In this document: positions 1 to 64,000 of the stretch, piece after piece
Layout of the letters: every line of letters starts with the position of its first letter
Position numbering within the stretch: position 1 is the stretch's first letter
Source of the DNA: Microbulbifer elongatus
Lineage (GTDB): Bacteria > Pseudomonadota > Gammaproteobacteria > Pseudomonadales > Cellvibrionaceae
NCBI RefSeq assembly: GCF_021165935.1
Contig: NZ_CP088953.1
Location: 2,899,501-2,963,500 of the forward strand
Length of the DNA: 64,000 nt
Direction of reading: 5' to 3'
Made by a program: the position numbers and the translations under genes
Notes under the pieces: model-generated
What the model was told of the DNA's origin: nothing
The model's input: the letters and a program-made list of their open reading frames with translations, nothing else
Database searches by the model: none

Positions 1-1097
1 TAAGACGCGCCCAGCACATAGTTGAAGGGACCGCTGCTGTTGGAGGCAATGCGGAATTCCTGACTGAAAAAGTCGCCGGACTGTTCGCGGGTATAGAGGT
101 CGATTGGCTGCGGGGTGCCGTCGAAGTCCTCACGGTAGGAGTAGCTGTGTGACTTGTAGCCGGTGATCGCGGTAACCGTGTTGCCCCCGGCAAGCTCGTG
201 CTCGACAGTCAGCACCAGGTCCGCAATTTCAGACTGGTCAAGCCCCTTCTCGTCGTTGTAAACCTGATCGTAATCCCCTTGTGGAAGCTCGTAATTGAAA
301 TCGGCACCACTGGCGAAAGCGCGATAAATCGTTCCGTCGCTTTCGCGATCTTCGTACTGTGCCATGAGGGTCACGGTGGTGGCATCGGCGGCGTCGTATA
401 CCGCGGTGAAACGGGCAGCGTTCACCTCGCTGGCCCCAAGGTCGTTACCCGTGGTGCGGTTTTCGACATGGCCGTCTTCCGAGAAGTGTTTACCGGAAAT
501 ACGCACCGCCAGCGCTTCACTGACCGGCATGTCGACACCGCCTTCCAGCTCGGTACGACCGTACTGGCCAGCGCCTATGGAGATATCCCCGGCAAACACG
601 TCACCGGGCTTCCGGGATACCATCGAGATGGCGCCGGACGCAGTATTGCGGCCGAAGAGCGTACCCTGTGGCCCCTTGATCACTTCCACGCGCTCGAGGT
701 CGTACATGCTCGGTGTGGCGCCGGTGCGGCTCTGGTAGACGCCGTCCAGGAAAATGCCCAGCGCCGGGTCACTGCCACTGCCAAAACTGTTGTTATTGAC
801 ACCGCGCACAGATACCGCATCGAAAAAAGAATCGTTGGTCTCGCCGGAAACGCCGGGGGTCAGCGCAAACAGATCCTTGAAATCGTTCAAGTTGCTCTTT
901 TTTACCGTATCACCGGTGAATGCAGTTACCGCTGCGGGTACGTCTTTCAGAGATTCGGCACGCATCTGTGCAGTGACAGTGACCTCTTCGATCTCCGCGG
1001 CGAGCGCGCCACTACCTATGCTGAAAATCACGGCACCGATTGTGGATGCCAGCGTGCATTTGCTGGCCATAAACGAACGGTCTGAAAGCGTCATCAT
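1..1097 (-). CDS. TonB-dependent outer-membrane receptor, N-terminal part (runs off left edge)
   Basis: Reading the minus strand from the ATG at 1097 gives an uninterrupted frame to base 1. It begins with a signal-peptide-like segment ending near SGALAAE. A TonB-box-like stretch EEVTVTAQ follows, and then a plug domain with the typical pieces VSVRGVNNNSFG, GIFLDGVYQSR and ERVEVIKGPQGTLFGRNT. After about residue 165 the sequence alternates like beta-barrel strands. A GGGGAA ribosome site precedes two tandem ATGs (1097 and 1094). Family role: energy-dependent uptake of a bulky substrate across the outer membrane. The ligand cannot be read from this fragment. The upstream operator-like palindrome is shared with the neighbouring oxidase/glutamine-synthetase-like genes, so a nitrogenous or polyamine-related substrate is a reasonable guess only. 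Confidence 0.9.
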   Translation of the reverse strand, partial: MMTLSDRSFMASKCTLASTIGAVIFSIGSGALAAEIEEVTVTAQMRAESLKDVPAAVTAFTGDTVKKSNLNDFKDLFALTPGVSGETNDSFFDAVSVRGVNNNSFGSGSDPALGIFLDGVYQSRTGATPSMYDLERVEVIKGPQGTLFGRNTASGAISMVSRKPGDVFAGDISIGAGQYGRTELEGGVDMPVSEALAVRISGKHFSEDGHVENRTTGNDLGASEVNAARFTAVYDAADATTVTLMAQYEDRESDGTIYRAFASGADFNYELPQGDYDQVYNDEKGLDQSEIADLVLTVEHELAGGNTVTAITGYKSHSYSYREDFDGTPQPIDLYTREQSGDFFSQEFRIASNSSGPFNYVLGAS

Positions 1098-1188
1098 AAT
1101 TCCCCGTAGGTTATTTTTATCGGGTGTGTGCCCATTGATACCGCTTGGGACGGACCCAGTCATCAAACTGTCTTATCTGTTATTCCAC

Positions 1189-1210
1189 AAACCGAATCAT
1201 TATTCAACTT
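1189..1210. promoter_or_regulatory. Operator-like inverted repeat upstream of the TonB receptor
   Basis: Left arm AAACCGAAT, spacer CATT, imperfect right arm ATTCAACTT. The core GAAT-N4-ATTC is symmetrical and matches the two sites at 2641-2685. It lies about 92 bases before the receptor start codon, where a repressor or activator would act. The binding protein is unknown. Confidence 0.55.
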
Positions 1211-1306
1211 TATTTTGAGCGCTTGAAAAGTACCAGACACACGGCCTGCGTAGCCCCGGTTTAGCGGGACCGCAGGAAAACCCGCGACGGGTCGACCGCG
1301 AGATCC

Positions 1307-2614
1307 CTATCGGCCCAGCTTGTCCAGCAAGCTGTAATAGACCATGCCTGCCACCAGCCCTGGCCAGCGCAGCAGTGTGCCGCCCGGGAAGCTCGGGGTT
1401 GGAATCTGCGCCAATATGTCAAACCTCTCCTCGCTACCCGCAATCACTTCTGCGAGCACTTTCCCTGCGAACGTGGCCGTGGGAACACCGTGCCCGGAAT
1501 AGCCCTGGCTGTAATAGACGTTGGGCTCCAGGCGCCCGACGCTGGGCATGCGGTTCATGGTGATGGCCAGGGTGCCACCCCAGCCGTAATCGATTCGCGT
1601 CTCGGCGAGTTGCGGATAGACTTCCAGCATGTACTTCCGGACAAACCCGGGAATGTCCTTGGGAAAACGCGAAGAATAGTTTTCACCACCGCCAAAAATC
1701 AGCCGGTTGTCGCCGGACAATTTCCAGTAGTTGATCACGAACAGTGTGTCTTGCAGCGCGTGATCGTTCGCAATCAATTCCCGTGCCAGTTTGTCGCCCA
1801 AAGGCTCTGTCGCCAACACAAAATTATTGATGGGCATGATACGCCCCGCCATGCGGGGCTCGAGCTTGCCCAGGTAGCCATTGCAGGCGAGTAGGATATT
1901 TCCCGCGCTCACCCGCCCTTTCGCCGTCGACACAACACAGGGGCTACCACCGGTGTAGCCGGTAACGCGACTGTGCTCGAAAAATAAAACACCGGCCTTG
2001 CGCGCCGCATCCGCGAGGCCGAGGGCGAAATTGAGTGGATGCAGATGCAGGGATCCCGCATCAATCTGCCCACCGTAAAAGCGCTCAGATCCTACCAGGC
2101 TGGCGACCTCATCCCTTTCTGCATAGCGGATATCTTGATACCCGTAGCGCTGATTCAGCAGTTCGACCTCCTGTTTCAGCGCGGCATCGTGACTCGGCTT
2201 GGCCGCAAGGTGCATGATGCCCCGTTTCAGGTCACACTGAATGCCGTGCCTGTCAATCAGCTGCTCCACAAGCCGCACGGCTTCCAGGCTCATATCCCAG
2301 AGAACTTTGGCCGTATCCCGGCCCAGCATCTTCTCCAGTTCTTCCTGCCCCTTGCGCTGGCCGACCCCCACGTGGCCGCCATTGCGGCCGGAGGCCCCCC
2401 ACCCCACGCGCTCGGCCTCGAGAACCACCACCCGGTAGCCTCGTTCGGCCAGGTGCAGTGCGGAAGACAGGCCGGTATAGCCTGCACCGATAACGCACAC
2501 GTCCGCGGAGATCTCACCTTCCAGGGCAGGATACTCCAGGGTCGGGTTTGCGCTGGCGGCGTAATAGGAATCGGTATGGCCGGGCAACTGGGTAATGGTT
2601 CCGCTAGCGGACAT
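1307..2614 (-). CDS. puuB: FAD-dependent oxidoreductase, gamma-glutamylputrescine oxidase-like (DAO family)
   Basis: 435 aa. The N-terminal Rossmann FAD site is visible as VIGAGYTGLSSALHLAERG (glycines 43, 45 and 48), followed by an acidic strand end VVVLEAE and the GASGRNGGHVG loop typical of the D-amino-acid-oxidase/PuuB/OrdL group. The C-terminal FAD-binding signature is YSQGYSGHGVP. The family oxidises amine-bearing substrates with release of H2O2 and an aldehyde. Divergent pairing with a PuuA-like glutamine synthetase supports a role in gamma-glutamylated putrescine or another amine. The start is supported by GGAG eleven bases upstream of the ATG. Other amine substrates such as ethanolamine or diaminopropane cannot be excluded. 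Confidence 0.82.
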   Translation of the reverse strand: MSASGTITQLPGHTDSYYAASANPTLEYPALEGEISADVCVIGAGYTGLSSALHLAERGYRVVVLEAERVGWGASGRNGGHVGVGQRKGQEELEKMLGRDTAKVLWDMSLEAVRLVEQLIDRHGIQCDLKRGIMHLAAKPSHDAALKQEVELLNQRYGYQDIRYAERDEVASLVGSERFYGGQIDAGSLHLHPLNFALGLADAARKAGVLFFEHSRVTGYTGGSPCVVSTAKGRVSAGNILLACNGYLGKLEPRMAGRIMPINNFVLATEPLGDKLARELIANDHALQDTLFVINYWKLSGDNRLIFGGGENYSSRFPKDIPGFVRKYMLEVYPQLAETRIDYGWGGTLAITMNRMPSVGRLEPNVYYSQGYSGHGVPTATFAGKVLAEVIAGSEERFDILAQIPTPSFPGGTLLRWPGLVAGMVYYSLLDKLGR

Positions 2615-2640
2615 CAGGTTTCTCCAAAATCATTCTCGCC

Positions 2641-2685
2641 AAAACCGAATCATCATTCGGTTTTTCTTGAATAATAATTCGGTTT
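2641..2685. promoter_or_regulatory. Tandem operator-like palindromes in the puuB/puuA divergent region
   Basis: Site 1 is a perfect palindrome, AAAACCGAAT and ATTCGGTTTT around CATC (2641-2664). Site 2 has core GAAT-AATA-ATTC followed by GGTTT (2669-2685). The two centres are 22 bp apart, about two helical turns, so two dimers could bind the same DNA face. Site 1 lies 26 bases upstream of the puuB start; both lie in the 208-bp region shared with puuA. The arm sequence matches the site at 1189-1210. It does not resemble what I recall of the E. coli PuuR site. Confidence 0.65.
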
Positions 2686-2822
2686 CTTGCCATAATCAAA
2701 GACCGGATGAAAATAATGCGGTACGCCGGAATTCCTGTTTCGCCAGCCGTGGAGATTTAAACTACTGTTTGGCGAAGTCGGCACGATAATCAAATACAAG
2801 CCTTCCAATCTCAAGGTGTAAC

Positions 2823-4157
2823 ATGGACAAGATAACCCAGTGGCTCGCGGAACATTCGATCTCTGAAGTCGAGTGCCTGGTACCGGACATGTCCGGCAAC
2901 GCACGGGGCAAATTCACCCCGACCGACAAATTCCTGACCGAAGACAGTCGTCTGCCAGAGAGCATTCTGGTTCAGACGGTAACCGGCGACTATGTCGACG
3001 AACACAACGAGCTGGTGGACCCGGCGGATACCGATATGTTGTTGGTGCCCGATCCGGATTCCATTCGCCTCAATCCCTGGGCCAATGAGCCCACTGCACA
3101 GATCATTCACGACTGTTACACCCGCGATGGCAAACCTCACCCCATCAGCACCCGCAATATTCTGAAGTTCGTGCTGGACAAATATGCTGAACAGGGATGG
3201 CAGCCGGTCGTCGCACCGGAAGTGGAATTTTACCTGGTCAAGCGCAATCTCGATCCGGACGAAAAACTCTCCGCCCCCGTGGGGCGTTCAGGCCGAACGG
3301 AGAAAACCCGTCAGTCCTACAGTATTGATGCGGCCAATGAATACGAACCCATCATTGAGGATATGTACGATTTCTGTGAAGCCCAGGGTCTGGATGTCGA
3401 TACCCTGATTCACGAATCCGGTACCGCGCAGATGGAAATCAACTTCCTCCACGGCGACCCCCTCAAACTCGCAGATCAGGTATTTACCTTCAAGCGCACC
3501 GTCAGGGAAACCGCACTGCGCCACGGCATTTACGCCACCTTTATGGCCAAACCAATGGAAGATGAACCCGGCAGTGCGCTGCATCTGCACCAGAGTATCG
3601 TGGACAGCGAAACCGGGAAAAACATATTCGTAAACGACGACGGCTCCGAGAATGAACGCTTTATGCACTTCATTGGGGGCATGCAAAAATATACGCCGGG
3701 ATTTATTACTTTCTTTGCACCGAATGTAAATTCCTACCGTCGCTTCACGCCGGAGATGGCAGCTCCCACCAGCCTGCACTGGGGCTATGACAATCGCACG
3801 ACCGGGCTGCGTGTTCCTGACAGTTCGCCACAGGCGAAGCGACTGGAAAATCGCTTTCCGGGTGCCGACTGCAACCCGTATCTGGCCATCGCCACCTCTC
3901 TGGCCTGCGGCTATCTGGGCATGATGAATAAGGTTACACCCAGTGAACCCTACACCGGTGACTGCTCCTCAGAGCCCATCACCCTGCCCCGCACTCAGGA
4001 ACACGCGCTCAGCCTGCTGGCCGAGTGCCCGGAAGCCGTCGAAATGTTCGGCGATACTTTCGTTCGCGCCTGGGCGGCCATCAAGCGGGACGAGTACGAA
4101 GAATTCAACCGCGTCATCAGCTCCTGGGAGCGCGAATACCTGCTGCTGAACGTCTGA
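2823..4157 (+). CDS. puuA: Glutamine synthetase family protein, gamma-glutamylputrescine synthetase-like
   Basis: 444 aa, the length of PuuA/GlnA3-type enzymes. The metal-ligand motif EVEFYL lies near residue 133, the ATP/ammonia-site segment GSALHLHQS near 250, the RFTPEMAAPTSLHWGYDNR stretch near 308-326, and GADCNPYLAIA near 350. The N-terminal beta-grasp is short, as in GS-like amine ligases, and no adenylylation loop is evident. Known family reaction: ATP-dependent ligation of glutamate to an amine. The divergent PuuB-like oxidase would act on the product. An AAGGTG Shine-Dalgarno lies just upstream of the ATG. The substrate (putrescine, spermidine, ethanolamine or another amine) is inferred from context only. 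Confidence 0.82.
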   Translation: MDKITQWLAEHSISEVECLVPDMSGNARGKFTPTDKFLTEDSRLPESILVQTVTGDYVDEHNELVDPADTDMLLVPDPDSIRLNPWANEPTAQIIHDCYTRDGKPHPISTRNILKFVLDKYAEQGWQPVVAPEVEFYLVKRNLDPDEKLSAPVGRSGRTEKTRQSYSIDAANEYEPIIEDMYDFCEAQGLDVDTLIHESGTAQMEINFLHGDPLKLADQVFTFKRTVRETALRHGIYATFMAKPMEDEPGSALHLHQSIVDSETGKNIFVNDDGSENERFMHFIGGMQKYTPGFITFFAPNVNSYRRFTPEMAAPTSLHWGYDNRTTGLRVPDSSPQAKRLENRFPGADCNPYLAIATSLACGYLGMMNKVTPSEPYTGDCSSEPITLPRTQEHALSLLAECPEAVEMFGDTFVRAWAAIKRDEYEEFNRVISSWEREYLLLNV

Positions 4158-4183
4158 TGCGCTGAGCTCCCCCAAAAAAAACC

Positions 4184-4195
4184 CGGCAATTGCCG
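4184..4195. repeat. Left 12-bp target-site duplication of IS copy 1, half of a split terminator
   Basis: CGGCAATTGCCG, itself a perfect palindrome, is repeated directly after the element at 5618-5629. On the outer side it continues as CC preceded by an A8 run (4174-4181). The uninterrupted ancestor would read A8-CCCGGCAATTGCCGGG-T8, a bidirectional rho-independent terminator for the convergent puuA and symporter genes. Confidence 0.9.
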
Positions 4196-4204
4196 TAATG
4201 CTGT

Positions 4205-5536
4205 TCACTTAAGCGGAGCGGCACGACGATTCACCGGATAGCGGGTTTTGCTGATCTTTACCGTCCTCGGCCTAGAAGGCCGAGGACGGTCCTCTAAAAA
4301 CAGGTTCCCAATCCCCGCCCTAAGCTCCGATAAGCGCGCTCCAGTCCTTGATAATGGCTGAGCCGCGGCCATGACAATCAGCTGCGCAGCAATATACTGG
4401 CATGCGAACTTAAAGCGTATCCTGGCTGGGTTTCCCCCGTGAGCGACCGCTGCCTGGCTTGCCTCTCGACGTATCACGTTGTACGCCAACAGTAGCCCCC
4501 ACACTTCCTGATAAACCAGTTCCACGGTCTTGCTACGTAGGGTGACGGCGTTGTGCTGCATGGAACTTTTGATGTCACGGAAGCCGATTTCGATTTCCCA
4601 GCGCTCTTGGTAGAGCTTCGCGACGGCTTTAGTGCCGTAAGTATCTGCCGGTAGCGAGGTAAATAGCGTTTTGTTTTTGCCATTATGCTTGTAGCTCACT
4701 GCTCGAACTTCCCAGTACTCGGGAAGGGCCGGATTGCGCTTCCGAGCCTGGGGGGAGACCTTCATTCGCAGTAGTCGATCATTTTTGTTGTAGACCTCCA
4801 CTGTCTCACTGACCAGGCCTTTGCGCTCGGGGATCAGCCAGTGGCGTTGCGTGTTCTGATCCGCCCACCGCAGCAAAAGGTCTGCACTCCAAAAACCCTT
4901 ATCAAACAGGGTTACGGAGGCTTCCGGCACCTGATTCATAAACTCATCGGCCAGGCGTATTTCGCTGCGTCGGTAAGGGCTTAGCTCTGCATTCAGAAGT
5001 ACATGTGAACGTACGTTCATTAGAGCAACCAGGCGCATAAGAGGGTACGGAGTTTGCCGGTTTGTGCTCGTGTTACCGGAGCCAAAATGATCTCGCAGCT
5101 CAGGAGTATCTTGAGTGCGCAACAGCGCGCCATCGACAGCGAGAACTTGCAATCCTCGCCATTCATCTTCGGGGTAACGCTCATGTCCCCAGTGCACCCC
5201 GGTACGTTGAAATAGCCACTGAACGGGGTTAGCACCAAGACGCTGTCGCGCCTTTGATACCCCGCTTGGCGCCAACAGGCTATCGTTCGCGAGCCCCTGA
5301 GCACAGATATTGAGCCTGCGGGCAACTTCTGAGACCGGTTCATTCCTGAACAGGGCCATGCCCAGCACGAGCCAGAGTACCTGATCGGCGGGAAGTCGAC
5401 GGCGGCGAATAGTGGCTTGCGAGGATAACTGCAGAGCGGAATCCACCCATTCAACGGGAATGTTCTGGGTGAAGGTACTCAGGTCACAGAAGGACTGGAG
5501 GGCATCAATATCGAAGAGAGACTGCTGAAGAGACAC
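4205..5536 (-). CDS. IS4-family DDE transposase (copy 1)
   Basis: 443 aa. The first catalytic Asp is in VLAVDGALLRTQDTPE, the second in VTLFDKGFWSADLLL, and the glutamate lies in YQERWEIEIGFRDIK. The last reproduces the IS4 signature Y-(2)-R-(3)-E-(6)-K exactly. The start is GTG at 5536, directly after a T7 run that forms the tail of a hairpin, so no free Shine-Dalgarno is available. The gene fills almost the whole element and its end lies inside the left inverted repeat. It differs from copy 2 at two residues (GVHWGH versus GAHWGH, KTLFTS versus KTVFTS). All catalytic residues are intact, so it is probably active. Confidence 0.95.
   Translation of the reverse strand: MSLQQSLFDIDALQSFCDLSTFTQNIPVEWVDSALQLSSQATIRRRRLPADQVLWLVLGMALFRNEPVSEVARRLNICAQGLANDSLLAPSGVSKARQRLGANPVQWLFQRTGVHWGHERYPEDEWRGLQVLAVDGALLRTQDTPELRDHFGSGNTSTNRQTPYPLMRLVALMNVRSHVLLNAELSPYRRSEIRLADEFMNQVPEASVTLFDKGFWSADLLLRWADQNTQRHWLIPERKGLVSETVEVYNKNDRLLRMKVSPQARKRNPALPEYWEVRAVSYKHNGKNKTLFTSLPADTYGTKAVAKLYQERWEIEIGFRDIKSSMQHNAVTLRSKTVELVYQEVWGLLLAYNVIRREASQAAVAHGGNPARIRFKFACQYIAAQLIVMAAAQPLSRTGARLSELRAGIGNLFLEDRPRPSRPRTVKISKTRYPVNRRAAPLK
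4260..4290. other. 13-bp perfect hairpin inside the transposase 3' end (copy 1)
   Basis: Arms ACCGTCCTCGGCC and GGCCGAGGACGGT enclose a 5-base loop. It lies within the coding region and specifies the Arg/Pro-rich C-terminal segment RPRPSRPR. Copy 2 has the same hairpin at 59584-59614. It is not followed by a T run in the transposase direction. Confidence 0.6.
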
Positions 5537-5573
5537 AAAAAAATCCGGTTTCCTGATCTGGAAACCGGATTTT
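5537..5573 (-). terminator. Terminator-like hairpin guarding the transposase start (copy 1)
   Basis: A 14-bp perfect stem (5540-5553 with 5560-5573, loop TGATCT) reads into a U7 tract that touches the GTG start. It resembles a rho-independent terminator placed just inside the upstream end of the element. It would stop transcription entering from the symporter side and its 3' arm would mask the GGA upstream of the start codon. Protective hairpins of this kind are known for other IS elements. Function here is inferred. Confidence 0.7.
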
Positions 5574-5617
5574 CCGGGGCCCCACCTTAGGCTGCAATGC
5601 TTAAGTGAACAGCATTA

Positions 5618-5629
5618 CGGCAATTGCCG
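5618..5629. repeat. Right 12-bp target-site duplication of IS copy 1, other half of the split terminator
   Basis: CGGCAATTGCCG followed by GG and a T8 run (5632-5639). It is the exact duplicate of 4184-4195. After insertion each convergent transcript keeps a weak 4-bp hairpin without its U run. Confidence 0.9.
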
Positions 5630-5658
5630 GGTTTTTTTTGGGCTGTTTGTTAACACCG

Positions 5659-7329
5659 CTACTTGTGGTTGGGATCTTTCCAGTAGTCCTTAACGGTGTC
5701 TTTCATTTCCCTGGCGAGAATCGAAATACCAAACAGGTTGGGCAATGTCATCAATACGATTGCCACCGCTGACAGATTCCAGATGATCGTCGTATCCTCG
5801 ATCGCCGCCCAGAAAAAGGCCACCACGTACACCAACCGGTAGGGCATGACCGCCTTGGGGCCGAACAGATAGATCATCGAGCGGTCGCCATAGTACGACC
5901 AGGCAATTGCCGTCGAGAAGGCAAACAGCAGAATACCCAGGGTAACAATGTAACTTCCGTACTCACCGAAGAAGCCTTTCTGGAAGGCCCGGTTGGTCAG
6001 CGCCACCGAGTGCAATAGTGAATTACCCCAGACATCGACATTCGGGTTTACCAGGCGACCGTTGTTGACATTGAGCACACCGGAGAAGTTGTCGCTGCCC
6101 ACCCGGAACTCCACGTCTTCCGCGACGGAGCGGGAATTCAGCACGGTAAACTCATCTTTGTTCAGTGGCAGACCGTCGGCGACCACGATGGTGCCGGTGT
6201 AGGATTTCACATCGCTACTCTGGTTACTGAGGAACCCGAACAGCTGCTTTACGTCCGCCTCGTCTTTATCGGAATAGGTCCCGGCGACCACCATCATATC
6301 GGCACGTTCAAAGCGGTTCATATGCTTTTCGGTCCAGACCCCGGAAGACAGGATTACCAGACCAGTGAGCGTACAGATGATCAGTGTATCAATGAAAGGC
6401 TCCAGCAGAGACACCATACCTTCAGACACCGGCTCATCCGCCCGTGCCGCGGCGTGCGCAATCGGCGCCGACCCCTGCCCGGCTTCGTTGGAGAAGAGGC
6501 CGCGGTTTACGCCGCGGTTAAAGGCGTAGGCGAAGCTCGCACCGAGGAAACCACCCATCGCGGCGCTGCCGTTAAAGGCGCCGGCGAAAACCGCCGAGAA
6601 AGAGGGAATGATGTTTTGATAGTTGTACAGGATGACCGCCAGTGCACCAACGATATACAGCACCGCCATCACCGGTACGATCGTTGAGGTCACCTTGGCA
6701 ATGCGGGTAATACCGCCAATAATTACCAGGCCCAGCAGAATCGCCAGAACACCACCCGTCAGCATTTTACTCAGGCCGAAGGTGTCGTACATGGCCTGGG
6801 CGATATTGTTAACCTGCGGCAGGCTGCCGGTACCGAAAGAGCTGATCACTGTGGCAATCGCAAAGATCACCGCCAGCCACTTCATATTCAGCCTGCGCTC
6901 CATGTAAAACATGGGGCCACCAGCGTAGTAACCATCGGCTGCCTTGATCCGGTACTTGTGAGACAGTGTTACCTCGACGAACTTTGTCGTCATACCAAGG
7001 AATGCCGTTACCCACATCCAGAATAAAGCCGCAGGACCACCCAGGAAAATAGCCAGACCCACACCGCCGATATTACCGGTACCTACGGTGCCCGACAGCG
7101 CCGTGGACAATGCCTGGAAATGGGAGGTATCCCCGGGATCTCCGGGTTTATCGTATTTACCGCGTACGATTTTGATCGCGTGGCCGAAGTAACGGATCTG
7201 AGGGAAGCCCAGATACAGCGTAAAGAAAAAGCCGACCCCTAACAGAACCCACGGAAACCAGGCCGCTGAACCCAGCAACCCATCCAGGGTAAGCAACAAC
7301 TGATTGAATGATTCCAAATCAACCCCCAC
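5659..7329 (-). CDS. Sodium:alanine symporter family protein (AGCS) with a large hydrophilic insertion
   Basis: Inner-membrane Na+/amino-acid symporter. Family hallmarks visible are [20 protein letters not shown] (about 80-99), the helix-rich core, and [20 protein letters not shown] (271-290), which is the AGCS signature. The protein has 556 residues. A polar segment of about 100 residues (339-445, no membrane helix) sits between VILSSGVW and the helix beginning [12 protein letters not shown], which makes it longer than typical AGCS members. The start is uncertain: GTG at 7329 has poor spacing, whereas TTG at 7317 follows GGGGG by five bases. Its terminator was split by IS copy 1. The substrate is probably alanine or glycine by family. 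Confidence 0.9.
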
Positions 7330-7655
7330 AGCTCTTATTTTTTGATTGAAAAATAGTCAGCAATGCGCGCGACGTGGCGTTCGCCGACACAGATTCGGAC
7401 AGTGTTCGATGTGGTTCTCACGGCGAATACGCCGGTTTTTATGTACGCGACTGCCCCTGACATTGCCGGTGAGGGTAGCAGTTTCACCAAAATGAGAACA
7501 GTAATCCGCCAATCATCAGCAGCATAGTCCTGTTTTCTGCCAAAAATTCGATTTATCACCAAATATTTCGCTAAAACAGAGAATTCTGTCGCGGAACGGA
7601 ACCTCTGGCAGGTCGCGAACCTTCCACCAGCAGTTTCCCCGCCCGGCGCGATCGT
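7330..7655 (-). other. 326-bp intergenic leader upstream of the symporter
   Basis: No convincing gene. An AT-rich inverted repeat TATTTTT/AAAAATA lies at about 7337-7356, close to the symporter start. I looked for a glycine riboswitch, which often precedes AGCS genes, and did not see its conserved tandem cores. A 75-codon frame here has no recognisable features. Confidence 0.4.
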
Positions 7656-8702
7656 TTATTTCTCGGCCCAACTGCTTTTAAAACCGGCGCGCTGAGGGAA
7701 TATCCCAAACTGCCCACCGGTGTGTACAAACACCAGATTTTTGCAGTCGCGATATCGCCCGCGCTTGATCTCATTCAATAATCCATGGAAGGCTTTTCCG
7801 GTATACACGGGGTCGAGTAACAGCCCTTCCTGTTGCGCCAGTAATGCGATGGACTGATAGATTTCTTCCGTCGCCATCGCGTAACCAGGCCCGATGTAAT
7901 CATCAATCACCGCCACCCGTTGCGTATCGAATGTAAAACCGTCAATAACAGCGTCGGGGTAACGGGCCTCCCAATCTGCCACATCCTGCGCAACCTTGCG
8001 TAAAAAGTAGGCCTCATCATCACATACGGCATAGCCGGTGACCTGCGTCGAAACGCCCAGCAACTGACAGCCAAGGGAAAGTCCCGACTGCGTACCGCCA
8101 CTGCCGGTGGCACACACGAGATATTCGGGTTCAAAGCCCTGCCTGCGACAATCCGCAATCACCTCTTCCGCGCCGGCGATATATCCCCAAATACCAAGGC
8201 CATCGCTGCCGCCGGTGGGAATACACAAAGCCTTACGTCCCTGTTGCAGGTAATGTGCACGCCACTCTTCAAACAGCGTCGGGAGCCGCGAGAGGTATTC
8301 CTTGAGCGGATAGAGTGATACCCGTGCCCCCGCCAGATAGTCCACCAACAGATTCCCGTCTGGCGTCAGCGCCCCGGCGTCACTGTTTCGACTGGCCCGC
8401 AGCAACACGTGGGCCTGCAGCCCCACCTTGGCCGCCGCGAGCGCGGTCGCCCGGCAGTGGTTCGATTGCTCGCCGCCACAGGTGATCAGGGTATCGCAAC
8501 CTTGCGCCTTGGCTTCGGCAATGATGAATTCGAGCTTGCGCAACTTATTCCCAGACATCGCGCTCTCGGTAAGATCGTCGCGCTTCACCCAGATCCTGGG
8601 CCCGTTATAGGGGTAGGAAAAGGTTTCGCTGATTCGGTCGAGCGCCTGCAGCGGCGTTGGCAAGTTCGCCAGCAGTTCCCTCGCCGGGTATTCAATATTC
8701 AC
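7656..8702 (-). CDS. PLP-dependent D-cysteine desulfhydrase / ACC deaminase family enzyme
   Basis: 348 aa, fold-type II PLP enzyme. The PLP lysine lies in SGNKLRKLEFIIAEA, preceded by WVKRDDLTES. A substrate loop CGGEQSNHCRATALAAAKVG and the phosphate-binding glycine turn CATGSGGTQSGLSLG follow. This group comprises D-cysteine desulfhydrase (pyruvate, H2S and ammonia from D-Cys) and ACC deaminase. The two cannot be separated safely by eye, and DcyD-type activity is more common in gammaproteobacteria. It is followed downstream by the symporter on the same strand after 326 bp, so the two may be separately transcribed. Confidence 0.85.
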   Translation of the reverse strand: MNIEYPARELLANLPTPLQALDRISETFSYPYNGPRIWVKRDDLTESAMSGNKLRKLEFIIAEAKAQGCDTLITCGGEQSNHCRATALAAAKVGLQAHVLLRASRNSDAGALTPDGNLLVDYLAGARVSLYPLKEYLSRLPTLFEEWRAHYLQQGRKALCIPTGGSDGLGIWGYIAGAEEVIADCRRQGFEPEYLVCATGSGGTQSGLSLGCQLLGVSTQVTGYAVCDDEAYFLRKVAQDVADWEARYPDAVIDGFTFDTQRVAVIDDYIGPGYAMATEEIYQSIALLAQQEGLLLDPVYTGKAFHGLLNEIKRGRYRDCKNLVFVHTGGQFGIFPQRAGFKSSWAEK

Positions 8703-8766
8703 TGTCGACCTCCACTGGGTATCCCGTCCGGCACTGCCTAATCAGAACAATGCAATCCATAAACCA

Positions 8767-8792
8767 AAAAACCCGGCAAAGCCGGGTTTTTA
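8767..8792 (-). terminator. Rho-independent terminator downstream of yajC
   Basis: CCCGGC-AAA-GCCGGG stem with A6 on the left and T5 on the right, so it can act in both directions. It lies 59 bases beyond the yajC stop and just upstream of the desulfhydrase gene, and separates the two transcripts. Confidence 0.85.
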
Positions 8793-8850
8793 CGAAGCGT
8801 AACCATCACTCGCCAGAATGCAATGTACATTCCTGACCGGAAGATCGACT

Positions 8851-9183
8851 TCAGATATTCTTGATGGTGCCTTTCGGCAGTACCGCATGTACGGCAACCT
8901 TCTGGAACTTGAGCTGCATATTGTCAGCCACTTCCAAGATCAGGTAATCCTCATCCACTTTCTCAACCCGGCCCAGCATACCGCTGGTCATCACCACCTC
9001 ATCACCTTTTTTCAGAGCACCCACCAGCTCCTGATGCTCTTTTTGGCGTTTGCGTTGTGGGCGAATAATAAACAGCCACATAAACACAAACAGGCCACCA
9101 AACATGAGCAGTGTGATCAGCGGGTTGCCCTGAGGAGCGGGAGCAGCCTCTTGCGCCATTGCAGCAGGAATAAAGAAATCCAT
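8851..9183 (-). CDS. yajC: YajC, accessory subunit of the Sec translocase
   Basis: 110 aa with one N-terminal membrane helix (ITLLMFGGLFVFMWLFIIRP, about 23-42), then RPQRKRQKEHQELVGALKKGDEVV. The small beta-rich tail TSGMLGRVEKVDEDYLILEV is the standard YajC layout. YajC normally forms a complex with SecD and SecF. Here it stands alone between its own terminator and an AraC-type gene. The start is supported by GAGG eight bases before the ATG. Whether a second yajC lies beside secDF elsewhere in the genome cannot be told. Confidence 0.92.
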   Translation of the reverse strand: MDFFIPAAMAQEAAPAPQGNPLITLLMFGGLFVFMWLFIIRPQRKRQKEHQELVGALKKGDEVVMTSGMLGRVEKVDEDYLILEVADNMQLKFQKVAVHAVLPKGTIKNI

Positions 9184-9250
9184 GGTCTAAACCTCAATAG
9201 AGTCAGTCAAAATTCTGGGGCCAACTCTAACGGCTTTGACAAAATGAGGC

Positions 9251-9285
9251 AATCCAGAGCACCGGCTTTAGCGGTACTCTGGATT
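9251..9285 (-). terminator. Hairpin downstream of the AraC-type gene
   Basis: AATCCAGAG and CTCTGGATT enclose an inner ACCG/CGGT stem with a single mismatch, giving 13 pairs around a 7-base loop. It begins 34 bases past the regulator stop codon. No strong U tract follows, so it may be a weak terminator or a stabilising 3' end. Confidence 0.5.
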
Positions 9286-9319
9286 ACGTGATGCGAGGTA
9301 AAAGTCAGACAATAACGGC

Positions 9320-9766
9320 TTAGAAACGCTGTCTTACCTGGCGGCGGTAGCCGGTTGGGGACATGCCGGTCCAACGCTTGAATGCGCTGGTAAAGCTGGT
9401 TCTGTCAGAGAAGTCGAGAATACGGGAAATGCCATCGACGCTCAGTGCGGTATCCTTGAGGAAGTGCACCGCATGGCGGAATCGCACATGGTCGCGCAGA
9501 GAGGCGAAACTCAGATTGTGTTCCTGCAACCGGCGCTGCAGGGTGCGGGTAGACATGCTGAGGTCAGATGCTACCGGGCGAATTGCCAGAGATGCCTTTC
9601 CAATCCGTTGTTCCAGCACGTCGATAACTCGAGCGGCAATACCGAAGCTGGTTGCTTCCGGCGGTGCCAGCAACTGGTCGAGAATGTTCGGATCTCCGGA
9701 CAGTCTGGCCTGTTGCAGAGGTTTATCTTCTGAGAGCGAAGCCTGGTCTGGCTGAATATGATTCAT
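9320..9766 (-). CDS. Short AraC/XylS-type transcription regulator (DNA-binding domain)
   Basis: 148 aa. Residues from about 50 to the end form the double helix-turn-helix. The first HTH has SDLSMSTRTLQRRLQEHNLS and the second ISRILDFSDRTSFTSAFKRW, followed by TGMSPTGYRRQ, the AraC-family signature. The 45-residue N-terminus is too short for the usual ligand-binding domain (complete proteins of the type are about 250-340 aa). The start looks genuine, with AAGGAG seven bases before the ATG. No in-frame continuation with family features is evident upstream, so this is either a naturally compact regulator or an old truncation. Targets are unknown. Confidence 0.85.
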   Translation of the reverse strand: MNHIQPDQASLSEDKPLQQARLSGDPNILDQLLAPPEATSFGIAARVIDVLEQRIGKASLAIRPVASDLSMSTRTLQRRLQEHNLSFASLRDHVRFRHAVHFLKDTALSVDGISRILDFSDRTSFTSAFKRWTGMSPTGYRRQVRQRF

Positions 9767-10262
9767 GGAGCTGCTCCTTGATGGGTTCCTTGAGCCGCGG
9801 TTATTGTTCTACGCCCGCTTCCTGCGAGTCCCTAAATACCACCGCCAGCGCATTGCCGACTTGAATTGCGGTTACAAATTCAACAATGACTGACTACTAC
9901 CTGGGTGCGGGGCGCACCTGAAAACAGGCGATCGAAGCCTACCCAGAGTGAACGTTTTTTGTACTACTTCCTCGCACCACACCCAATCGCTCTGGGCCAA
10001 ACGGTTGAGCGGCGCTCCTTTACACAAGCCAGTATAGACCATATGTGGATAATGCAAGGGACGACAGGCAATTTTTTTTAAGCGCCGCACAAAAACAACC
10101 TGCCGCCAACCGATTGATACGCTCCAGGGGGCTATTCAGGGCTATTGCACGTCTTAGCCCACCCTATCCAGGCACAATGTCCCCGCTCCCACACCTGTTT
10201 TCTGTACTCCGGCGGCGCCCTGGGCGCGCAGGCTACAAAAGCGCTGCAATACCCGTGCCCGA
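9767..10262. other. 496-bp intergenic region without an evident gene
   Basis: It lies between the start of the AraC-type gene and the stop of bcp, both on the minus strand. It contains a short GGTGCG/CGCACC hairpin near 9904-9918 and an A/T-rich stretch at about 10070-10080. Frames through it lack ribosome sites and recognisable protein features. It should hold the AraC-type gene's promoter. Confidence 0.4.
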
Positions 10263-10739
10263 TCAGGCCAAATTTTCATCAAGCCAGTTGAGCACATCAT
10301 CGTGGTGGGTCTTGGTTTTGAACTTGTCCAGGATATGTACCAGACGACCGGATTTATCGATGATGAACGAGGTACGAATCAGCCCCATATACTCCTTGCC
10401 CATAAATTTCTTCAGGCCCCAGCAGCCATACTTGTCGGCAACCTTGTGGTCTTCATCGGCCAGTAGATCGAAATTGAGTTGGTGCTTGTCGATGAACTTC
10501 TGCAATTTGGCTTCCGGGTCCGGGCTCAGGCCAAGCACCACAGTATCGCGCTTGGCGAACGCTTCTGCGCTGTCGCGAATGCCACAGGCCTGCGTGGTGC
10601 AGCCGGGTGTCAGTGCCTTGGGGTAAAAATAGAGCACCACATTTTTGTCACCGCGGAAATCTTTCAGGGCGATTTTCTCGCCGTTTTGGTTGTTGAGCGT
10701 GAATACGGGTGCAAGATTGCCGATTTTAGGATGTGCCAT
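10263..10739 (-). CDS. bcp: Thioredoxin-dependent peroxiredoxin, Bcp/PrxQ type
   Basis: 158 aa. The peroxidatic Cys47 and resolving Cys52 are in LTPGCTTQACGIRD, the PrxQ arrangement with five residues between the cysteine positions. The thioredoxin-fold elements KNVVLYFYPK and LGLSPDPEAKLQKF are visible. It reduces H2O2 and organic hydroperoxides in the cytoplasm using thioredoxin. GGGGAGG lies five bases before the ATG. The gene is separated from the upstream DUF2244 gene by a terminator, so it is probably monocistronic. Confidence 0.95.
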   Translation of the reverse strand: MAHPKIGNLAPVFTLNNQNGEKIALKDFRGDKNVVLYFYPKALTPGCTTQACGIRDSAEAFAKRDTVVLGLSPDPEAKLQKFIDKHQLNFDLLADEDHKVADKYGCWGLKKFMGKEYMGLIRTSFIIDKSGRLVHILDKFKTKTHHDDVLNWLDENLA

Positions 10740-10797
10740 GGCGCCTCCCCTCTGAATAAGCTGGCTAACGGGACCATTTCTGGATGAAATCTGGATA

Positions 10798-10827
10798 TAA
10801 AAAAGGCCCGAGTCAAAAGCTCGGGCC
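10798..10827 (-). terminator. Rho-independent terminator downstream of the DUF2244 gene
   Basis: GGCCCGAG and CTCGGGCC around a 7-base loop, followed on the minus strand by a U run (A7 at 10798-10804 on the plus strand). Confidence 0.85.
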
Positions 10828-10881
10828 TGGCATTATATAGAACTCACTTGGCGCTGCATCGCGGTCTTGATCCGGCGCTCA

Positions 10882-11403
10882 CTAAAAGTCCTGCAAGCGA
10901 AAACTCTGTTCTTTGCGCGCGCGTAAACCGCAGTGGCCGAGCTTCTCCACCAGTGCGGCTTTTTCCGCATCAGTCAGAAAGTCGCCAATCTCCAGACACC
11001 CTTCCGGACCGGTGAAGGTGACGCACGAGGGCTCCGCAGGTGATGCGCCCATACGCACCAGCACGGCCAGGCTGTCGCGGTCGAACTCCGTATGATAGAC
11101 AGGGCGCTCTAGACTGCCGCGACTGGTATCGAGCACTACGCGATCGTCGCTGATCCGGATCACCTCCCTTCGGGTGCCTTCCATATAGACATATCCGAAC
11201 AGCGCCCCCAGCAACAGCATTTCCAATCCGGCAAATGGTATCACCATCCAGGCACCGGCGAGCGCAAACGCTATGCTGATCCCCAGAGAAACGGCCACCA
11301 GGGAAATAAATACCCAGAGATTACCGGCAAAGGACAGGGATTGGTTGGGCGCGAGGAGAATACAGGCCCGGCGCCCGCGCGCGCCGCCGACTTCTTTGAC
11401 CAT
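10882..11403 (-). CDS. DUF2244 family integral membrane protein
   Basis: 173 aa. Two closely spaced N-terminal membrane helices (about 26-47 and 50-73) are followed by a soluble domain beginning GTRREVIRISDDRVVLDTSRG. The layout fits DUF2244, short two-helix proteins usually found near cytochrome oxidase genes in proteobacteria. No oxidase genes are nearby here. The function is unknown. The gene is divergent from asnS and ends at its own terminator. Confidence 0.7.
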   Translation of the reverse strand: MVKEVGGARGRRACILLAPNQSLSFAGNLWVFISLVAVSLGISIAFALAGAWMVIPFAGLEMLLLGALFGYVYMEGTRREVIRISDDRVVLDTSRGSLERPVYHTEFDRDSLAVLVRMGASPAEPSCVTFTGPEGCLEIGDFLTDAEKAALVEKLGHCGLRARKEQSFRLQDF

Positions 11404-11691
11404 GGGTACAACTTCCGATATCCATCACTGTGACAATTTCAGTGTAGGACAGCGGAAAATTGAACCAAGAGTCACGGCGCCCTGCCCGGCCTTCTATACT
11501 GGTGCGGTAGCAGAAGCGTCAACGACTGCCTGGCCACCGGTGTGACATGGGGTGGATTTTCCGGCACACAGGGGGCAAGATGCCGCCGGAATGCGCGACC
11601 AAAAGACGCGTGGAACAACCGCGTAGCCTGTGGCACCCACATCCACGGTAGTGCCCGCACGGCAGGCGTGAATGACAACAAGAGCACCATC

Positions 11692-13092
11692 ATGCAAGTT
11701 GAATCCATCGAACAACTCTTAAAGTCCACCCAGCGGGAGGGAGAAAGTGCCCGTATTCAGGGTTGGATCCGAACCCGCCGGGATTCCAAGGCCGGCCTGT
11801 CTTTCCTCGCCGTACACGACGGCAGCTGCTTCGACCCAATTCAGGTAGTCGTGGAAGCCGATATCAACAACTATCAGTCGGAGGTACTGCGCCTCACTAC
11901 CGGCTGTGCAGTGGATATTGAAGGCACGATCAAGGCCTCTGAGGGCAAAGGTCAGGCGATCGAACTGCTGGCGACACAGGTGACCGTAGTGGGATGGGTG
12001 GAAGACCCGGACACCTACCCAATGTCGCCCAAGCGTCACACCATGGAGCATCTGCGCGAGCACGCCCACTTGCGCCCGCGCACCAACGTCAGTGGTGCGG
12101 TAGCGCGCGTGCGCAACTGTATCGCGCAGGCAGTGCACCGTTTCTTCCACGAACGCGGTTTCAACTATGTGCACACGCCCATTATTACCGCATCGGACTG
12201 TGAAGGCGCCGGCGAGATGTTCCGGGTCAGCACCCTGGATCAGACCAACCTCCCCCTCACCGATAAGGGCGACGTGGACTACAGCGAGGATTTCTTCGGC
12301 GAAGAGACCTTCCTGACAGTATCCGGGCAGCTGAATGTCGAAAGTTACTGTCTGGCGCTATCCAAGGTATACACCTTCGGACCGACGTTCCGCGCGGAAA
12401 ATTCCAACACCACCCGCCACCTGGCGGAGTTCTGGATGGTGGAACCGGAAATCGCCTTCGCCGACCTGGCCGATTGCGCCAACCTGGCCGAAGCGATGCT
12501 GAAGTATGTCTTCAAGGCGGTACTGGAAGAGCGGGCGGACGATATGGCATTTTTTGCCCAGCGCATTGATAAAGAAGCCATCAGTCGCCTGGAAAATATC
12601 GTCGACAATGATTTCGCACGGATCAATTACTGTGAAGCCATCGAAATCCTGGAAAACTGCAAAGAAAAATTCGAGTTCCCGGTGTCCTGGGGTATCGACC
12701 TCGCTTCCGAACACGAGCGCTATCTGGCTGAAAAACACTTCAAGAAGCCCGTGATCGTGCTGAATTACCCGAAGGACATCAAAGCCTTCTATATGCGCAT
12801 GAACGACGATGGCAAAACCGTCGCGGCCATGGACGTACTTGCCCCGGGTATCGGTGAGATCATCGGTGGTTCGCAGCGTGAAGAGCGCCTCGACAAGCTG
12901 GACGCGCGTATGGACGAGATGGATATTCCCAAGGACCACCTGGACTGGTACCGGGACCTGCGTCGCTACGGGACTGTACCGCACGGTGGCTTCGGCCTGG
13001 GCTTTGACCGCATCGTGTCCTATGTCACCGGTATGGGCAATATTCGCGATGTGATCCCCTTCCCCCGGACCCCGCGCAATGTGAAGTTCTGA
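11692..13092 (+). CDS. asnS: Asparaginyl-tRNA synthetase
   Basis: 466 aa from the ATG at 11692, the same length as the E. coli enzyme. A longer frame from 11542 adds 50 residues without family features. It has an N-terminal OB-fold anticodon-binding domain ([19 protein letters not shown]) and a class II catalytic core. Motif 2 is [21 protein letters not shown] minus its last residue, about 238-257, and motif 3 is [16 protein letters not shown] near the C-terminus. It charges tRNA-Asn with asparagine. The ribosome site is weak. A strong bidirectional terminator follows. Confidence 0.97.
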
Positions 13093-13116
13093 TTCTTCAG
13101 GCAGAATATTGCGGCC

Positions 13117-13146
13117 AAAAAAAAACCCGCACACTGTGCGGGTTTT
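13117..13146. terminator. Bidirectional terminator between convergent asnS and mdh
   Basis: CCCGCACA-C-TGTGCGGG stem preceded by A9 and followed by T6, placed between the two convergent stop codons. Confidence 0.92.
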
Positions 13147-13176
13147 TTGGCTTTTTACTTCTCAGAAGTCGAAAGC

Positions 13177-14157
13177 TTACGGCAGCAGATGTGCGACAGC
13201 GTCGCGCTCTTCCGCCAGTTCTGTCTCGGTCGCAGTCATCTTCTCGCGAGAGAAATCGTTGATGTCTACGCCCTGAACAATTTCCCAGTCACCGTTCTTG
13301 CAAACAACCGGGAAGGAGTAGATCAGACCTTTCTGGATACCATAGGAACCGTCGCTGTACACGCCCATGCTGGTCCAGTCGCCTTCGGCGGAACCCAGCG
13401 CCCAATCGCGCATGTGGTCGATAGCCGCGTTGGCAGCAGAAGCGGCAGAGGAAGCGCCACGGGCTTTGATGATCGCCGCACCGCGCTGCTGTACCGTCGG
13501 GATGAAATCCGTTTCGTACCACTCCTGTTCGACTTTGCCCATGGCATCTTCGCCATTGACCTTGGCCTGGTGCAGGTCCGGGTACTGGGTGGCAGAGTGG
13601 TTGCCCCAGATGGTCATGTGGGTGATGTCGTTCACCGTGGAGTCGGTTTTGTTGGCCAGCTGAGTCAGGGCACGGTTGTGGTCCAGACGAGTCATGGCAG
13701 TGAAGTTGCGCGGATCCAGATCCGGTGCGTTGCGCTGGGCGATCAGGGCATTGGTGTTCGCCGGGTTGCCGACAACCAGCACTTTAACGTTGCGGGAAGC
13801 AACCTCGTTCAGGGCCTTACCCTGCGCGGAGAAAATGGCGGCGTTGGCTTCCAGCAGGTCTTTCCGCTCCATACCGGGACCACGCGGACGGGCACCAACC
13901 AGCAGTGCGTAGTCGGCATCTTTGAAGGCAACGGTCGCGTCGTCAGACTGCACAATGCCAGCAAGCAGCGGGAAGGCACAATCTTCGAGCTCCATGGCAA
14001 CGCCTTTCAGCGCTTCCAGTGCGGGAGTGATTTCCAGCAGCTGAAGAATAACTGGCTGATCTTTACCCAGCATTTCGCCGGAAGCGATGCGAAACAGCAG
14101 CGAGTAGCTGATCTGACCGGCGGCGCCGGTAACTGCAACACGAACAGGTGCTTTCAC
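13177..14157 (-). CDS. mdh: Malate dehydrogenase (NAD-dependent, type 2)
   Basis: 326 aa. The N-terminal NAD-binding motif is [19 protein letters not shown]. The mobile substrate loop arginines are in [13 protein letters not shown], the cofactor-side motif is [15 protein letters not shown], and the catalytic histidine is in [13 protein letters not shown]. The [20 protein letters not shown] region is of the cytosolic MDH type. It interconverts malate and oxaloacetate in the TCA cycle. It ends at the bidirectional terminator and starts close to the convergence-free upstream dUTPase gene. Confidence 0.97.
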
Positions 14158-14272
14158 GATGTATCTCCGTTGTTTTCAGGCGCCCGCATTATAGGGCTTT
14201 GCAAATTAAATGCATTATCCTTTGGTCTGATCCCGATAAAGAATCCTGCCAAAACTGTCAGACCAAATCCTA

Positions 14273-14890
14273 TCAGCTGCCCGGATAGCGATTTTTTAGC
14301 GCTTCATACAGCTGGTTACTGAAGTTTTCTGCTGCCGCGTCTAAAGATTGAACAATTTCTGCCAGATGCTCGTTGTCTTCCCGGCCGTCCCAGGTTTTCT
14401 GGTAACTGCCGTCTTTGTAGCCGTTGTCCTGACGGAAACGGTTGAGAACGTTTTTCCCGACGTAACGACGATAGAGCTCATCGAGCGACATCTCGCAATC
14501 GGCCAATAATTGTGCAAACCCTGGTAAATCGAACTGTTTGCTGGCCAGGGTCTTGAGAGTGAAAGCTTCGAGATTTTCACGGAAATCCCCGGCCTGCAGG
14601 GTGGACGACGCGAGCTGCTCCTGCATCTTGCGTGCAACATCTTCCGGCGCCCCCTGCTGCAACTCCAGACTCAGACCAAAATGCCAGATATCCACCAGCT
14701 CCAGTTTCACCTGCTCCATTTCGGGCTGCTGCTTTTTCCACCACTTCCAACCGTAATGGTCGAGGAGTTCGGCACTTTCTACCCAGATGGCCCGATACCA
14801 GGCAAAATTCTGTGCGCGCCAGTTTTCATTCACCACCGTGTTGATGGCATCTTGCAGAGCCAGCATGGTCTGCAATTGTTGCTGAGACAT
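14273..14890 (-). CDS. Dimeric all-alpha dUTP diphosphatase (dUTPase_2 type)
   Basis: 205 aa from the ATG at 14890, with AGGAA seven bases upstream; a longer frame would overlap tatD and adds nothing family-like. The MazG-like metal-binding helices are visible as AIWVESAELLDHYGWKWWKK and LELVDIWHFGLSLEL. The late motif NGYKDGSYQKTWDGREDNEH is diagnostic of the Leishmania/phage-type dimeric dUTPase rather than the trimeric Dut. It hydrolyses dUTP (and dUDP) to dUMP, keeping uracil out of DNA. It follows tatD on the same strand with a 61-bp gap. A trimeric dut may exist elsewhere in the genome. Confidence 0.85.
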   Translation of the reverse strand: MSQQQLQTMLALQDAINTVVNENWRAQNFAWYRAIWVESAELLDHYGWKWWKKQQPEMEQVKLELVDIWHFGLSLELQQGAPEDVARKMQEQLASSTLQAGDFRENLEAFTLKTLASKQFDLPGFAQLLADCEMSLDELYRRYVGKNVLNRFRQDNGYKDGSYQKTWDGREDNEHLAEIVQSLDAAAENFSNQLYEALKNRYPGS

Positions 14891-14951
14891 ATATATTTCC
14901 TGAAACAGGTCATTCCAAAAGACAGTAGCCGATCTGTGCGCGACGACGTTC

Positions 14952-15728
14952 TCAGGCTGCGCGCGGGAAAAGCCGGTGAAAATTCTCGGTAGTTGCCGCT
15001 GCAAGCTCTTCGTAGGACAGGCCACGTAATTCCGCGATAAATTCCGCTACCTCTCGGACATAGGCCGGGATATTGGGCTTTCCGCGGTAGGGAACGGGTG
15101 CCAGATAGGGAGAGTCGGTTTCCACCAGCAAGCGATCAAGCGGTACCTGTTTGGCAACTTCACGCAGTTCTTCCGCGTTCTTGAAGGTCACGATGCCGGA
15201 TAACGAAATGTAATAGTTGAGGTCCAGGGCCTGCCGGGCCATTTCCCAGGACTCGGTGAAACAGTGCAATACACCGGCGTGTTCGCGGCTGCCGTGCGCC
15301 TTGATCAGCTCGATGGTGTCCTCTCGGGCGTCGCGCGTGTGTACGATCACCGGTAACCCCACTTCGTCGGCCGCTTCGAGATGCGCGACAAAACTCTGCT
15401 GCTGAACCTCTTTGGTTTCCGTGCTGTAGTAGTAATCGAGGCCGGTTTCGCCCAGTGCCACCACATTGGGCTTGGTGGACAGGGCTTTCAGTTTCGCCAC
15501 GTCCGCCAGACCGGATTCCACATCCAGCGGGTGCACGCCCACGGAGCAGACCACGTCCGGGTATCTGGCGGCAATGGAAACCACCTGGTCCACGTTGTCC
15601 AGACTGATCCCCACACACAGGAATTTACCGACGCCGCGGCTTCGCGCCAACGCCAGCACATCGTCCAGCTCGCCGTCGAATTTGTCGAGTTTTAGCCTGT
15701 CGAGATGACAGTGAGAATCTACCAGCAT
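14952..15728 (-). CDS. tatD: TatD family metal-dependent deoxyribonuclease
   Basis: 258 aa from MLVDSHCHLDRL, where the SHCHLD metal motif must be near the N-terminus; a longer frame adds 85 unlikely residues. Further metal and active-site pieces are ALGETGLDYYYS, VIVHTRDARED, LHCFTESWEMA and LLVETDSPYLAP. TIM-barrel hydrolase of the TatD/YcfH group. The gene lies downstream of pilZ in the holB-tmk locus, matching the YcfH (rather than the tat-operon) position in Pseudomonas-like genomes. Confidence 0.93.
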   Translation of the reverse strand: MLVDSHCHLDRLKLDKFDGELDDVLALARSRGVGKFLCVGISLDNVDQVVSIAARYPDVVCSVGVHPLDVESGLADVAKLKALSTKPNVVALGETGLDYYYSTETKEVQQQSFVAHLEAADEVGLPVIVHTRDAREDTIELIKAHGSREHAGVLHCFTESWEMARQALDLNYYISLSGIVTFKNAEELREVAKQVPLDRLLVETDSPYLAPVPYRGKPNIPAYVREVAEFIAELRGLSYEELAAATTENFHRLFPRAA

Positions 15729-15855
15729 GAATCTCTGCCTATGGAAACGTACGTGCAAAATGGAGGGGGAATTATACAGATTGGCCCCCGGATTGCGCGT
15801 ACTGCACTCTCCTTTAGGGCCGGGCGAAGGACGGGGTTTCCCCCGGGGCCGCGTG

Positions 15856-16209
15856 TTATAGCGTATGCGTTGGTCGGCTGGACTCGAGCGAGCCTGCCAG
15901 CAGGGTTTCGATCTTGCCCTGCGCGATATTTTCCTTATCACTAAACTGAATACCGATACCCGGGGTACGATTGCCCTGGGCACCGCCGGGCGTTATCCAG
16001 ACCACTTTCCCCGCAACCGGCAACTTCTCAGGCTCATCCATCAGGCTGAGTAGCAGGAATACTTCGTCCCCCAGGTTATAGGACTTGTCGGTATTGATAA
16101 ACAGGCCACCATTTTTCACAAATGGCATATAGGCCGCGTACAACACGGATTTGTCCTGAATCTTCAGCGACAGAATACCGTTGCGGGCACCGCCCCCCAT
16201 ACCTTTCAT
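15856..16209 (-). CDS. pilZ: Type IV pilus protein PilZ
   Basis: 117 aa from the ATG at 16209, which has GGGG six bases upstream; an ATG at 16230 would add seven residues. The sequence (GARNGILSLKIQDKSVLYAA, then PFVKNGGLFI, LGDEVFLLLSLMDEPEKLPV, GKVVWITP) follows Pseudomonas PilZ closely. This founding member acts in type IV pilus assembly through PilB/FimX and lacks the N-terminal RxxxR c-di-GMP motif; I see none here. Position between holB and tatD is conserved in Pseudomonas. Confidence 0.93.
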   Translation of the reverse strand: MKGMGGGARNGILSLKIQDKSVLYAAYMPFVKNGGLFINTDKSYNLGDEVFLLLSLMDEPEKLPVAGKVVWITPGGAQGNRTPGIGIQFSDKENIAQGKIETLLAGSLESSRPTHTL

Positions 16210-16298
16210 AGCTAACCCCGTTTTTGTCATCCGCCGGATCCGGCGAATCTGTCAGTGCCTTACACCGACTCGACCGTTGATTGTTATTTGATCAGAAA

Positions 16299-16322
16299 CC
16301 GGTGATCAGCATCCATCACCGG
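16299..16322 (-). other. Inverted repeat between holB and pilZ
   Basis: CCGGTGAT and ATCACCGG enclose eight bases, and TTTC follows on the minus strand. It may be a weak terminator or attenuator after holB. A separate 14-bp palindrome CGCCGGATCCGGCG lies at 16233-16246, just upstream of pilZ. Confidence 0.4.
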
Positions 16323-16401
16323 CCAAATGCACCTGAATTGTCGCCTTAACTTACCCTGATGGCCAGTAACCTGTCCACATTGGTAACGGTTTACGGCACC
16401 G

Positions 16402-17439
16402 CTATCGAAACAGCGCCGCCCAGCGAATCAGCAACTCTTCAAGTAGAAGACGTTTATTCGGATTACTGTTGCCCGACAGTAATGCTCTCGCCTTGAGCAG
16501 GTGATCATAGAACGCAAATGCCGGCCGCAGACTCTCTGCCCCCGTTCCCGGCATACGCTGCAAAAGCGCCATGATACTGGCCTCCGCTGCCTGGTCAGTG
16601 CTGCGAGACTTGAGCATCAATGCGAGCCAGCTTTGCCAGAACTGCAACAACAGATTCAGATCAGCGCCCTCTCCCGGATTCTCCCATTTACCGGCCAGGG
16701 TCACCGGGTTTTCATCACCCCGGGTCAATGCGGAAAGATCGGCGAGGAACTGCTGCCTAGCCTCCCGGGATTCCGGTTCCATCAACTGCACCGCAAGTAA
16801 TGGCGCCCCACCCGCAAGGTTCAGTGCACTGTCCGCGTCCTCGCTTTCAATACCGCTCTCCCGCATCCAGCGAAGTGCAGACTGCTGCGGCGGCACCGGA
16901 AACGCGATGGTCTGACAACGACTACGGATCGTCGGTAATAGCCCGGCGGGATGATCGGTGATCAGCAGAAAGATCACCGAACCGGAAGGCTCTTCCAGGT
17001 TTTTCAGCAACGCATTGGCCGCATTGATGTTCATCGCTTCGGCCGGCGCCAGCATCACTACTCTCGCGCCCTCACGGCCGCTGGTTCGACCGACAAATTC
17101 CCCCAGGGCGCGTATCTGCTCTACTTTCAGTGGTCCCTGCTCTTTTTCAGGGACAACGAGGGTGAAATCCGGGTGGGAGCCCGCAATGCGCAATTGACAG
17201 CCACGACACTCCCCACAGGCAAGCCCATGGCGAGGTTGATCACACAACAGCAGTGCAGCAAATGCTTCGGCAAAGCGCCGCTTGCCCAGCCCGGTCTGGC
17301 CACTGATCAGCAGTGCGTGCGGACAACGCCCCGCCACCCACTGTGCCCCCAGCCGCTGCCACTGTGCCGCCTGCCAGGGCAATGGCGACGGAATAGGTAC
17401 CGGCTCGACAACCTTCGGTTGATCGGCACGCGCACTCAT
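16402..17439 (-). CDS. holB: DNA polymerase III delta-prime subunit
   Basis: 345 aa. The clamp-loader AAA+ features are SGQTGLGKRRFAEAFAALLL (a modified P-loop), a zinc-binding module with CGECRGCQLR, and the SRC-motif region NALLKNLEEPSGSVIFLLIT followed by LLPTIRSRCQTIAF. Delta-prime is the stator of the sliding-clamp loader. Its ATG overlaps the tmk stop as ATGA, so the two are translationally coupled. This tmk-holB-pilZ-tatD order is conserved. Confidence 0.95.
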   Translation of the reverse strand: MSARADQPKVVEPVPIPSPLPWQAAQWQRLGAQWVAGRCPHALLISGQTGLGKRRFAEAFAALLLCDQPRHGLACGECRGCQLRIAGSHPDFTLVVPEKEQGPLKVEQIRALGEFVGRTSGREGARVVMLAPAEAMNINAANALLKNLEEPSGSVIFLLITDHPAGLLPTIRSRCQTIAFPVPPQQSALRWMRESGIESEDADSALNLAGGAPLLAVQLMEPESREARQQFLADLSALTRGDENPVTLAGKWENPGEGADLNLLLQFWQSWLALMLKSRSTDQAAEASIMALLQRMPGTGAESLRPAFAFYDHLLKARALLSGNSNPNKRLLLEELLIRWAALFR

Positions 17440-18074
17440 GAGCCACCCGCGATCTGTTGCAGTGCCGCCGCCAGGCTTTGCTGAACTTTTTCCAGCGAGA
17501 CCGAGGCATCAATCAACTGGTAGCACTGGGGATTACTCTCTGCGCGCTTGCGGTACGCGGCGCGCACCTTTTGGAAAAAATCCATCTGCTCGCTTTCAAA
17601 GCGGTCCGCTGCGCCGGTGCTGGCCGCCCGCTGCAGTCCAATTTCAGGATCCACATCCAACAGCAGTACGCAGTCGGGGCGCAGGTCTCCCTGTACGGTT
17701 TGTTCAAGCTGCGCGATCAACGCCCAGTCGAGACCGCGGCCGGCCCCCTGATACGCATAGGTCGCATCGGTAAAGCGATCACAGACCACCCACTTGCCCT
17801 GCGCAAGTGCAGGCTTGATGACTTGATTCAGATGTTGCGCTCGTGCGGCAAACACCATCAACAGCTCTGCGGTGGGGTCAACCCGCTCGTCGCGCTTTTC
17901 CAGCAGCAGGCTGCGCAACTGCTCCGCCAGTGGTGTACCGCCGGGCTCCCGGGTCTGGATATAGGAAATGCCCTGCTCATCGAGCCACTGGGTAATGAAT
18001 CGGAGGTTGGTGGATTTTCCCACTCCTTCTCCGCCCTCCAGTGTGATGAATTTTCCCTGGGGTAAATCTTGCAT
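17436..18074 (-). CDS. tmk: Thymidylate kinase
   Basis: 212 aa from MQDLPQGKFITLEGGEG, where the P-loop EGGEGVGKST starts near residue 13; the longer frame adds 108 residues unlike the family. DR(Y/F) motif is CDRFTDATYAYQGAGRGLD, and the LID region follows GAADRFESEQMDFF. It phosphorylates dTMP to dTDP. Overlaps holB by four bases. Confidence 0.96.
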   Translation of the reverse strand: MQDLPQGKFITLEGGEGVGKSTNLRFITQWLDEQGISYIQTREPGGTPLAEQLRSLLLEKRDERVDPTAELLMVFAARAQHLNQVIKPALAQGKWVVCDRFTDATYAYQGAGRGLDWALIAQLEQTVQGDLRPDCVLLLDVDPEIGLQRAASTGAADRFESEQMDFFQKVRAAYRKRAESNPQCYQLIDASVSLEKVQQSLAAALQQIAGGS

Positions 18075-18099
18075 AGGTATACCGGTGTTCAATATCGGC

Positions 18100-19212
18100 T
18101 TAATTCTGTTGTGTATCTGCAGGGCTGGAACGGTAGTCCGAGCGACGCTTGAGCTGATACTGACGCACCGCACGGTTGTGCTCAGAGAGGGTTTCGGAAA
18201 ATTGATGTGACCCATCCCCCTTTGCGACAAAGTACAGCGATTTCCCTGCCTTCGGGTGCAGTGCCGCGTGAATGGCCTCGCGGCCAGGCAAGGCAATCGG
18301 TGTGGGGGGCATGCCTTGGATGACATAAGTATTGTACGGGGTTGCCTCACGCAAATCCGCGCGGCGCAGGTTGCCCGCGTAATTCTCCCCCATCCCATAG
18401 ATCACCGTTGGATCAGTCTGCAGGCGCATTCCCTTGTTCAGACGTCGCACAAACACCCCGGCAATCTCATCCCGCTCCCAGGGCACGCCGGTTTCTTTTT
18501 CTACGATCGATGCCATTATCAATGCTTCATAGGCACTGTCGTAAGGCAGATCGCTTGCGCGTTTTTCCCATTCTTCAGCAAGCACATTGTTCATCCGCTG
18601 ATGCGCCTGTCGCAACAGGTCCAGATCAGTGGTACCTGAGCGGTAGATATAGGTGTCAGGAAATATCTGACCTTCCGGGTTGCCTTCGATGCCCAGCGCC
18701 TTGGCGGCGGCAACCACCGTTGCCGCATCTTCTGTGGTCTTGATCTTATTTGCCCCACGCACGAGCTCCAGGGCCTGTGCGAAAGTCCAGCCCTCAACAA
18801 TCGTGACACGGTAGCGAGTGACGTCTCCGCGATTCAGGCGCGCCACCAGGTCCATGGCGTTACTTCCCGCCGGAATCATATATTCGCCGGGATGAATGTG
18901 CCCAAGCTTCTTCAGCCGTGCATAGGCAAGCACCAATCGCGGGTGACGCACAACGTCCTCATGTGCCAGACGACGGACAACACGGGACAGATTACTGCCC
19001 TCCTCGACATCCATACGCAAGCCATCCACCGGTACTGCCAGTGGTTCGATCAGTGCGTTTTTCGCGAACCAGAACGTTGCACCACCGGCGAGGACACCCA
19101 GCACGACCAGTACCAGAAGACCGCGCAGGAGTCTGGACAACAACCCAACCCCGGACCGCTTGCCCTTCGAGGTTTTTGCGGGAGCTTTCTTGCTGCTTTT
19201 CTTCGCTACCAT
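18100..19212 (-). CDS. mltG: Endolytic murein transglycosylase MltG (YceG)
   Basis: 370 aa. A lysine-rich cytoplasmic start is followed by one membrane helix (about 30-50), a LysM-like region (VEEGSNLSRVVRRLAHEDVV) and the YceG catalytic domain. The catalytic glutamate lies in ALIMASIVEKETG, and LQTDPTVIYG and SPYNTY-like TPYNTYVIQGMPPTPI are also characteristic. It cleaves nascent glycan strands in the periplasm and sets their length. It overlaps pabC by seven bases, indicating translational coupling. Confidence 0.95.
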   Translation of the reverse strand: MVAKKSSKKAPAKTSKGKRSGVGLLSRLLRGLLVLVVLGVLAGGATFWFAKNALIEPLAVPVDGLRMDVEEGSNLSRVVRRLAHEDVVRHPRLVLAYARLKKLGHIHPGEYMIPAGSNAMDLVARLNRGDVTRYRVTIVEGWTFAQALELVRGANKIKTTEDAATVVAAAKALGIEGNPEGQIFPDTYIYRSGTTDLDLLRQAHQRMNNVLAEEWEKRASDLPYDSAYEALIMASIVEKETGVPWERDEIAGVFVRRLNKGMRLQTDPTVIYGMGENYAGNLRRADLREATPYNTYVIQGMPPTPIALPGREAIHAALHPKAGKSLYFVAKGDGSHQFSETLSEHNRAVRQYQLKRRSDYRSSPADTQQN

Positions 19213-20165
19213 AATTTTTCCGAAATTCTGTACTGCAATGCGGATACCGCTGCCCCGGGTACAACCGGAGCGGTATCAGGAGGAATCGTTTGCGGGCCAC
19301 CAGGGGACGGTTGCTCGGTTAACAGTCTTGCTGGCACCACCCCGCGAACACTGTTGCACACCGCAAGCTCGGTCGCCTTGTGCAGATCCAGGGGACGGAT
19401 GTCATCTTCGCCGATTTCTACCTGACCAGCCAGCCAGTGCAGCATCACGCCACGCACCCCATACCACCGCAGATTTGGGGTCAGCCAACGGCCATCCCGC
19501 AGAACCAGCAGGTTGCTGTGGCACCCCTCAATGACAAAACCCCTGGGGTCACATAGCAGCGGCTCCAGCTGGGGGGCGTCTTCGGGGCGCGAATCCGGGC
19601 TGCGCCATTCGCGAGCCGCCTGCCCATAGGTACCCCGAACGAGCAGCTTACAGCCCCGCACTTCCGGGGGAACAGAACCACCGCACGAATCTGCACTGGA
19701 ATCGGCAAAAGGCGATCGGGTATCGGACTCGCTCAGGTGCGTATTGCACAGTGCAAGCACCGCTCCGTGATCCCACGACGAAGACGGACTCAATGGGAAA
19801 GCACTGATGTCCCACTGCGGGTGCCCGTCGCCCCCGGTCGCCAGCACACCGTATCGCAACCGCACCCGAGCACCCCAGGGCCAGCTTTGGGTGCGCGCGG
19901 CAATCGCAGTAATAGATTCTTCGATCAAGCGCCGTTGGGCACTCTGCAACCGGGCACTGCGTGCAAGTCGTTCAAGGTGGAGCGGCAGCAGTGGAATAGA
20001 CCCAGCCTGGGCACGCATGGTTTCCAGCAGCCCGGATTGAAATGCACGATCGGGAGCGAGCGCCTGCTGCTCACCGTCGGCAGAAAGGAAAAGGGGGAGA
20101 ATATCCGTCACGGACAGAGGTGCTGATGAATGCCCACCGGCGCCATTGCGCAACCCGGTGGGCAA
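19206..20165 (-). CDS. pabC: Aminodeoxychorismate lyase
   Basis: 319 aa, fold-type IV PLP enzyme. The PLP lysine is in GCKLLVRGTYGQAAREW (the KxxxRxxY..A..E pattern), the conserved Glu in GFVIEGCHSNLLVL, and the C-terminal LHKATELAVCNSVRGVVP is the usual ligand loop. It releases pyruvate from aminodeoxychorismate to give p-aminobenzoate for folate. It is somewhat longer than E. coli PabC, with Ser/Asp-rich filler (about 125-170) before the lysine. Position between fabF and mltG is the standard one. Confidence 0.93.
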   Translation of the reverse strand: MPTGLRNGAGGHSSAPLSVTDILPLFLSADGEQQALAPDRAFQSGLLETMRAQAGSIPLLPLHLERLARSARLQSAQRRLIEESITAIAARTQSWPWGARVRLRYGVLATGGDGHPQWDISAFPLSPSSSWDHGAVLALCNTHLSESDTRSPFADSSADSCGGSVPPEVRGCKLLVRGTYGQAAREWRSPDSRPEDAPQLEPLLCDPRGFVIEGCHSNLLVLRDGRWLTPNLRWYGVRGVMLHWLAGQVEIGEDDIRPLDLHKATELAVCNSVRGVVPARLLTEQPSPGGPQTIPPDTAPVVPGAAVSALQYRISEKLW

Positions 20166-20181
20166 TCACCAAATCGGTCCG

Positions 20182-21423
20182 TCAGGCGCGCTGAAAAATC
20201 AGCGAGCCGTTGGTTCCGCCGAAGCCGAAGGAATTCGACAGCACCGCGTCGATTTTCATTTCCTGCGCTTTGTTCGGCACCAGGTTTACCCCGACACAGG
20301 TTTCATCCACCTTGTCGAGGTTGATCGTCGGTGGTGCCACCTGATCCAGGAGGGACTGAACCGCGAAAATTGCTTCGATAGCCCCAGCGGCCCCCAGCAG
20401 GTGGCCAGTCATGGATTTTGTGGAGCTTACCGCCAGTGTGTCGAGTGCATCTTTGAACACCGAGCGCACCGCCGCGATCTCCGCTTTGTCACCCAGTGGT
20501 GTGGAGGTGCCGTGTGCGTTGATGTACTGAATCGCCGATGGATCCATACCCGCATCTTTCAACGCATTTGCCATAGACAGTGCCGCGCCGGCTCCGTCTT
20601 CAGGTGGGGACGTCATATGGTGGGCGTCACCACTCATACCAAAACCACTCAACTCCGCATAAATTTTTGCACCGCGCGCTTTTGCATGTTCGTACTCTTC
20701 CAGCACGAGGACACCGGCGCCCTCACCCAGTACAAATCCGTCGCGGTCCTGATCCCATGGGCGACTGGCGGCCTGCGGATCATCGTTGCGGGTGGACAGT
20801 GCACGGGCCGCGCAGAAGCCACCTAGGCCTACCGGTGTGGTCACCATCTCGGCACCGCCACAAACCATGACATCCGCGTCACCGTACTGGATGGTACGCA
20901 GGCCGAGACCAATGGCATGTGTGCCCGTCGTACAGGCTGTGGTGGTCGACAGGTTCGGGCCTTTCATACCGTATTTAATCGACAGGTTGCCGGATACCAT
21001 ATTGATGATCGCGCCCGGCACGAAGAACGGCGACACCCGGCGTGGGCCCTTCTCCGCAATCAGCATGGCGTTATTCTCGATTGCGGCAATACCGCCCATA
21101 CCAGATCCGATACAGGCACCTACCCGCGACGCGTTTTCGTCAGTGACTTCCAGGCCGCTGTCTTCCACCGCCTGGATACCGGCACTCAGGCCATATTGCA
21201 GAAACACATCCATCTTGCGCGCTTCTTTCTGCGGGATGTGGGGCTCGGGATTAAAGTCTTTGACGGTTGCCGCGAAACGCGTACTGAATGCAGAAGCGTC
21301 AAACGACTCGATCGGCACGACACCGCTCGTGCCAGCCAGCAAAGCGGACCAGGTATCTTCAAGTGTGTTGCCGAGCGGGCTGACAATGCCCATTCCGGTA
21401 ATTACGACTCTTCTTTTCGACAC
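20182..21423 (-). CDS. fabF: Beta-ketoacyl-ACP synthase II
   Basis: 413 aa from a GTG at 21423 with GGGGAGG seven bases upstream; a longer frame is unlikely. Catalytic triad regions: Cys in [14 protein letters not shown], His in [13 protein letters not shown], His in [13 protein letters not shown]. The glycine loop is [11 protein letters not shown]. It condenses malonyl-ACP with acyl-ACP, including the temperature-adaptive palmitoleate to vaccenate step. It follows acpP after a 224-bp spacer that contains a strong hairpin. Confidence 0.97.
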
Positions 21424-21485
21424 TTGTGCCTCCCCCGAAATCAATCTGTTGCGCCGCAACCTGCTACTGCTGTCGGCCGCCTGTC

Positions 21486-21516
21486 TATCAATATGCAAGT
21501 ATTTATCAATATGCAA
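21486..21516 (-). repeat. Direct repeat between acpP and fabF
   Basis: TATCAATATGCAA occurs at 21486-21498 and again at 21504-21516, an 18-bp period. AT-rich in an otherwise GC-rich operon; no known element recognised. Confidence 0.6.
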
Positions 21517-21523
21517 ATAAACG

Positions 21524-21556
21524 GAGAGCCGCGCTATGCAACATAGAACGGCTCTC
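21524..21556 (-). other. Strong hairpin in the acpP-fabF spacer
   Basis: GAGAGCCG and CGGCTCTC form the outer 8-bp stem and CTATG/CATAG the inner 5-bp stem with a CAA loop; a 2x2 internal loop separates them. No U tract follows, so it is more likely an mRNA 3'-end stabiliser or partial attenuator after acpP than a full terminator. Confidence 0.55.
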
Positions 21557-21647
21557 GCGATGCTTTCAGTACGGGCCAATCACCATCGGCGCTGGCCGTA
21601 CCAGCAAAAGGCAATATGCACCTTTTACTAAAGCTATCCAGCAGGAA

Positions 21648-21884
21648 TCAACCCAGGTTCTGGTTGATGTAATCGATGGCCAGCTGAACAGTGGTGATTT
21701 TCTCTGCTTCTTCGTCCGGAATTTCGGTTTCGAATTCCTCTTCCAAAGCCATTACCAGCTCAACTGTGTCGAGGGAGTCAGCGCCCAGATCTTCAACAAA
21801 GGATGCTTCAGGTTTTACATCTTCTTCCTTCACGCCCAGTTGTTCAGCAACGATCTTTTTTACGCGCTCTTCAATGCTGCTCAT
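21648..21884 (-). CDS. acpP: Acyl carrier protein
   Basis: 78 aa, strongly acidic. The phosphopantetheine-attachment serine is in [20 protein letters not shown]. It carries growing acyl chains for FabD/FabG/FabF and donors for PlsX and lipid A synthesis. AGGAG lies twelve bases before the ATG, a rather long spacing. The downstream hairpin probably helps to keep acpP expression above that of fabF. Confidence 0.98.
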
Positions 21885-22108
21885 GATTCAATTTAACTCC
21901 TAGTGGATAAAAATCTGTTTTGGTTACTGTGTGAAATTTGTTCGCCGTTATTGGCAAATCAGTAACCGGCTAACACAGCTTGTGGTTAATGCGAGGCGGC
22001 ATTGTACCCTGATTTTTTCGGGATGTAATGCACCGCCTCCCAGCAACCGTTGAATGATAAATTTTTCTTTACCAATCAATTAGTTACAGCAATTTTCTCG
22101 AGAGAAAA

Positions 22109-22864
22109 TCACCCCATATACATACCGCCGTTCACGTGAATGGTCTCTCCGGTCATATAGCCGCCAGCGTCGCTGGCCAAAAATGCGACAACCGAGGCAA
22201 TCTCTTCCGGCGCACCCAGACGACCGAGAGGGATTTTGCCCAATAATGCTTCACGTTGCGCCTCCGGTAGAACCTTGGTCATATCGGTATCGATAAACCC
22301 GGGCGCCACGGTATTGACGGTGATACCACGGGAACCTACCTCTGCCGCCAGCGCGCGGGCAAAGCCGCCTACACCGGCCTTGGTTGCAGCGTAGTTGCTT
22401 TGACCCGCATTGCCCATGCTGCCCACAACGGAACTGATGTTGATGATCCGGCCCCAGCGCGCTTTGCTCATGTCACGCAGGCATGCCTTGCTCACACGAT
22501 AGACCGCGGTCAGATTCGTGTTCAGCACATCGTCCCACTCATTGTCTTTCATGCGCATCAGCAGGTTATCTTTGGTGATACCGGCGTTGTTGACCAGAAT
22601 GGTGGGCGCGCCAAATTCTCCTTTCACCGATTCCAGCACTTCCGCAATGCTTTCAAGACTGGTGACATCCAGTGCCTTGCCGGCACCTTTGATGCCTTTT
22701 TCCGCAAAACGTGCAGAGATTTTTTCTGCGCCGGAGGTACTGGTCGCGGTACCAATGACGATAGCACCCTGCGCACCCAACAGGTCCGCAATTGCCGCGC
22801 CAATGCCACGGCTTGCGCCAGTGACCAGTGCAACCTTTCCTTCCAGCGAAGTTGAAATTGTCAT
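22109..22864 (-). CDS. fabG: 3-oxoacyl-ACP reductase
   Basis: 251 aa short-chain dehydrogenase. NADPH-binding TGASRGIGAAIADLLG near the N-terminus, NNAGITKDNLLMRM, and the Ser-Tyr-Lys triad in NISSVVGSMGNAGQSNYAATKAG. The C-terminal VNGGMYM completes a typical FabG. It carries out the NADPH-dependent reduction step of fatty-acid elongation. Sits between fabD and acpP in the conserved order. Confidence 0.97.
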   Translation of the reverse strand: MTISTSLEGKVALVTGASRGIGAAIADLLGAQGAIVIGTATSTSGAEKISARFAEKGIKGAGKALDVTSLESIAEVLESVKGEFGAPTILVNNAGITKDNLLMRMKDNEWDDVLNTNLTAVYRVSKACLRDMSKARWGRIINISSVVGSMGNAGQSNYAATKAGVGGFARALAAEVGSRGITVNTVAPGFIDTDMTKVLPEAQREALLGKIPLGRLGAPEEIASVVAFLASDAGGYMTGETIHVNGGMYMG

Positions 22865-22944
22865 AGTTTCTCCCGATCACTCACCACGTCAGCCCGATGC
22901 TGACGAAACGAGGTCTTTGGTCCATTTTAATTGGGTAAATCTCG

Positions 22945-23889
22945 TTACGATGCGACGGCTTTTACCGCGTCCGACAGCTGCTCCGGCTTTTCGATATTGA
23001 ACGCGCTCGGGCTGCGGTCAATGCGCTTGGCCAGCCCGGCAAGTACTTTGCCCGGACCGCACTCGACCAGTTGCTGGGTACCGGAAGACGCCATCGCCTG
23101 AACGCACTCGGTCCAGCGAACCGGGCTGTAAATCTGCTCGACCATCAGCGCCTTGATAGCTGCCGGGTCGCTTTCCGTTTTCGCGTGCACATTGTGAATC
23201 ACCGGGATTTCCGGTGCATGAAATGCAGTGGCTTCTATCTGGGGTGCGAGTTTTTCAGCGGCGGGCCGCATCAACTCGGTGTGGAAAGGTGCACTGACCG
23301 GAAGCGGAAGCGCGCGCTTGGCACCTGCGGACTTGCAGGCCTCGATGGCACGTTCTACCGCCGCGGCGCTGCCGGCGATCACCACCTGCCCGGGGGAGTT
23401 ATAGTTTACCGCAGCGACCACCGCACCCTGGGCCGATTCCGCACAGGCCGCTTCTACGGCCTGATCGTCGAGGCCGATCACCGCCGCCATCGCGCCCTCG
23501 CCTGCCGGTACCGCTTCCTGCATCAAGCGACCCCGTTCACGCACCAGGCGCACCGCATCTTCAAAGGCCAGCACACCGGAACACACCAGCGCCGACCACT
23601 CGCCCAGAGAGTGGCCCGCCATGGTTGCGGGCACTGCCCCACCTTGAGCCTGCCAGGCTCGATAGAGGGCGACACTGGAAGTCAGCAATAACGGCTGGGT
23701 TCTTTCAGTCTGGTTAATCTCTTCCTGGGTACCGTTTTGGCACAGATCCCACAGATCGTAACCAAGCACGGAGGAAGCTTCAGAAAAGGTCGCAACGACC
23801 TCTGGGAAAGCCTGGGCGGCATCCGCCAGCATACCGATCTGCTGGGAACCCTGGCCAGGGAATACAAACGCCAAAGCTGGATTGGTCAT
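22945..23889 (-). CDS. fabD: Malonyl-CoA:ACP transacylase
   Basis: 314 aa from the ATG at 23889 with AAAGGA six bases upstream. FVFPGQGSQQIGML is the N-terminal oxyanion region, the nucleophilic serine is in MAGHSLGEWSALVC, and the catalytic histidine in PVSAPFHTELMRPA. It loads malonate onto ACP. Flanked by plsX and fabG. Confidence 0.97.
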   Translation of the reverse strand: MTNPALAFVFPGQGSQQIGMLADAAQAFPEVVATFSEASSVLGYDLWDLCQNGTQEEINQTERTQPLLLTSSVALYRAWQAQGGAVPATMAGHSLGEWSALVCSGVLAFEDAVRLVRERGRLMQEAVPAGEGAMAAVIGLDDQAVEAACAESAQGAVVAAVNYNSPGQVVIAGSAAAVERAIEACKSAGAKRALPLPVSAPFHTELMRPAAEKLAPQIEATAFHAPEIPVIHNVHAKTESDPAAIKALMVEQIYSPVRWTECVQAMASSGTQQLVECGPGKVLAGLAKRIDRSPSAFNIEKPEQLSDAVKAVAS

Positions 23890-23989
23890 GGAACATCCTT
23901 TAACCAAATGATTGAATTCCAGGGGGCTGAGCAGCGGGCGCCATCGCTAGGGGCGAAAGGGCGAAAGGCCGATGCGCTCCTGTCACGCT

Positions 23990-25024
23990 TTAATCGCACC
24001 CGGTCTGACGCTGGGCCTGGAACGCCATGGCGTCCCCAACCAGATGCGCGAGATCCGACTCCGCACACTCTTTTGCGGTCAACATTGCGCGATAAAACGC
24101 TTCACTGCTGGCACCGCCATGACTCTTGATGACGTTACCTTTCAGCCCTAAAAAGCTGGCGCCATTATAGCGACCAGGCTCCAGCTGTGACCGCCATTTT
24201 CGCAACAGATTTATGGCTAATTGGCCAAAAAAACGCTTTATAGGCGCCTTTTTGTCGATGGTGAACGACTTCTGACCTATTAGTCGAATAACGCCTTCGG
24301 CGGATTTCATCGCCACATTGCCCATCAGGCCGTTGCAGACCACCACATCCACCACACCGGTAAAAATATCGTGCCCTTCGACAAACCCCACATAGTTGAT
24401 GGCAGGGTCCGCCTGCATCAACTGGCCGGCGCGGCGAATCTCCTCCGTCCCTTTATGCTCTTCGGCACCAATATTCAGCAACGCCACGGTGAGCGCATCT
24501 TTTCCCGCGAACACCCGTTGCGCCTCGATGCCCATTCGCGCGAATTGCAACAGATCCTCCGCGCTGCAATCAATATTCGCGCCGAGATCAAGCAGAAAAC
24601 AGGAACCGTCCGCCGTTGGCAGGGACTTGCCGAGCGCCGGGCGCTTCACGCCTTCAACCGTGCCGAGAATGCTTCTTCCCAGTGCCAGCAGCGCACCCGT
24701 GTTTCCGGAAGTGACCATCGCACCAGACTCACCGGCAGATACGGACTGCAGTGCTCTGGCCATGGAGGATTCACGTTTGTGGCGCAACGCCTGGACCGGA
24801 TTACAGCCCTGCGTGATCACCTGTGCACAGTCCACCACCTCCAGTCGCTCACGGACGGACGGCGGTTCTTTAATCAGGAGAGATTGGAGTTCGGAGCGGG
24901 GACCGAACAGTTTGAGTTCTGCCCGGGGATGGCGGATAAGAAATCTTGAGCAGGCCGGAACGACAGAGCGGGGACCTAAGTCCCCGCCCATCGCATCCAC
25001 GGCCAATCGAAATTGGCTGGACAA
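23990..25024 (-). CDS. plsX: Phosphate acyltransferase PlsX
   Basis: 344 aa. RLAVDAMGGDLGPRSVVPA is the N-terminal hallmark, and MVTSGNTGALLALGRSILG and VVVCNGLMGNVAMKSAEGV are further PlsX motifs. It converts acyl-ACP to acyl-phosphate, the donor for PlsY in phospholipid synthesis. The likely start is TTG at 25024, three bases past the rpmF stop, with GAAGAAGAG of rpmF's last codons serving as ribosome site. A GCGGGGAC-CTAA-GTCCCCGC palindrome lies inside the first codons (24968-24987). Confidence 0.96.
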   Translation of the reverse strand: MSSQFRLAVDAMGGDLGPRSVVPACSRFLIRHPRAELKLFGPRSELQSLLIKEPPSVRERLEVVDCAQVITQGCNPVQALRHKRESSMARALQSVSAGESGAMVTSGNTGALLALGRSILGTVEGVKRPALGKSLPTADGSCFLLDLGANIDCSAEDLLQFARMGIEAQRVFAGKDALTVALLNIGAEEHKGTEEIRRAGQLMQADPAINYVGFVEGHDIFTGVVDVVVCNGLMGNVAMKSAEGVIRLIGQKSFTIDKKAPIKRFFGQLAINLLRKWRSQLEPGRYNGASFLGLKGNVIKSHGGASSEAFYRAMLTAKECAESDLAHLVGDAMAFQAQRQTGCD

Positions 25025-25027
25025 AAC

Positions 25028-25219
25028 TTACTCTTCTTCGGAAGAGCCGCCAACGTCGATCACTTTGCGACCACGGAAAAAGCCGTCTTTGGTCACGTGA
25101 TGACGGTGGTGCTTTTCGCCAGTAGTCGGGTCTACGGACAGAGTAGGTCCGCTCAGAGCGTCGTGAGAGCGACGCATGCCGCGACGGGAACGGGTTTTTT
25201 TGCTCTTCTGAACAGCCAT
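25028..25219 (-). CDS. rpmF: 50S ribosomal protein L32
   Basis: 63 aa. [20 protein letters not shown] start and the [18 protein letters not shown] tail are typical L32. The four-cysteine zinc motif of some L32 forms is absent. Co-transcribed with plsX as in most gammaproteobacteria. Confidence 0.97.
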
Positions 25220-25309
25220 TTGGTGCTCCTAAACATACTTAACAGTTAACACCGGAACCGGGGCGCCTACCGGCGAGCCCAAACCCTTCAAACAAGCCTC
25301 AAGCCCAAC

Positions 25310-25888
25310 TCAAGACTTGTCTGACGAACCCTTCAACTGTTCCAGTACTTTAAAGGGGTTTTCTCGTTGCTCTTCCGTCTCAGGCTCCTCACTGCGACTC
25401 TGAAATGCTTCTTGCGCGACGCAATCCCAGTCGTGATAAGCCACCATCGGCAGATTGAGCAAAATCTCATCTTCCAATACCTGATACAGATCCAGTTCGT
25501 CACCTTCCTGTATCACCGGGTCCAGAGACTTGGGCAACGCATTACCCTGCTCTTCCGACCACACAAACCCCAAGGCGATATCTGCTTCGATGGCTTCACT
25601 CACCGGTTGCAAGCAACGCTGGCACAGCAAACCAACAGTCAACGCCAGGCGGCCTGTGGCCACCTGATTGCGCTGCAGATCCCGGCCAAATGCCAGGGAA
25701 ACCGCTATATCGCCCTCAACCGACTCGGTAGCCGCTGCCAGCCGCGACAGCGCTTCCGGGGGGACGGTACCTTCCAGTTCTTGCCCGCGCTGCACCAACT
25801 TACGTGCGTCTATGCGGCGTGGCAGCGCGGATCTCTGATCCGATATCTGCGCTGAATTCTGGTCAGACTTTTGGGGGGGTATCGACAT
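25310..25888 (-). CDS. yceD: YceD/DUF177 family protein (23S rRNA accumulation protein)
   Basis: 192 aa. The C-rich motif LLCQRCLQPVSEAIE and a later LDLYQVLEDEILLNLPMV are the DUF177 signature. It sits just upstream of rpmF, the standard position. The family is linked to 23S rRNA processing or accumulation in E. coli and plant chloroplasts; the molecular mechanism is not established. Confidence 0.9.
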   Translation of the reverse strand: MSIPPQKSDQNSAQISDQRSALPRRIDARKLVQRGQELEGTVPPEALSRLAAATESVEGDIAVSLAFGRDLQRNQVATGRLALTVGLLCQRCLQPVSEAIEADIALGFVWSEEQGNALPKSLDPVIQEGDELDLYQVLEDEILLNLPMVAYHDWDCVAQEAFQSRSEEPETEEQRENPFKVLEQLKGSSDKS

Positions 25889-26029
25889 AAGCGCGCAATT
25901 CTATGGACTCACCTGAGCCTTGTCAAAACAATTCATCCACCGCATGATCAGCGGCCCAAACGCCCGGCACAGCGTCGTTTCCGCGCGGCTTGCCGGACCC
26001 GGAACCCCCTCTATATAAAGGAAGCCGTC

Positions 26030-26611
26030 ATGCGCCGACTCATTCTAGCGTCCAGCTCTCCCTACCGCCGGCAATTGCTGGAAAAGCTTCGGATACCTTT
26101 TGAATGCCAGGCGCCGCGCATTGATGAGCAGCCCCTACCCGGCGAACCTGCCAGCGAACTGGCCAGTCGCCTCGCGACAGAAAAGGCGCTGGCGCTCGCG
26201 AATGATCACCCGGATGCACTGATTATCGGTTCAGATCAGGTGGCAGAGTGCAACGGCACCCTTCTCGGCAAGCCCGGGAATACGGAAAACGCCATCGACC
26301 AGCTGTCACGGTCCGCCGGCCAGACGGTCAATTTTCACACCGGCCTGTGCCTGGCGGATGCCCGCGATGGCTCACACCACACCCTGTGCGAAATATTCTC
26401 CGTGCGCTTCCGCCCGCTGAGCGCGAGCGAGATCCGGCGCTACGTTGAACTGGAAAAGCCGCTGGATTGCGCCGGATCGTTCAAATCGGAAGGACTGGGA
26501 ATAGCATTATTCGAAAAAATGGAAGGGTCCGACCCGAACTCCCTTGTCGGCCTACCACTAATTCGATTGATCGACCTGCTAAAGCGATACGACATCAGCC
26601 CCCTGCAGTGA
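26030..26611 (+). CDS. maf: Maf/YceF-type nucleotide pyrophosphatase
   Basis: 193 aa from the ATG at 26030, with AAGGA seven bases upstream. LILASSSPYRRQLLEKLRIPF is the Maf N-terminal signature less one residue at each limit; the catalytic Asp/Lys region is ALIIGSDQVAECNGTLLGKP and the closing motif is GSDPNSLVGLPLIRL. The location next to yceD-rpmF fits the YceF subgroup, which hydrolyses 7-methyl-GTP. It is divergent from yceD and convergent with the HAD gene. Confidence 0.93.
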   Translation: MRRLILASSSPYRRQLLEKLRIPFECQAPRIDEQPLPGEPASELASRLATEKALALANDHPDALIIGSDQVAECNGTLLGKPGNTENAIDQLSRSAGQTVNFHTGLCLADARDGSHHTLCEIFSVRFRPLSASEIRRYVELEKPLDCAGSFKSEGLGIALFEKMEGSDPNSLVGLPLIRLIDLLKRYDISPLQ

Positions 26612-26622
26612 AGATGACTACC

Positions 26623-27267
26623 TCAGGCTACCAGCGGCGGCCACTCCAGCAACTCTGAGAAATGATCAATTACCCGCTGCGGACCACAGCCGTGCAAACG
26701 TTCACGACTGTGGACGCCATAGCTGACGCCGATAGAGGGCATATCGATCGCGGCAGCCATCCGCAGGTCGTATTCGGTATCGCCCACCATGACCGCACAT
26801 TCCGCCGACACAGCAGTTTCCGAGAGTATCTCACGCAACATGGTCGGATCCGGCTTGGAAACCGTCTCATCTGCACAGCGACTGGCAACAAACAAGTGCC
26901 CCACCCCGTGATCCTCGAACTCACGGATCAGCCCGCGGCGACTTTTTCCGGTAGCGACCGCCAGGTGGTGCCCGGCTCCCAACAGCTTGTCCAGCGTAGC
27001 CAGCACGCCGTCAAACAGGGGCAGCGGTTCGCCGCGAGCGGCGAGCCATTCCTCAGCGTAGTATTCGCGCAGATCCGCACGCTGCTCTGAGTGCGCCTCG
27101 GGAAACAGCGAGGTAATCGCCTCGGGCAGCCCGAGGCCGATAATATTGCCAATGGCGGCAGGCTCCAGCACGGGAAGCCCGGCACGATGGGCTGCCCGCT
27201 GCATACACTGGACAATCCGCGCTTCGGAGTTACACACGGTTCCGTCCCAATCGAGAATCACCAACAC
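26623..27267 (-). CDS. HAD-superfamily phosphatase (Gph/pyrophosphatase-like)
   Basis: 214 aa from a GTG at 27267 preceded by GAGG. HAD motif I is LVILDWDGTVCNSEARI, motif II LAVATGKSRRGL, and motifs III/IV are VSKPDPTML and VMVGDTEYDLRMA. A small helical cap follows motif I. The tandem with rluC (gap 41 bp) resembles the rluC/HAD pairing in pseudomonads. The substrate is unknown; phosphoglycolate or a nucleotide monophosphate is plausible from family membership. Confidence 0.88.
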   Translation of the reverse strand: MLVILDWDGTVCNSEARIVQCMQRAAHRAGLPVLEPAAIGNIIGLGLPEAITSLFPEAHSEQRADLREYYAEEWLAARGEPLPLFDGVLATLDKLLGAGHHLAVATGKSRRGLIREFEDHGVGHLFVASRCADETVSKPDPTMLREILSETAVSAECAVMVGDTEYDLRMAAAIDMPSIGVSYGVHSRERLHGCGPQRVIDHFSELLEWPPLVA

Positions 27268-27308
27268 TGATATTTGCCTCGCAATCCGATAAAAAACGGT
27301 AGCGCCCC

Positions 27309-28340
27309 TCAACGCAGCCTGTCGAGCACTGCCACAAGCTCCGACGGAAGGGGCGCCTCGACATGTACCCGCGTGCCGTCTGGCAGCGTACAGCCAACCG
27401 CCGCAGAATGCAGGAACAGCCGCTTCAGCCCCACTTCTCGGAAGCTGGCATTCACCGCATCCGGAGTGTATTTGGCATCCCCCGCCAACGGGCAACCGAC
27501 AAACTGGGCGTGCACCCGGATCTGATGCGTACGACCGGTAACCGGCTCTGCACGCATCAGCGTAGCGCCACTAAAGCGCTCCTCGACCTGAAAGCGCGTT
27601 GTGGAGGGCTTACCCTCTCCATCCACTACCACCATCCGCTCACCGCTCTTCAGCGTATTCTTGCGCAGTGGCGCCTCCACGAGCTTCTGCGCCCGCGGCC
27701 ACTTGCCTGTCGCCAGCGCCAGATAGGATTTCGCCATTTTGCCGGCGCGCAAGGTACTCTGAACGTGCAGCAGCACAGCGCGCTTGCGCGCCACCAGGAT
27801 GGCGCCACTCGTGTCCCGGTCGAGCCGGTGTACCAACTCAAGAAACGGGCTCTCCGGATACATCTGCCGCAGCGCCTCGATCAACCCGAGGCGCACGCCG
27901 CTGCCGCCGTGCACCGCAAGCCCTGCGGGCTTGTTTACAACCAGCAGGCCACCTTTGTCATACAGTATGGCCGCCTCAAGCGTGCGACGGAGCTGCTCTC
28001 CCGCCACTGCCGGCGGCGGCTCTTCAGAAACACGGATTGGTGGCACCCGCACCAGGTCACCGGCCTGCAGTCGATACTCCGCCTTCACCCTTCCTTTATT
28101 TACGCGCACCTCGCCCTTGCGGAGGATCCGGTAGACGCGAGAGCGCGGAACCCCCTTGAGGCGTGCCTGCAGGAAGTTATCAATACGCTGCCCGGCCAGC
28201 TCGTCTGGCACGGTAATAAATTGAACGCCAGCAGCCGTACCTGCACCGCCGGAAGCGGTGTCAGCGGGTCTGGGCTGGGGCTGTGTGGACCGGGGCTTGC
28301 CCGGCGATCTTTTAGGGGGGGACTTTCGCATGGGGCGCAT
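27309..28340 (-). CDS. rluC: Ribosomal large-subunit pseudouridine synthase RluC
   Basis: 343 aa from the ATG at 28340 (a second ATG lies at 28331). A basic Pro-rich start precedes an S4 RNA-binding domain (QRIDNFLQARLKGVPRSRVY, about 50-70). The catalytic Asp lies in LELVHRLDRDTSGAILVA, and GRTHQIRVHAQFVGCPLAGD is the standard RluA-family late motif. It isomerises uridines 955, 2504 and 2580 in E. coli 23S rRNA. It is divergent from rne, the classic arrangement. Confidence 0.95.
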   Translation of the reverse strand: MRPMRKSPPKRSPGKPRSTQPQPRPADTASGGAGTAAGVQFITVPDELAGQRIDNFLQARLKGVPRSRVYRILRKGEVRVNKGRVKAEYRLQAGDLVRVPPIRVSEEPPPAVAGEQLRRTLEAAILYDKGGLLVVNKPAGLAVHGGSGVRLGLIEALRQMYPESPFLELVHRLDRDTSGAILVARKRAVLLHVQSTLRAGKMAKSYLALATGKWPRAQKLVEAPLRKNTLKSGERMVVVDGEGKPSTTRFQVEERFSGATLMRAEPVTGRTHQIRVHAQFVGCPLAGDAKYTPDAVNASFREVGLKRLFLHSAAVGCTLPDGTRVHVEAPLPSELVAVLDRLR

Positions 28341-28388
28341 GATAGCCGCACACCCCAACCATTTGAAGCGCGATAATTGCCCCCTCGA

Positions 28389-28417
28389 TTGATGCCCCAT
28401 AGCGACCGTGGTATATT
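28389..28417 (+). promoter_or_regulatory. Predicted sigma70 promoter of rne
   Basis: TTGATG, 17 bases, TATATT. It starts only 49 bases beyond the divergent rluC start codon and would give a leader of roughly 720 nt for rne. Predicted by pattern alone. Confidence 0.55.
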
Positions 28418-29145
28418 CCGCCGGCCTGAATTGGGGCCGGTTTTCGGCGGTGCACGGTTTTTCTGCTATAAAAAAACCTAGGTGCCGCTCTTGAGAAAAT
28501 ACCGCCAATCCGGCCGGTGCGCGGAATACCGCGTTATCAACAAAACTTTGTCGGTGAGACCCTTCGAGAGCGCGTCGCAAGACGGTGCCAAGGGCGTACA
28601 GAAACGCCTCTCCTGAAGCTCTCGCCGACCCCAACCCGACGACATACGGGATTATTGCGAAGGTAAGACGGGCCGATGCCCGCAGCGCTTGGAACAAACT
28701 CGACTCGTTACATCTCGCTCTGAGATTGTGCGCCAGCGACCGAACTGGCCCCCGGCCCCCGCCTGTGATGCTCAATGCCATCCTTGCGCCGCCGGCAACT
28801 ACTAGACCAAACCCAGGGCCCAGCCACGAGCCGGCCCCGGAGCGAAAAGATGTGACCCATGCTTGCCCTACCCGGCAAGTAGCCAGGACCCGCCCAAAGA
28901 ATCACGCTGGGCCGGACTGGCAGGATCTGAATACACCCGGACAACAAGGGGTATTCTGAGTTATTTCGATATGTACCCGGCAGATGTGCCCAATCTGGAG
29001 GCACCCCCTGCGCGGGCGGCATACGAGGCAGCCGTGTACACCTGGCCGAACACAGGCCCAAGGTCCCTCCACGGCGGTACCACCAACGTCTGCGAGCTTC
29101 AGCGGTGTTTTACCTTTGCGCAAACCGCAAGGAAAAAACCAACGC
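28418..29145 (+). other. Long rne 5' leader, no gene; probable autoregulatory UTR
   Basis: About 730 bases without a convincing gene between the predicted promoter and the rne start. Local hairpins include CTTGCC-ctaccc-GGCAAG at 28862-28879 and a GAATAC/GTATTC stem with inner CCC/GGG at 28929-28956. In E. coli a 361-nt leader mediates RNase E autoregulation, and a structured rne-II leader has been described in Pseudomonas. I cannot confirm that fold here. Confidence 0.55.
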
Positions 29146-32100
29146 ATGAAGAGAATGCTGATAAACGCGACCCAGCCGGAAGAGCTGCGCGTTGCACTGG
29201 TCGACGGCCAATGGCTGTACGACCTGGATATCGAAAATCGCACCCGCGAACAGAAAAAAGCCAACATTTACAAGGGTAAAATCACCCGTGTAGAACCCTC
29301 CCTGGAGGCGGCCTTCGTCGACTACGGCGCCGAACGCCACGGCTTCCTGCCCCTGAAAGAAATCTCCCGCGAATACTTCAACAAACAGCCAAAAGACATC
29401 GAAGGCCGCATCAAGATCAAGGATGTGGTCAAGGAAGGCATGGAAGTCATCGTGCAGGTAGACAAAGAGGAGCGCGGCAACAAAGGCGCTGCTCTGACTA
29501 CCTTCATCAGCCTGGCCGGCCGTTACCTGGTCCTGATGCCGAACAACCCCCGCGCCGGCGGTATCTCCCGTCGTATCGAAGGTGATGAGCGCAGCGACCT
29601 GCGCGATGCACTGTCCAGCGTAGAAGTACCCTCCGGTATGGGGATCATTGTGCGCACCGCCGGTGTAGGCCGCAGCGGTGAAGAACTCCAGTGGGACCTC
29701 AATTACCTGCTGCAACTTTGGACCGCAATCAAGAAAGAAGCAGACGAGTCCAAAGCGCCCCACTTCCTGTTCCAGGAAAGTAACGTCATCATCCGCGCGA
29801 TCCGCGACTATATGCGCGATGACATTGGCGAAGTCATTGTTGACGACAAGGGTGCATACCAGCTGGCCGCAGAGTTCGCCCGCCAGGTAATGCCGAACTA
29901 CGCCAACAAGGTGAAGTTCTACGATGACAATATTCCGCTGTTCAACCGCTACCAGATTGAAAGCCAGATCGAGACCGCTTTTGAGCGCGAAGTAAAGCTG
30001 CCCTCCGGTGGCTCTATTGTCATCGATGTGACCGAAGCGCTGATTTCCATTGATATCAACTCCTCCCGCGCCACCAAAGGCGGCGACATCGAGGAGACTG
30101 CGCGCAACATCAACCTGGAGGCCGCGGACGAAATCGCTCGCCAGTTGCGCCTGCGCGATATGGGTGGCCTTGTGGTCATCGACTTTATCGACATGCAGAA
30201 CAAGTCCAACCAGCGCGAAGTCGAAAAGCGTATGGAAAAGGCGCTCGGCATGGACCGCGCGCGGGTTCAGGTTGGACGCATCTCCCGCTTCGGCCTGCTG
30301 GAAATGTCCCGCCAGCGCCTGCGCCCCTCTCTGAGCGAGACCACCCACCGTGTCTGCCCCCGCTGTAGTGGCCAGGGCACCATTCGTGGCACCAAATCCC
30401 TGGCGCTTTCCATCCTGCGCCTGGTTGAGGAGGAAGCGAAAAAAGAACGCAGTGCAGAGATTCGTGCGATCACGCCAGTGAATGTCGCCACCTACCTGCT
30501 GAACGAAAAGCGCAAGGCCATCTCCAATATCGAGTCCCGCAACAACACCCGTGTTGTGGTGGTACCCAATGCAGATCTGGAGACTCCGCACTTCGAAGTA
30601 CAGCGCCTGCGTGACGACGACTCCACCACACTGGAAACGTCCTACAAGATCGCTGGCACTCTCGAAGAAGCCGCAGACAAGAGCGACGACGAGCCGCTGC
30701 GCCCGGTTGCCCAGCCTGCGGTTCAACAAATTGCCCATACCGCCCCCGCCCCGACGCCGGTTGCCAAACCCAAGCCGAAGGCCAAGAGCGACAAAGGCGA
30801 AGAGAAGCCGGGACTGTTCAGCCGCCTGATCAGCGCCATCTCCGCCCTGTTCAGCGGCGAAGAAGAGAAGGACGACCGCAAGAAGCACAAGAAGTCCAAA
30901 GGCCGGGGCAAAAACTACCAGCAGCGCAACCGCAATCAACGGGGCGGCCGTGGACGTGGCCGCGGTGGTCGCGGTAATCGCCGCGACGACCAGCGCAGCG
31001 AAGACCGCAAAGACGACAATCGCGGCAAGCGCGGAGACAAGCGCCGGGACGACGACGCCGAACGTCGCAGCGAAACCGCCCGTGACAACAACCGCGATCA
31101 GAAGCGTGAGGATAATCGCGAGCAAAATCGTGAAGGTCGCGAGGGCGGTCAGCGCCGCAGTCGTCGTCGCCGTGGCGGGGATCGCCGCAATGATCAGCAG
31201 GTGGCGTCTACCGATGTAGAAAACACCAACCTGGAAACCGCGGAAGCCACCGATTCCGGAGAAGATCAGCAACGTCCGGCTCGCCGGCCCAGCAATGTCC
31301 GCGGCCGCCCGCAACCGCGCCGTCGTGGCCGTCGTGGTGGTGAAAACCGCAACGACCAGCAGGCACCACAGGACAATCGCGACAGCCGTACCGCTGGCGA
31401 GACCAGTGAGCAGGAAGGCGAACAGCAGGAAGTGCGCGCAAAAGCCGAGCGCCCTTCCCGCAAAGAACGCGCTGAATCCGGTAGCGACAGCAAGCGGGAA
31501 AAGGCGCCGCAGCAGCGCAAGCCGAAGCAGGAGCACAGCGAACCTGAAACCCAGCAGGAGCAACCGAAAGCGGCCTCCCCATGGGCGGAAAGCGCAGAGC
31601 GTATTGCGGACAAGGCGGACTCAAAGGCAGAGCCAAAAGCTACGGAAGCGGACAGTGAACCCACTGCGGACACTACCAGCCAGCCGGCAGCAGAAGCACC
31701 GGTAGCAGAAGCCGAGCCACAGGCCGCAACGCCGAAAACCCACGCGGAAGGTGACTTCCTCGCTGAAACCCCGGAAAAAACCGCCGCGGCACGCAGCGAA
31801 GAAGTTGACCCCGAAGCGCAGGCGGAGGAAAAACCGGCGGCCGAAGCCGAAAGCACCGACGAGTCCGAAGCGGAACAGGCTGCCGCCGAGGCGGAAGAAA
31901 GCCCCGCAGAGGAGCAAGCTGAGCCTGAAGCGTCCGCAGAAGCACCAGCCGAACCGGAAACCGCAACCGCGGAGCCCAGTGCAGCCGCCCAGCCGGTCGC
32001 CAGCGTGCCGACCACCGACAAGCCGAGCCGCGCCAGTAATGACCCGCGCCTCAACCCGAAGCCGCTGGTTGATCTGCAGATCGAAACCAAACGCCCGGAA

Positions 32101-32238
32101 GTTGGGGAACTGCGCCCACTGGACACAGCACAACCGGCTGACATTCAGCACAGTCCGCGCGCCCTCTCCCGTCCCGCCAATGACCCTCGGGTAAAACGCG
32201 ACACGGAAGAAACCAGTAACTCGGCAGAGGCAAGCTGA
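29146..32238 (+). CDS. rne: Ribonuclease E
   Basis: 1030 aa from [21 protein letters not shown]1 domain at about 38-120, catalytic core with the two metal-binding aspartates in [12 protein letters not shown] (near 303) and [10 protein letters not shown] (near 346), and the zinc link [12 protein letters not shown] near 403. The catalytic half ends near 520. The remaining half is low-complexity: an RNA-binding Arg/Gly/Asp-rich block (about 585-700) followed by an Ala/Glu/Pro-rich acidic scaffold and a repeated NDPR motif ([18 protein letters not shown]) at the C-terminus. It cleaves AU-rich single-stranded RNA and scaffolds the degradosome. The ribosome site AAGGA is 13 bases upstream. Confidence 0.97.
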
Positions 32239-32270
32239 TTGCGGCGTGCACCGGGTAACTAACCGTCACG

Positions 32271-32303
32271 GGGTTAGCTGTTCAAAATTGCAGCTAACCC
32301 TTT
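32271..32303 (+). terminator. Hairpin terminator after rne
   Basis: GGGTTAGCTG and CAGCTAACCC form a perfect 10-bp stem around ten bases, then TTT. It is 32 bases past the rne stop codon. The U tract is short. Confidence 0.7.
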
Positions 32304-32331
32304 GAAGTTACTAAAAAAATTGGCTGCGCAC

Positions 32332-32359
32332 TTGTACACGCAAAACAGCCCGGTATAAT
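32332..32359 (+). promoter_or_regulatory. Promoter of tRNA-Ser
   Basis: TTGTAC, 16 bases, consensus TATAAT, followed by the GC-rich discriminator GCGCAGC typical of stable-RNA promoters. The -10 ends 14 bases before the mature tRNA. Confidence 0.75.
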
Positions 32360-32373
32360 GCGCAGCACAATTT

Positions 32374-32461
32374 GGTGGGGTGGCTGAGTGGTCGAAAGCG
32401 GCGGTCTTGAAAACCGTTGACTGTAACAGGTCCCAGGGTTCGAATCCCTGCCCCACCGCCA
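32374..32461 (+). tRNA. tRNA-Ser (anticodon UGA)
   Basis: Acceptor GGTGGGG pairs with CCCCACC, discriminator G, encoded CCA (32459-32461). Anticodon loop CTTGAAA gives TGA, and the T arm contains GGTTCGAATCC. The long variable arm is typical of a class II serine tRNA. Its 3' end forms part of a 30-bp inverted repeat with downstream sequence. Confidence 0.97.
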
Positions 32462-32514
32462 TACGCAAAAAGCCCGACTGGAAACAGTCGGGCTTTTTGC
32501 GTATGGCGGTGGGG
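32451..32514 (+). terminator. 30-bp perfect inverted repeat containing the tRNA 3' end and its terminator
   Basis: Left arm 32451-32480 begins with the tRNA acceptor 3' strand CCCCACCGCCA and continues through a terminator half. The loop is GAAA, and the right arm 32485-32514 is the exact reverse complement. The inner 14 bp (AAAAAGCCCGACTG and its complement) are an ordinary rho-independent terminator with T5 at 32494-32498. The outer 16 bp are not needed for termination. Confidence 0.92.
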
Positions 32515-32628
32515 TAGATTTAGAAGAGAACCCCGGTTCGAGCCGGAGCGGGCGCAGCCCTCGGAGACCAGCGAACGCCATCCAAGACACTGGCCACGAC
32601 CGCTTGGCATGATCCCCTTCCTCTACAC

Positions 32629-32654
32629 TGAAGTGATATACAGATTTCACTTCA
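32629..32654 (+). promoter_or_regulatory. Inverted repeat over the ribosome-binding region of the MgtC/DUF4010 gene
   Basis: TGAAGTGA and TCACTTCA separated by ten bases, ending two bases before the ATG at 32657. There is no Shine-Dalgarno. It may be an operator or an mRNA hairpin controlling translation. Confidence 0.5.
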
Positions 32655-32656
32655 AT

Positions 32657-33940
32657 ATGCCTACACCGGAAGACAACTCAACCACAACGACACCGCTGCT
32701 GGACACCGAAAGCATCGTCGCCTTCGCCATTGCGCTCGGGTTGGGCCTGCTGATCGGCCTCCAGCGAGAGCGCACCACCGACCGACTGGGTGGCATTCGC
32801 ACCTTTCCTCTTATCGCACTGTTTGGCGCCTTGACCGCGCACCTGAGCCTCAGTGGAGGCATGAGTTGGCTACTGCTGACCGGGTTGCTGGCAATGACCG
32901 GGCTAATTTTACTTGGCAACCTTGATCGACTGCGCGGTATTGACGATAGCGCCGGGATCACCACCGAAGTGAGCGCCCTGCTGATTTTCCTGTTGGGCGC
33001 ATATATCGTACTGGGCGATAAAACCGTGGCGGTCACCCTCGGTGGCACTATCGCCGTGTTGCTGCATTTCAAACCCGGGATGCATGCATTCGCGGAGAAG
33101 CTCTCCGAGAAAGACCTCCGCTCCATTATGCAGTTTGCGGTGCTTTCTCTGATCATTCTACCGGTCCTGCCCAATCGCACCTTTGGTCCCTATGACGTGT
33201 TGAACCCCTTTTCCATCTGGTTACTGGTGGTATTGATTGTGGGGATTGGCCTTGGCGGTTATGCCGCTTACAAGCTGGTGGGGGCCAAGGCCGGATCACT
33301 GTTGAGTGGCCTGATTGGCGGACTCATTTCATCAACCGCCACCACCGTCGCTTATGCGCGCCTGGCACGCACTGAAGAAAAAGCCGTGGAACTGGCGGCA
33401 CTGGTGATTCTGATTGCGTCAACTAGCATGTTTATTCGGATGTTTGTGGAGATCGCGGTGGTGGCGCCGCGCAAGTTCGCCTCTTTCCTCCCGCCCCTGG
33501 CGCTGCTGTTTGCGATCAACCTGGTGGTCTGTGCCCTCGCCTTTCTGCACAACCGTCAGCGCCAGGGCAGCATGCCGGAACCCGGCAACCGTGCGGAACT
33601 CAAACCGGCACTGATCTTTGGTGCGCTCTACGCCCTGGTGTTGCTCGCCATTGCCGCCGCCAAAGACTACTTTGGCAACCAGGGGATTTATGTGGTCGCG
33701 TTGATTTCCGGATTCACGGATGTAGACGCCATCACCCTGTCCACAGCAAACCTGGCGGGATCCGGCTCTATGCAGGTGGATACCGCGTGGTGGGCAATGG
33801 TGATCGCAAGTCTGGCCAATCTCGTGTTCAAAGCGGGCGCTGCCGGGGTACTCGGCGGGGGCCAGCTGCTCCGCAGGGTAGCCGTGCTCTTTGCGATCCC
33901 GCTGATTTCCGGGGGAGCACTACTCTGGCTGTGGCCTTAA
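32657..33940 (+). CDS. MgtC/SapB-DUF4010 family membrane protein
   Basis: 427 aa from the ATG at 32657; a longer frame runs through the tRNA and is not real. The N-terminal MgtC-like unit has ALGLGLLIGLQRERTTDRLGG minus its last residues, and the C-terminal DUF4010 half contains GGLISSTATTVAYARLAR and SGFTDVDAITLSTANLAGSG. About a dozen hydrophobic helices. MgtC-type proteins are linked to Mg2+ homeostasis and virulence, but for the DUF4010 fusion the transported species is unknown. No Shine-Dalgarno; an inverted repeat covers the start region. Confidence 0.85.
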   Translation: MPTPEDNSTTTTPLLDTESIVAFAIALGLGLLIGLQRERTTDRLGGIRTFPLIALFGALTAHLSLSGGMSWLLLTGLLAMTGLILLGNLDRLRGIDDSAGITTEVSALLIFLLGAYIVLGDKTVAVTLGGTIAVLLHFKPGMHAFAEKLSEKDLRSIMQFAVLSLIILPVLPNRTFGPYDVLNPFSIWLLVVLIVGIGLGGYAAYKLVGAKAGSLLSGLIGGLISSTATTVAYARLARTEEKAVELAALVILIASTSMFIRMFVEIAVVAPRKFASFLPPLALLFAINLVVCALAFLHNRQRQGSMPEPGNRAELKPALIFGALYALVLLAIAAAKDYFGNQGIYVVALISGFTDVDAITLSTANLAGSGSMQVDTAWWAMVIASLANLVFKAGAAGVLGGGQLLRRVAVLFAIPLISGGALLWLWP

Positions 33941-34113
33941 GCAGAATCTGAATAATGGCTTCAGCCATCCATTCCCGGAAGTAATGGCGCTTTGCCGTTG
34001 TCGACACGGCCGTCACCGATTTGGCTAGGCTATAGGAAGTACAAATTTGTCCACCCCGGCCGATCTTTTGTCATCCGGCTTCCGAACGTACGGGCCCAGC
34101 GGAACAATATGGC

Positions 34114-34830
34114 GTGAAGTTCTCACCAATCTGGTTACTGGTCATCTGCACGGTTACCGTGGGTATGGTACTGGCGATACTCCACTATTTTGACCTGGAT
34201 GACCGTCTTATCGAGCTGATGCAGTGGATGGACACCCTCGGCTGGCAGGCGGGTATCTGGTTTATCCTGGTGATTGCGCTGGCCATCATCTGCCTGTTTC
34301 CCGGTGTCATCTTTACCATGGGAGCCGGCTTTGTGTTTGGCGTGATCAAAGGCACGGTGTATGTCGTGCTTGGAACGGTACTCGGCGCCGCGATTGCCTT
34401 CCTGATCTCCCGCTACCTGCTCGGTGAGCGGGCATCCAACTGGCTACTCTCAAAAGTCAAACCGCCCAATCTGGGCGAGATTTTACGGGATGAAGGTTGG
34501 CGCATGATCATGTTGACCCGCATGGTGCCACTGTTCCCCTTCAAGCTGTCCAATTACTTCTTTGGCCTGACGCCGGTCCGGTTTCGCGATTTCTGCATCG
34601 GGAACTTCATCGGCATTATTCCCATCACAGTCAACAACGTCTATGTGGGGTCGATCGCTGCGGACCTCGCCAGTATTGGCAGTGAGCGCAGTGCACGGAC
34701 GCCGACAGAGTGGACACTGTACGGCCTCGGATTTCTGCTGGCAGTCATTGCGATCATCGGACTGACCCGCATGGCACGGCGCGCACTCAATCAGAAAATT
34801 GATCAGAAAATCGATGAAGGAGAACTTTGA
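34114..34830 (+). CDS. VTT-domain (TVP38/TMEM64, DedA-like) membrane protein
   Basis: 238 aa from a GTG. First helix WLLVICTVTVGMVLAILHYF, then the VTT core FPGVIFTMGAGFVFGVIKG and TVLGAAIAFLISRYLLG. A re-entrant-type arginine motif LTRMVPLFPFKLSNYFFGL lies near 134, and a final helix near 210. VTT/DedA proteins include undecaprenyl-phosphate and phospholipid flippases/scramblases. Its stop overlaps the next gene's ATG by one base (TGATG), so it is translationally coupled to the glycosidase. A lipid-carrier recycling role within this cluster is inference. Confidence 0.85.
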   Translation: MKFSPIWLLVICTVTVGMVLAILHYFDLDDRLIELMQWMDTLGWQAGIWFILVIALAIICLFPGVIFTMGAGFVFGVIKGTVYVVLGTVLGAAIAFLISRYLLGERASNWLLSKVKPPNLGEILRDEGWRMIMLTRMVPLFPFKLSNYFFGLTPVRFRDFCIGNFIGIIPITVNNVYVGSIAADLASIGSERSARTPTEWTLYGLGFLLAVIAIIGLTRMARRALNQKIDQKIDEGEL

Positions 34831-37073
34831 TGCCCTGGATGAAATGGCTTCCCTGGCGGTTCTTCGTCCGCAAATTCGCTACCGCCCACGGATTCCTCGA
34901 TCCGCTCACGGTGATGGCGCGACTGCAGCGATTTGCCGAACCCTCTGAAGTCAGTGAACCCATCGAATTACTGCGCGCGGGAGTGGTCTTTCACGCGCGG
35001 GCACTGATGAACAGCAAGGTAATCCAGCACAATCTGGATTGGGTATGGCCCTACTGGATCGAGCGCCAATTCGACCCTGCGGATATCTCATTCATCCCCC
35101 GCGCCTTCTCCATTACGCACTGCAACCTCAGCCATCGCAACTGGACCGCCGTAGGCGTTCCCGGCAGCGAGGAAATGCCCATCGTGGATCCGCGCGGGCT
35201 ACTGACGCCCCACTACGACGGGTGGTCCATTGATACCTGGATCATTGGTGACGACGGGGAAAATCTCTACCCCTCGCAGCGGGACGATGTGTCCCAGCAG
35301 CTCGACCTGGAGGGCGGTGTCGCGGTCGTCACAGAGTCCGGCAATGAGACGTGCAATCTCAGCAGCCGGGTCTGGGCTGAACTTGATGAACGCGCCAACA
35401 ATTGCCATATGCAACTGAAAGCCACCCACCGCACGGGTGGCTGGCTGGTGGTGACATTGCGCCCCTGTAATCCCGAGGGCGTCGCGTTCATTCACAAAGT
35501 CACCCTCGAAAGCAGCCGCGACCGATGGCTGGTCGATGGCAAGGATCGCATTCTGTTTGACCGCGCGGCAGACCGCCACCATGCATCGGATTACAAGAAA
35601 GGCGATATCTCACTCTACCTGCGCGACGAGGGCAACGAAAATCACGCAGAGTGCGAAGTGGGCATGGCCACTGCCGCCGCCTTGTTCCGCATCGAGCCCG
35701 GCAAGACACTGGATACACTGGTCACCATTCCCCAGCACTGCAAACTGAACCAGAGCAATGCACCCGCCGGCTGGAAGCACAACCTGGATCAACACTGTGC
35801 GATGACAGTGCCCGATGCACAGATGCAGTTTATGTACGATGCAGCAGTGCGGACACTGATCCTGCATTCGCCGCACGACGTTTACCCCGGCCCTTACACC
35901 TACAAGCGGTTCTGGTTTCGCGATGCCGCATTCATGATCCAGTCGCTGCTGCACGCCGGCCTGCTGGAACGCGCCGAGCGGGCCCTGGAACGGTTTCCAT
36001 CGAGACAGAAACGCAACGGCTATTTCCACTCTCAGGACGGTGAATGGGACTCCAACGGCGAGGCACTCTGGATCATCGACCAGTACTGCCGCATCACCAA
36101 TCGAAAACTCAAATCCGAGTGGCTGGACCCGGTCTTGCGCGGCGCGCACTGGATCCATAACAAGCGGCAACCAAAGGACGGCAGCCTGACCGGCGGCCTG
36201 CTACCGGCAGGATTCAGTGCCGAGCACCTCGGCCCGAATGATTGCTATTTCTGGGATGACTTCTGGGGTATCGCCGGCCAACAGGCAGCGGTGGCAATCT
36301 GTGAACGGGAAGACCACGCGGAAGATGCAGCCATTTTTCAAAATCATGCCGACGACTTTCTGCTGACGGTGGACGAAACCCTGAAAGGCTGCGCCGAACG
36401 CCTCGGCCGCCCCGCCATGCCCGCCTCCCCCAAGCGGCGACTGGATGCCGGTGCCATCGGCTCCATCGCAGCGGGCTACCCGCTGAAACTGTATGAAGCG
36501 GACGATCCACGACTTCTGGACCTGACGGAATTCCTGCTGGACAAGTGCTTTGTCTCCGGCGGTTTTTTCCAGGATATGATCCACTCCGGAATCAACGCCT
36601 ACCTGACCATTCACGTGGCTCAGATACTGTTACGCGCGGGAGACCCGCGTTGTATCGAGTTGATGCGCAATGTCGCCAAGCTGGCCACACCAACGGGTCA
36701 ATGGCCGGAGGCAATACATCCGCACTCCTTTGGCGGCTGTATGGGCGACGGGCAACATGCCTGGGCAGCGGCGGAATGGGTCACCATGCAGCGCAACTGC
36801 TTTGTACGCGAAGAAGGTGAAACTCTGATCCTCGCTTCCGGCCTGCCGCCGGAGTGGCTGAGCGACACCAATGCCCAGCGCCCGCTACGGTTTGGCCCCG
36901 CACCCACGCATTTCGGTACCATTTCTCTGGAAATTATCCCCGGGGAAAAGCCGCGTGTTTCCTGGAAAGGAAAGTGGCACCGCGACGCACCGCCAATCGA
37001 GATACGCGCCTTTGGCTTTCGCGCAGAATCCGCAAGCCCCGACACCGAAATGATGGAGCTCAGACCTCTGTGA
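34830..37073 (+). CDS. Six-hairpin (alpha/alpha)6 glycosidase, amylo-1,6-glucosidase/GH15-63-like
   Basis: 747 aa from the ATG at 34830, AGGAG seven bases upstream. Residues 1-330 are beta-rich. From about 335 the helical toroid starts with TYKRFWFRDAAFMIQSLLHA. Acidic candidates for catalysis are in SQDGEWDSNGEALW (about 400-413), DCYFWDDFWG and GDGQHAWAAAEW (about 637-648). No signal peptide, so cytoplasmic. The architecture resembles glucan debranching/trehalase-like clan enzymes; the exact GH family is not certain. It is coupled on both sides, to a VTT membrane protein and to a GT4 enzyme, and so probably acts on the product of that transferase. Confidence 0.75.
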   Translation: MPWMKWLPWRFFVRKFATAHGFLDPLTVMARLQRFAEPSEVSEPIELLRAGVVFHARALMNSKVIQHNLDWVWPYWIERQFDPADISFIPRAFSITHCNLSHRNWTAVGVPGSEEMPIVDPRGLLTPHYDGWSIDTWIIGDDGENLYPSQRDDVSQQLDLEGGVAVVTESGNETCNLSSRVWAELDERANNCHMQLKATHRTGGWLVVTLRPCNPEGVAFIHKVTLESSRDRWLVDGKDRILFDRAADRHHASDYKKGDISLYLRDEGNENHAECEVGMATAAALFRIEPGKTLDTLVTIPQHCKLNQSNAPAGWKHNLDQHCAMTVPDAQMQFMYDAAVRTLILHSPHDVYPGPYTYKRFWFRDAAFMIQSLLHAGLLERAERALERFPSRQKRNGYFHSQDGEWDSNGEALWIIDQYCRITNRKLKSEWLDPVLRGAHWIHNKRQPKDGSLTGGLLPAGFSAEHLGPNDCYFWDDFWGIAGQQAAVAICEREDHAEDAAIFQNHADDFLLTVDETLKGCAERLGRPAMPASPKRRLDAGAIGSIAAGYPLKLYEADDPRLLDLTEFLLDKCFVSGGFFQDMIHSGINAYLTIHVAQILLRAGDPRCIELMRNVAKLATPTGQWPEAIHPHSFGGCMGDGQHAWAAAEWVTMQRNCFVREEGETLILASGLPPEWLSDTNAQRPLRFGPAPTHFGTISLEIIPGEKPRVSWKGKWHRDAPPIEIRAFGFRAESASPDTEMMELRPL

Positions 37074-38350
37074 ATATCGTCATGCTCACCAACACCTACC
37101 TGCCCCACGTTGGCGGTGTTGCGCGCTCGGTGGATGCCTTTTGCCGGGAGTATCGCAAAAAGGGGCACAATGTGCTGATCGTGGCACCGGAGTTTTCTCA
37201 AAAAATCGACAATGAAAAAGATGTGGTACGTATTCCGGCAATCCAGAATTTCAATGGCAGCGACTTTTCCGTAGCACTGCCCCTATCTGGTGAACTCACC
37301 GAGCAACTGGACTTTTTCGAACCGGATTTGGTGCACTCCCACCACCCCTTTCTACTCGGGATGACGGCACTGCGTATTGCCCGCAGCCGCGAGCTACCGC
37401 TGATCTTTACGCACCACACATTGTATGAACGCTACACCCACTATGTACCGGCTGATTCAGAGGCCCTCAAGCGTTTCGTGATCGAGCTCGCAACCCGATA
37501 CAGTAATCTGGCCAGCATGGTGTTCGCCCCCAGCGAGAGTGTCGCAGCGTTACTTCGTGAGCGGGGGGTGAAGTCGCCAATCCAGGTGGTGCCCACCGGG
37601 GTCAAGCTGGCGGATTACCGCAACGGTGATGGCGCTGCTGCCCGCGCCCGATACGGTATTCCCCCGGATGCCTTTGTGGTGGGGCATCTGGGGCGCCTGG
37701 CTGAGGAAAAGAATCTGGCGTTCCTGTCTTGCGCCGTGCTTGAGTTTGCCCGGCGCAACGAAGACGTGCACTTTATGGTGGTGGGCAGCGGCCCGGCACA
37801 GGAACGGATCACCCGTATTTTTGGCGACGCGGGGCTGGCAGATCGACTGCATCTCACGGGCATTTTACAGGGCGAAGCCCAGCGGGATGCCTACAGTGCA
37901 ATGAATGTCTTCGGCTTCTCTTCCACCAGTGAAACCCAGGGCATGGTGTTGACCGAGGCCATGGCCGCCGGCGTTCCGGTGGTGGCACTGGATGCCAGTG
38001 GCTGCCGCGAAGTAGTGGATGACCGTTTCAATGGCCGTTTGATTCTCAATCACTGCCAACGGGAATTTATTGGCGGACTGCAATGGGTCCAGGATCAGTC
38101 GCCGGAAGCCTACCGGGGCCTCTGTGCTGGCGCCCTTGAAACAGCCGAGCGCTACTCCATGGAAAACTGTGCGAAAGCTGCCCTCTCCCACTATCAGTCA
38201 CTGGTGCACCAGCACTGGCCGGTCGATGACTCGCTCTACGCGCAATGGATGCGCCTGCGCAACACCATCGGTGCACAGTGGGAAATCCTCGAAGGTGTGA
38301 CCAGCGCTGCCAGCGCCGCGCTGGAAAATACCGGAAAAAGTAAACTCTGA
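37070..38350 (+). CDS. GT4-family glycosyltransferase (GT-B fold)
   Basis: 426 aa from a GTG at 37070 overlapping the glycosidase stop by four bases (an alternative ATG lies at 37082). Glycine-rich N-terminal LTNTYLPHVGGVARSVDAF, PDLVHSHHPFLLG, a sugar-nucleotide-site HLGRLAEEKNL and the E-x7-E motif in SSTSETQGMVLTEAMAAG are standard for retaining GT4 enzymes of the mannosyl/diacylglycerol-glucosyl type. No membrane helix; peripheral membrane association is likely. Substrate unknown. The closest functional analogues by architecture are alpha-mannosyl- or monoglucosyldiacylglycerol synthases. Confidence 0.88.
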   Translation: MNIVMLTNTYLPHVGGVARSVDAFCREYRKKGHNVLIVAPEFSQKIDNEKDVVRIPAIQNFNGSDFSVALPLSGELTEQLDFFEPDLVHSHHPFLLGMTALRIARSRELPLIFTHHTLYERYTHYVPADSEALKRFVIELATRYSNLASMVFAPSESVAALLRERGVKSPIQVVPTGVKLADYRNGDGAAARARYGIPPDAFVVGHLGRLAEEKNLAFLSCAVLEFARRNEDVHFMVVGSGPAQERITRIFGDAGLADRLHLTGILQGEAQRDAYSAMNVFGFSSTSETQGMVLTEAMAAGVPVVALDASGCREVVDDRFNGRLILNHCQREFIGGLQWVQDQSPEAYRGLCAGALETAERYSMENCAKAALSHYQSLVHQHWPVDDSLYAQWMRLRNTIGAQWEILEGVTSAASAALENTGKSKL

Positions 38351-38376
38351 ATCCAGCGCGAGCTGAAAGGGCCTGA

Positions 38377-40914
38377 ATGCTAACTCGAATTGCCACCCGC
38401 CTCCGAATCTGGCGCCGCCGCGTCAGCCGTAGTGAATGGCTGGCGCGCATGATGAAATTGCAAATTAATGAACGGGAGCCGGATGCGCCGGCACTGGTGC
38501 TGATCCAGATTGATGGTCTGGCGAGACCGCAATTCGAGCGCGCGATGGCCGAAGGCAAGCTGCCGTTTCTGAAGAAACTGATTGAGCGTGAGCACTATCA
38601 CGTGGATCACTGGTATTCCGGTGTGCCAGCGACAACCCCTGCCGTACAGGCAGAAATTTTCTACGGTGTGCGGGCGGCGGTACCAGCGTTCGGGTTTATG
38701 TCCGCTGACTCCCACGAAATGTTGCGCATGTACGAGTCCCACGGGGCCAACAAAGTGGAACAGCGCCTGCTGGATGAGGGCCATCAGCCTCTGTTAAAGG
38801 GCGGCAGCTGCTATGTCAGCTCATTTCGTGGAGGGGCAGAAAATGATGAGGCGCACTTCTGCCCCGCCTCCAAAGGCTGGGGATCGTCCCTCAAAGAAGC
38901 GGGCCCGCTCGCCCTGATCGCCATGGTGCTCGCCAACCTGTGGAGCCTGATACGTACAATCGGACTGCTTCTGCTCGAACTGGTCCTGTCGATTGTGGAT
39001 TTTTTCCGCGGCCTGACCAAGGGCCAGGACTTCGTGCGCGAGCTGATGTTTATTCCGACGCGCATCGCCATCACCATTCTGATGCGCGAACTTTCCACGG
39101 TCGGGGTGAAAATTGATATTGCCCGCGGACTGCCGATCATCTACGTCAACCTGCTCGGGTATGACGAACAATCCCACCGGCGCGGACCCAGCTCAAAGTT
39201 CGCCCATTGGACCCTGAAGGGCATCGACGATGCGGTTGCCCGCATCTGGCGCGCTGCACACCGGTCTTCCCGCCGTCATTACGATGTGTGGATCTATTCC
39301 GACCACGGTCAGGATGACACCATCCCCTATGAGGACCGGTACGGCCGAAGCTTCGCAGACGCAGTGGGTGAGGCATTGTCCGACCTGCAACAAAGTCCGG
39401 GCTCGCCGTCCTCCGGTTCCAACCGCGGGGTGCAACTGCAGCGGGTACGTCTATTCGGTGGACAGTGGATCCAGAAGCTGTTCCCGGTGAAGTCGGACGA
39501 CGAGCAGCGCAATCAGGATGCCCCCATGGCCCTGTCCGCCATGGGGCCACTGGCACTCCTCTACAACATTCATTGCCGGGATGTCCCCCAACAAACCATC
39601 GCCCGCGCCCTGGTCGAAAAAGCCAAGGCACCCATGGTGCTCTACGCGGACCAGAGTGAATACGTCACCGGTGCGAACGGCGAGCAACTGCGCAAAATTA
39701 AAGGCTGGTGGCGGGAAGGTGCATTCGCACTCCCGGAAGACGGGCAGCGGGTGCTCGGTGACGACCACCCATTTTTGGATGAGGCCATCGAGGACCTGGC
39801 GCACCTTTGCCGACACCCGGAAGCCGGAGACTTTATCGCCAGTGGCTGGTGTGCCGGCAACGAAAGTCTCACCTTCGCCATTGAGTGCGGTAGCCACGGC
39901 GGCGCGAGCCGCAAGGAAACCCATGGTTTTGCCCTGATGCCCGGCGATATCCACTTTCCGGATGACGGTCGTGGCCACTGGCGCCCCCGGGACATGCGCA
40001 ACGCAGCGTTTGCTTTCTTGCGCGCGCAGCCAGCGCAAAAATTGAAAACGCCCATTGTCGCCGCGCCAGTAAAGGTGCCGGTAAAGGCTCCGGCAACACC
40101 CGCGCCCATCAGCACGGCGGACCAGGGCCATCGCGCAGAGGAGGATCAGCGCCAGCGGACACTGAGGGTGATGACCTATAACGTGCATATCTGCAAAGGC
40201 ATGGACGGAAAACTGTCCCCCGAGCGCATCGCCCGGGTTATCGCGCGCTACTCACCGGATATCGTCGCGCTGCAGGAAGTGGATGTGCGCAGGCAGCGCA
40301 CCGGGAGCGTGGATCAGGCGCACCAGATATCCAGACTGCTGTCCATGGACTGTCACTTCCAGCCCGCCATGCATCTGGAAGACGAGCGGTACGGCGACGC
40401 GATCATGACACGACTGCCCATACGCCTGGTCAAAAAAGACATCCTGCCCGGCCCACCGGAACGCTCCCGGGCACAAAAATTTGCGGAGCCCCGCGGCGCC
40501 CTGTGGGTGGAACTCGACTTTCACGGCACCCGTGTACAATTGTTCAATACCCACCTGGGACTGTCCAAGGGGGAACGGCAGCGCCAGATTGATGCTCTGC
40601 TGGGCCCCGAATGGATGGGACATCCGGAGTGCACGAAACCCCGGGTTCTGGTGGGTGACTTCAATGCCCTGCCCAATGCCTCGGAAATCCGCGCGATCAC
40701 CCGGGTGCTGGACGATGCGCAGACACAGTTACCCGGCCATAAACCCAAGGGCACCTTTTTCAGCCGCCTCCCGAAAGCACGTATCGACTATGTGTTCGTG
40801 GATTCGGCGCTTACGGTAACCGACGTACAGGTACCGCGCAGTGAACTGACACGTCTGGCCTCCGATCACTTGCCGCTGATCGTCGACCTGAAGGTTCCTG
40901 TGGGCGACGCCTGA
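38377..40914 (+). CDS. Fusion of alkaline-phosphatase-like phosphodiesterase and EEP phosphatase domains
   Basis: 845 aa. The N-terminal part is a type I phosphodiesterase/AP-superfamily domain with a complete ligand set by eye: Asp46 in IQIDGL, nucleophile Thr86/87 in ATTPA, Asp263 and His267 in GYDEQSH, Asp309-His310 in YSDHGQ, and His507 in CGSHGG. A hydrophobic hairpin (about 178-211) should anchor it in the membrane. From about 595 an endonuclease/exonuclease/phosphatase domain follows: VMTYNVHICKG, IVALQEVDVRR, VGDFNALP, SDHLPLIVDL. This second half resembles YbhP, which lies beside cardiolipin synthase ClsB in E. coli. It ends the VTT-GH-GT4 cluster after a 26-bp gap. Predicted to hydrolyse phosphodiester/phosphomonoester bonds in an envelope lipid. 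Confidence 0.82.
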   Translation: MLTRIATRLRIWRRRVSRSEWLARMMKLQINEREPDAPALVLIQIDGLARPQFERAMAEGKLPFLKKLIEREHYHVDHWYSGVPATTPAVQAEIFYGVRAAVPAFGFMSADSHEMLRMYESHGANKVEQRLLDEGHQPLLKGGSCYVSSFRGGAENDEAHFCPASKGWGSSLKEAGPLALIAMVLANLWSLIRTIGLLLLELVLSIVDFFRGLTKGQDFVRELMFIPTRIAITILMRELSTVGVKIDIARGLPIIYVNLLGYDEQSHRRGPSSKFAHWTLKGIDDAVARIWRAAHRSSRRHYDVWIYSDHGQDDTIPYEDRYGRSFADAVGEALSDLQQSPGSPSSGSNRGVQLQRVRLFGGQWIQKLFPVKSDDEQRNQDAPMALSAMGPLALLYNIHCRDVPQQTIARALVEKAKAPMVLYADQSEYVTGANGEQLRKIKGWWREGAFALPEDGQRVLGDDHPFLDEAIEDLAHLCRHPEAGDFIASGWCAGNESLTFAIECGSHGGASRKETHGFALMPGDIHFPDDGRGHWRPRDMRNAAFAFLRAQPAQKLKTPIVAAPVKVPVKAPATPAPISTADQGHRAEEDQRQRTLRVMTYNVHICKGMDGKLSPERIARVIARYSPDIVALQEVDVRRQRTGSVDQAHQISRLLSMDCHFQPAMHLEDERYGDAIMTRLPIRLVKKDILPGPPERSRAQKFAEPRGALWVELDFHGTRVQLFNTHLGLSKGERQRQIDALLGPEWMGHPECTKPRVLVGDFNALPNASEIRAITRVLDDAQTQLPGHKPKGTFFSRLPKARIDYVFVDSALTVTDVQVPRSELTRLASDHLPLIVDLKVPVGDA

Positions 40915-41088
40915 GCGGTCCGCGACGGGGGGCCGTACGCTATTGCATTTCACCGGGACGCCCCCATCTATGGGGAAAGAGCGGCAGTGCGATGGAAGAC
41001 CCGCGGCGCGAACACAACGTTTCCGGTATAGCGCCAATGCACGCTATATTTCACCAAGTACTGGACATTCACAGAACCTGGCGCCTAC

Positions 41089-41117
41089 TTGAAGGTCTAA
41101 AGCGCTGGTTATATGAT
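41089..41117 (+). promoter_or_regulatory. Predicted sigma70 promoter of yccA
   Basis: TTGAAG, 17 bases, TATGAT, 37 bases upstream of the yccA ATG, which itself has CAGGAG as ribosome site. Confidence 0.6.
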
Positions 41118-41153
41118 CCCAACAGATTCTATATTCACTAGCAGGAGACGCTA

Positions 41154-41834
41154 ATGCAGCCCGAAGTTTACACACAGTCCCGAGCGCTGGACCGCTCGGA
41201 ATCCGCCAAAGTACTGCGTAATACCTACGCACTGCTGGCTATGACTGTATTGTTCAGTGCAGTCACTGCCGGTGTTTCCATGGCCATCGGCATGGGCCGT
41301 GGCATGAGCCTGATCTGTTCCCTGGGCGCACTTGCCCTGATCTGGTTCGTGCTACCGCGCACCGCCAATTCCAGCGCCGGCGTCGGTGTGGTATTTGCGT
41401 TCACGGGTCTGCTGGGCGCCTCTCTGGGCCCGATGCTGAACCACTACCTCGGTCTCGCCGGTGGCGGCCAGGTGGTTATGCAGGCACTGGGCACCACCGC
41501 GCTGATCTTCTTTGCGCTGTCCGCCTATGTGCTGACCACCCGTAAAGACTTCAGCTTTATGGGCGGTTTCCTGTTCGTGGGGCTGATCGCGGTACTGGTT
41601 TGCGCCATTGGCATGATGATCGCGAGTTTCTTCGGTGTGTACATGCCACTGGCGAGCGTTGCCCTGAGCGGCGTGATTGCCCTGCTGTTCTCCGGTTTCA
41701 TCCTGTATGACACCAGCCGTATCGTGAACGGTGGCGAGACCAATTACATCATGGCAACCACTTCCCTGTACCTGAACATTCTGAACCTGTTCACCAGCCT
41801 GCTGCACATCTTCGGCTTCGCATCCGACGACTGA
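41154..41834 (+). CDS. yccA: Bax inhibitor-1/YccA family membrane protein
   Basis: 226 aa with seven hydrophobic helices after a polar N-terminus (SRALDRSESAKVLRNTYALL). The BI-1 signature is in ALLFSGFILYDTSRIVNGG, followed by NYIMATTSLYLNILNLFTSL and an Asp-rich end. YccA is a substrate and modulator of the FtsH protease in E. coli. Next to tus genes, as yccA-tusE in E. coli. It ends at a strong terminator, so the tus genes need their own promoter or read-through. Confidence 0.93.
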   Translation: MQPEVYTQSRALDRSESAKVLRNTYALLAMTVLFSAVTAGVSMAIGMGRGMSLICSLGALALIWFVLPRTANSSAGVGVVFAFTGLLGASLGPMLNHYLGLAGGGQVVMQALGTTALIFFALSAYVLTTRKDFSFMGGFLFVGLIAVLVCAIGMMIASFFGVYMPLASVALSGVIALLFSGFILYDTSRIVNGGETNYIMATTSLYLNILNLFTSLLHIFGFASDD

Positions 41835-41860
41835 TCAGCGCACTGATCCGGTTCAAACGG

Positions 41861-41887
41861 TGCCCCGCTCTGCGGGGCATTTTTTTA
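41861..41887 (+). terminator. Rho-independent terminator after yccA
   Basis: TGCCCCGC and GCGGGGCA around TCT, followed by T7 (41880-41886). Confidence 0.92.
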
Positions 41888-41933
41888 TCGGTACGCTTTC
41901 TGTCCGATTCCCGCTTTACCAGGAATAAAAGCC

Positions 41934-42326
41934 ATGCAATTTACCCTCGTGGTGTACGGTGCCCCGCACAGTGCTCAGAGCGCCGCCACCGCCCTGCGCT
42001 TCACCCGGGCGCTGCTGGCGTCGGGCCATTCCATTTTGCGGGTATTCTTTTACGGGGACGGCATTCACAATGGCAACGCCCTGGCCTGCCCGCCACAGGA
42101 CGAACAGGATCTTCTCGGCCAGTGGCAAGCCCTGCAGCAGTCCCACCAGCTCGACCTTACAATCTGTATCGCCGCCGCCCAGCGCCGCGGGGTCTTGAGC
42201 GACAGTGAAGCCGTCCGCCTGGAAAAACCTGCGGCAAATCTTGCGGACGGATTTACCCTGGCCGGCCTCGGACAGTTGGCGGAAGCCACCGCACTGAGCG
42301 ACCGCCTGGTGAGCTTTGGAGGCTGA
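41934..42326 (+). CDS. tusD: Sulfurtransferase TusD
   Basis: 130 aa, DsrE-like fold. The active cysteine is at residue 78 in LDLTICIAAAQRRG, the same number as in E. coli TusD. The N-terminal LVVYGAPHSAQSAATALRF and the FFYGDGIHNGN segment are typical. It takes persulfide sulfur from TusA within the TusBCD hexamer for 2-thiouridine synthesis on tRNA. First gene of tusDCBE. Confidence 0.95.
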   Translation: MQFTLVVYGAPHSAQSAATALRFTRALLASGHSILRVFFYGDGIHNGNALACPPQDEQDLLGQWQALQQSHQLDLTICIAAAQRRGVLSDSEAVRLEKPAANLADGFTLAGLGQLAEATALSDRLVSFGG

Positions 42327-42330
42327 TATC

Positions 42331-42690
42331 GTGACAAAATCCATTCTCGCCCTCTGTCGCCATGCGCCCTACGGGACCACCCTCGCCCGAGAAGGCATCG
42401 AAGCAGTGCTTGCCTGCGCCGCCATGGATCAGACTCCGGAAGTCCTGTTTATCAATGACGGGGTATATCAGCTGCTGCCGCAGAACCCGGCCGCCATTGA
42501 CGAAAAAAATCTGTTCCGCAATCTGCAGGCACTCCCCATGTTCGGCGTTGATCAGATACATATTTGCGAGAAAAGTGTCACTGAGCGCGGTCTGTCGCTG
42601 GCAGAATTTCAGCTCAGTGGCGCCGAAGTGCAACTGCAAAAAGACATCGGCGCTTTTATCCGCCGCTTCGATCAGGTTCTGAGTTTTTGA
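42331..42690 (+). CDS. tusC: Sulfurtransferase complex subunit TusC
   Basis: 119 aa from a GTG at 42331 with GGAGG upstream; a TTG at 42316 would overlap tusD and lacks a ribosome site. KSILALCRHAPYGTTLAREG and PEVLFINDGVYQLLP are DsrF/TusC features. Part of the TusBCD heterohexamer. Spacing to tusD is four bases and to tusB one base. Confidence 0.93.
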   Translation: MTKSILALCRHAPYGTTLAREGIEAVLACAAMDQTPEVLFINDGVYQLLPQNPAAIDEKNLFRNLQALPMFGVDQIHICEKSVTERGLSLAEFQLSGAEVQLQKDIGAFIRRFDQVLSF

Positions 42691-42691
42691 C

Positions 42692-42973
42692 ATGACCTTA
42701 CATATCGTCAACCAGTCACCCCACAGAGACAGCGCACTGCGCGACTGTCTGAACGCGTTTGCCGAAGACGACGCTCTGGTGCTGATCGAAGATGGTGTTT
42801 ACGCCGCGCAGACCGGTGCCCCGAATCCACTTCCGTCGCGCAATGTGTTCGTATTGCTCGCCGATGCTGAAGCGCGGGGTATTACCATTGCCACCGGCGT
42901 CGAAGCCATCGATGAACAACAATGGGTGACCCTCTGTGTGCAACACACACCGATTGTCAGCTGGTTCAGATAA
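42692..42973 (+). CDS. tusB: Sulfurtransferase complex subunit TusB
   Basis: 93 aa. LHIVNQSPHRDSALRDCLN and DALVLIEDGVYAA match the DsrH/TusB pattern. Smallest member of the TusBCD relay; it begins one base after the tusC stop. Confidence 0.92.
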   Translation: MTLHIVNQSPHRDSALRDCLNAFAEDDALVLIEDGVYAAQTGAPNPLPSRNVFVLLADAEARGITIATGVEAIDEQQWVTLCVQHTPIVSWFR

Positions 42974-42988
42974 ACGGGCGGCCTACCT

Positions 42989-43333
42989 ATGGAAAATACA
43001 GCAACACTGGTGGTCGGCGGGCGGGAGATCCCCCTGGATAAAGAGGGTTTTCTACGCAACCTGGATGACTGGAGTCCGGAGATAGCCCAGGCAATCGCGC
43101 AGCAGGAAGGTATCGAGCTCTCCGAAGAACACTGGGAAATCCTGCGACTGCTGCAGGATTTCTATCGGGAGTTCGAGCTGTCACCGGCAATGCGGCCACT
43201 GGTGAAGTACGTCGGGCTGCATCTCGGGCCCGACAAAGGCCGCAGTATTCACTTGATGAAACTTTTCCCTCCGAGCCCGGCAAAAATCGGCAGCAAGATT
43301 GCGGGCCTTCCCAAGCCCACTAACTGTCTTTAA
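42989..43333 (+). CDS. tusE: TusE/DsrC family sulfur carrier
   Basis: 114 aa. GREIPLDKEGFLRNLDDWSP and RPLVKYVGLHLGPDKGRS are standard, and the reactive penultimate cysteine is conserved in PKPTNCL (Cys113). It accepts sulfur from TusD and hands it to MnmA on tRNA. Last gene of the tus operon; its stop overlaps the convergent MocR gene by four bases. Confidence 0.95.
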   Translation: MENTATLVVGGREIPLDKEGFLRNLDDWSPEIAQAIAQQEGIELSEEHWEILRLLQDFYREFELSPAMRPLVKYVGLHLGPDKGRSIHLMKLFPPSPAKIGSKIAGLPKPTNCL

Positions 43334-44769
43334 GCAGGCCTGCGCTCGTCACCGCCATTGGCCGGTGTTAAGCCGAATATTTCTGGCAATACCGCCAGTG
43401 CCTGCCGGCGCGCCTGGCTCCAGGGGTGTGCAAAGCTGAGTCTCAGACAATTCCCAAACTGACCCGATGCAGAAAACAGAGGGCCGGGGGTGATCACCAC
43501 GCCCTGCGCCAGCGCTCGTGAATACGCCGCCAGTGTGTCAATTCCCTCTGGCAGTTCAACCCATACCGCAAGCCCGCCATCGGGCACACTGACGCGGACA
43601 TCACCAGGCCAGTCATCCAGCATTGTGCGCAACTGATCACGTTGTTCCCGCAACCTGCCCCGTTCGCGACGCAGGTGCGCTGCATAACCGCCATCCGCCA
43701 AAAAGGCGGCGACACCCTGTTGCACCGAGCGGCTGCCGGCCAGCTGGGTAACCAGTTTGATCTGCAGTATTCTGTCGTGCCACCGCGCGCCGGAAATCCA
43801 GCCCAGGCGCAAATCCCGGGAAAGGCTTTTTGAGAAGGAGCTGCAAAGAATGACACGCTGATACCGGTCCATCCCCTTGAGGGGATCGGGTACCGACGTA
43901 AAGCCGGTATCCCCATAAATGTCATCTTCGATCACTGCCAGATCGAATTCATCCGCCAGCGCCAGCAACCGCTGTTTGGCCGCATCCGGCATCAGTGCCC
44001 CACCGGGTGTAGCGAACGATGGCGATACGATACAGGCACGGACCGGCCAGCGCTGTAACACCGCATGCAGCGCCTCCAGATCCATTCCGCAATCGACCGC
44101 AGAGGGTATTTCAATCACCTGCAGCTCGAGATGCTCGAGCAGTTGCATCACACCGTAGAACCCCGGCGACTCAACCGCCACGATATCCCCCCGGCTGCAG
44201 CTCGCCATCAATGCGAGAAAAAGGGCATTCTGGCAGCCGGACGTGATGCACAGCGCATCGACACCAAGCCGGCAGCCGCGCCGCGCCATGCCAACCGTAA
44301 GCTGCTCCCGCAACCCGATGTCACCAGCAGGCGCATCGTAATACTGATAGCTGCCCTGGGACGGCCGGCGCAATGCCCGGGCAATCGCGCGGTTCGATGC
44401 GACAATGCCCGGAGGTGGAGCCGTTTCATGCAATGCAGGCAACAGATCAAATGCGGCGTTGCGCCCCATGATATCCAGCAGCAGCTCGTTCACGGTAACC
44501 GGCCGCGGCGGCTCGATACGCGCACGACTCACCGGCTGCGCAACATTAAGCGGACGAACCGCAACGAAGTGACCGGCCTTCGGACGTGTTTCAATCAGCC
44601 CTCGAGATTCGAGTCGTTGCAACGCGTGCTGTACCGTGGCCTTCGACAGCCCGTGCTCACGGCACAGAGCACGGATAGACGGCAATCGCTCGCCACTGCC
44701 CCAGCGCTGTTCGCGAATCCCCTGCTCCAGCCACGTTTCCAGTGCCTCGTAGCGGAATTGTATTCCCAT
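43330..44769 (-). CDS. MocR-type GntR/aminotransferase transcription regulator
   Basis: 479 aa from the ATG at 44769 with GGAG nine bases upstream (a GTG at 44784 is the alternative). N-terminal winged helix: SGERLPSIRALCREHGLSKA and QHALQRLESRGLIETRPKAG. The fold-type I aminotransferase domain carries the PLP lysine in LCSSFSKSLSRDLRLGWISG. It also has SPSFATPGG and IEDDIYGD. MocR proteins sense PLP-linked metabolites and often regulate a divergent gene. The divergent neighbour is ccoG, 144 bp away, so that gene or autoregulation is the likeliest target. Confidence 0.9.
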   Translation of the reverse strand: MGIQFRYEALETWLEQGIREQRWGSGERLPSIRALCREHGLSKATVQHALQRLESRGLIETRPKAGHFVAVRPLNVAQPVSRARIEPPRPVTVNELLLDIMGRNAAFDLLPALHETAPPPGIVASNRAIARALRRPSQGSYQYYDAPAGDIGLREQLTVGMARRGCRLGVDALCITSGCQNALFLALMASCSRGDIVAVESPGFYGVMQLLEHLELQVIEIPSAVDCGMDLEALHAVLQRWPVRACIVSPSFATPGGALMPDAAKQRLLALADEFDLAVIEDDIYGDTGFTSVPDPLKGMDRYQRVILCSSFSKSLSRDLRLGWISGARWHDRILQIKLVTQLAGSRSVQQGVAAFLADGGYAAHLRRERGRLREQRDQLRTMLDDWPGDVRVSVPDGGLAVWVELPEGIDTLAAYSRALAQGVVITPGPLFSASGQFGNCLRLSFAHPWSQARRQALAVLPEIFGLTPANGGDERRPA

Positions 44770-44913
44770 ACCGGCCGTCTCCACTGGCTTGTCTCGCGTC
44801 CCGCCCCCAAGGCGGTCGCCAATCTGTACCCATTATATTTATTTTTTCTATACCTGACCCCATTCGCGTTTGACCGGTAGCCTCCCTGGCAAACTTGTTG
44901 TGGATGACTCACG

Positions 44914-46263
44914 ATGGAAAAAATCCCTGTGGTGCAGGACATACCAGCGCCAGAAGGCAAACTGCACGTCCGGCTCACCGAAGGCCGGTTTCAGAATGTA
45001 CGCAGGCTGACCAGCTGGCCCCTGTTGGCTCTGTTTTTTTCCCTTGTCTGGATCGAGTCGAACGGGGAACCCTGGCTACTGTTTTCGTTTGAGCAACACC
45101 GTATCCTGCTCTTTGGCAATGCCATTTCCTGGCGCGACCTCTCACTGCTGGCGGGCCTGCTGATTGCCGCCGCGGCCCTTCTGTTCTTTGTCGCCGTTGC
45201 CTGGGGCCGCGTGTGGTGTGGCTTCGCCTGCCCGCAAAGCATATGGACGTGGATGTTTATCCGCATCGAAAACATCACCGAGGGCAGCGCGCACACCCGC
45301 GCGCGCCAGGCTCGCCAGCCCATTACGGGTGGGCTGGCGAGCCGGCGCCTGGTGAAGCATCTGCTCTGGCTCGCCCTGGCGCTCGCCACCAGTGCCACCT
45401 TTGTGGGTTACTTTGTACCGATTCGGCAAATTATTAACGCCAGCGCACAATTTCAGCTATCCGTCGATATTGCGGCCTGGATAGGCATCATCGCACTGCT
45501 GACGTACCTCAATGCCGGCCTGGTGCGTGAAAAGATCTGCCTGCACGCATGTCCCTATGCGCGCTTCCAGAGTGTGATGTTCGACGCGGATACGCAGACC
45601 GTCAGCTATGACCAAAGTCGCGGCGAGCCCCGCGTGAGCCGCCGAAAAGGCGACGGTAGCGCTGGCGATTGTGTCGACTGCGGAATCTGCCAGCAGGTTT
45701 GCCCCACAGGCATCGATATCCGCAATGGATTGCAAGCGGCCTGCATTGATTGCGGCGCCTGTATTGACGGCTGTGACCAGGTGATGAAAAAGCTCGGGCG
45801 GCCGCCGGGGCTGATCCGTTTTACTTCGGAGTCCCGGCTACAGGGGCAGCCTGGCCGGGTTCTCCGCCCGAGGCTCACCGGCTATGCGCTTGTTATGGTG
45901 AGTGCATTTGCCGGAGTGATTTTCGGGTTCACCGATACCACCGAGCTGCTGATCGAAATTCGGCGCGATCGCACCGCGCTGTTTCGGCAAATGGACCGGA
46001 ACACCGTCTGCAATCACTACCAGATCAAGGTAGAGGGGTATCAGAAACAATCTAACAGCGTCCTGGTCACACTGGCGGAGCCGGCAGAGTTCACACTGTT
46101 CGGCCCACCGGCTATAGACCTTTCCGAGAACAGTGCGAACTGGCTACCCTATCGTATATGCGCGACCATCCCACAACCGGTCAAGCGGACCCTGGTGTTC
46201 CGGTTTATCAACGGTGACTCCGAAGCCCGCAAAGAAACCACATTTCTCACACACCGCTTTTGA
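44914..46263 (+). CDS. ccoG: CcoG/RdxA-type membrane ferredoxin (cbb3 oxidase accessory protein)
   Basis: 449 aa. Membrane helices surround GRVWCGFACPQSIWTWMF (near 104). A dicluster ferredoxin region has CVDCGICQQVCPTGID and ACIDCGACIDGCDQV (about 252-290). The C-terminal beta-rich periplasmic domain is typical of FixG. CcoG is thought to help copper delivery or reduction for cbb3-type cytochrome oxidase. Here it stands alone, without ccoNOPQ or ccoHIS in the window, and is divergent from a MocR gene. Confidence 0.92.
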   Translation: MEKIPVVQDIPAPEGKLHVRLTEGRFQNVRRLTSWPLLALFFSLVWIESNGEPWLLFSFEQHRILLFGNAISWRDLSLLAGLLIAAAALLFFVAVAWGRVWCGFACPQSIWTWMFIRIENITEGSAHTRARQARQPITGGLASRRLVKHLLWLALALATSATFVGYFVPIRQIINASAQFQLSVDIAAWIGIIALLTYLNAGLVREKICLHACPYARFQSVMFDADTQTVSYDQSRGEPRVSRRKGDGSAGDCVDCGICQQVCPTGIDIRNGLQAACIDCGACIDGCDQVMKKLGRPPGLIRFTSESRLQGQPGRVLRPRLTGYALVMVSAFAGVIFGFTDTTELLIEIRRDRTALFRQMDRNTVCNHYQIKVEGYQKQSNSVLVTLAEPAEFTLFGPPAIDLSENSANWLPYRICATIPQPVKRTLVFRFINGDSEARKETTFLTHRF

Positions 46264-46290
46264 CCGAAGGGGTCCCGCAATACCCAGGCG

Positions 46291-46698
46291 CTAAACCTGG
46301 ACAATCACGTTGCGGGTACCCCGGTGGTGTCGATGCTCCCACAGATAGATCCCCTGCCAGGTCCCTAGCAACAGGCGACCGTCTTGCATCGGAATGCCGA
46401 GGCTGCAGGCGGTAAGGGAGGCTTTGATGTGGGCCGGCATATCGTCCGGCCCCTCGAGTGTATGGGTATAGAGGGGATCACTTTCCGGGACCAGGCGATT
46501 CAGCCAGTTTTCCAGATCCACCCGCGCACTGGGGTCGGCATTCTCCTGAATCAGCAGGCTCGCCGACGTATGCTGGATAAACAGCGTGCACAGGCCGCTG
46601 CCGAATACATTCTGACCGGCCAGCCAGCGGTTTACGTCCGCGGTAAACTCGTGCAGCCCCTGGCCATTCACTACAATTTCCAGCTTACCAAGCGCCAT
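46291..46698 (-). CDS. yjbQ: YjbQ family protein (UPF0047)
   Basis: 135 aa from the ATG at 46698, preceded by AGGAG at eight bases; a longer frame adds ten residues. CTLFIQHTSASLLIQENADPSARVDLE minus its ends is the family signature, with the three conserved histidines in IQHTSA, THTLEGPDDMPAH and WEHRHH. Trimeric beta/alpha proteins; thiamine-phosphate synthase-like activity has been reported for E. coli YjbQ, but the physiological role is unclear. Confidence 0.9.
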   Translation of the reverse strand: MALGKLEIVVNGQGLHEFTADVNRWLAGQNVFGSGLCTLFIQHTSASLLIQENADPSARVDLENWLNRLVPESDPLYTHTLEGPDDMPAHIKASLTACSLGIPMQDGRLLLGTWQGIYLWEHRHHRGTRNVIVQV

Positions 46699-46753
46699 AC
46701 CCTGTCTCCTGTCTGTATCTTCTGGCAACCGTTTATCTGGAGGCCGCTTCCGC

Positions 46754-46759
46754 TATAAT
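46754..46759 (+). promoter_or_regulatory. Predicted -10 element of trmA
   Basis: Consensus TATAAT followed by the very GC-rich discriminator CCGCGCCCCG. No good -35 at the usual distance (GTTTAT region). A GC-rich discriminator is expected of stringently controlled stable-RNA-like promoters, which is how the E. coli trmA promoter is described. Confidence 0.5.
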
Positions 46760-46832
46760 CCGCGCCCCGACACTCCCCGACCGGGATTCGGTCGGTCCCG
46801 CAGCAACATTTTCAACAACCACGGCTTCACAC

Positions 46833-47921
46833 ATGGCACTCCACCGCGTAAACACCGACGACTACCAGCAACAACTGGACCAGAAAGTGGCCCGTCTGCG
46901 GGACGCCTACGCCCCCTATACCACTCTGGAGCCGGAAGTATTCCCCTCGCCGCCCAGCCACTACCGCCTGCGCGCCGAGTTCAAAATGTGGCAGGAAGGT
47001 GGCCGCGTCGACTACGCCATGTACAAACAGGGGGAATATAAAAAGCCGTTTGTCATTCAAGAGTTTACCGTGGGCTCTGAACGGATCAACGCCTTGATGC
47101 CGCCGTTACTGGAGGCGATCAATGCCAGTGAAACCTTGCGCAAGCGCCTGTTCTGCACCGAATTCCTCACCACCCTCAGTGGTGATGCGCTGATCACACT
47201 GATCTACCACAAACCGCTGGATGCAGTGTGGGAAGCGGAGGCGCGCGCTTTGCAGAAGAAGCTGGGCGTGCCGATTCTCGGCCGCTCGCGCAAGCAGAAG
47301 GTGGTGCTGGAACGGGACTACGTGATCGAAAAGCTCGACATCCACGGCCGCACTTATCAGTACAAGCAGGTGGAAGGCAGCTTCACTCAACCCAATGGGG
47401 AAATCTGTCGCGCTATGATCGGTTGGGCCAAGAGCTGCTGTAAAGACCAGGCCGCTGACCTTCTCGAGCTCTACTGTGGTAATGGCAACTTCACCATTCC
47501 ACTGGCTGAGAATTTCCGTCAGGTACTTGCCACCGAGATCTCCAAAGTGTCGGTAAACGCCGCGCAGGAGAACATCGCGGCCAATGGCGTGGAAAACCTG
47601 GCCATTGTGCGCCTATCGAGTGAAGAATTTACCCAGGCCATCGACAAGGTGCGGCCGTTCCGACGCCTGAAAGATATTGATCTGGATAGCTATGAGTTTT
47701 CCACCGTACTGGTCGATCCCCCCCGTGCCGGGCTGGACGCGGATACCTGCGCGATGATCGCGCGCTTTCCGCGTATTCTGTACATCTCCTGCAACCCGGA
47801 GACTCAGCTGGAGAATCTGGCAGAACTGACCAAAACCCACCGCATTGCGCGTTTTGCGATTTTCGACCAATTTCCGTATACGGATCATACGGAGTCTGGG
47901 GTTTTGCTGGTGAAAAGGTAA
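46833..47921 (+). CDS. trmA: tRNA (uracil-5-)-methyltransferase
   Basis: 362 aa. An RNA-binding N-terminal domain precedes a class I methyltransferase fold. The SAM site is LLELYCGNGNFTIPLAENF, VLVDPPRAGLD is the RNA m5U motif, and the nucleophilic cysteine is near residue 320 in LYISCNPETQLENL. The C-terminal FDQFPYTDHTESGVLL is the closing motif. It makes T54 in tRNAs. No TRAM domain, which points to TrmA rather than RlmCD. Confidence 0.96.
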   Translation: MALHRVNTDDYQQQLDQKVARLRDAYAPYTTLEPEVFPSPPSHYRLRAEFKMWQEGGRVDYAMYKQGEYKKPFVIQEFTVGSERINALMPPLLEAINASETLRKRLFCTEFLTTLSGDALITLIYHKPLDAVWEAEARALQKKLGVPILGRSRKQKVVLERDYVIEKLDIHGRTYQYKQVEGSFTQPNGEICRAMIGWAKSCCKDQAADLLELYCGNGNFTIPLAENFRQVLATEISKVSVNAAQENIAANGVENLAIVRLSSEEFTQAIDKVRPFRRLKDIDLDSYEFSTVLVDPPRAGLDADTCAMIARFPRILYISCNPETQLENLAELTKTHRIARFAIFDQFPYTDHTESGVLLVKR

Positions 47922-47949
47922 AGGGCTAATAGTAAAGCCCGGAACAGCT

Positions 47950-48020
47950 GGATCCCGGATCAAGTCCGGGATGACTCGGTGAAGGAATGACAGTCGTCAT
48001 ACCGGCGCAGGCCGGTATCC
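47950..48020. repeat. Pair of REP-like palindromes (BIME-like) after trmA
   Basis: ATCCCGGA-TCAAG-TCCGGGAT at 47952-47972 and ATACCGGC-GCAG-GCCGGTAT at 47999-48018 are two GC-rich hairpins. Each is flanked by ATGAC or GTCAT on the inner side. They sit between the convergent trmA and DUF2489 genes. Similar palindromes are widespread extragenic repeats in proteobacteria. Confidence 0.7.
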
Positions 48021-48056
48021 GGCCACACCGAACCCGACCGGTTTCTCTCAACGTTA

Positions 48057-48521
48057 TTAAAAACTCCGCCCCAAGATCCGCTTGGCCGCATCCAGTGCGA
48101 AGTCCCGATATTCCCCCTCAATCCGCAGCATCTCTTTCTCGAATGCAAACTGCTCCTTGCGGGAGAGTTTTTTCCAGTCTTCCAGTATCGGAATGTGACT
48201 GGTTTTATCGGCAACCTTATAAAACGCGACAAATTCCTCTTTCACCGTCGGATCTACCTGCAATGAATCCAGCAGCACACGGATACGCAGGGAGGCTTCT
48301 GTCAGCCCAACCCCCTCTTCCAGCAGGGTTTTGGCAATGATCTGGATACTATTGTTTACCCGCTCCCGCTGCGCATCGGCTGCTGCTTCGAGCTCCGCCA
48401 GCTGCTGGGCCTGACGCTTGCGGGCGGTGCGCAGTTCGAGACAGTAATAGGTGGCGATGGCAGAAAGCACGAGAATAATCAGCCCGGCAACTACCAGGGT
48501 CCACACGGGTACTTCGGTCAT
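48057..48521 (-). CDS. DUF2489 family membrane protein
   Basis: 154 aa. One N-terminal helix (WTLVVAGLIILVLSAIATYY) and a coiled-coil-prone stretch (LRTARKRQAQQLAELEAAAD) precede a helical domain with VKEEFVAFYKVADKTSHIPI and FEKEMLRIEGEYRDFALDAA. Matches the DUF2489 layout; function unknown. It overlaps the upstream AEC transporter gene by four bases. Confidence 0.75.
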   Translation of the reverse strand: MTEVPVWTLVVAGLIILVLSAIATYYCLELRTARKRQAQQLAELEAAADAQRERVNNSIQIIAKTLLEEGVGLTEASLRIRVLLDSLQVDPTVKEEFVAFYKVADKTSHIPILEDWKKLSRKEQFAFEKEMLRIEGEYRDFALDAAKRILGRSF

Positions 48522-49462
48522 GGGAGATTTACCTTCAACAGGGCCAACCCGAGGCTGGCGGTAACAATGGAAAATAACGTGCTGATCGCAATGATATTGG
48601 CAGCCAACTGACTGTTGCCCCCCAGTGCGCGCGCCATGATAAACGACGCAGAGGCCGTGGGTGTTGCTGCCAGCAGGAACAGCACCGCCATCGCCTGGGC
48701 GTCCAGACGGAACAGCAGCCCAGCCCCCAATAGCACCAGTGGCGCGATCAGTAATTTAAACGCGCTTGCGGCAAAGGCCGCGAACGAACTGCGCCGTAGC
48801 ATGCTGAGATCCAGCGTAGCGCCGATACACAGCAGTGCCAGCGGCAAGGTCACGGACGCCAGGTATTCCCCGGTCTGAACGACCATTTGCGGCAGTTTCA
48901 AACCCACCGCCTTCGCCACAAGCGCCGCGACAATGGCGACAATCAGTGGGTTTTTGGCGATATCCGTCAGCAGCTTGCGCCAGCTGAATCTGGCTTTCTG
49001 GGAATACACCGCGAACAATGCCACCGCAGCGATATTGTAAAAAATGGTGATGACGGCCATCAGCAGCGCGGCCTGCGCCAGCCCCGCAGGGCCGTATGCA
49101 TTGGCCGCCCACGCCAGGCCGATGATACCCAGGTTGCCGCGGAAGACCCCCTGAATAAACGCGCTGCGGTCACCATACGCCAGCGGACGCGCAACCACCC
49201 AGGCCAGCGGAACCGTCAGCATGGTACCGAGCAACCCCGCCAGCAGCAGCGGCCACTCCTCAGCGAGGTGCGCATCGGATCCAAAAATGTTGAAAAACAA
49301 CAGCGCCGGCAGGGTGACCAGAAACACCAGTTTTGATGCGTCGTCGACAAACGATTCGCTGAGAAGCCTGACCCGGGCAAGACCGTAGCCCACCAGTAAC
49401 GTGAGAAAAATCGGCGCCGTGACTGCGAGGGCGAAAGAAAACGTTTCAAAAATCGCGTCCAA
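48518..49462 (-). CDS. AEC family (auxin efflux carrier-like) transporter
   Basis: 314 aa with ten hydrophobic helices in two groups of five. FLTLLVGYGLARVRLLSE at the start, the central NLGIIGLAWAANAYG and the late TPTASASFIMARALGG are characteristic of bacterial malate/auxin-type permeases. Substrate unknown. It lies four bases after rmuC and overlaps the DUF2489 gene, so the three are one operon. Confidence 0.88.
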   Translation of the reverse strand: MDAIFETFSFALAVTAPIFLTLLVGYGLARVRLLSESFVDDASKLVFLVTLPALLFFNIFGSDAHLAEEWPLLLAGLLGTMLTVPLAWVVARPLAYGDRSAFIQGVFRGNLGIIGLAWAANAYGPAGLAQAALLMAVITIFYNIAAVALFAVYSQKARFSWRKLLTDIAKNPLIVAIVAALVAKAVGLKLPQMVVQTGEYLASVTLPLALLCIGATLDLSMLRRSSFAAFAASAFKLLIAPLVLLGAGLLFRLDAQAMAVLFLLAATPTASASFIMARALGGNSQLAANIIAISTLFSIVTASLGLALLKVNLP

Positions 49463-49465
49463 AAC

Positions 49466-50854
49466 TTATTCCGCTTCGCTCTCGGCAGCCAGCGCACGCT
49501 CCTGTTCCGGTGATGGCAGCTTGTGGCTGTCTTCCGCTTTCTCTCGCAGGTCCGCTGCAATCTGCTTGCGGGTCTTGGCGCCGAGTTTGCGCAGACTGTC
49601 GATACGCTTCACCGCGTTGCCGCGACCGGTCGCCAGGCGTTTATAAGTTTCCTGATAGGCCTCATCGGCCTGACGGATCCGGCTGCCGAGGTTGTCCAGG
49701 GATTCCAGCACCAGGGCAAACTGGTCGTGCAGCTTACCCGCTTCATCGGCAATTTTTTCAGCGTTCTTGTTCTGCTTTTCGTAACGCCAGATATTTTCCA
49801 CCGTGCGCAGGGTCGCCATCAGGGTGGTGGGACTGACCAGAACAATCTGACGCTCATAGGCAAACCGGAACATCTCCGGGTCTGCCTGCATGGCGAGCAT
49901 ATAGGCGGCTTCGATCGGAACAAAAATAAACACGAAGTCGAGAGTGCGCACGCCTTCCAGCTGTTCGTAGGCCTTTTTGTTGAGGCCGGTAATATGGGCG
50001 CGCAGTGAATTCACGTGCTGTTTCAGGGCCGCAGCGCGCTCCTCGTCGGTTTCTGCCGACGCATAGCGTTCGTAGTCCACCAGCGACACCTTGGAATCGA
50101 TGATCAGGTCTTTGTTTTCGGGCAGACGCACGATCACATCCGGCTGACGGCGACGGCCATCACTGGTAAAGCTGACCTGGGTTTCGTACTCACGCCCCTT
50201 CTGCAGGCCGGACTCTTCCAGCAGGCGCTCCAGCACGACTTCGCCCCAGTTGCCCTGAATCTTGCGGTCGCCCTTGAGTGCGGAGGTGAGGTTGAGTGCT
50301 TCGTCACTGATACGCTGGGTTTGCTCACGCAGCGCCTTGATTTGCCCCATCAGACTATTGCGCTCGGCATTCTCGCGGTCATACACATGCTCCACCCGTT
50401 TGCGAAAGTCCCCCAACTGGCGTTCCAGCGGGTCGAGGCTCTTGCGCAGGCTGTCTTCGCTACGGCGCTGAAAGGCCTGCTGCTTCTCTTCGAATATACG
50501 GTTGGCCAGATTCTCAAACTGCTGGGCCATGCTGGCGCGGGTTTGTTCGAGTTGCTGCTTCTGCTCGGCGAGGGCGGCCTCCCCTTTCTCCACCAGCACC
50601 TGATAGCGGGCCAGCTGGCTGGATTTGGCTTCCAGTTCCGAGCGCAACTGCTGGATATCCAGTTCGTGGCGGGAAGCCTGTTCGCGGCTGCTGGCGAGCT
50701 GCGCCTGAGCCACCTGATGCTCCCCCTGTAACGCCAGCAACCGCCGGTAGACGGTGGCGCGACCAGCCCACGCAGAGATGGTCACCAACAGTACCACCGC
50801 TACGCCCACCAGCGCCGCTTGCTCTAGAGTGACCTGGAGAGGAAACGAAATCAT
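49466..50854 (-). CDS. rmuC: DNA recombination protein RmuC
   Basis: 462 aa. One N-terminal helix (LVGVAVVLLVTISAWA), a coiled coil (about 35-165), and then the PD-(D/E)XK-like RmuC domain with GNWGEVVLERLLEESGLQKG, DVIVRLPENKDLIIDSKVSL and FVFIFVPIEAAYMLAM. RmuC limits recombination at inverted repeats. Possible nuclease residues are E in GEVVLERL and D/K in IIDSKVS. Divergent from murI. Confidence 0.94.
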   Translation of the reverse strand: MISFPLQVTLEQAALVGVAVVLLVTISAWAGRATVYRRLLALQGEHQVAQAQLASSREQASRHELDIQQLRSELEAKSSQLARYQVLVEKGEAALAEQKQQLEQTRASMAQQFENLANRIFEEKQQAFQRRSEDSLRKSLDPLERQLGDFRKRVEHVYDRENAERNSLMGQIKALREQTQRISDEALNLTSALKGDRKIQGNWGEVVLERLLEESGLQKGREYETQVSFTSDGRRRQPDVIVRLPENKDLIIDSKVSLVDYERYASAETDEERAAALKQHVNSLRAHITGLNKKAYEQLEGVRTLDFVFIFVPIEAAYMLAMQADPEMFRFAYERQIVLVSPTTLMATLRTVENIWRYEKQNKNAEKIADEAGKLHDQFALVLESLDNLGSRIRQADEAYQETYKRLATGRGNAVKRIDSLRKLGAKTRKQIAADLREKAEDSHKLPSPEQERALAAESEAE

Positions 50855-51015
50855 AGAAAACTCTTAAACTTATTGAGACGGCCCGGATTACCCGGGCGAC
50901 GCGCTGAGGACAAATGACCTGCCAGTCCCGGCGCTGAATGCGGTATTCTTGGCCCGATTAGCGCGCCCCGCCAATATATGCCGGGCTGCGGAAGTGAGGG
51001 AAACAGGTTCTCGTT

Positions 51016-51840
51016 ATGCCCAATGGAAGCGGCCATTCTAACAAGGCCCCCAGCGCATTGATATTCGATTCCGGTGTCGGTGCCATCAGCATCGCCCGTG
51101 AGGTTCGCCGGCAGATTCCGGCACTCACCCTGCATTTTGGGGTGGATAACGGCTTTTATCCCTACGGCACCAAGAGCGAGGAAGCGCTCCGCCCGCGGAT
51201 CGTCGAACAGGCCTCGGCGATGATGGCCGCCACCGGGGCGGATATTCTGGTGGTCGGCTGTAATACCGCCAGCACCCTCGCCCTGCCACAGCTGCGTGAA
51301 GTGCTGCCACAACCGGTCGTCGGTGTAGTGCCTGCAATCAAGCCCGCGGCCCAGGAGACCGAAAGCGGCGTGATCGCCCTGATCGCCACCGAGGGTACCG
51401 TCAATCGCCGCTATACCCGCGAGCTGATCGAGCAGTTTGCCAATGGCCATCGCGTAATCAACGTTCCCGCTCCCGAACTGGTACGATTGGCAGAAGCCAA
51501 ACTGCGCGGTGAGCGCATCACAGCCACCGACCTGGACCCGGTACTGCGCCGAATCTTTCACACCGCCGGCGGCGACCGGGTCGACACCGCGGTGCTCGCC
51601 TGCACCCATTTCCCCCTGTTGCGGGAAGAGCTCGATCGATTTGCACCCCGGCAAATCCGCTGGCTCGATTCCGGCCCGGCGATCGCCCGTCGCGTGCAAT
51701 GGTGGCTGGATGAACTACACCTTGTTCTGCCCGAGCGGGCGGAGGCCAGTCAGCTCCTGAGCAGTGCCGCGGATTCCGACGGGCAAATCGCCCTCGCCTT
51801 CGCGGAGTTCTCACCGGCGCCGCGCTTACCGGTCAGCTGA
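51016..51840 (+). CDS. murI: Glutamate racemase
   Basis: 274 aa. The two catalytic cysteines are in VVGCNTASTLALPQLR and VLACTHFPLLREEL, and the N-terminal acid pair in LIFDSGVGAISIARE. It makes D-glutamate for peptidoglycan. Followed 108 bases downstream by the AddB-like gene. Confidence 0.95.
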   Translation: MPNGSGHSNKAPSALIFDSGVGAISIAREVRRQIPALTLHFGVDNGFYPYGTKSEEALRPRIVEQASAMMAATGADILVVGCNTASTLALPQLREVLPQPVVGVVPAIKPAAQETESGVIALIATEGTVNRRYTRELIEQFANGHRVINVPAPELVRLAEAKLRGERITATDLDPVLRRIFHTAGGDRVDTAVLACTHFPLLREELDRFAPRQIRWLDSGPAIARRVQWWLDELHLVLPERAEASQLLSSAADSDGQIALAFAEFSPAPRLPVS

Positions 51841-51947
51841 TCGGTGCCGAAAAAGGCGACCGATGGCCGTTGACAGTCTCCACGTAAACCGCGACTGTTA
51901 TCCGCTCTACACGCTTGACCAACTCCCAGACCCAGGTTTGCCCCTTC

Positions 51948-54665
51948 ATGCTGCAGCCAGCATTTCCCGTACTCGATATTCTCGCGCAACTCCCCCCGGG
52001 AGGCCTGCTACTGACACCCAACAATCGCCTGCGCAATCGCTGCCAGCAGGCGTACGCCAGCGAACAACCGGTATCCGCGAGTTGGGCGCCGCCTCCAGTG
52101 GCGTCACTGCAGGGCTGGCTGGACACACTGTGGTTCCGGTTACAACAGCTGGGCTGGCAGCCGGCATTGCGGCAGGTGCTGAATCGTGAGCAACGCCAAC
52201 TGCTGTGGCAACGCGCGTTTGATGAAGCGCTGGAAAGAGCGTTGCTTAACAGCCTGCAACTGTGCCGCGACGCAGATGGCGCCCTCGCCCAGTTGCTGCA
52301 ATGGCAGTTGGTAGACAACCTGGAGCAGCTCGACAGCGCCATCCAGCCCCTGCTGGAGCAGTTTGCCCTGTCATTGAGTGCGGAGGCGTTTCCACTGTTC
52401 CGTATGATCCGTGCCTTCGCCGATCAGCTGCGCCAGCACAATGCCATTACGCCGGATCAGCGGGACCTGTGTATTCTGCACGCCTTCGATAGCGGCGTGC
52501 TGCCTTCGTTACCGCGCATTGATACGGCCGGATTCGTACAGATTTCCCCGCTGCATAAAGCGATCATCGAGAAAGCCAGCGGGGATCTGGTGGACCACCC
52601 GGCCGCCAGACGCGCCGCTGTCGTAACCCGCGCTGCCTGTAGCAATCTGGAAGAAGAGCTGTATCAGGCGGCGCGCTGGGCGGCACAGAAACTCGAAGAG
52701 AGCAATACAAGCAACCGGCGTGCCAGTGTGGGTATTGTGGTCAACAACCTCGGCCAGTGCAGAGCCCAGGTGGAGACCATTTTTTCCCGGGTACTGGAAC
52801 CCCAGTTTCTTGACCCCGCACAACCGCGCTACACCCTGCCATTCAACTTTTCCGCCGGCACCCCCCTGGCACAGACACCGGTGGGGGCCGCCGCTTTGCA
52901 GTTGCTCGAGCTGCTTGCGGACGAATGGGATTACTCCCAACTGAGGAATATTCTGTTCAGCCCCTTTTGGGGAGATGAGGAATCCCTGTGGTTGCGCAGT
53001 GCGCTATTCCGCCGCTTGCGCAAACTGGAACTACGTCAAGTCACTGGCGACACCCTGCGCTACTGGGCCGAGCGAATCACCGAAGAGTTGAAATTCGACA
53101 GCGCCTCGCTGCCGCGACAACTTGAGCAGATCGGCGATCGTCAGCGCCGCTGGCAGCGGGCACCGGCAGAAGTCTGGGCCGCCCGCTTTTCCGAGATTCT
53201 CACCCTGCTGGGTTGGCCGGGACAGCGCAACCCGGACAGTCAGGAATATCAGCAACTGATGCACTGGGAGAGCGCGCTGGAGCATTTCGCCACGCTTTCC
53301 GCCTTTGCCGGTACCCTGACGGTCACTGAGGCGTTGCAACAGTTGCGGCAGATCGCCAGTCGCACGCCCTTTCAGGCAGAGACCCGCGATGGTCCCTTGC
53401 AGATTCTCGGCGTCCTCGAAGCCGGCGGCCTGGCCTTCGATCACCTGCGTCTCGTTGGATTCGGCCAGCAGCAATGGCCCACCGCACCGGCGCCAAATCC
53501 GCTGCTTCCGATCCAGTGGCAAAAACACTGGAAAATGCCCCGCGCCAGTGCCGAGCGCGAGCTGGAGCTCGCCCGCGAGTTGACCGACGACCTGCTGAAT
53601 GCCAGTGGCGATATCGTGGTCAGCTATGCCTGCGAGGAAGATGGCGTCCACCAGGGATTGAGCAACCTGTTCGGCGATCCCGCAGAAGCCGAAACCTTCG
53701 CCTGTGACGGGCTGACCGAGTACAACCAGCAACTTGCCGACGCGGTCACCCTGGAACAGGTCCCTGACACCCGCCTGCCACCGTTACTGCCAGCAGAGTG
53801 CGAGCACGTACGCGGGGGTGCCTCCGTTTTGAAGGCCCAGGCACTCTGCCCACTCAACGCGCAATTGCGTTACCGCCTGGGCGCCAGCGATTTTATGGCC
53901 CCCAGTATCGGCCTCGGTCCCGCCGAGCGCGGCAACCTGGTGCACCAGGTACTGGCCGAGTTCTGGCAGACCTGCGGCGACTCCGTACAGCTGAAAGCAC
54001 TGGACGAAGGCGCGCGCAAGCAACAAATCGAAACCGCCATCGACAACGGTCTGCGGGATATGCGCAAAAAACACGGGCATCTGCCCAGCGGATTCTGGGC
54101 CATGGAGCAACAGCGCCTGTTGCGATTAATGGACCAGTGGCTCGAACTGGAAAGCGAGCGCCCCGCGTTTCATGTGGAAAAAATCGAGTGGGATCAGCAG
54201 GTCTCCATCGGCGGCTTGCAGTTCAACCTCCGCCTCGACCGCCTCGATCAGCTTGCCGGCGGTGCGCAGTTGGTCATCGACTACAAAACCGGAACGCCAA
54301 GTATCAACGAATGGCTGCAGGAACGCATTCGCGAACCTCAGTTACCCCTGTACGCCCTGTTCCAGCCCAAAGCCCAGGCCATCGCTTTTGGCCAGGTGCG
54401 CGCCAGCGACTGTAAATGGAGCGGCTGCGGTGAGCTGGAACAGCCCATCAAGGGCATCAAGCCGGTAGCCGATACCCAGAAAGACGCGCCCTACACCACC
54501 TGGCAGGATCTCAGCGACTACTGGCGGCAGGGCCTGGAAATGCTTGTGGGCGAATACCGCAACGGTGTCGCCACATTGCAATTCGACCGCCCACAGGACA
54601 ACACCAATCAGAGTGAACTCTGGCCATTGAATCGCTGGCCGGAGCGGGAGCAGGCAGCACAATGA
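51948..54665 (+). CDS. AddB-like PD-(D/E)XK nuclease / inactive-helicase subunit
   Basis: 905 aa from the ATG at 51948 (a TTG at 51915 would add eleven residues). The N-terminus LLLTPNNRLRNRCQQAYASE replaces a normal Walker A, as in helicase-like AddB. The nuclease domain has ERGNLVHQVLAEFW (about 662), DRLDQLAGGAQLVIDYKTGT (about 764-783) with the D...D-Y-K catalytic set. Cysteines near the nuclease (ALCPL, SDCKWSGC) do not form the C-x2-C-x5-C iron-sulphur cluster of Bacillus AddB. It overlaps the UvrD-type partner by four bases. Probably a double-strand-break-processing complex of the type found in beta/gammaproteobacteria. Confidence 0.85.
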   Translation: MLQPAFPVLDILAQLPPGGLLLTPNNRLRNRCQQAYASEQPVSASWAPPPVASLQGWLDTLWFRLQQLGWQPALRQVLNREQRQLLWQRAFDEALERALLNSLQLCRDADGALAQLLQWQLVDNLEQLDSAIQPLLEQFALSLSAEAFPLFRMIRAFADQLRQHNAITPDQRDLCILHAFDSGVLPSLPRIDTAGFVQISPLHKAIIEKASGDLVDHPAARRAAVVTRAACSNLEEELYQAARWAAQKLEESNTSNRRASVGIVVNNLGQCRAQVETIFSRVLEPQFLDPAQPRYTLPFNFSAGTPLAQTPVGAAALQLLELLADEWDYSQLRNILFSPFWGDEESLWLRSALFRRLRKLELRQVTGDTLRYWAERITEELKFDSASLPRQLEQIGDRQRRWQRAPAEVWAARFSEILTLLGWPGQRNPDSQEYQQLMHWESALEHFATLSAFAGTLTVTEALQQLRQIASRTPFQAETRDGPLQILGVLEAGGLAFDHLRLVGFGQQQWPTAPAPNPLLPIQWQKHWKMPRASAERELELARELTDDLLNASGDIVVSYACEEDGVHQGLSNLFGDPAEAETFACDGLTEYNQQLADAVTLEQVPDTRLPPLLPAECEHVRGGASVLKAQALCPLNAQLRYRLGASDFMAPSIGLGPAERGNLVHQVLAEFWQTCGDSVQLKALDEGARKQQIETAIDNGLRDMRKKHGHLPSGFWAMEQQRLLRLMDQWLELESERPAFHVEKIEWDQQVSIGGLQFNLRLDRLDQLAGGAQLVIDYKTGTPSINEWLQERIREPQLPLYALFQPKAQAIAFGQVRASDCKWSGCGELEQPIKGIKPVADTQKDAPYTTWQDLSDYWRQGLEMLVGEYRNGVATLQFDRPQDNTNQSELWPLNRWPEREQAAQ

Positions 54666-57600
54666 ACGAAGTCGTATCCAACCAGGCGCCCTCCCAGCCC
54701 ATCGATGCCGAGGCCCGCACCCGCGCATTGGACATAACCCGCAGTTTTGCGGTTTCCGCGCCGGCCGGTTCCGGCAAGACTGGCCTGCTTACCCAGCGTG
54801 TTCTGAAGCTACTGGCCAGTTGCCAGCAGCCCGAAGAGGTCCTCGCCATTACGTTTACCCGCAAGGCCGCCGGGGAAATGCGCGAGCGTTTGATCGAGGC
54901 ACTGCAGAAAGCCCGCGATACCGAACACCCCGACAACCCCCACGATGCCATCACCTGGGATCTGGCCAGCGCACTGCTAGCGCGGGATCGCGAGTTGAAC
55001 TGGCAACTTTTGCAGATGCCTCAGCGTTTGCGGATCCAGACCATCGATGGCCTGTGCCGCAGCCTGGCCAGCCAATTGCCCATTGAAAGTGGCCTAGGTG
55101 CACCGGGTGAACCCCTGGAACAGACTCAGGTCGCGTTTGAGATGGCGGTGGTGAACCTGCTCAAATCTCTGGATGGCGACGAGGCAGATACCGCACTGCA
55201 ACAACTGCTGCTGCATCTGGACAACGATCTGGGCCAGCTCAATAAACTGCTACAGATCCTGCTGGAAAAACGCGACCAGTGGCTTGGCCCGCTCCTGGGC
55301 GTGGGGCACGAAGGGACGCAGGATTATTTTCACTTTGTTATCGACGAGCTGGTGTCAGACCGGTTGACCCAACTGTCCCAGTGCCTGGCTGTTTATCAGG
55401 GCGAGGTGCTGGAGCTCGCGGACTTTGCCGGCAGCTACCTGCGCGATCATTCCGTCGCCCACCCACTCGCTGCCTGCGCGGGCATTGTCGCGTTACCCGG
55501 CAGTGACGCCAGCGCCCTGCCCCACTGGCTGGCACTGATCAATATGCTGGTGACGGACAAGAATGGGCCGCGCAAGCGCGTCGACAAACGCCACGGTTTC
55601 CCCACCGAAAAAGAAGTGCCCGGTGCCGACGCGTATAAAAGCCGGCTCTATGCACTGTCTGCGGAATTGAGCGAAAACGCTCGTGTAACCGAAGCCTTCA
55701 ATGAAGCCCGCAACCTCCCCACCGGTCTGCAGGAGAGTCAGTGGGAACTACTTCAGGCATTGGCCCAGGTACTGCCGCGCCTCGTTGCTCAATTAAAACT
55801 GGTCTTCCAGCAACTTGGAGCGACGGATTACACCGAAGTCGCCCAGGCGGCACTACTAGCGCTCGGCAACAGCGATGAGCCTACGGACCTGGCACTGAAG
55901 CTCGACCTGCAGACACAGCATATTCTGGTGGACGAATTTCAGGATACATCGCAGATGCAGCTGCAGCTGCTGGAAAAGCTGACCGCCGGCTGGGAGCCCG
56001 GCGATGGACGCACACTCTTTATCGTTGGTGACGGCATGCAGTCCTGTTATGGGTTCCGCAACGCCAACGTGGGTATTTTCCTCGGTGCCCGCGCCCAGGG
56101 TATTGGCCACGAAAATAACCGACTGCCCCTGGAAGCCCTGGATCTGCAGGTAAACTTCCGCTCGGAAGGCGCCGTGGTGGATTGGGTCAACAATACCTTC
56201 GAACAGGCATTCCCGGCGGAAGACAATATCAGCCGTGGTGCCGTGCGCTATCTGCACTCACACGCCTTCAAGCGCACCAAATGGCCCGCGCCTGCGGTCA
56301 ACTTCTACGGTTGTGTCAATGACGAAACCCGGGACCTGGAAGCCGAGCAGGCGGTAAAACTGGTGCAGCAGTTGCGCGAACAGGACCCTGATAGCCGCAT
56401 CGCGATCCTCGTGCGCAAAAAGAAACACCTAGGCCGGGTACTGCCCGCACTGAGTGCTGCCGGCATTACTTTCCAGGCGCCGGACCTGGCACCGCTGGCC
56501 AGTAAAATGGTGGTGCTGGACCTGTTGAGCCTGACCCGTGCGCTACTCGACCCGAGCGACCGAATTGCGTGGCTCTCCGTTTTCCGTGCCCCCTGGTGCG
56601 GTCTGCAGTTGCCAGACCTATACACCCTCGCCAGCTATAACCTTGCCAACCCGGGCAATCAGATCGATGGTGAACCTGAAGCCCGCGCGCCTACGGACAG
56701 CTCTGCGCGCCCGCTGCTCCTCGCACTGCAGGAAATCGACGAGATTCCGCTGCTGAGTGACGACGCCCGCGAGCGGCTGCATCGCTGCGCCAACACGTTG
56801 CTGCGTTCCTGGCAACACCGTGGCCGTAAACCCCTGCGCACCTGGATTGAAGGCCTGTGGCTGGCCCTCGGTGGCCCCGCAACCGTCGCCCATAAGACGG
56901 ACCTGGAAAACGTGCAGGACTTTTTCCAGCTACTCGAAAAATACGATACCGGCAGCGCGATTGCCGACTGGACCCAGTTCTACAACGCACTGGAAAAATT
57001 ATTCGCCCGCCCGGGCCAGGATGCCCGTGTGCAGGTGATGACCATTCACAAATCCAAGGGGCTGGAGTTTGAACACGTTCTGATCCCCGGACTCGATCAA
57101 GGTGGCAAGCCCGGCGGTGACCAGTTGCTACGCTGGGCAGAATGGCTCAACAGCAACGGCGAAAACCGATTTATGCTCGCGCCGAAAAGTGCCCGGGGCG
57201 ACAAGGATCCGCTGTTTGACTATTTGCGCCACGACAACAGCGAACGAGAACGGCTCGAAGGCACCCGGCTACTGTACGTCGGCTGCACCCGTGCTATTCG
57301 GTCCTTGCATCTCCTTGCCTGTGTGAAACGCGACGAAAAGAAAGGCACCCTCAAGCCCCCCGGCGCCGCCGCACTGCTGGCCTGTATCTGGCCCTCCATT
57401 CCGAAGGAGGAGACCAGTGACTGGTGTCACTGGCAGGAAGCGCCAGAACAGGAACATGGGCCATCGCGCGCACGCAAGGACTACGATTACCTGCTGCGCC
57501 TGCCCCAATCCTGGGAAGTCCCCGCTGCGCCCAGGCGGGAATGGCTGTCTCAGTACCGCACACCGGATTACCAACCGGCGGAAACCAGCGAACCGAACCT

Positions 57601-58159
57601 GCCGGACATGGGTCTGGTGACATTACGCTGGTTCCGTCACGCCGGCACCGTGGCCCATGAAACCCTGGCGACGCTGACCGAAAACCCGGCGATGCAAACG
57701 CAATCACCAGCGGAGCTGAGCGAACAACTGCGCCCCCTCTGGCAGATTCGGCTGGCGCAAGCCGGGCTGAGTGGCAGCAACCTGGAAAAAGCCCAGGACA
57801 AAGTGGAACAGGCGGTACTCAACACTCTGAACTGTGAAACTGGACGCTGGCTGCTGGATGCCAGTCATACGGCCTCTGCGGCGGAACTGGAGTTACACAG
57901 TGGTGGCCGCCAGTTGCGGAGGAACATCATCGATAGAACCTTTATCGACGAGACCAGCACCCGCTGGATTGTCGATTACAAAACCGCAGAACCGGTTGCC
58001 GGAGAAGCGGAAGACGCGTTTATCAAGGACCAATTGGAGAAGTACCGGGGGCAACTGGAAAACTACCGCCGCCTGTTTTATCAACGTGGGGAAAGGTCTA
58101 TCCGATGCGCCCTGTACTTCCCGCTGCTACAGCGGCTAGTGGAGCTTCCATCTGAATAA
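54662..58159 (+). CDS. AddA-like UvrD/REP helicase-exonuclease subunit
   Basis: 1165 aa. Walker A VSAPAGSGKTGLLTQRV near residue 32, motif Ia AITFTRKAAGEMRERL, motif II HILVDEFQDTSQMQ near 420, motif III GDGMQSCYGFRNANVG and motif V/VI VMTIHKSKGLEFEHV and RLLYVGCTRAIRSLHL. The last 100 residues carry a nuclease-type RTFIDETSTRWIVDYKTAEP. Active superfamily 1 helicase and second nuclease of the AddAB-like complex. Start codon overlaps its partner as ATGA. Confidence 0.92.
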   Translation: MNEVVSNQAPSQPIDAEARTRALDITRSFAVSAPAGSGKTGLLTQRVLKLLASCQQPEEVLAITFTRKAAGEMRERLIEALQKARDTEHPDNPHDAITWDLASALLARDRELNWQLLQMPQRLRIQTIDGLCRSLASQLPIESGLGAPGEPLEQTQVAFEMAVVNLLKSLDGDEADTALQQLLLHLDNDLGQLNKLLQILLEKRDQWLGPLLGVGHEGTQDYFHFVIDELVSDRLTQLSQCLAVYQGEVLELADFAGSYLRDHSVAHPLAACAGIVALPGSDASALPHWLALINMLVTDKNGPRKRVDKRHGFPTEKEVPGADAYKSRLYALSAELSENARVTEAFNEARNLPTGLQESQWELLQALAQVLPRLVAQLKLVFQQLGATDYTEVAQAALLALGNSDEPTDLALKLDLQTQHILVDEFQDTSQMQLQLLEKLTAGWEPGDGRTLFIVGDGMQSCYGFRNANVGIFLGARAQGIGHENNRLPLEALDLQVNFRSEGAVVDWVNNTFEQAFPAEDNISRGAVRYLHSHAFKRTKWPAPAVNFYGCVNDETRDLEAEQAVKLVQQLREQDPDSRIAILVRKKKHLGRVLPALSAAGITFQAPDLAPLASKMVVLDLLSLTRALLDPSDRIAWLSVFRAPWCGLQLPDLYTLASYNLANPGNQIDGEPEARAPTDSSARPLLLALQEIDEIPLLSDDARERLHRCANTLLRSWQHRGRKPLRTWIEGLWLALGGPATVAHKTDLENVQDFFQLLEKYDTGSAIADWTQFYNALEKLFARPGQDARVQVMTIHKSKGLEFEHVLIPGLDQGGKPGGDQLLRWAEWLNSNGENRFMLAPKSARGDKDPLFDYLRHDNSERERLEGTRLLYVGCTRAIRSLHLLACVKRDEKKGTLKPPGAAALLACIWPSIPKEETSDWCHWQEAPEQEHGPSRARKDYDYLLRLPQSWEVPAAPRREWLSQYRTPDYQPAETSEPNLPDMGLVTLRWFRHAGTVAHETLATLTENPAMQTQSPAELSEQLRPLWQIRLAQAGLSGSNLEKAQDKVEQAVLNTLNCETGRWLLDASHTASAAELELHSGGRQLRRNIIDRTFIDETSTRWIVDYKTAEPVAGEAEDAFIKDQLEKYRGQLENYRRLFYQRGERSIRCALYFPLLQRLVELPSE

Positions 58160-58396
58160 CGAAGGAACGGGTGTCCTACCAGGTGGGTAAATTTGTGTTT
58201 AGGCAGGAATTTCATCCCTTTACTAAGCGCTTGGCTATGATGAGATTTGCGCCCTTACGCAAAAGCCGTGACGCCTAAAACTGTTTCAAATGAAACCCTA
58301 GCCCTGCCCCCTGCCACTAGGTAGCATAACTGCCCCGCAGCGCACGCCCTGCGGGCACGGACGCGTAAAAAATTATCGAAAAGTAGTGAATTAGCC

Positions 58397-59470
58397 ATGA
58401 CCACGCAGCAGTTCGACGACCTGAACGTCGTCTCCCAGGACATCCTGATTACCCCGGAAGCGCTGAAATCGGAACTGCCCGTCAGCGAAGCTGCCGAAGC
58501 CTCGGTAGCCGCCGGCCGCGCCGCAGTGCGCGATATTCTGGACCGCAAAGACCACCGCCTGATGGTTGTGATCGGCCCCTGTTCCGTTCACGACGTGGAT
58601 GCGGCCATCGATTATGCCAAGCGCCTCAAGGCGCTGGCGGACAAGGTTTCTGACACCTTGCTGATCGTCATGCGTGTGTATTTTGAAAAGCCCCGCACCA
58701 CCGTGGGCTGGAAGGGCCTGATCAATGACCCGCACTTGGACGACTCCTTCAAGATCGAAGACGGCCTGCACATCGGCCGCAAACTGCTGCTGGATATCGC
58801 CGAGCTGGGTCTGCCCACCTCCACCGAGGCGCTGGACCCCATTTCCCCGCAATACCTGCAGGACCTGATTTCCTGGTCTGCCATCGGTGCCCGCACCACC
58901 GAGTCCCAGACCCACCGTGAAATGGCCAGCGGCCTCTCCTCGGCTGTGGGCTTTAAGAATGGCACCGACGGCAGCCTGGAAGTGGCCATCAACGCCCTCC
59001 AGTCCACCGCCAACCCGCACCGTTTCCTGGGAATCAACAAGGAAGGCCAGGTCGCCATCATCCACACCGCCGGTAACAGATACGGCCACGTGGTACTGCG
59101 CGGTGGCAACGACAAGCCAAACTACGACTCCGTCAGTGTTGCCATGTGCGAGAAAGAACTGGAAGCCGCCGGCTTGGTACCCAACATCATGGTCGACTGC
59201 AGCCACGCCAACTCCAATAAAAACCATGAACTGCAGCCGCTGGTGGTCGACAATGTGACCCATCAGATTCTGGACGGCAACAAGTCCATTATCGGCATCA
59301 TGGTGGAAAGCAACCTGAAAGCCGGCAACCAGAAGATCAATAAGGACCGCAGTAAAATGGAGTACGGTGTTTCAGTCACCGACAAGTGCATCGACTGGGA
59401 AACGACCGAATCCCTGCTGCTGAGCATGGCGGAACAGCTGCGTAATCCACTGAAGGAACGCGTGGGGTAG
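58397..59470 (+). CDS. aroG: 3-deoxy-7-phosphoheptulonate synthase (class I DAHP synthase)
   Basis: 357 aa. MVVIGPCSVHDVDAAIDYAK contains the conserved metal cysteine; MRVYFEKPRTTVGWKGLIND, WSAIGARTTESQTHREMASG and VDCSHANSNK complete the AroF/G/H signature. It condenses PEP and erythrose-4-phosphate, the first shikimate step. Which aromatic amino acid feeds back cannot be decided by eye, so the symbol is provisional. The 237-bp upstream region shows no clear Trp/Phe/Tyr leader peptide. Its downstream terminator is split by IS copy 2. Confidence 0.94.
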   Translation: MTTQQFDDLNVVSQDILITPEALKSELPVSEAAEASVAAGRAAVRDILDRKDHRLMVVIGPCSVHDVDAAIDYAKRLKALADKVSDTLLIVMRVYFEKPRTTVGWKGLINDPHLDDSFKIEDGLHIGRKLLLDIAELGLPTSTEALDPISPQYLQDLISWSAIGARTTESQTHREMASGLSSAVGFKNGTDGSLEVAINALQSTANPHRFLGINKEGQVAIIHTAGNRYGHVVLRGGNDKPNYDSVSVAMCEKELEAAGLVPNIMVDCSHANSNKNHELQPLVVDNVTHQILDGNKSIIGIMVESNLKAGNQKINKDRSKMEYGVSVTDKCIDWETTESLLLSMAEQLRNPLKERVG

Positions 59471-59508
59471 AACCCGGCATAAACCGAGATTCCCTTTCCA
59501 TAAAAGGT

Positions 59509-59519
59509 CGGCATTGCCG
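59509..59519. repeat. Left 11-bp target-site duplication of IS copy 2, half of a split terminator
   Basis: CGGCATTGCCG, a near-palindrome preceded by AAAAGGT, duplicated at 60942-60952. The ancestor would read AAAAGGT-CGGCATTGCCG-GCCTTTTTT, a terminator after aroG with one G-U pair. Confidence 0.88.
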
Positions 59520-59528
59520 TAATGCTGT

Positions 59529-60860
59529 TCACTTAAGCGGAGCAGCACGACGATTCACCGGATAGCGGGTTTTGCTGATCTTTACCGTCCTCGGCCTAGA
59601 AGGCCGAGGACGGTCCTCTAAAAACAGGTTCCCAATCCCCGCCCTAAGCTCCGATAAGCGCGCTCCAGTCCTTGATAATGGCTGAGCCGCGGCCATGACA
59701 ATCAGCTGCGCAGCAATATACTGGCATGCGAACTTAAAGCGTATCCTGGCTGGGTTTCCCCCGTGAGCGACCGCTGCCTGGCTTGCCTCTCGACGTATCA
59801 CGTTGTACGCCAACAGTAGCCCCCACACTTCCTGATAAACCAGTTCCACGGTCTTGCTACGTAGGGTGACGGCGTTGTGCTGCATGGAACTTTTGATGTC
59901 ACGGAAGCCGATTTCGATTTCCCAGCGCTCTTGGTAGAGCTTCGCGACGGCTTTAGTGCCATAAGTATCTGCCGGTAGCGAGGTAAATACCGTTTTGTTT
60001 TTGCCATTATGCTTGTAGCTCACTGCTCGAACTTCCCAGTACTCGGGAAGGGCCGGATTGCGCTTCCGAGCCTGGGGGGAGACCTTCATTCGCAGTAGTC
60101 GATCATTTTTGTTGTAGACCTCCACTGTCTCACTGACCAGGCCTTTGCGCTCGGGGATCAGCCAGTGGCGTTGCGTGTTCTGATCCGCCCACCGCAGCAA
60201 AAGGTCTGCACTCCAAAAACCCTTATCAAACAGGGTTACGGAGGCTTCCGGCACCTGATTCATAAACTCATCGGCCAGGCGTATTTCGCTGCGTCGGTAA
60301 GGGCTTAGCTCTGCATTCAGAAGTACATGTGAACGTACGTTCATTAGAGCAACCAGGCGCATAAGAGGGTACGGAGTTTGCCGGTTTGTGCTCGTGTTAC
60401 CGGAGCCAAAATGATCTCGCAGCTCAGGAGTATCTTGAGTGCGCAACAGCGCGCCATCGACAGCGAGAACTTGCAATCCTCGCCATTCATCTTCGGGGTA
60501 ACGCTCATGTCCCCAGTGCGCCCCGGTACGTTGAAATAGCCACTGAACGGGGTTAGCACCAAGACGCTGTCGCGCCTTTGATACCCCGCTTGGCGCCAAC
60601 AGGCTATCGTTCGCGAGCCCCTGAGCACAGATATTGAGCCTGCGGGCAACTTCTGAGACCGGTTCATTCCTGAACAGGGCCATGCCCAGCACGAGCCAGA
60701 GTACCTGATCGGCGGGAAGTCGACGGCGGCGAATAGTGGCTTGCGAGGATAACTGCAGAGCGGAATCCACCCATTCAACGGGAATGTTCTGGGTGAAGGT
60801 ACTCAGGTCACAGAAGGACTGGAGGGCATCAATATCGAAGAGAGACTGCTGAAGAGACAC
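59529..60860 (-). CDS. IS4-family DDE transposase (copy 2)
   Basis: 443 aa with the same catalytic Asp residues and Y-(2)-R-(3)-E-(6)-K motif as copy 1. GTG start at 60860 after the same U7-ended hairpin. Ala replaces Val in RTGAHWGH and Val replaces Leu in NKTVFTS compared with copy 1. Intact. Confidence 0.95.
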   Translation of the reverse strand: MSLQQSLFDIDALQSFCDLSTFTQNIPVEWVDSALQLSSQATIRRRRLPADQVLWLVLGMALFRNEPVSEVARRLNICAQGLANDSLLAPSGVSKARQRLGANPVQWLFQRTGAHWGHERYPEDEWRGLQVLAVDGALLRTQDTPELRDHFGSGNTSTNRQTPYPLMRLVALMNVRSHVLLNAELSPYRRSEIRLADEFMNQVPEASVTLFDKGFWSADLLLRWADQNTQRHWLIPERKGLVSETVEVYNKNDRLLRMKVSPQARKRNPALPEYWEVRAVSYKHNGKNKTVFTSLPADTYGTKAVAKLYQERWEIEIGFRDIKSSMQHNAVTLRSKTVELVYQEVWGLLLAYNVIRREASQAAVAHGGNPARIRFKFACQYIAAQLIVMAAAQPLSRTGARLSELRAGIGNLFLEDRPRPSRPRTVKISKTRYPVNRRAAPLK

Positions 60861-60897
60861 AAAAAAATCCGGTTTCCTGATCTGGAAACCGGATTTT
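60861..60897 (-). terminator. Terminator-like hairpin guarding the transposase start (copy 2)
   Basis: Identical 14-bp stem (60864-60877 with 60884-60897) and U7 tract as in copy 1. Confidence 0.7.
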
Positions 60898-60941
60898 CCG
60901 GGGCCCCACCTTAGGCTGCAATGCTTAAGTGAACAGCATTA

Positions 60942-60952
60942 CGGCATTGCCG
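60942..60952. repeat. Right 11-bp target-site duplication of IS copy 2
   Basis: CGGCATTGCCG followed by GCC and T6. Direct copy of 59509-59519. Confidence 0.88.
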
Positions 60953-61093
60953 GCCTTTTTTGTGTATAAACATAAGAGCCCCTGGGCTCTGGCTCCGCTT
61001 GCCCCCAACACAAAATCATTTTTACTGTCGAATTTGAGAAGCTAAATAGATGCCAATCAGCCTGCGTACAATGTCGGAGGTACTCGATTTCTA

Positions 61094-62236
61094 ATGGAGA
61101 CTCGCAACGCAAACAATGTGCGCAGGGTTTTAATTCTCGGCGGTTACGGGAATTTCGGCCGGCGAATCGTTGAAAATTTGTCGCGCCTTTCAGGTATCAC
61201 TCTTATCATTGCCGGGCGCGACGTGTCGAAGGCAGAAAACTTGCGCCAACAGCTCTCTTCGATTGGCTCCCGAGCAGTGCTCGAAACGGCAGCTATCGAC
61301 ATCAATGCGAATGCCTTTGCCGGAACATTAGAATCCATCGCGCCCGATCTGGTGATACATACCAGTGGCCCATTCCAAGGGCAAGGCTACCGGGTCCCAG
61401 AAACCTGTATAGCACTGGGATGCCACTATATCGACCTCGCCGACGATCGGCACTTTGTTTGCAATATCACGACATTAGACAAGCTGGCCAAGGATCGAGG
61501 GGTACTGATCGTATCAGGCGCAAGCTCGGTCCCGGGCCTATCGTCTACTGTGGTAGATCACTATGCCAAAGAGTTTTCAGCGCTCGAAACAATTGATTTC
61601 GCAATCGCACCAGGCAATCAGGCCGAGCGCGGTGAAGCTACTGTACGCGGCATTCTCTCATACACGGGCCACCCATTTTCCGTCTATCTACACGGTAAAT
61701 GGGTCGACACTTTTGGCTGGATGGGGCCCAGGCGGTTGGATTTTGGTGAACCTATCGGCAAAAGATGGCTTGCGGACATTGATATTCCCGACCTTCAACT
61801 CTTCCCCCATCGCTACAAGGGCATAAAAACGGTTAAATTCCAGGCAGGACTGGAGTTACCGATTCTACATTTTGGCATGGTTGTAATGGCGTGGCTGGCA
61901 AAGATCGGAATTGTGAAAAGCTGGGCGCGCCTCACCTCCCCCATCTTCCGCGCAAGCGAGTTTTTCAAGGGGTTCGGCAGCGATATTGGCGGAATGCAGA
62001 TAAATCTTTTCGGAAGAGACGACCACCTTCAGGAGAAGCGCATAAAATGGACGCTGTGCGCCCAGGATGGGGTTGGTCCATATATTCCTACAGTTTCAGC
62101 GATCATTCTTGCAAAAAAGCTGATCGCCGGAGAGATCGATATGAAAGGTGCCACACCCTGCTTGGGTTTGTTTTCAATCGCAGACTTTGACAAGGAAGCT
62201 TTACCACTCGGAATTTCTCATCAACTGGAGCGATAG
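61094..62236 (+). CDS. Saccharopine dehydrogenase-like NAD(P)-binding protein
   Basis: 380 aa. N-terminal Rossmann fold RRVLILGGYGNFGRRIVENL, then LIIAGRDVSKAENL and VIHTSGPFQGQGYRVPETCI, as in saccharopine-dehydrogenase/trans-acting enoyl reductase proteins. A hydrophobic patch (HFGMVVMAWLAKIGIV, about 257-272) could touch a membrane. Substrate unknown. First gene of a four-gene operon with two small membrane proteins and a YdeI-like protein. Codon and base use look less GC-rich than the core genes, and it lies directly beside IS copy 2. Confidence 0.8.
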   Translation: METRNANNVRRVLILGGYGNFGRRIVENLSRLSGITLIIAGRDVSKAENLRQQLSSIGSRAVLETAAIDINANAFAGTLESIAPDLVIHTSGPFQGQGYRVPETCIALGCHYIDLADDRHFVCNITTLDKLAKDRGVLIVSGASSVPGLSSTVVDHYAKEFSALETIDFAIAPGNQAERGEATVRGILSYTGHPFSVYLHGKWVDTFGWMGPRRLDFGEPIGKRWLADIDIPDLQLFPHRYKGIKTVKFQAGLELPILHFGMVVMAWLAKIGIVKSWARLTSPIFRASEFFKGFGSDIGGMQINLFGRDDHLQEKRIKWTLCAQDGVGPYIPTVSAIILAKKLIAGEIDMKGATPCLGLFSIADFDKEALPLGISHQLER

Positions 62237-62238
62237 CA

Positions 62239-62712
62239 TTGGAGTATTATCTTGTACTGAAAATGATCCATATCCTGAGCGCCATGGTAGTTGCCGGCAC
62301 GGGAATGGGTATCGCCTTCTTTATGTTTATGGCAAGCCGCACCTCGAACATTGCCGCGATTGCTATCACTGCACGCCATGTGGTTCTTGCAGATTGGCTG
62401 TTTACTGCTCCAGCAGTAGCAAGCCAGTTTGTAACCGGTGTGCTCCTCATGCAAATACTCGGATATTCATTTTCCTCCACCTGGTTCCATTCTGTCATTG
62501 CATTATTTCTATTTATTGGAATCTGCTGGTTGCCGGTCGTCGTCATTCAATATCGACTAAAATCACTATCCGAAAAATCTCTGACTTCAGGCCAACTTAG
62601 TCCAGATTTCAGAAAGCTCATGCGCCGGTGGGTGGCCTTGGGGATACCGGCATTTGCATCAATTTTGATTATTTTTTGGCTAATGGTATTCAAGCCACTG
62701 TCGGTCATTTAG
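62239..62712 (+). CDS. DUF2269-like four-helix membrane protein
   Basis: 157 aa from a TTG at 62239 with GGAG nine bases upstream, two bases after the previous stop. Four hydrophobic helices; first KMIHILSAMVVAGTGMGIAF, with a conserved His in MIHILSA, then HVVLADWLFTAPAVASQFVTG. The layout matches DUF2269 integral membrane proteins, whose function is unknown. Confidence 0.72.
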   Translation: MEYYLVLKMIHILSAMVVAGTGMGIAFFMFMASRTSNIAAIAITARHVVLADWLFTAPAVASQFVTGVLLMQILGYSFSSTWFHSVIALFLFIGICWLPVVVIQYRLKSLSEKSLTSGQLSPDFRKLMRRWVALGIPAFASILIIFWLMVFKPLSVI

Positions 62713-62719
62713 GTACTCT

Positions 62720-63130
62720 GTGGTGGTCCATTTTCATTTAATTGCAAGGCTCAGCCTTAGTTTTCTATGGCTGGCAACCGCCATTACATCCCCCTTTTTC
62801 GCCAAAGATATTGGCTATGAAGTATTGGCCCATGGAGGAATTCGCGGAAGTCTGGCCAGTGTGTGTATATGGGCAGGTAGTGCTTTAGACTTGGTTATCG
62901 GTATCTGGCTCCTAGCTGGATGGCAATTACAGCGGTGCTATCTCTTCCAATTTGGAGTAATCATCACCTATACCGCTCTTCTGACCATCATTAAACCCGA
63001 CTTTTGGCTCCACCCTTTCGGTCCGTTAACCAAGAACATTCCTATCTTGGTGATGATTAGCTACTTGTACCTAAGCACCTATAGCGACAAACTTATGGGC
63101 CAAAAAACACTATCGACTAACAACAGATGA
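62720..63130 (+). CDS. DoxX-like small membrane protein
   Basis: 136 aa from a GTG (tandem GTG codons). Four hydrophobic helices with ARLSLSFLWLATAITSPFFA at the start and DLVIGIWLLAGW in the middle, as in the DoxX_3 subgroup. Function unknown; in other bacteria paired with NAD-dependent epimerase/saccharopine-type proteins. Its stop overlaps the next ATG (ATGA). Confidence 0.7.
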   Translation: MVVHFHLIARLSLSFLWLATAITSPFFAKDIGYEVLAHGGIRGSLASVCIWAGSALDLVIGIWLLAGWQLQRCYLFQFGVIITYTALLTIIKPDFWLHPFGPLTKNIPILVMISYLYLSTYSDKLMGQKTLSTNNR

Positions 63131-63678
63131 CCAAACAAAAGATAATGTACCAATTTCGAGAGAAATTACTCCGCCCCAAGGTACCGGGAGACAATGGAGG
63201 CTGGGCGTTCGTGGTTCTTCCCAAGGAGGCCAGCGCAATCCTGCCCCGACGGGGCCGCACTACGGTTAACGGTCGAATAAACGGCAAAACCTTTCAGGCG
63301 CTTCTCGAGCCAGATGGCCGGAAGAGTCATTGGCTGAGAATCGACAAAGACTTACTGGAATCCGCAGGCACAGTTCACGGTGATGTTGCGGAGTTTGAAA
63401 TTGAAGCGGTGGATAAGGAGCCCGAGCCTGAAGTGCCGTCAGACTTTGACCAAGCACTAATGGCCTCACCACAATCCAGGGCGACCTGGGATGCCACAAC
63501 CACCATCGCCCGTATCGACTGGATTCACTGGATCGAATCCGCCAAGCAGGCGAAGACCCGGATAAAACGTATTCAGGACGCCTGCAATATGCTCGCAGAA
63601 GGGAAAAAGCGGGTTTGCTGTTTTGATACTTCCGGTTTTTACAGCAAGGCGCTGAGTGCGCCGAAAACCGCGGATTAG
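63127..63678 (+). CDS. DUF1905/YdeI-like protein
   Basis: 183 aa. The N-terminal DUF1905 barrel has NGGWAFVVLPKEASAILPRRGR and VNGRINGKTFQALLEPDGRK; the C-terminal helical part, with ALMASPQSRATWDATTTIAR and DWIHWIESAKQAKTRIKRI, resembles YdeI/OmpD-associated repeats. YdeI-type proteins are linked to resistance to cationic peptides, but the mechanism is unknown. Fourth gene of the operon, translationally coupled by ATGA. Confidence 0.8.
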   Translation: MTKQKIMYQFREKLLRPKVPGDNGGWAFVVLPKEASAILPRRGRTTVNGRINGKTFQALLEPDGRKSHWLRIDKDLLESAGTVHGDVAEFEIEAVDKEPEPEVPSDFDQALMASPQSRATWDATTTIARIDWIHWIESAKQAKTRIKRIQDACNMLAEGKKRVCCFDTSGFYSKALSAPKTAD

Positions 63679-63690
63679 TATGTTGGTCAG

Positions 63691-64000
63691 CTAGCTGGAA
63701 ATAATCATCAGTAGCGCCAGCAGCGCACCAAACCACACCAACAGCCACAGTGACCGTCGATACCAATCGAACCTGGCTTCCTGACGCAAGTGGCTCTGGA
63801 TCGCTCGCTCGTACAGATCCCGATTGAGTCGCGCCTCGCCAATAAACTCTCCGCCAACATTCTCACGGCGACCCAACGCGCGCCTGCTCGTCCCGTCATC
63901 AGTGCACTGCCACACGAACGACAGAAGCAACGCAAGTACCGCCGTAACAAGGAAGCCAATCACATTCCACCAGAGCCAGGAAACGTCAGGTAAAAACAGC
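63691..64000 (-). CDS. C-terminal part of a membrane protein, probably a sodium:solute symporter (runs off right edge)
   Basis: The frame is open from base 64000 through to the TAG at 63691. It contains WLWWNVIGFLVTAVLALLLSF, then a hydrophilic loop with a membrane-terminal helix LWLLVWFGALLALLMIISS. The segment resembles the last helices of SSS-family transporters, but the part in view is too short to be sure. A GTG at 63963 is unlikely to be the true start. Confidence 0.6.
   Translation of the reverse strand, partial: LFLPDVSWLWWNVIGFLVTAVLALLLSFVWQCTDDGTSRRALGRRENVGGEFIGEARLNRDLYERAIQSHLRQEARFDWYRRSLWLLVWFGALLALLMIISS

Follow-up and report, generated by a model that had tools for sequence, protein, structure and literature searches.

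An IS4-subgroup insertion sequence of Microbulbifer elongatus targets intrinsic terminators, probably through a symmetric A-tract/T-tract motif

Intrinsic terminators are almost certainly the target of a 1,422-bp insertion sequence (IS), two copies of which lie in the window analyzed here (64,000 nt of Microbulbifer elongatus contig NZ_CP088953.1, positions 2,899,501 to 2,963,500). The element belongs to the IS4 subgroup of the IS4 family. In the favored reading, to which we assign a probability of roughly 0.65 from sequence comparison, it is a cut-and-paste IS whose transposase would select intrinsic terminators by two-fold symmetric recognition of an A-tract/GC/GC/T-tract sequence. The element and its relatives insert almost to the single base in the middle of a hairpin, which suggests that a known transposon group is directed to a feature common to the ends of genes and does not insert at random.

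Each window copy carries one transposase ORF of 443 aa on the minus strand. The following features were assigned (window positions):

59520 to 60941, minus strand: IS copy 2, 1,422 bp, inverted ends TAATGCTGTTCACTTAAG
59509 to 59519, no strand: left 11-bp target duplication CGGCATTGCCG of copy 2, terminator core of the aroG-like gene
60942 to 60952, no strand: right 11-bp target duplication CGGCATTGCCG of copy 2
59529 to 60860, minus strand: transposase of copy 2, 443 aa, GTG start, with D135, D212, E316 and YREK at Y309
4196 to 5617, minus strand: IS copy 1, 1,422 bp, ends TAATGCTGTTCACTTAAG, 443-aa transposase
4184 to 4195, no strand: left 12-bp target duplication CGGCAATTGCCG of copy 1
5618 to 5629, no strand: right 12-bp target duplication CGGCAATTGCCG of copy 1

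The first-pass annotation had placed the element in the IS4 group, which was confirmed by profiles, catalytic motifs and the published subgroup definition, used here as given in sections of De Palmenaer 2008 (PMC2266710). The transposase exceeds the cut-off of the profiles PF13006, PF01609 and NF033592, which match IS4 transposases, and has a Tn5-like DDE fold by structural match to the Tn5 transposase. The catalytic residues are separated by 76 and 103 residues, in agreement with the spacing D(60-110)D(100-150)E, and the Y(2)R(3)E(6)K motif is present as YQERWEIEIGFRDIK at residue 309. The ends TAATGCTGTTCACTTAAG fit the pattern -AATR--------WTW---- when compared by eye, and the size and single transposase ORF of the window copies fall within the definition (1,400-1,650 bp). 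Direct repeats of 10-13 bp have been published for the subgroup; the range found here is slightly wider with 10-14 bp (n = 72 sites), the 14-bp length occurring at four of the 72 and the copies of the source genome spanning 11-14 bp. From family and fold, cut-and-paste transposition with a hairpin intermediate would be expected. The target of IS231A, a member of the IS231 subgroup of the IS4 family, is palindrome-like. This element likewise duplicates 10-12 bp, but the ends of its subgroup begin with 5'-CAT and it is found almost solely in the Bacillus cereus group (PMC2266710), whereas the ends of the present element read TAATG. A strong inverted repeat, CCGTCCTCGGCC-TAGAA-GGCCGAGGACGG, was also observed at 59588-59617 within the 3' end of the transposase ORF.

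The single-contig source genome holds 16 two-ended copies that are 98-100% identical; two have lost a short internal segment, and in four (L006, L011, L014, L016) the transposase frame is shortened. One copy (L013) had been missed by the TIR filter and was added later, raising the number from 15. At E 1e-60 the transposase was found in one of 48 genomes of the genus, the source genome itself, and in none of the 47 others. From this distribution and the near-identity of the copies we infer a recent arrival and a burst of the element.

All 16 copies are flanked by a target duplication (one with a mismatch), and an inverted repeat with a score of at least 6 is centered on each duplication. The terminator criterion, a hairpin with an A/T tract, was reached at 15 of the 16 sites in comparison to 53 of 11,057 background positions outside ORFs (0.48%). 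Thus, collecting all genomic copies with their flanks and folding the interrupted sites, as the first-pass annotation had proposed, supports its claim that target choice exceeds chance, and the relatives described below behave alike. Copies in coding regions had been named there as evidence against this claim. At least one of the 16 is of this kind: L011, the sole miss of the criterion, interrupts a 296-codon ORF, yet it still lies in an inverted repeat, which is imperfect and has weak tracts. Copy L010 is located inside a 150-codon ORF, which we take to be spurious. For 15 copies, the surroundings were analyzed with ORFs called by a simple length rule. Thirteen sites lie outside ORFs, 11 follow the end of an ORF at a distance of no more than 60 bp, and six are between convergent ORFs.

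Copy 1 of the window is situated between two convergent ORFs. The empty site of copy 2 was rebuilt as ATAAAAGGT-CGGCATTGCCG-GCCTTTTTTG and begins 38 bp past the end of the aroG-like ORF. In other genomes of the genus, the aroG-end hairpin with its A/T tracts was uninterrupted in all 11 loci opened, out of 47 with a match; the nearest intact site is AAAAAAGGTCGGCATTGCCGGCCTTTTTT. The 11-bp duplication had been proposed to be the core of the aroG terminator, and the repeats at 59509-59519 and 60942-60952 together with the 11 intact hairpins bear this out.

Relatives were mainly taken from a search of genome contigs, since few matches were obtained within genus, order and class (six of 390 genomes of the order, with eight loci used, and one of 369 of the class at E 1e-40, the source genome included in both). 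From the contig search 79 loci were kept, mostly with 62-84% identity and a few far more distant. The Aeromonas set comes from a single record of Aeromonas caviae, in which one element is present 15 times and another four times. For E. coli IS4, which is about 37% identical to the element, MG1655, both IS4-bearing phage records and 12 of the 60 records among the matches listed (2,739 with a match) were used, the 12 being hand-picked for different positions. This resulted in 92 distinct two-ended copies. Fifteen without a matching duplication were left unscored, and five same-locus rows (L087, L143, L144, L149, L150) were dropped from the remaining 77, giving 72 sites. The hairpin axis was allowed to lie 1 bp off the duplication center, at sites and background positions alike.

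Terminator-like targets were found at 64 of all 72 sites: 14 of 15 in the source genome, 24 of 27 in relatives, 18 of 19 in Aeromonas and 8 of 11 for E. coli IS4. The relatives including Pseudomonas, Xanthomonas, Aeromonas and others thus account for 42 of 46. In the whole background, 238 of 95,895 positions qualified. A stricter criterion, with the axis exactly at the center, came first and was later widened to 1 bp either way; it had given 9 of 15 for the source genome, 30 of 42 for the clade (source genome included), 9 of 19 for Aeromonas and 7 of 11 for E. coli, against 0.30% of the background. Individual scores are to be read with care, as the IS4 copy of MG1655 (L110) passes narrowly and is not terminator-like by eye, and L142 fails though it is terminator-like by eye. 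A functioning terminator does not appear to be required, since L011 lies in a coding ORF, the clade site L137 and site L153 are almost without a hairpin and at least two of the 11 E. coli IS4 sites are within annotated genes.

Six plasmid copies, out of 40 among the records listed (754 in total), were opened after the main count. Five have a duplication, and three of these are terminator-like; L243 and L244 miss the criterion. Two of the three terminator-like copies (L241 and L245) are IS4 relatives that occupy one terminator beside a dsbC-like gene; they do so in opposite orientations, on plasmids typed as IncC. Among 57 one-ended flanks, an AAA was located 8-26 bp from the border in 47, compared to 16% in the background; in three of the flanks (L090, L101, L103) the end was matched by chance, within a transposase that is 25-27% identical. 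Within 12 bp the AAA was found in only nine of the 57, because a duplication of unknown extent sits between border and tract.

Two observations concern the records themselves. E. coli IS4 occurs at the adhE-tdk (L147, L149, L150) and bamD-raiA (L141, L143, L144) gene ends in several strains, possibly representing hotspots or shared descent. The record NZ_AP026896.1 (L138), with 15 and four copies of two IS4-subgroup elements, is labeled a plasmid and is probably a chromosome owing to its size of 4.94 Mb.

The insertion point is precisely defined relative to the hairpin. With the complementarity axis at the duplication center a fraction of 0.67-0.78 of positions is paired, compared to 0.11-0.28 at shifts of 2.5 bp or more. 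When the axis was searched freely up to 8 bp to each side, it fell within 1 bp of the center at 65 of 66 hairpin sites; of 585 background positions near enough to a hairpin, this held for 107. AAA and TTT were both found within 12 bp in 61 of the 72 sites, and among these the gap to the duplication border was 3 bp at 33 per side. For duplications of 10-14 bp, the left border is thus mostly found 3 bp from an A-tract and the right border 3 bp from a T-tract, on the inner side in both cases, and the gap is independent of duplication length (rho -0.07, p 0.41). Both tracts are present in 56 of the 64 terminator-like sites and in 21 of 69 background hairpins, which are predicted terminators. The first-pass annotation had regarded the CGGCA-TGCCG core as a possible signal. 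The core is only part of the signal and is itself variable; conservation is highest in the A-tract and T-tract columns, some 3 bp beyond the duplication. The half-site was determined to be AAAA-GCC|CGG in the clade and AAAA-CGG|CNCC for E. coli IS4.

These distances bear on the idea that insertion is near-random and that the copies observed are those spared by selection at harmless intergenic positions 3' of genes. Insertion into a terminator would plausibly be safe, and 13 of 15 source-genome sites lie outside ORFs. We regard this explanation as barely credible, since only 0.48% of the non-ORF positions qualify, and a duplication centered to within 1 bp of the dyad, as at 65 of 66 hairpin sites, or a tract gap kept near 3 bp would hardly result from selection. 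In addition, a target-arm sequence specificity has been published for the IS4 subgroup (PMC2266710, in the sections used).

A coupling to transcription, in which the transposome follows an RNA polymerase paused at the terminator or the nascent RNA hairpin, is quite improbable. The 11 of 15 sites shortly downstream of an ORF end would fit it, and the transposase gene opposes host transcription at five of six source-genome sites between same-strand ORFs, a number too small to judge. However, both tracts are favored while termination in one direction needs one, a plasmid terminator was used in both orientations and a site in a coding ORF was used as well. An orientation bias is not claimed, the E. 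coli and plasmid sites disagreeing with the five of six.

The symmetric sequence signal is enough to explain the targeting, and terminators are its main genomic source. A matrix built from the half-sites alone gave scores of at least 16 for 33 of the 42 clade sites (left out one at a time) and for seven sites in 238 kb of background, all of which are hairpins. That the transposase recognizes an extruded hairpin or cruciform, a DNA structure, instead of the double-stranded half-site sequence is considered unlikely, although several results point in this direction. The two arms of the clade sites match each other beyond the half-site consensus, both in the outer arm (0.76 vs. 0.56 in shuffled half-sites) and inside the duplication (0.76 vs. 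0.53), with none of 1,000 shuffles as high in either case. For the tract columns of all sites and for the outer arm of E. coli IS4, the match was not clearly above shuffles (reached by 56 and 92 of 1,000 shuffles, respectively). Furthermore, a hairpin score below 4 was found in none of 39 clade insertions with a matrix score of at least 10, compared to 15 of 37 such background sites, and the off-consensus stems L062 and L037 were used. On the other hand, natural terminators have matching arms anyway, and selection could explain the unused hairpin-poor sites by removing insertions from ORFs, in which 27 of the 37 background sites are located. The A-tract positions are most conserved though a hairpin needs none, and both E. 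coli site L146 and clade site L137 have little hairpin. The long stem L062 still has an 11-bp duplication, and a cruciform model in which the distance to the stem base is constant was therefore not retained. Sequence and structure recognition do not separate cleanly, and structure may have some share.

For the favored recognition of symmetric half-sites, the following course is proposed. The two IS ends would be held by a transposase dimer resembling that of Tn5, which would read two symmetric half-sites about one helical turn apart, tolerating 10-14 bp between them, and one IS end would be joined per strand at the half-site borders. Bidirectional intrinsic terminators would be the commonest genomic sequence of the A-tract/GC/GC/T-tract form.

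The leader of the transposase gene contains two further features:

60861 to 60897, minus strand: hairpin of terminator type followed by T7, directly adjoining the start codon of the transposase, with covariation among 29 aligned leaders
60893 to 60921, minus strand: promoter-like site TTGCAG-17-GAAAAT, a consensus match without a chance level; the -10 element shares positions with the hairpin's outer 5' arm

In 34 of 35 leaders, including that of E. coli IS4, the transposase start is immediately preceded by a hairpin with a T-run; the sole leader with no such hairpin is that of a distant relative (L134), and the hairpin of L033 is imperfect. In the alignment (n = 29), 94.9% of the cells pair (82.5% in shuffles), changes on both sides were found in 57 cells (16.3) and the covariation score was 0.431 (0.173). 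The number of pairs with two-sided changes was not higher than in shuffles (7 vs. 6.3), and that of pair types not clearly so (21 vs. 18.8). In ten leaders scanned, the best promoter-like match overlaps the outer arm of the hairpin, again without a chance level. Judged from this arrangement, the native transcript would start inside the hairpin and escape termination, and read-through transcripts from the split gene end would be stopped before the transposase start codon. That the element carries its own terminator hairpin is presumably due to the position of its targets, which are found where transcribed genes end.

The known target consensus of IS4 is AAAN20TTT, which fits the target sites found here. 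An IS4 insertion in the pheST attenuator, which fits terminator targeting, was reportedly described by Mayaux in 1984. A striking target-arm specificity has been described for some IS4-subgroup elements (De Palmenaer 2008; PMC2266710). The word "terminator" does not occur in the main text of that paper, and no reading of the target arms was found in the sections of it used here. With the subgroup as described there (type element E. coli IS4), the present element shares transposase motifs, TIR pattern, size and duplication length; dyad centering, tract spacing and the identity of the target as a terminator are added here.

Hairpin targets, five of them confirmed as terminators by RNA-seq, are known for IS1272 and TnSha1 of the IS1182 family in staphylococci (PMC4923244, PMC5678879). 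According to the consulted parts of these papers, those elements delete or replace the hairpin without a target duplication and without a primary sequence consensus, whereas the present element duplicates its target, as seen at all 16 source-genome copies, with borders that track the A/T tracts. The REP-targeting elements ISPsy8, ISPpu9/10, ISPa11 and ISRm22 (IS4 family) likewise enter extragenic palindromes; this holds for every copy of an element, and some insertions lie on the axis of symmetry (PMC1525189, in part). They use one repeated REP target, in contrast to many unrelated terminators here.

Among the papers listed from an open-access library, no description of terminator targeting by an IS4-subgroup element was recognized. 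The present analysis adds the identification of the target of the clade, and for the most part of the type element IS4, as the intrinsic terminator, with a preference for bidirectional ones and a symmetric cut about the axis. A published and apparently uninterpreted target preference of a major IS family is thereby turned into a simple testable rule, which predicts landing sites genome-wide. The transposon exploits the commonest punctuation mark of its host and would bring its own. The element also offers a clean case in which variable-stagger tolerance by a DDE transposase can be studied. We tentatively extend this to the whole IS4 subgroup, which might be a terminator-targeting clade performing terminator swaps: the symmetry is read, with the hairpin at the center of the duplication, the terminator is split and a replacement bidirectional terminator blocks read-through. 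If this extension is true, insertion would be nearly neutral, which would explain the spread over many gammaproteobacteria.

Two other multi-copy ISs of the source genome (L223-L228 and L260-L263) served as controls, which are weak since both adjoin attC-like sequence by eye. For L260-L263 the best palindrome near the joined flanks scores 3.6, 4.0, 4.0 and 6.2. These are four copies of a 528-aa DDE_Tnp_1 element near positions 545305, 1359895, 2077884 and 3577884 of the source genome (C1); the adjoining attC-looking sequence (GGGCGTTCAG ... GCTCGTTA) suggests an integron-targeting IS. L223-L228 are six copies of a 323-aa rve-domain element, several of which are flanked by the attC-like repeat just mentioned and also by terminal sequences of the L260-type element.
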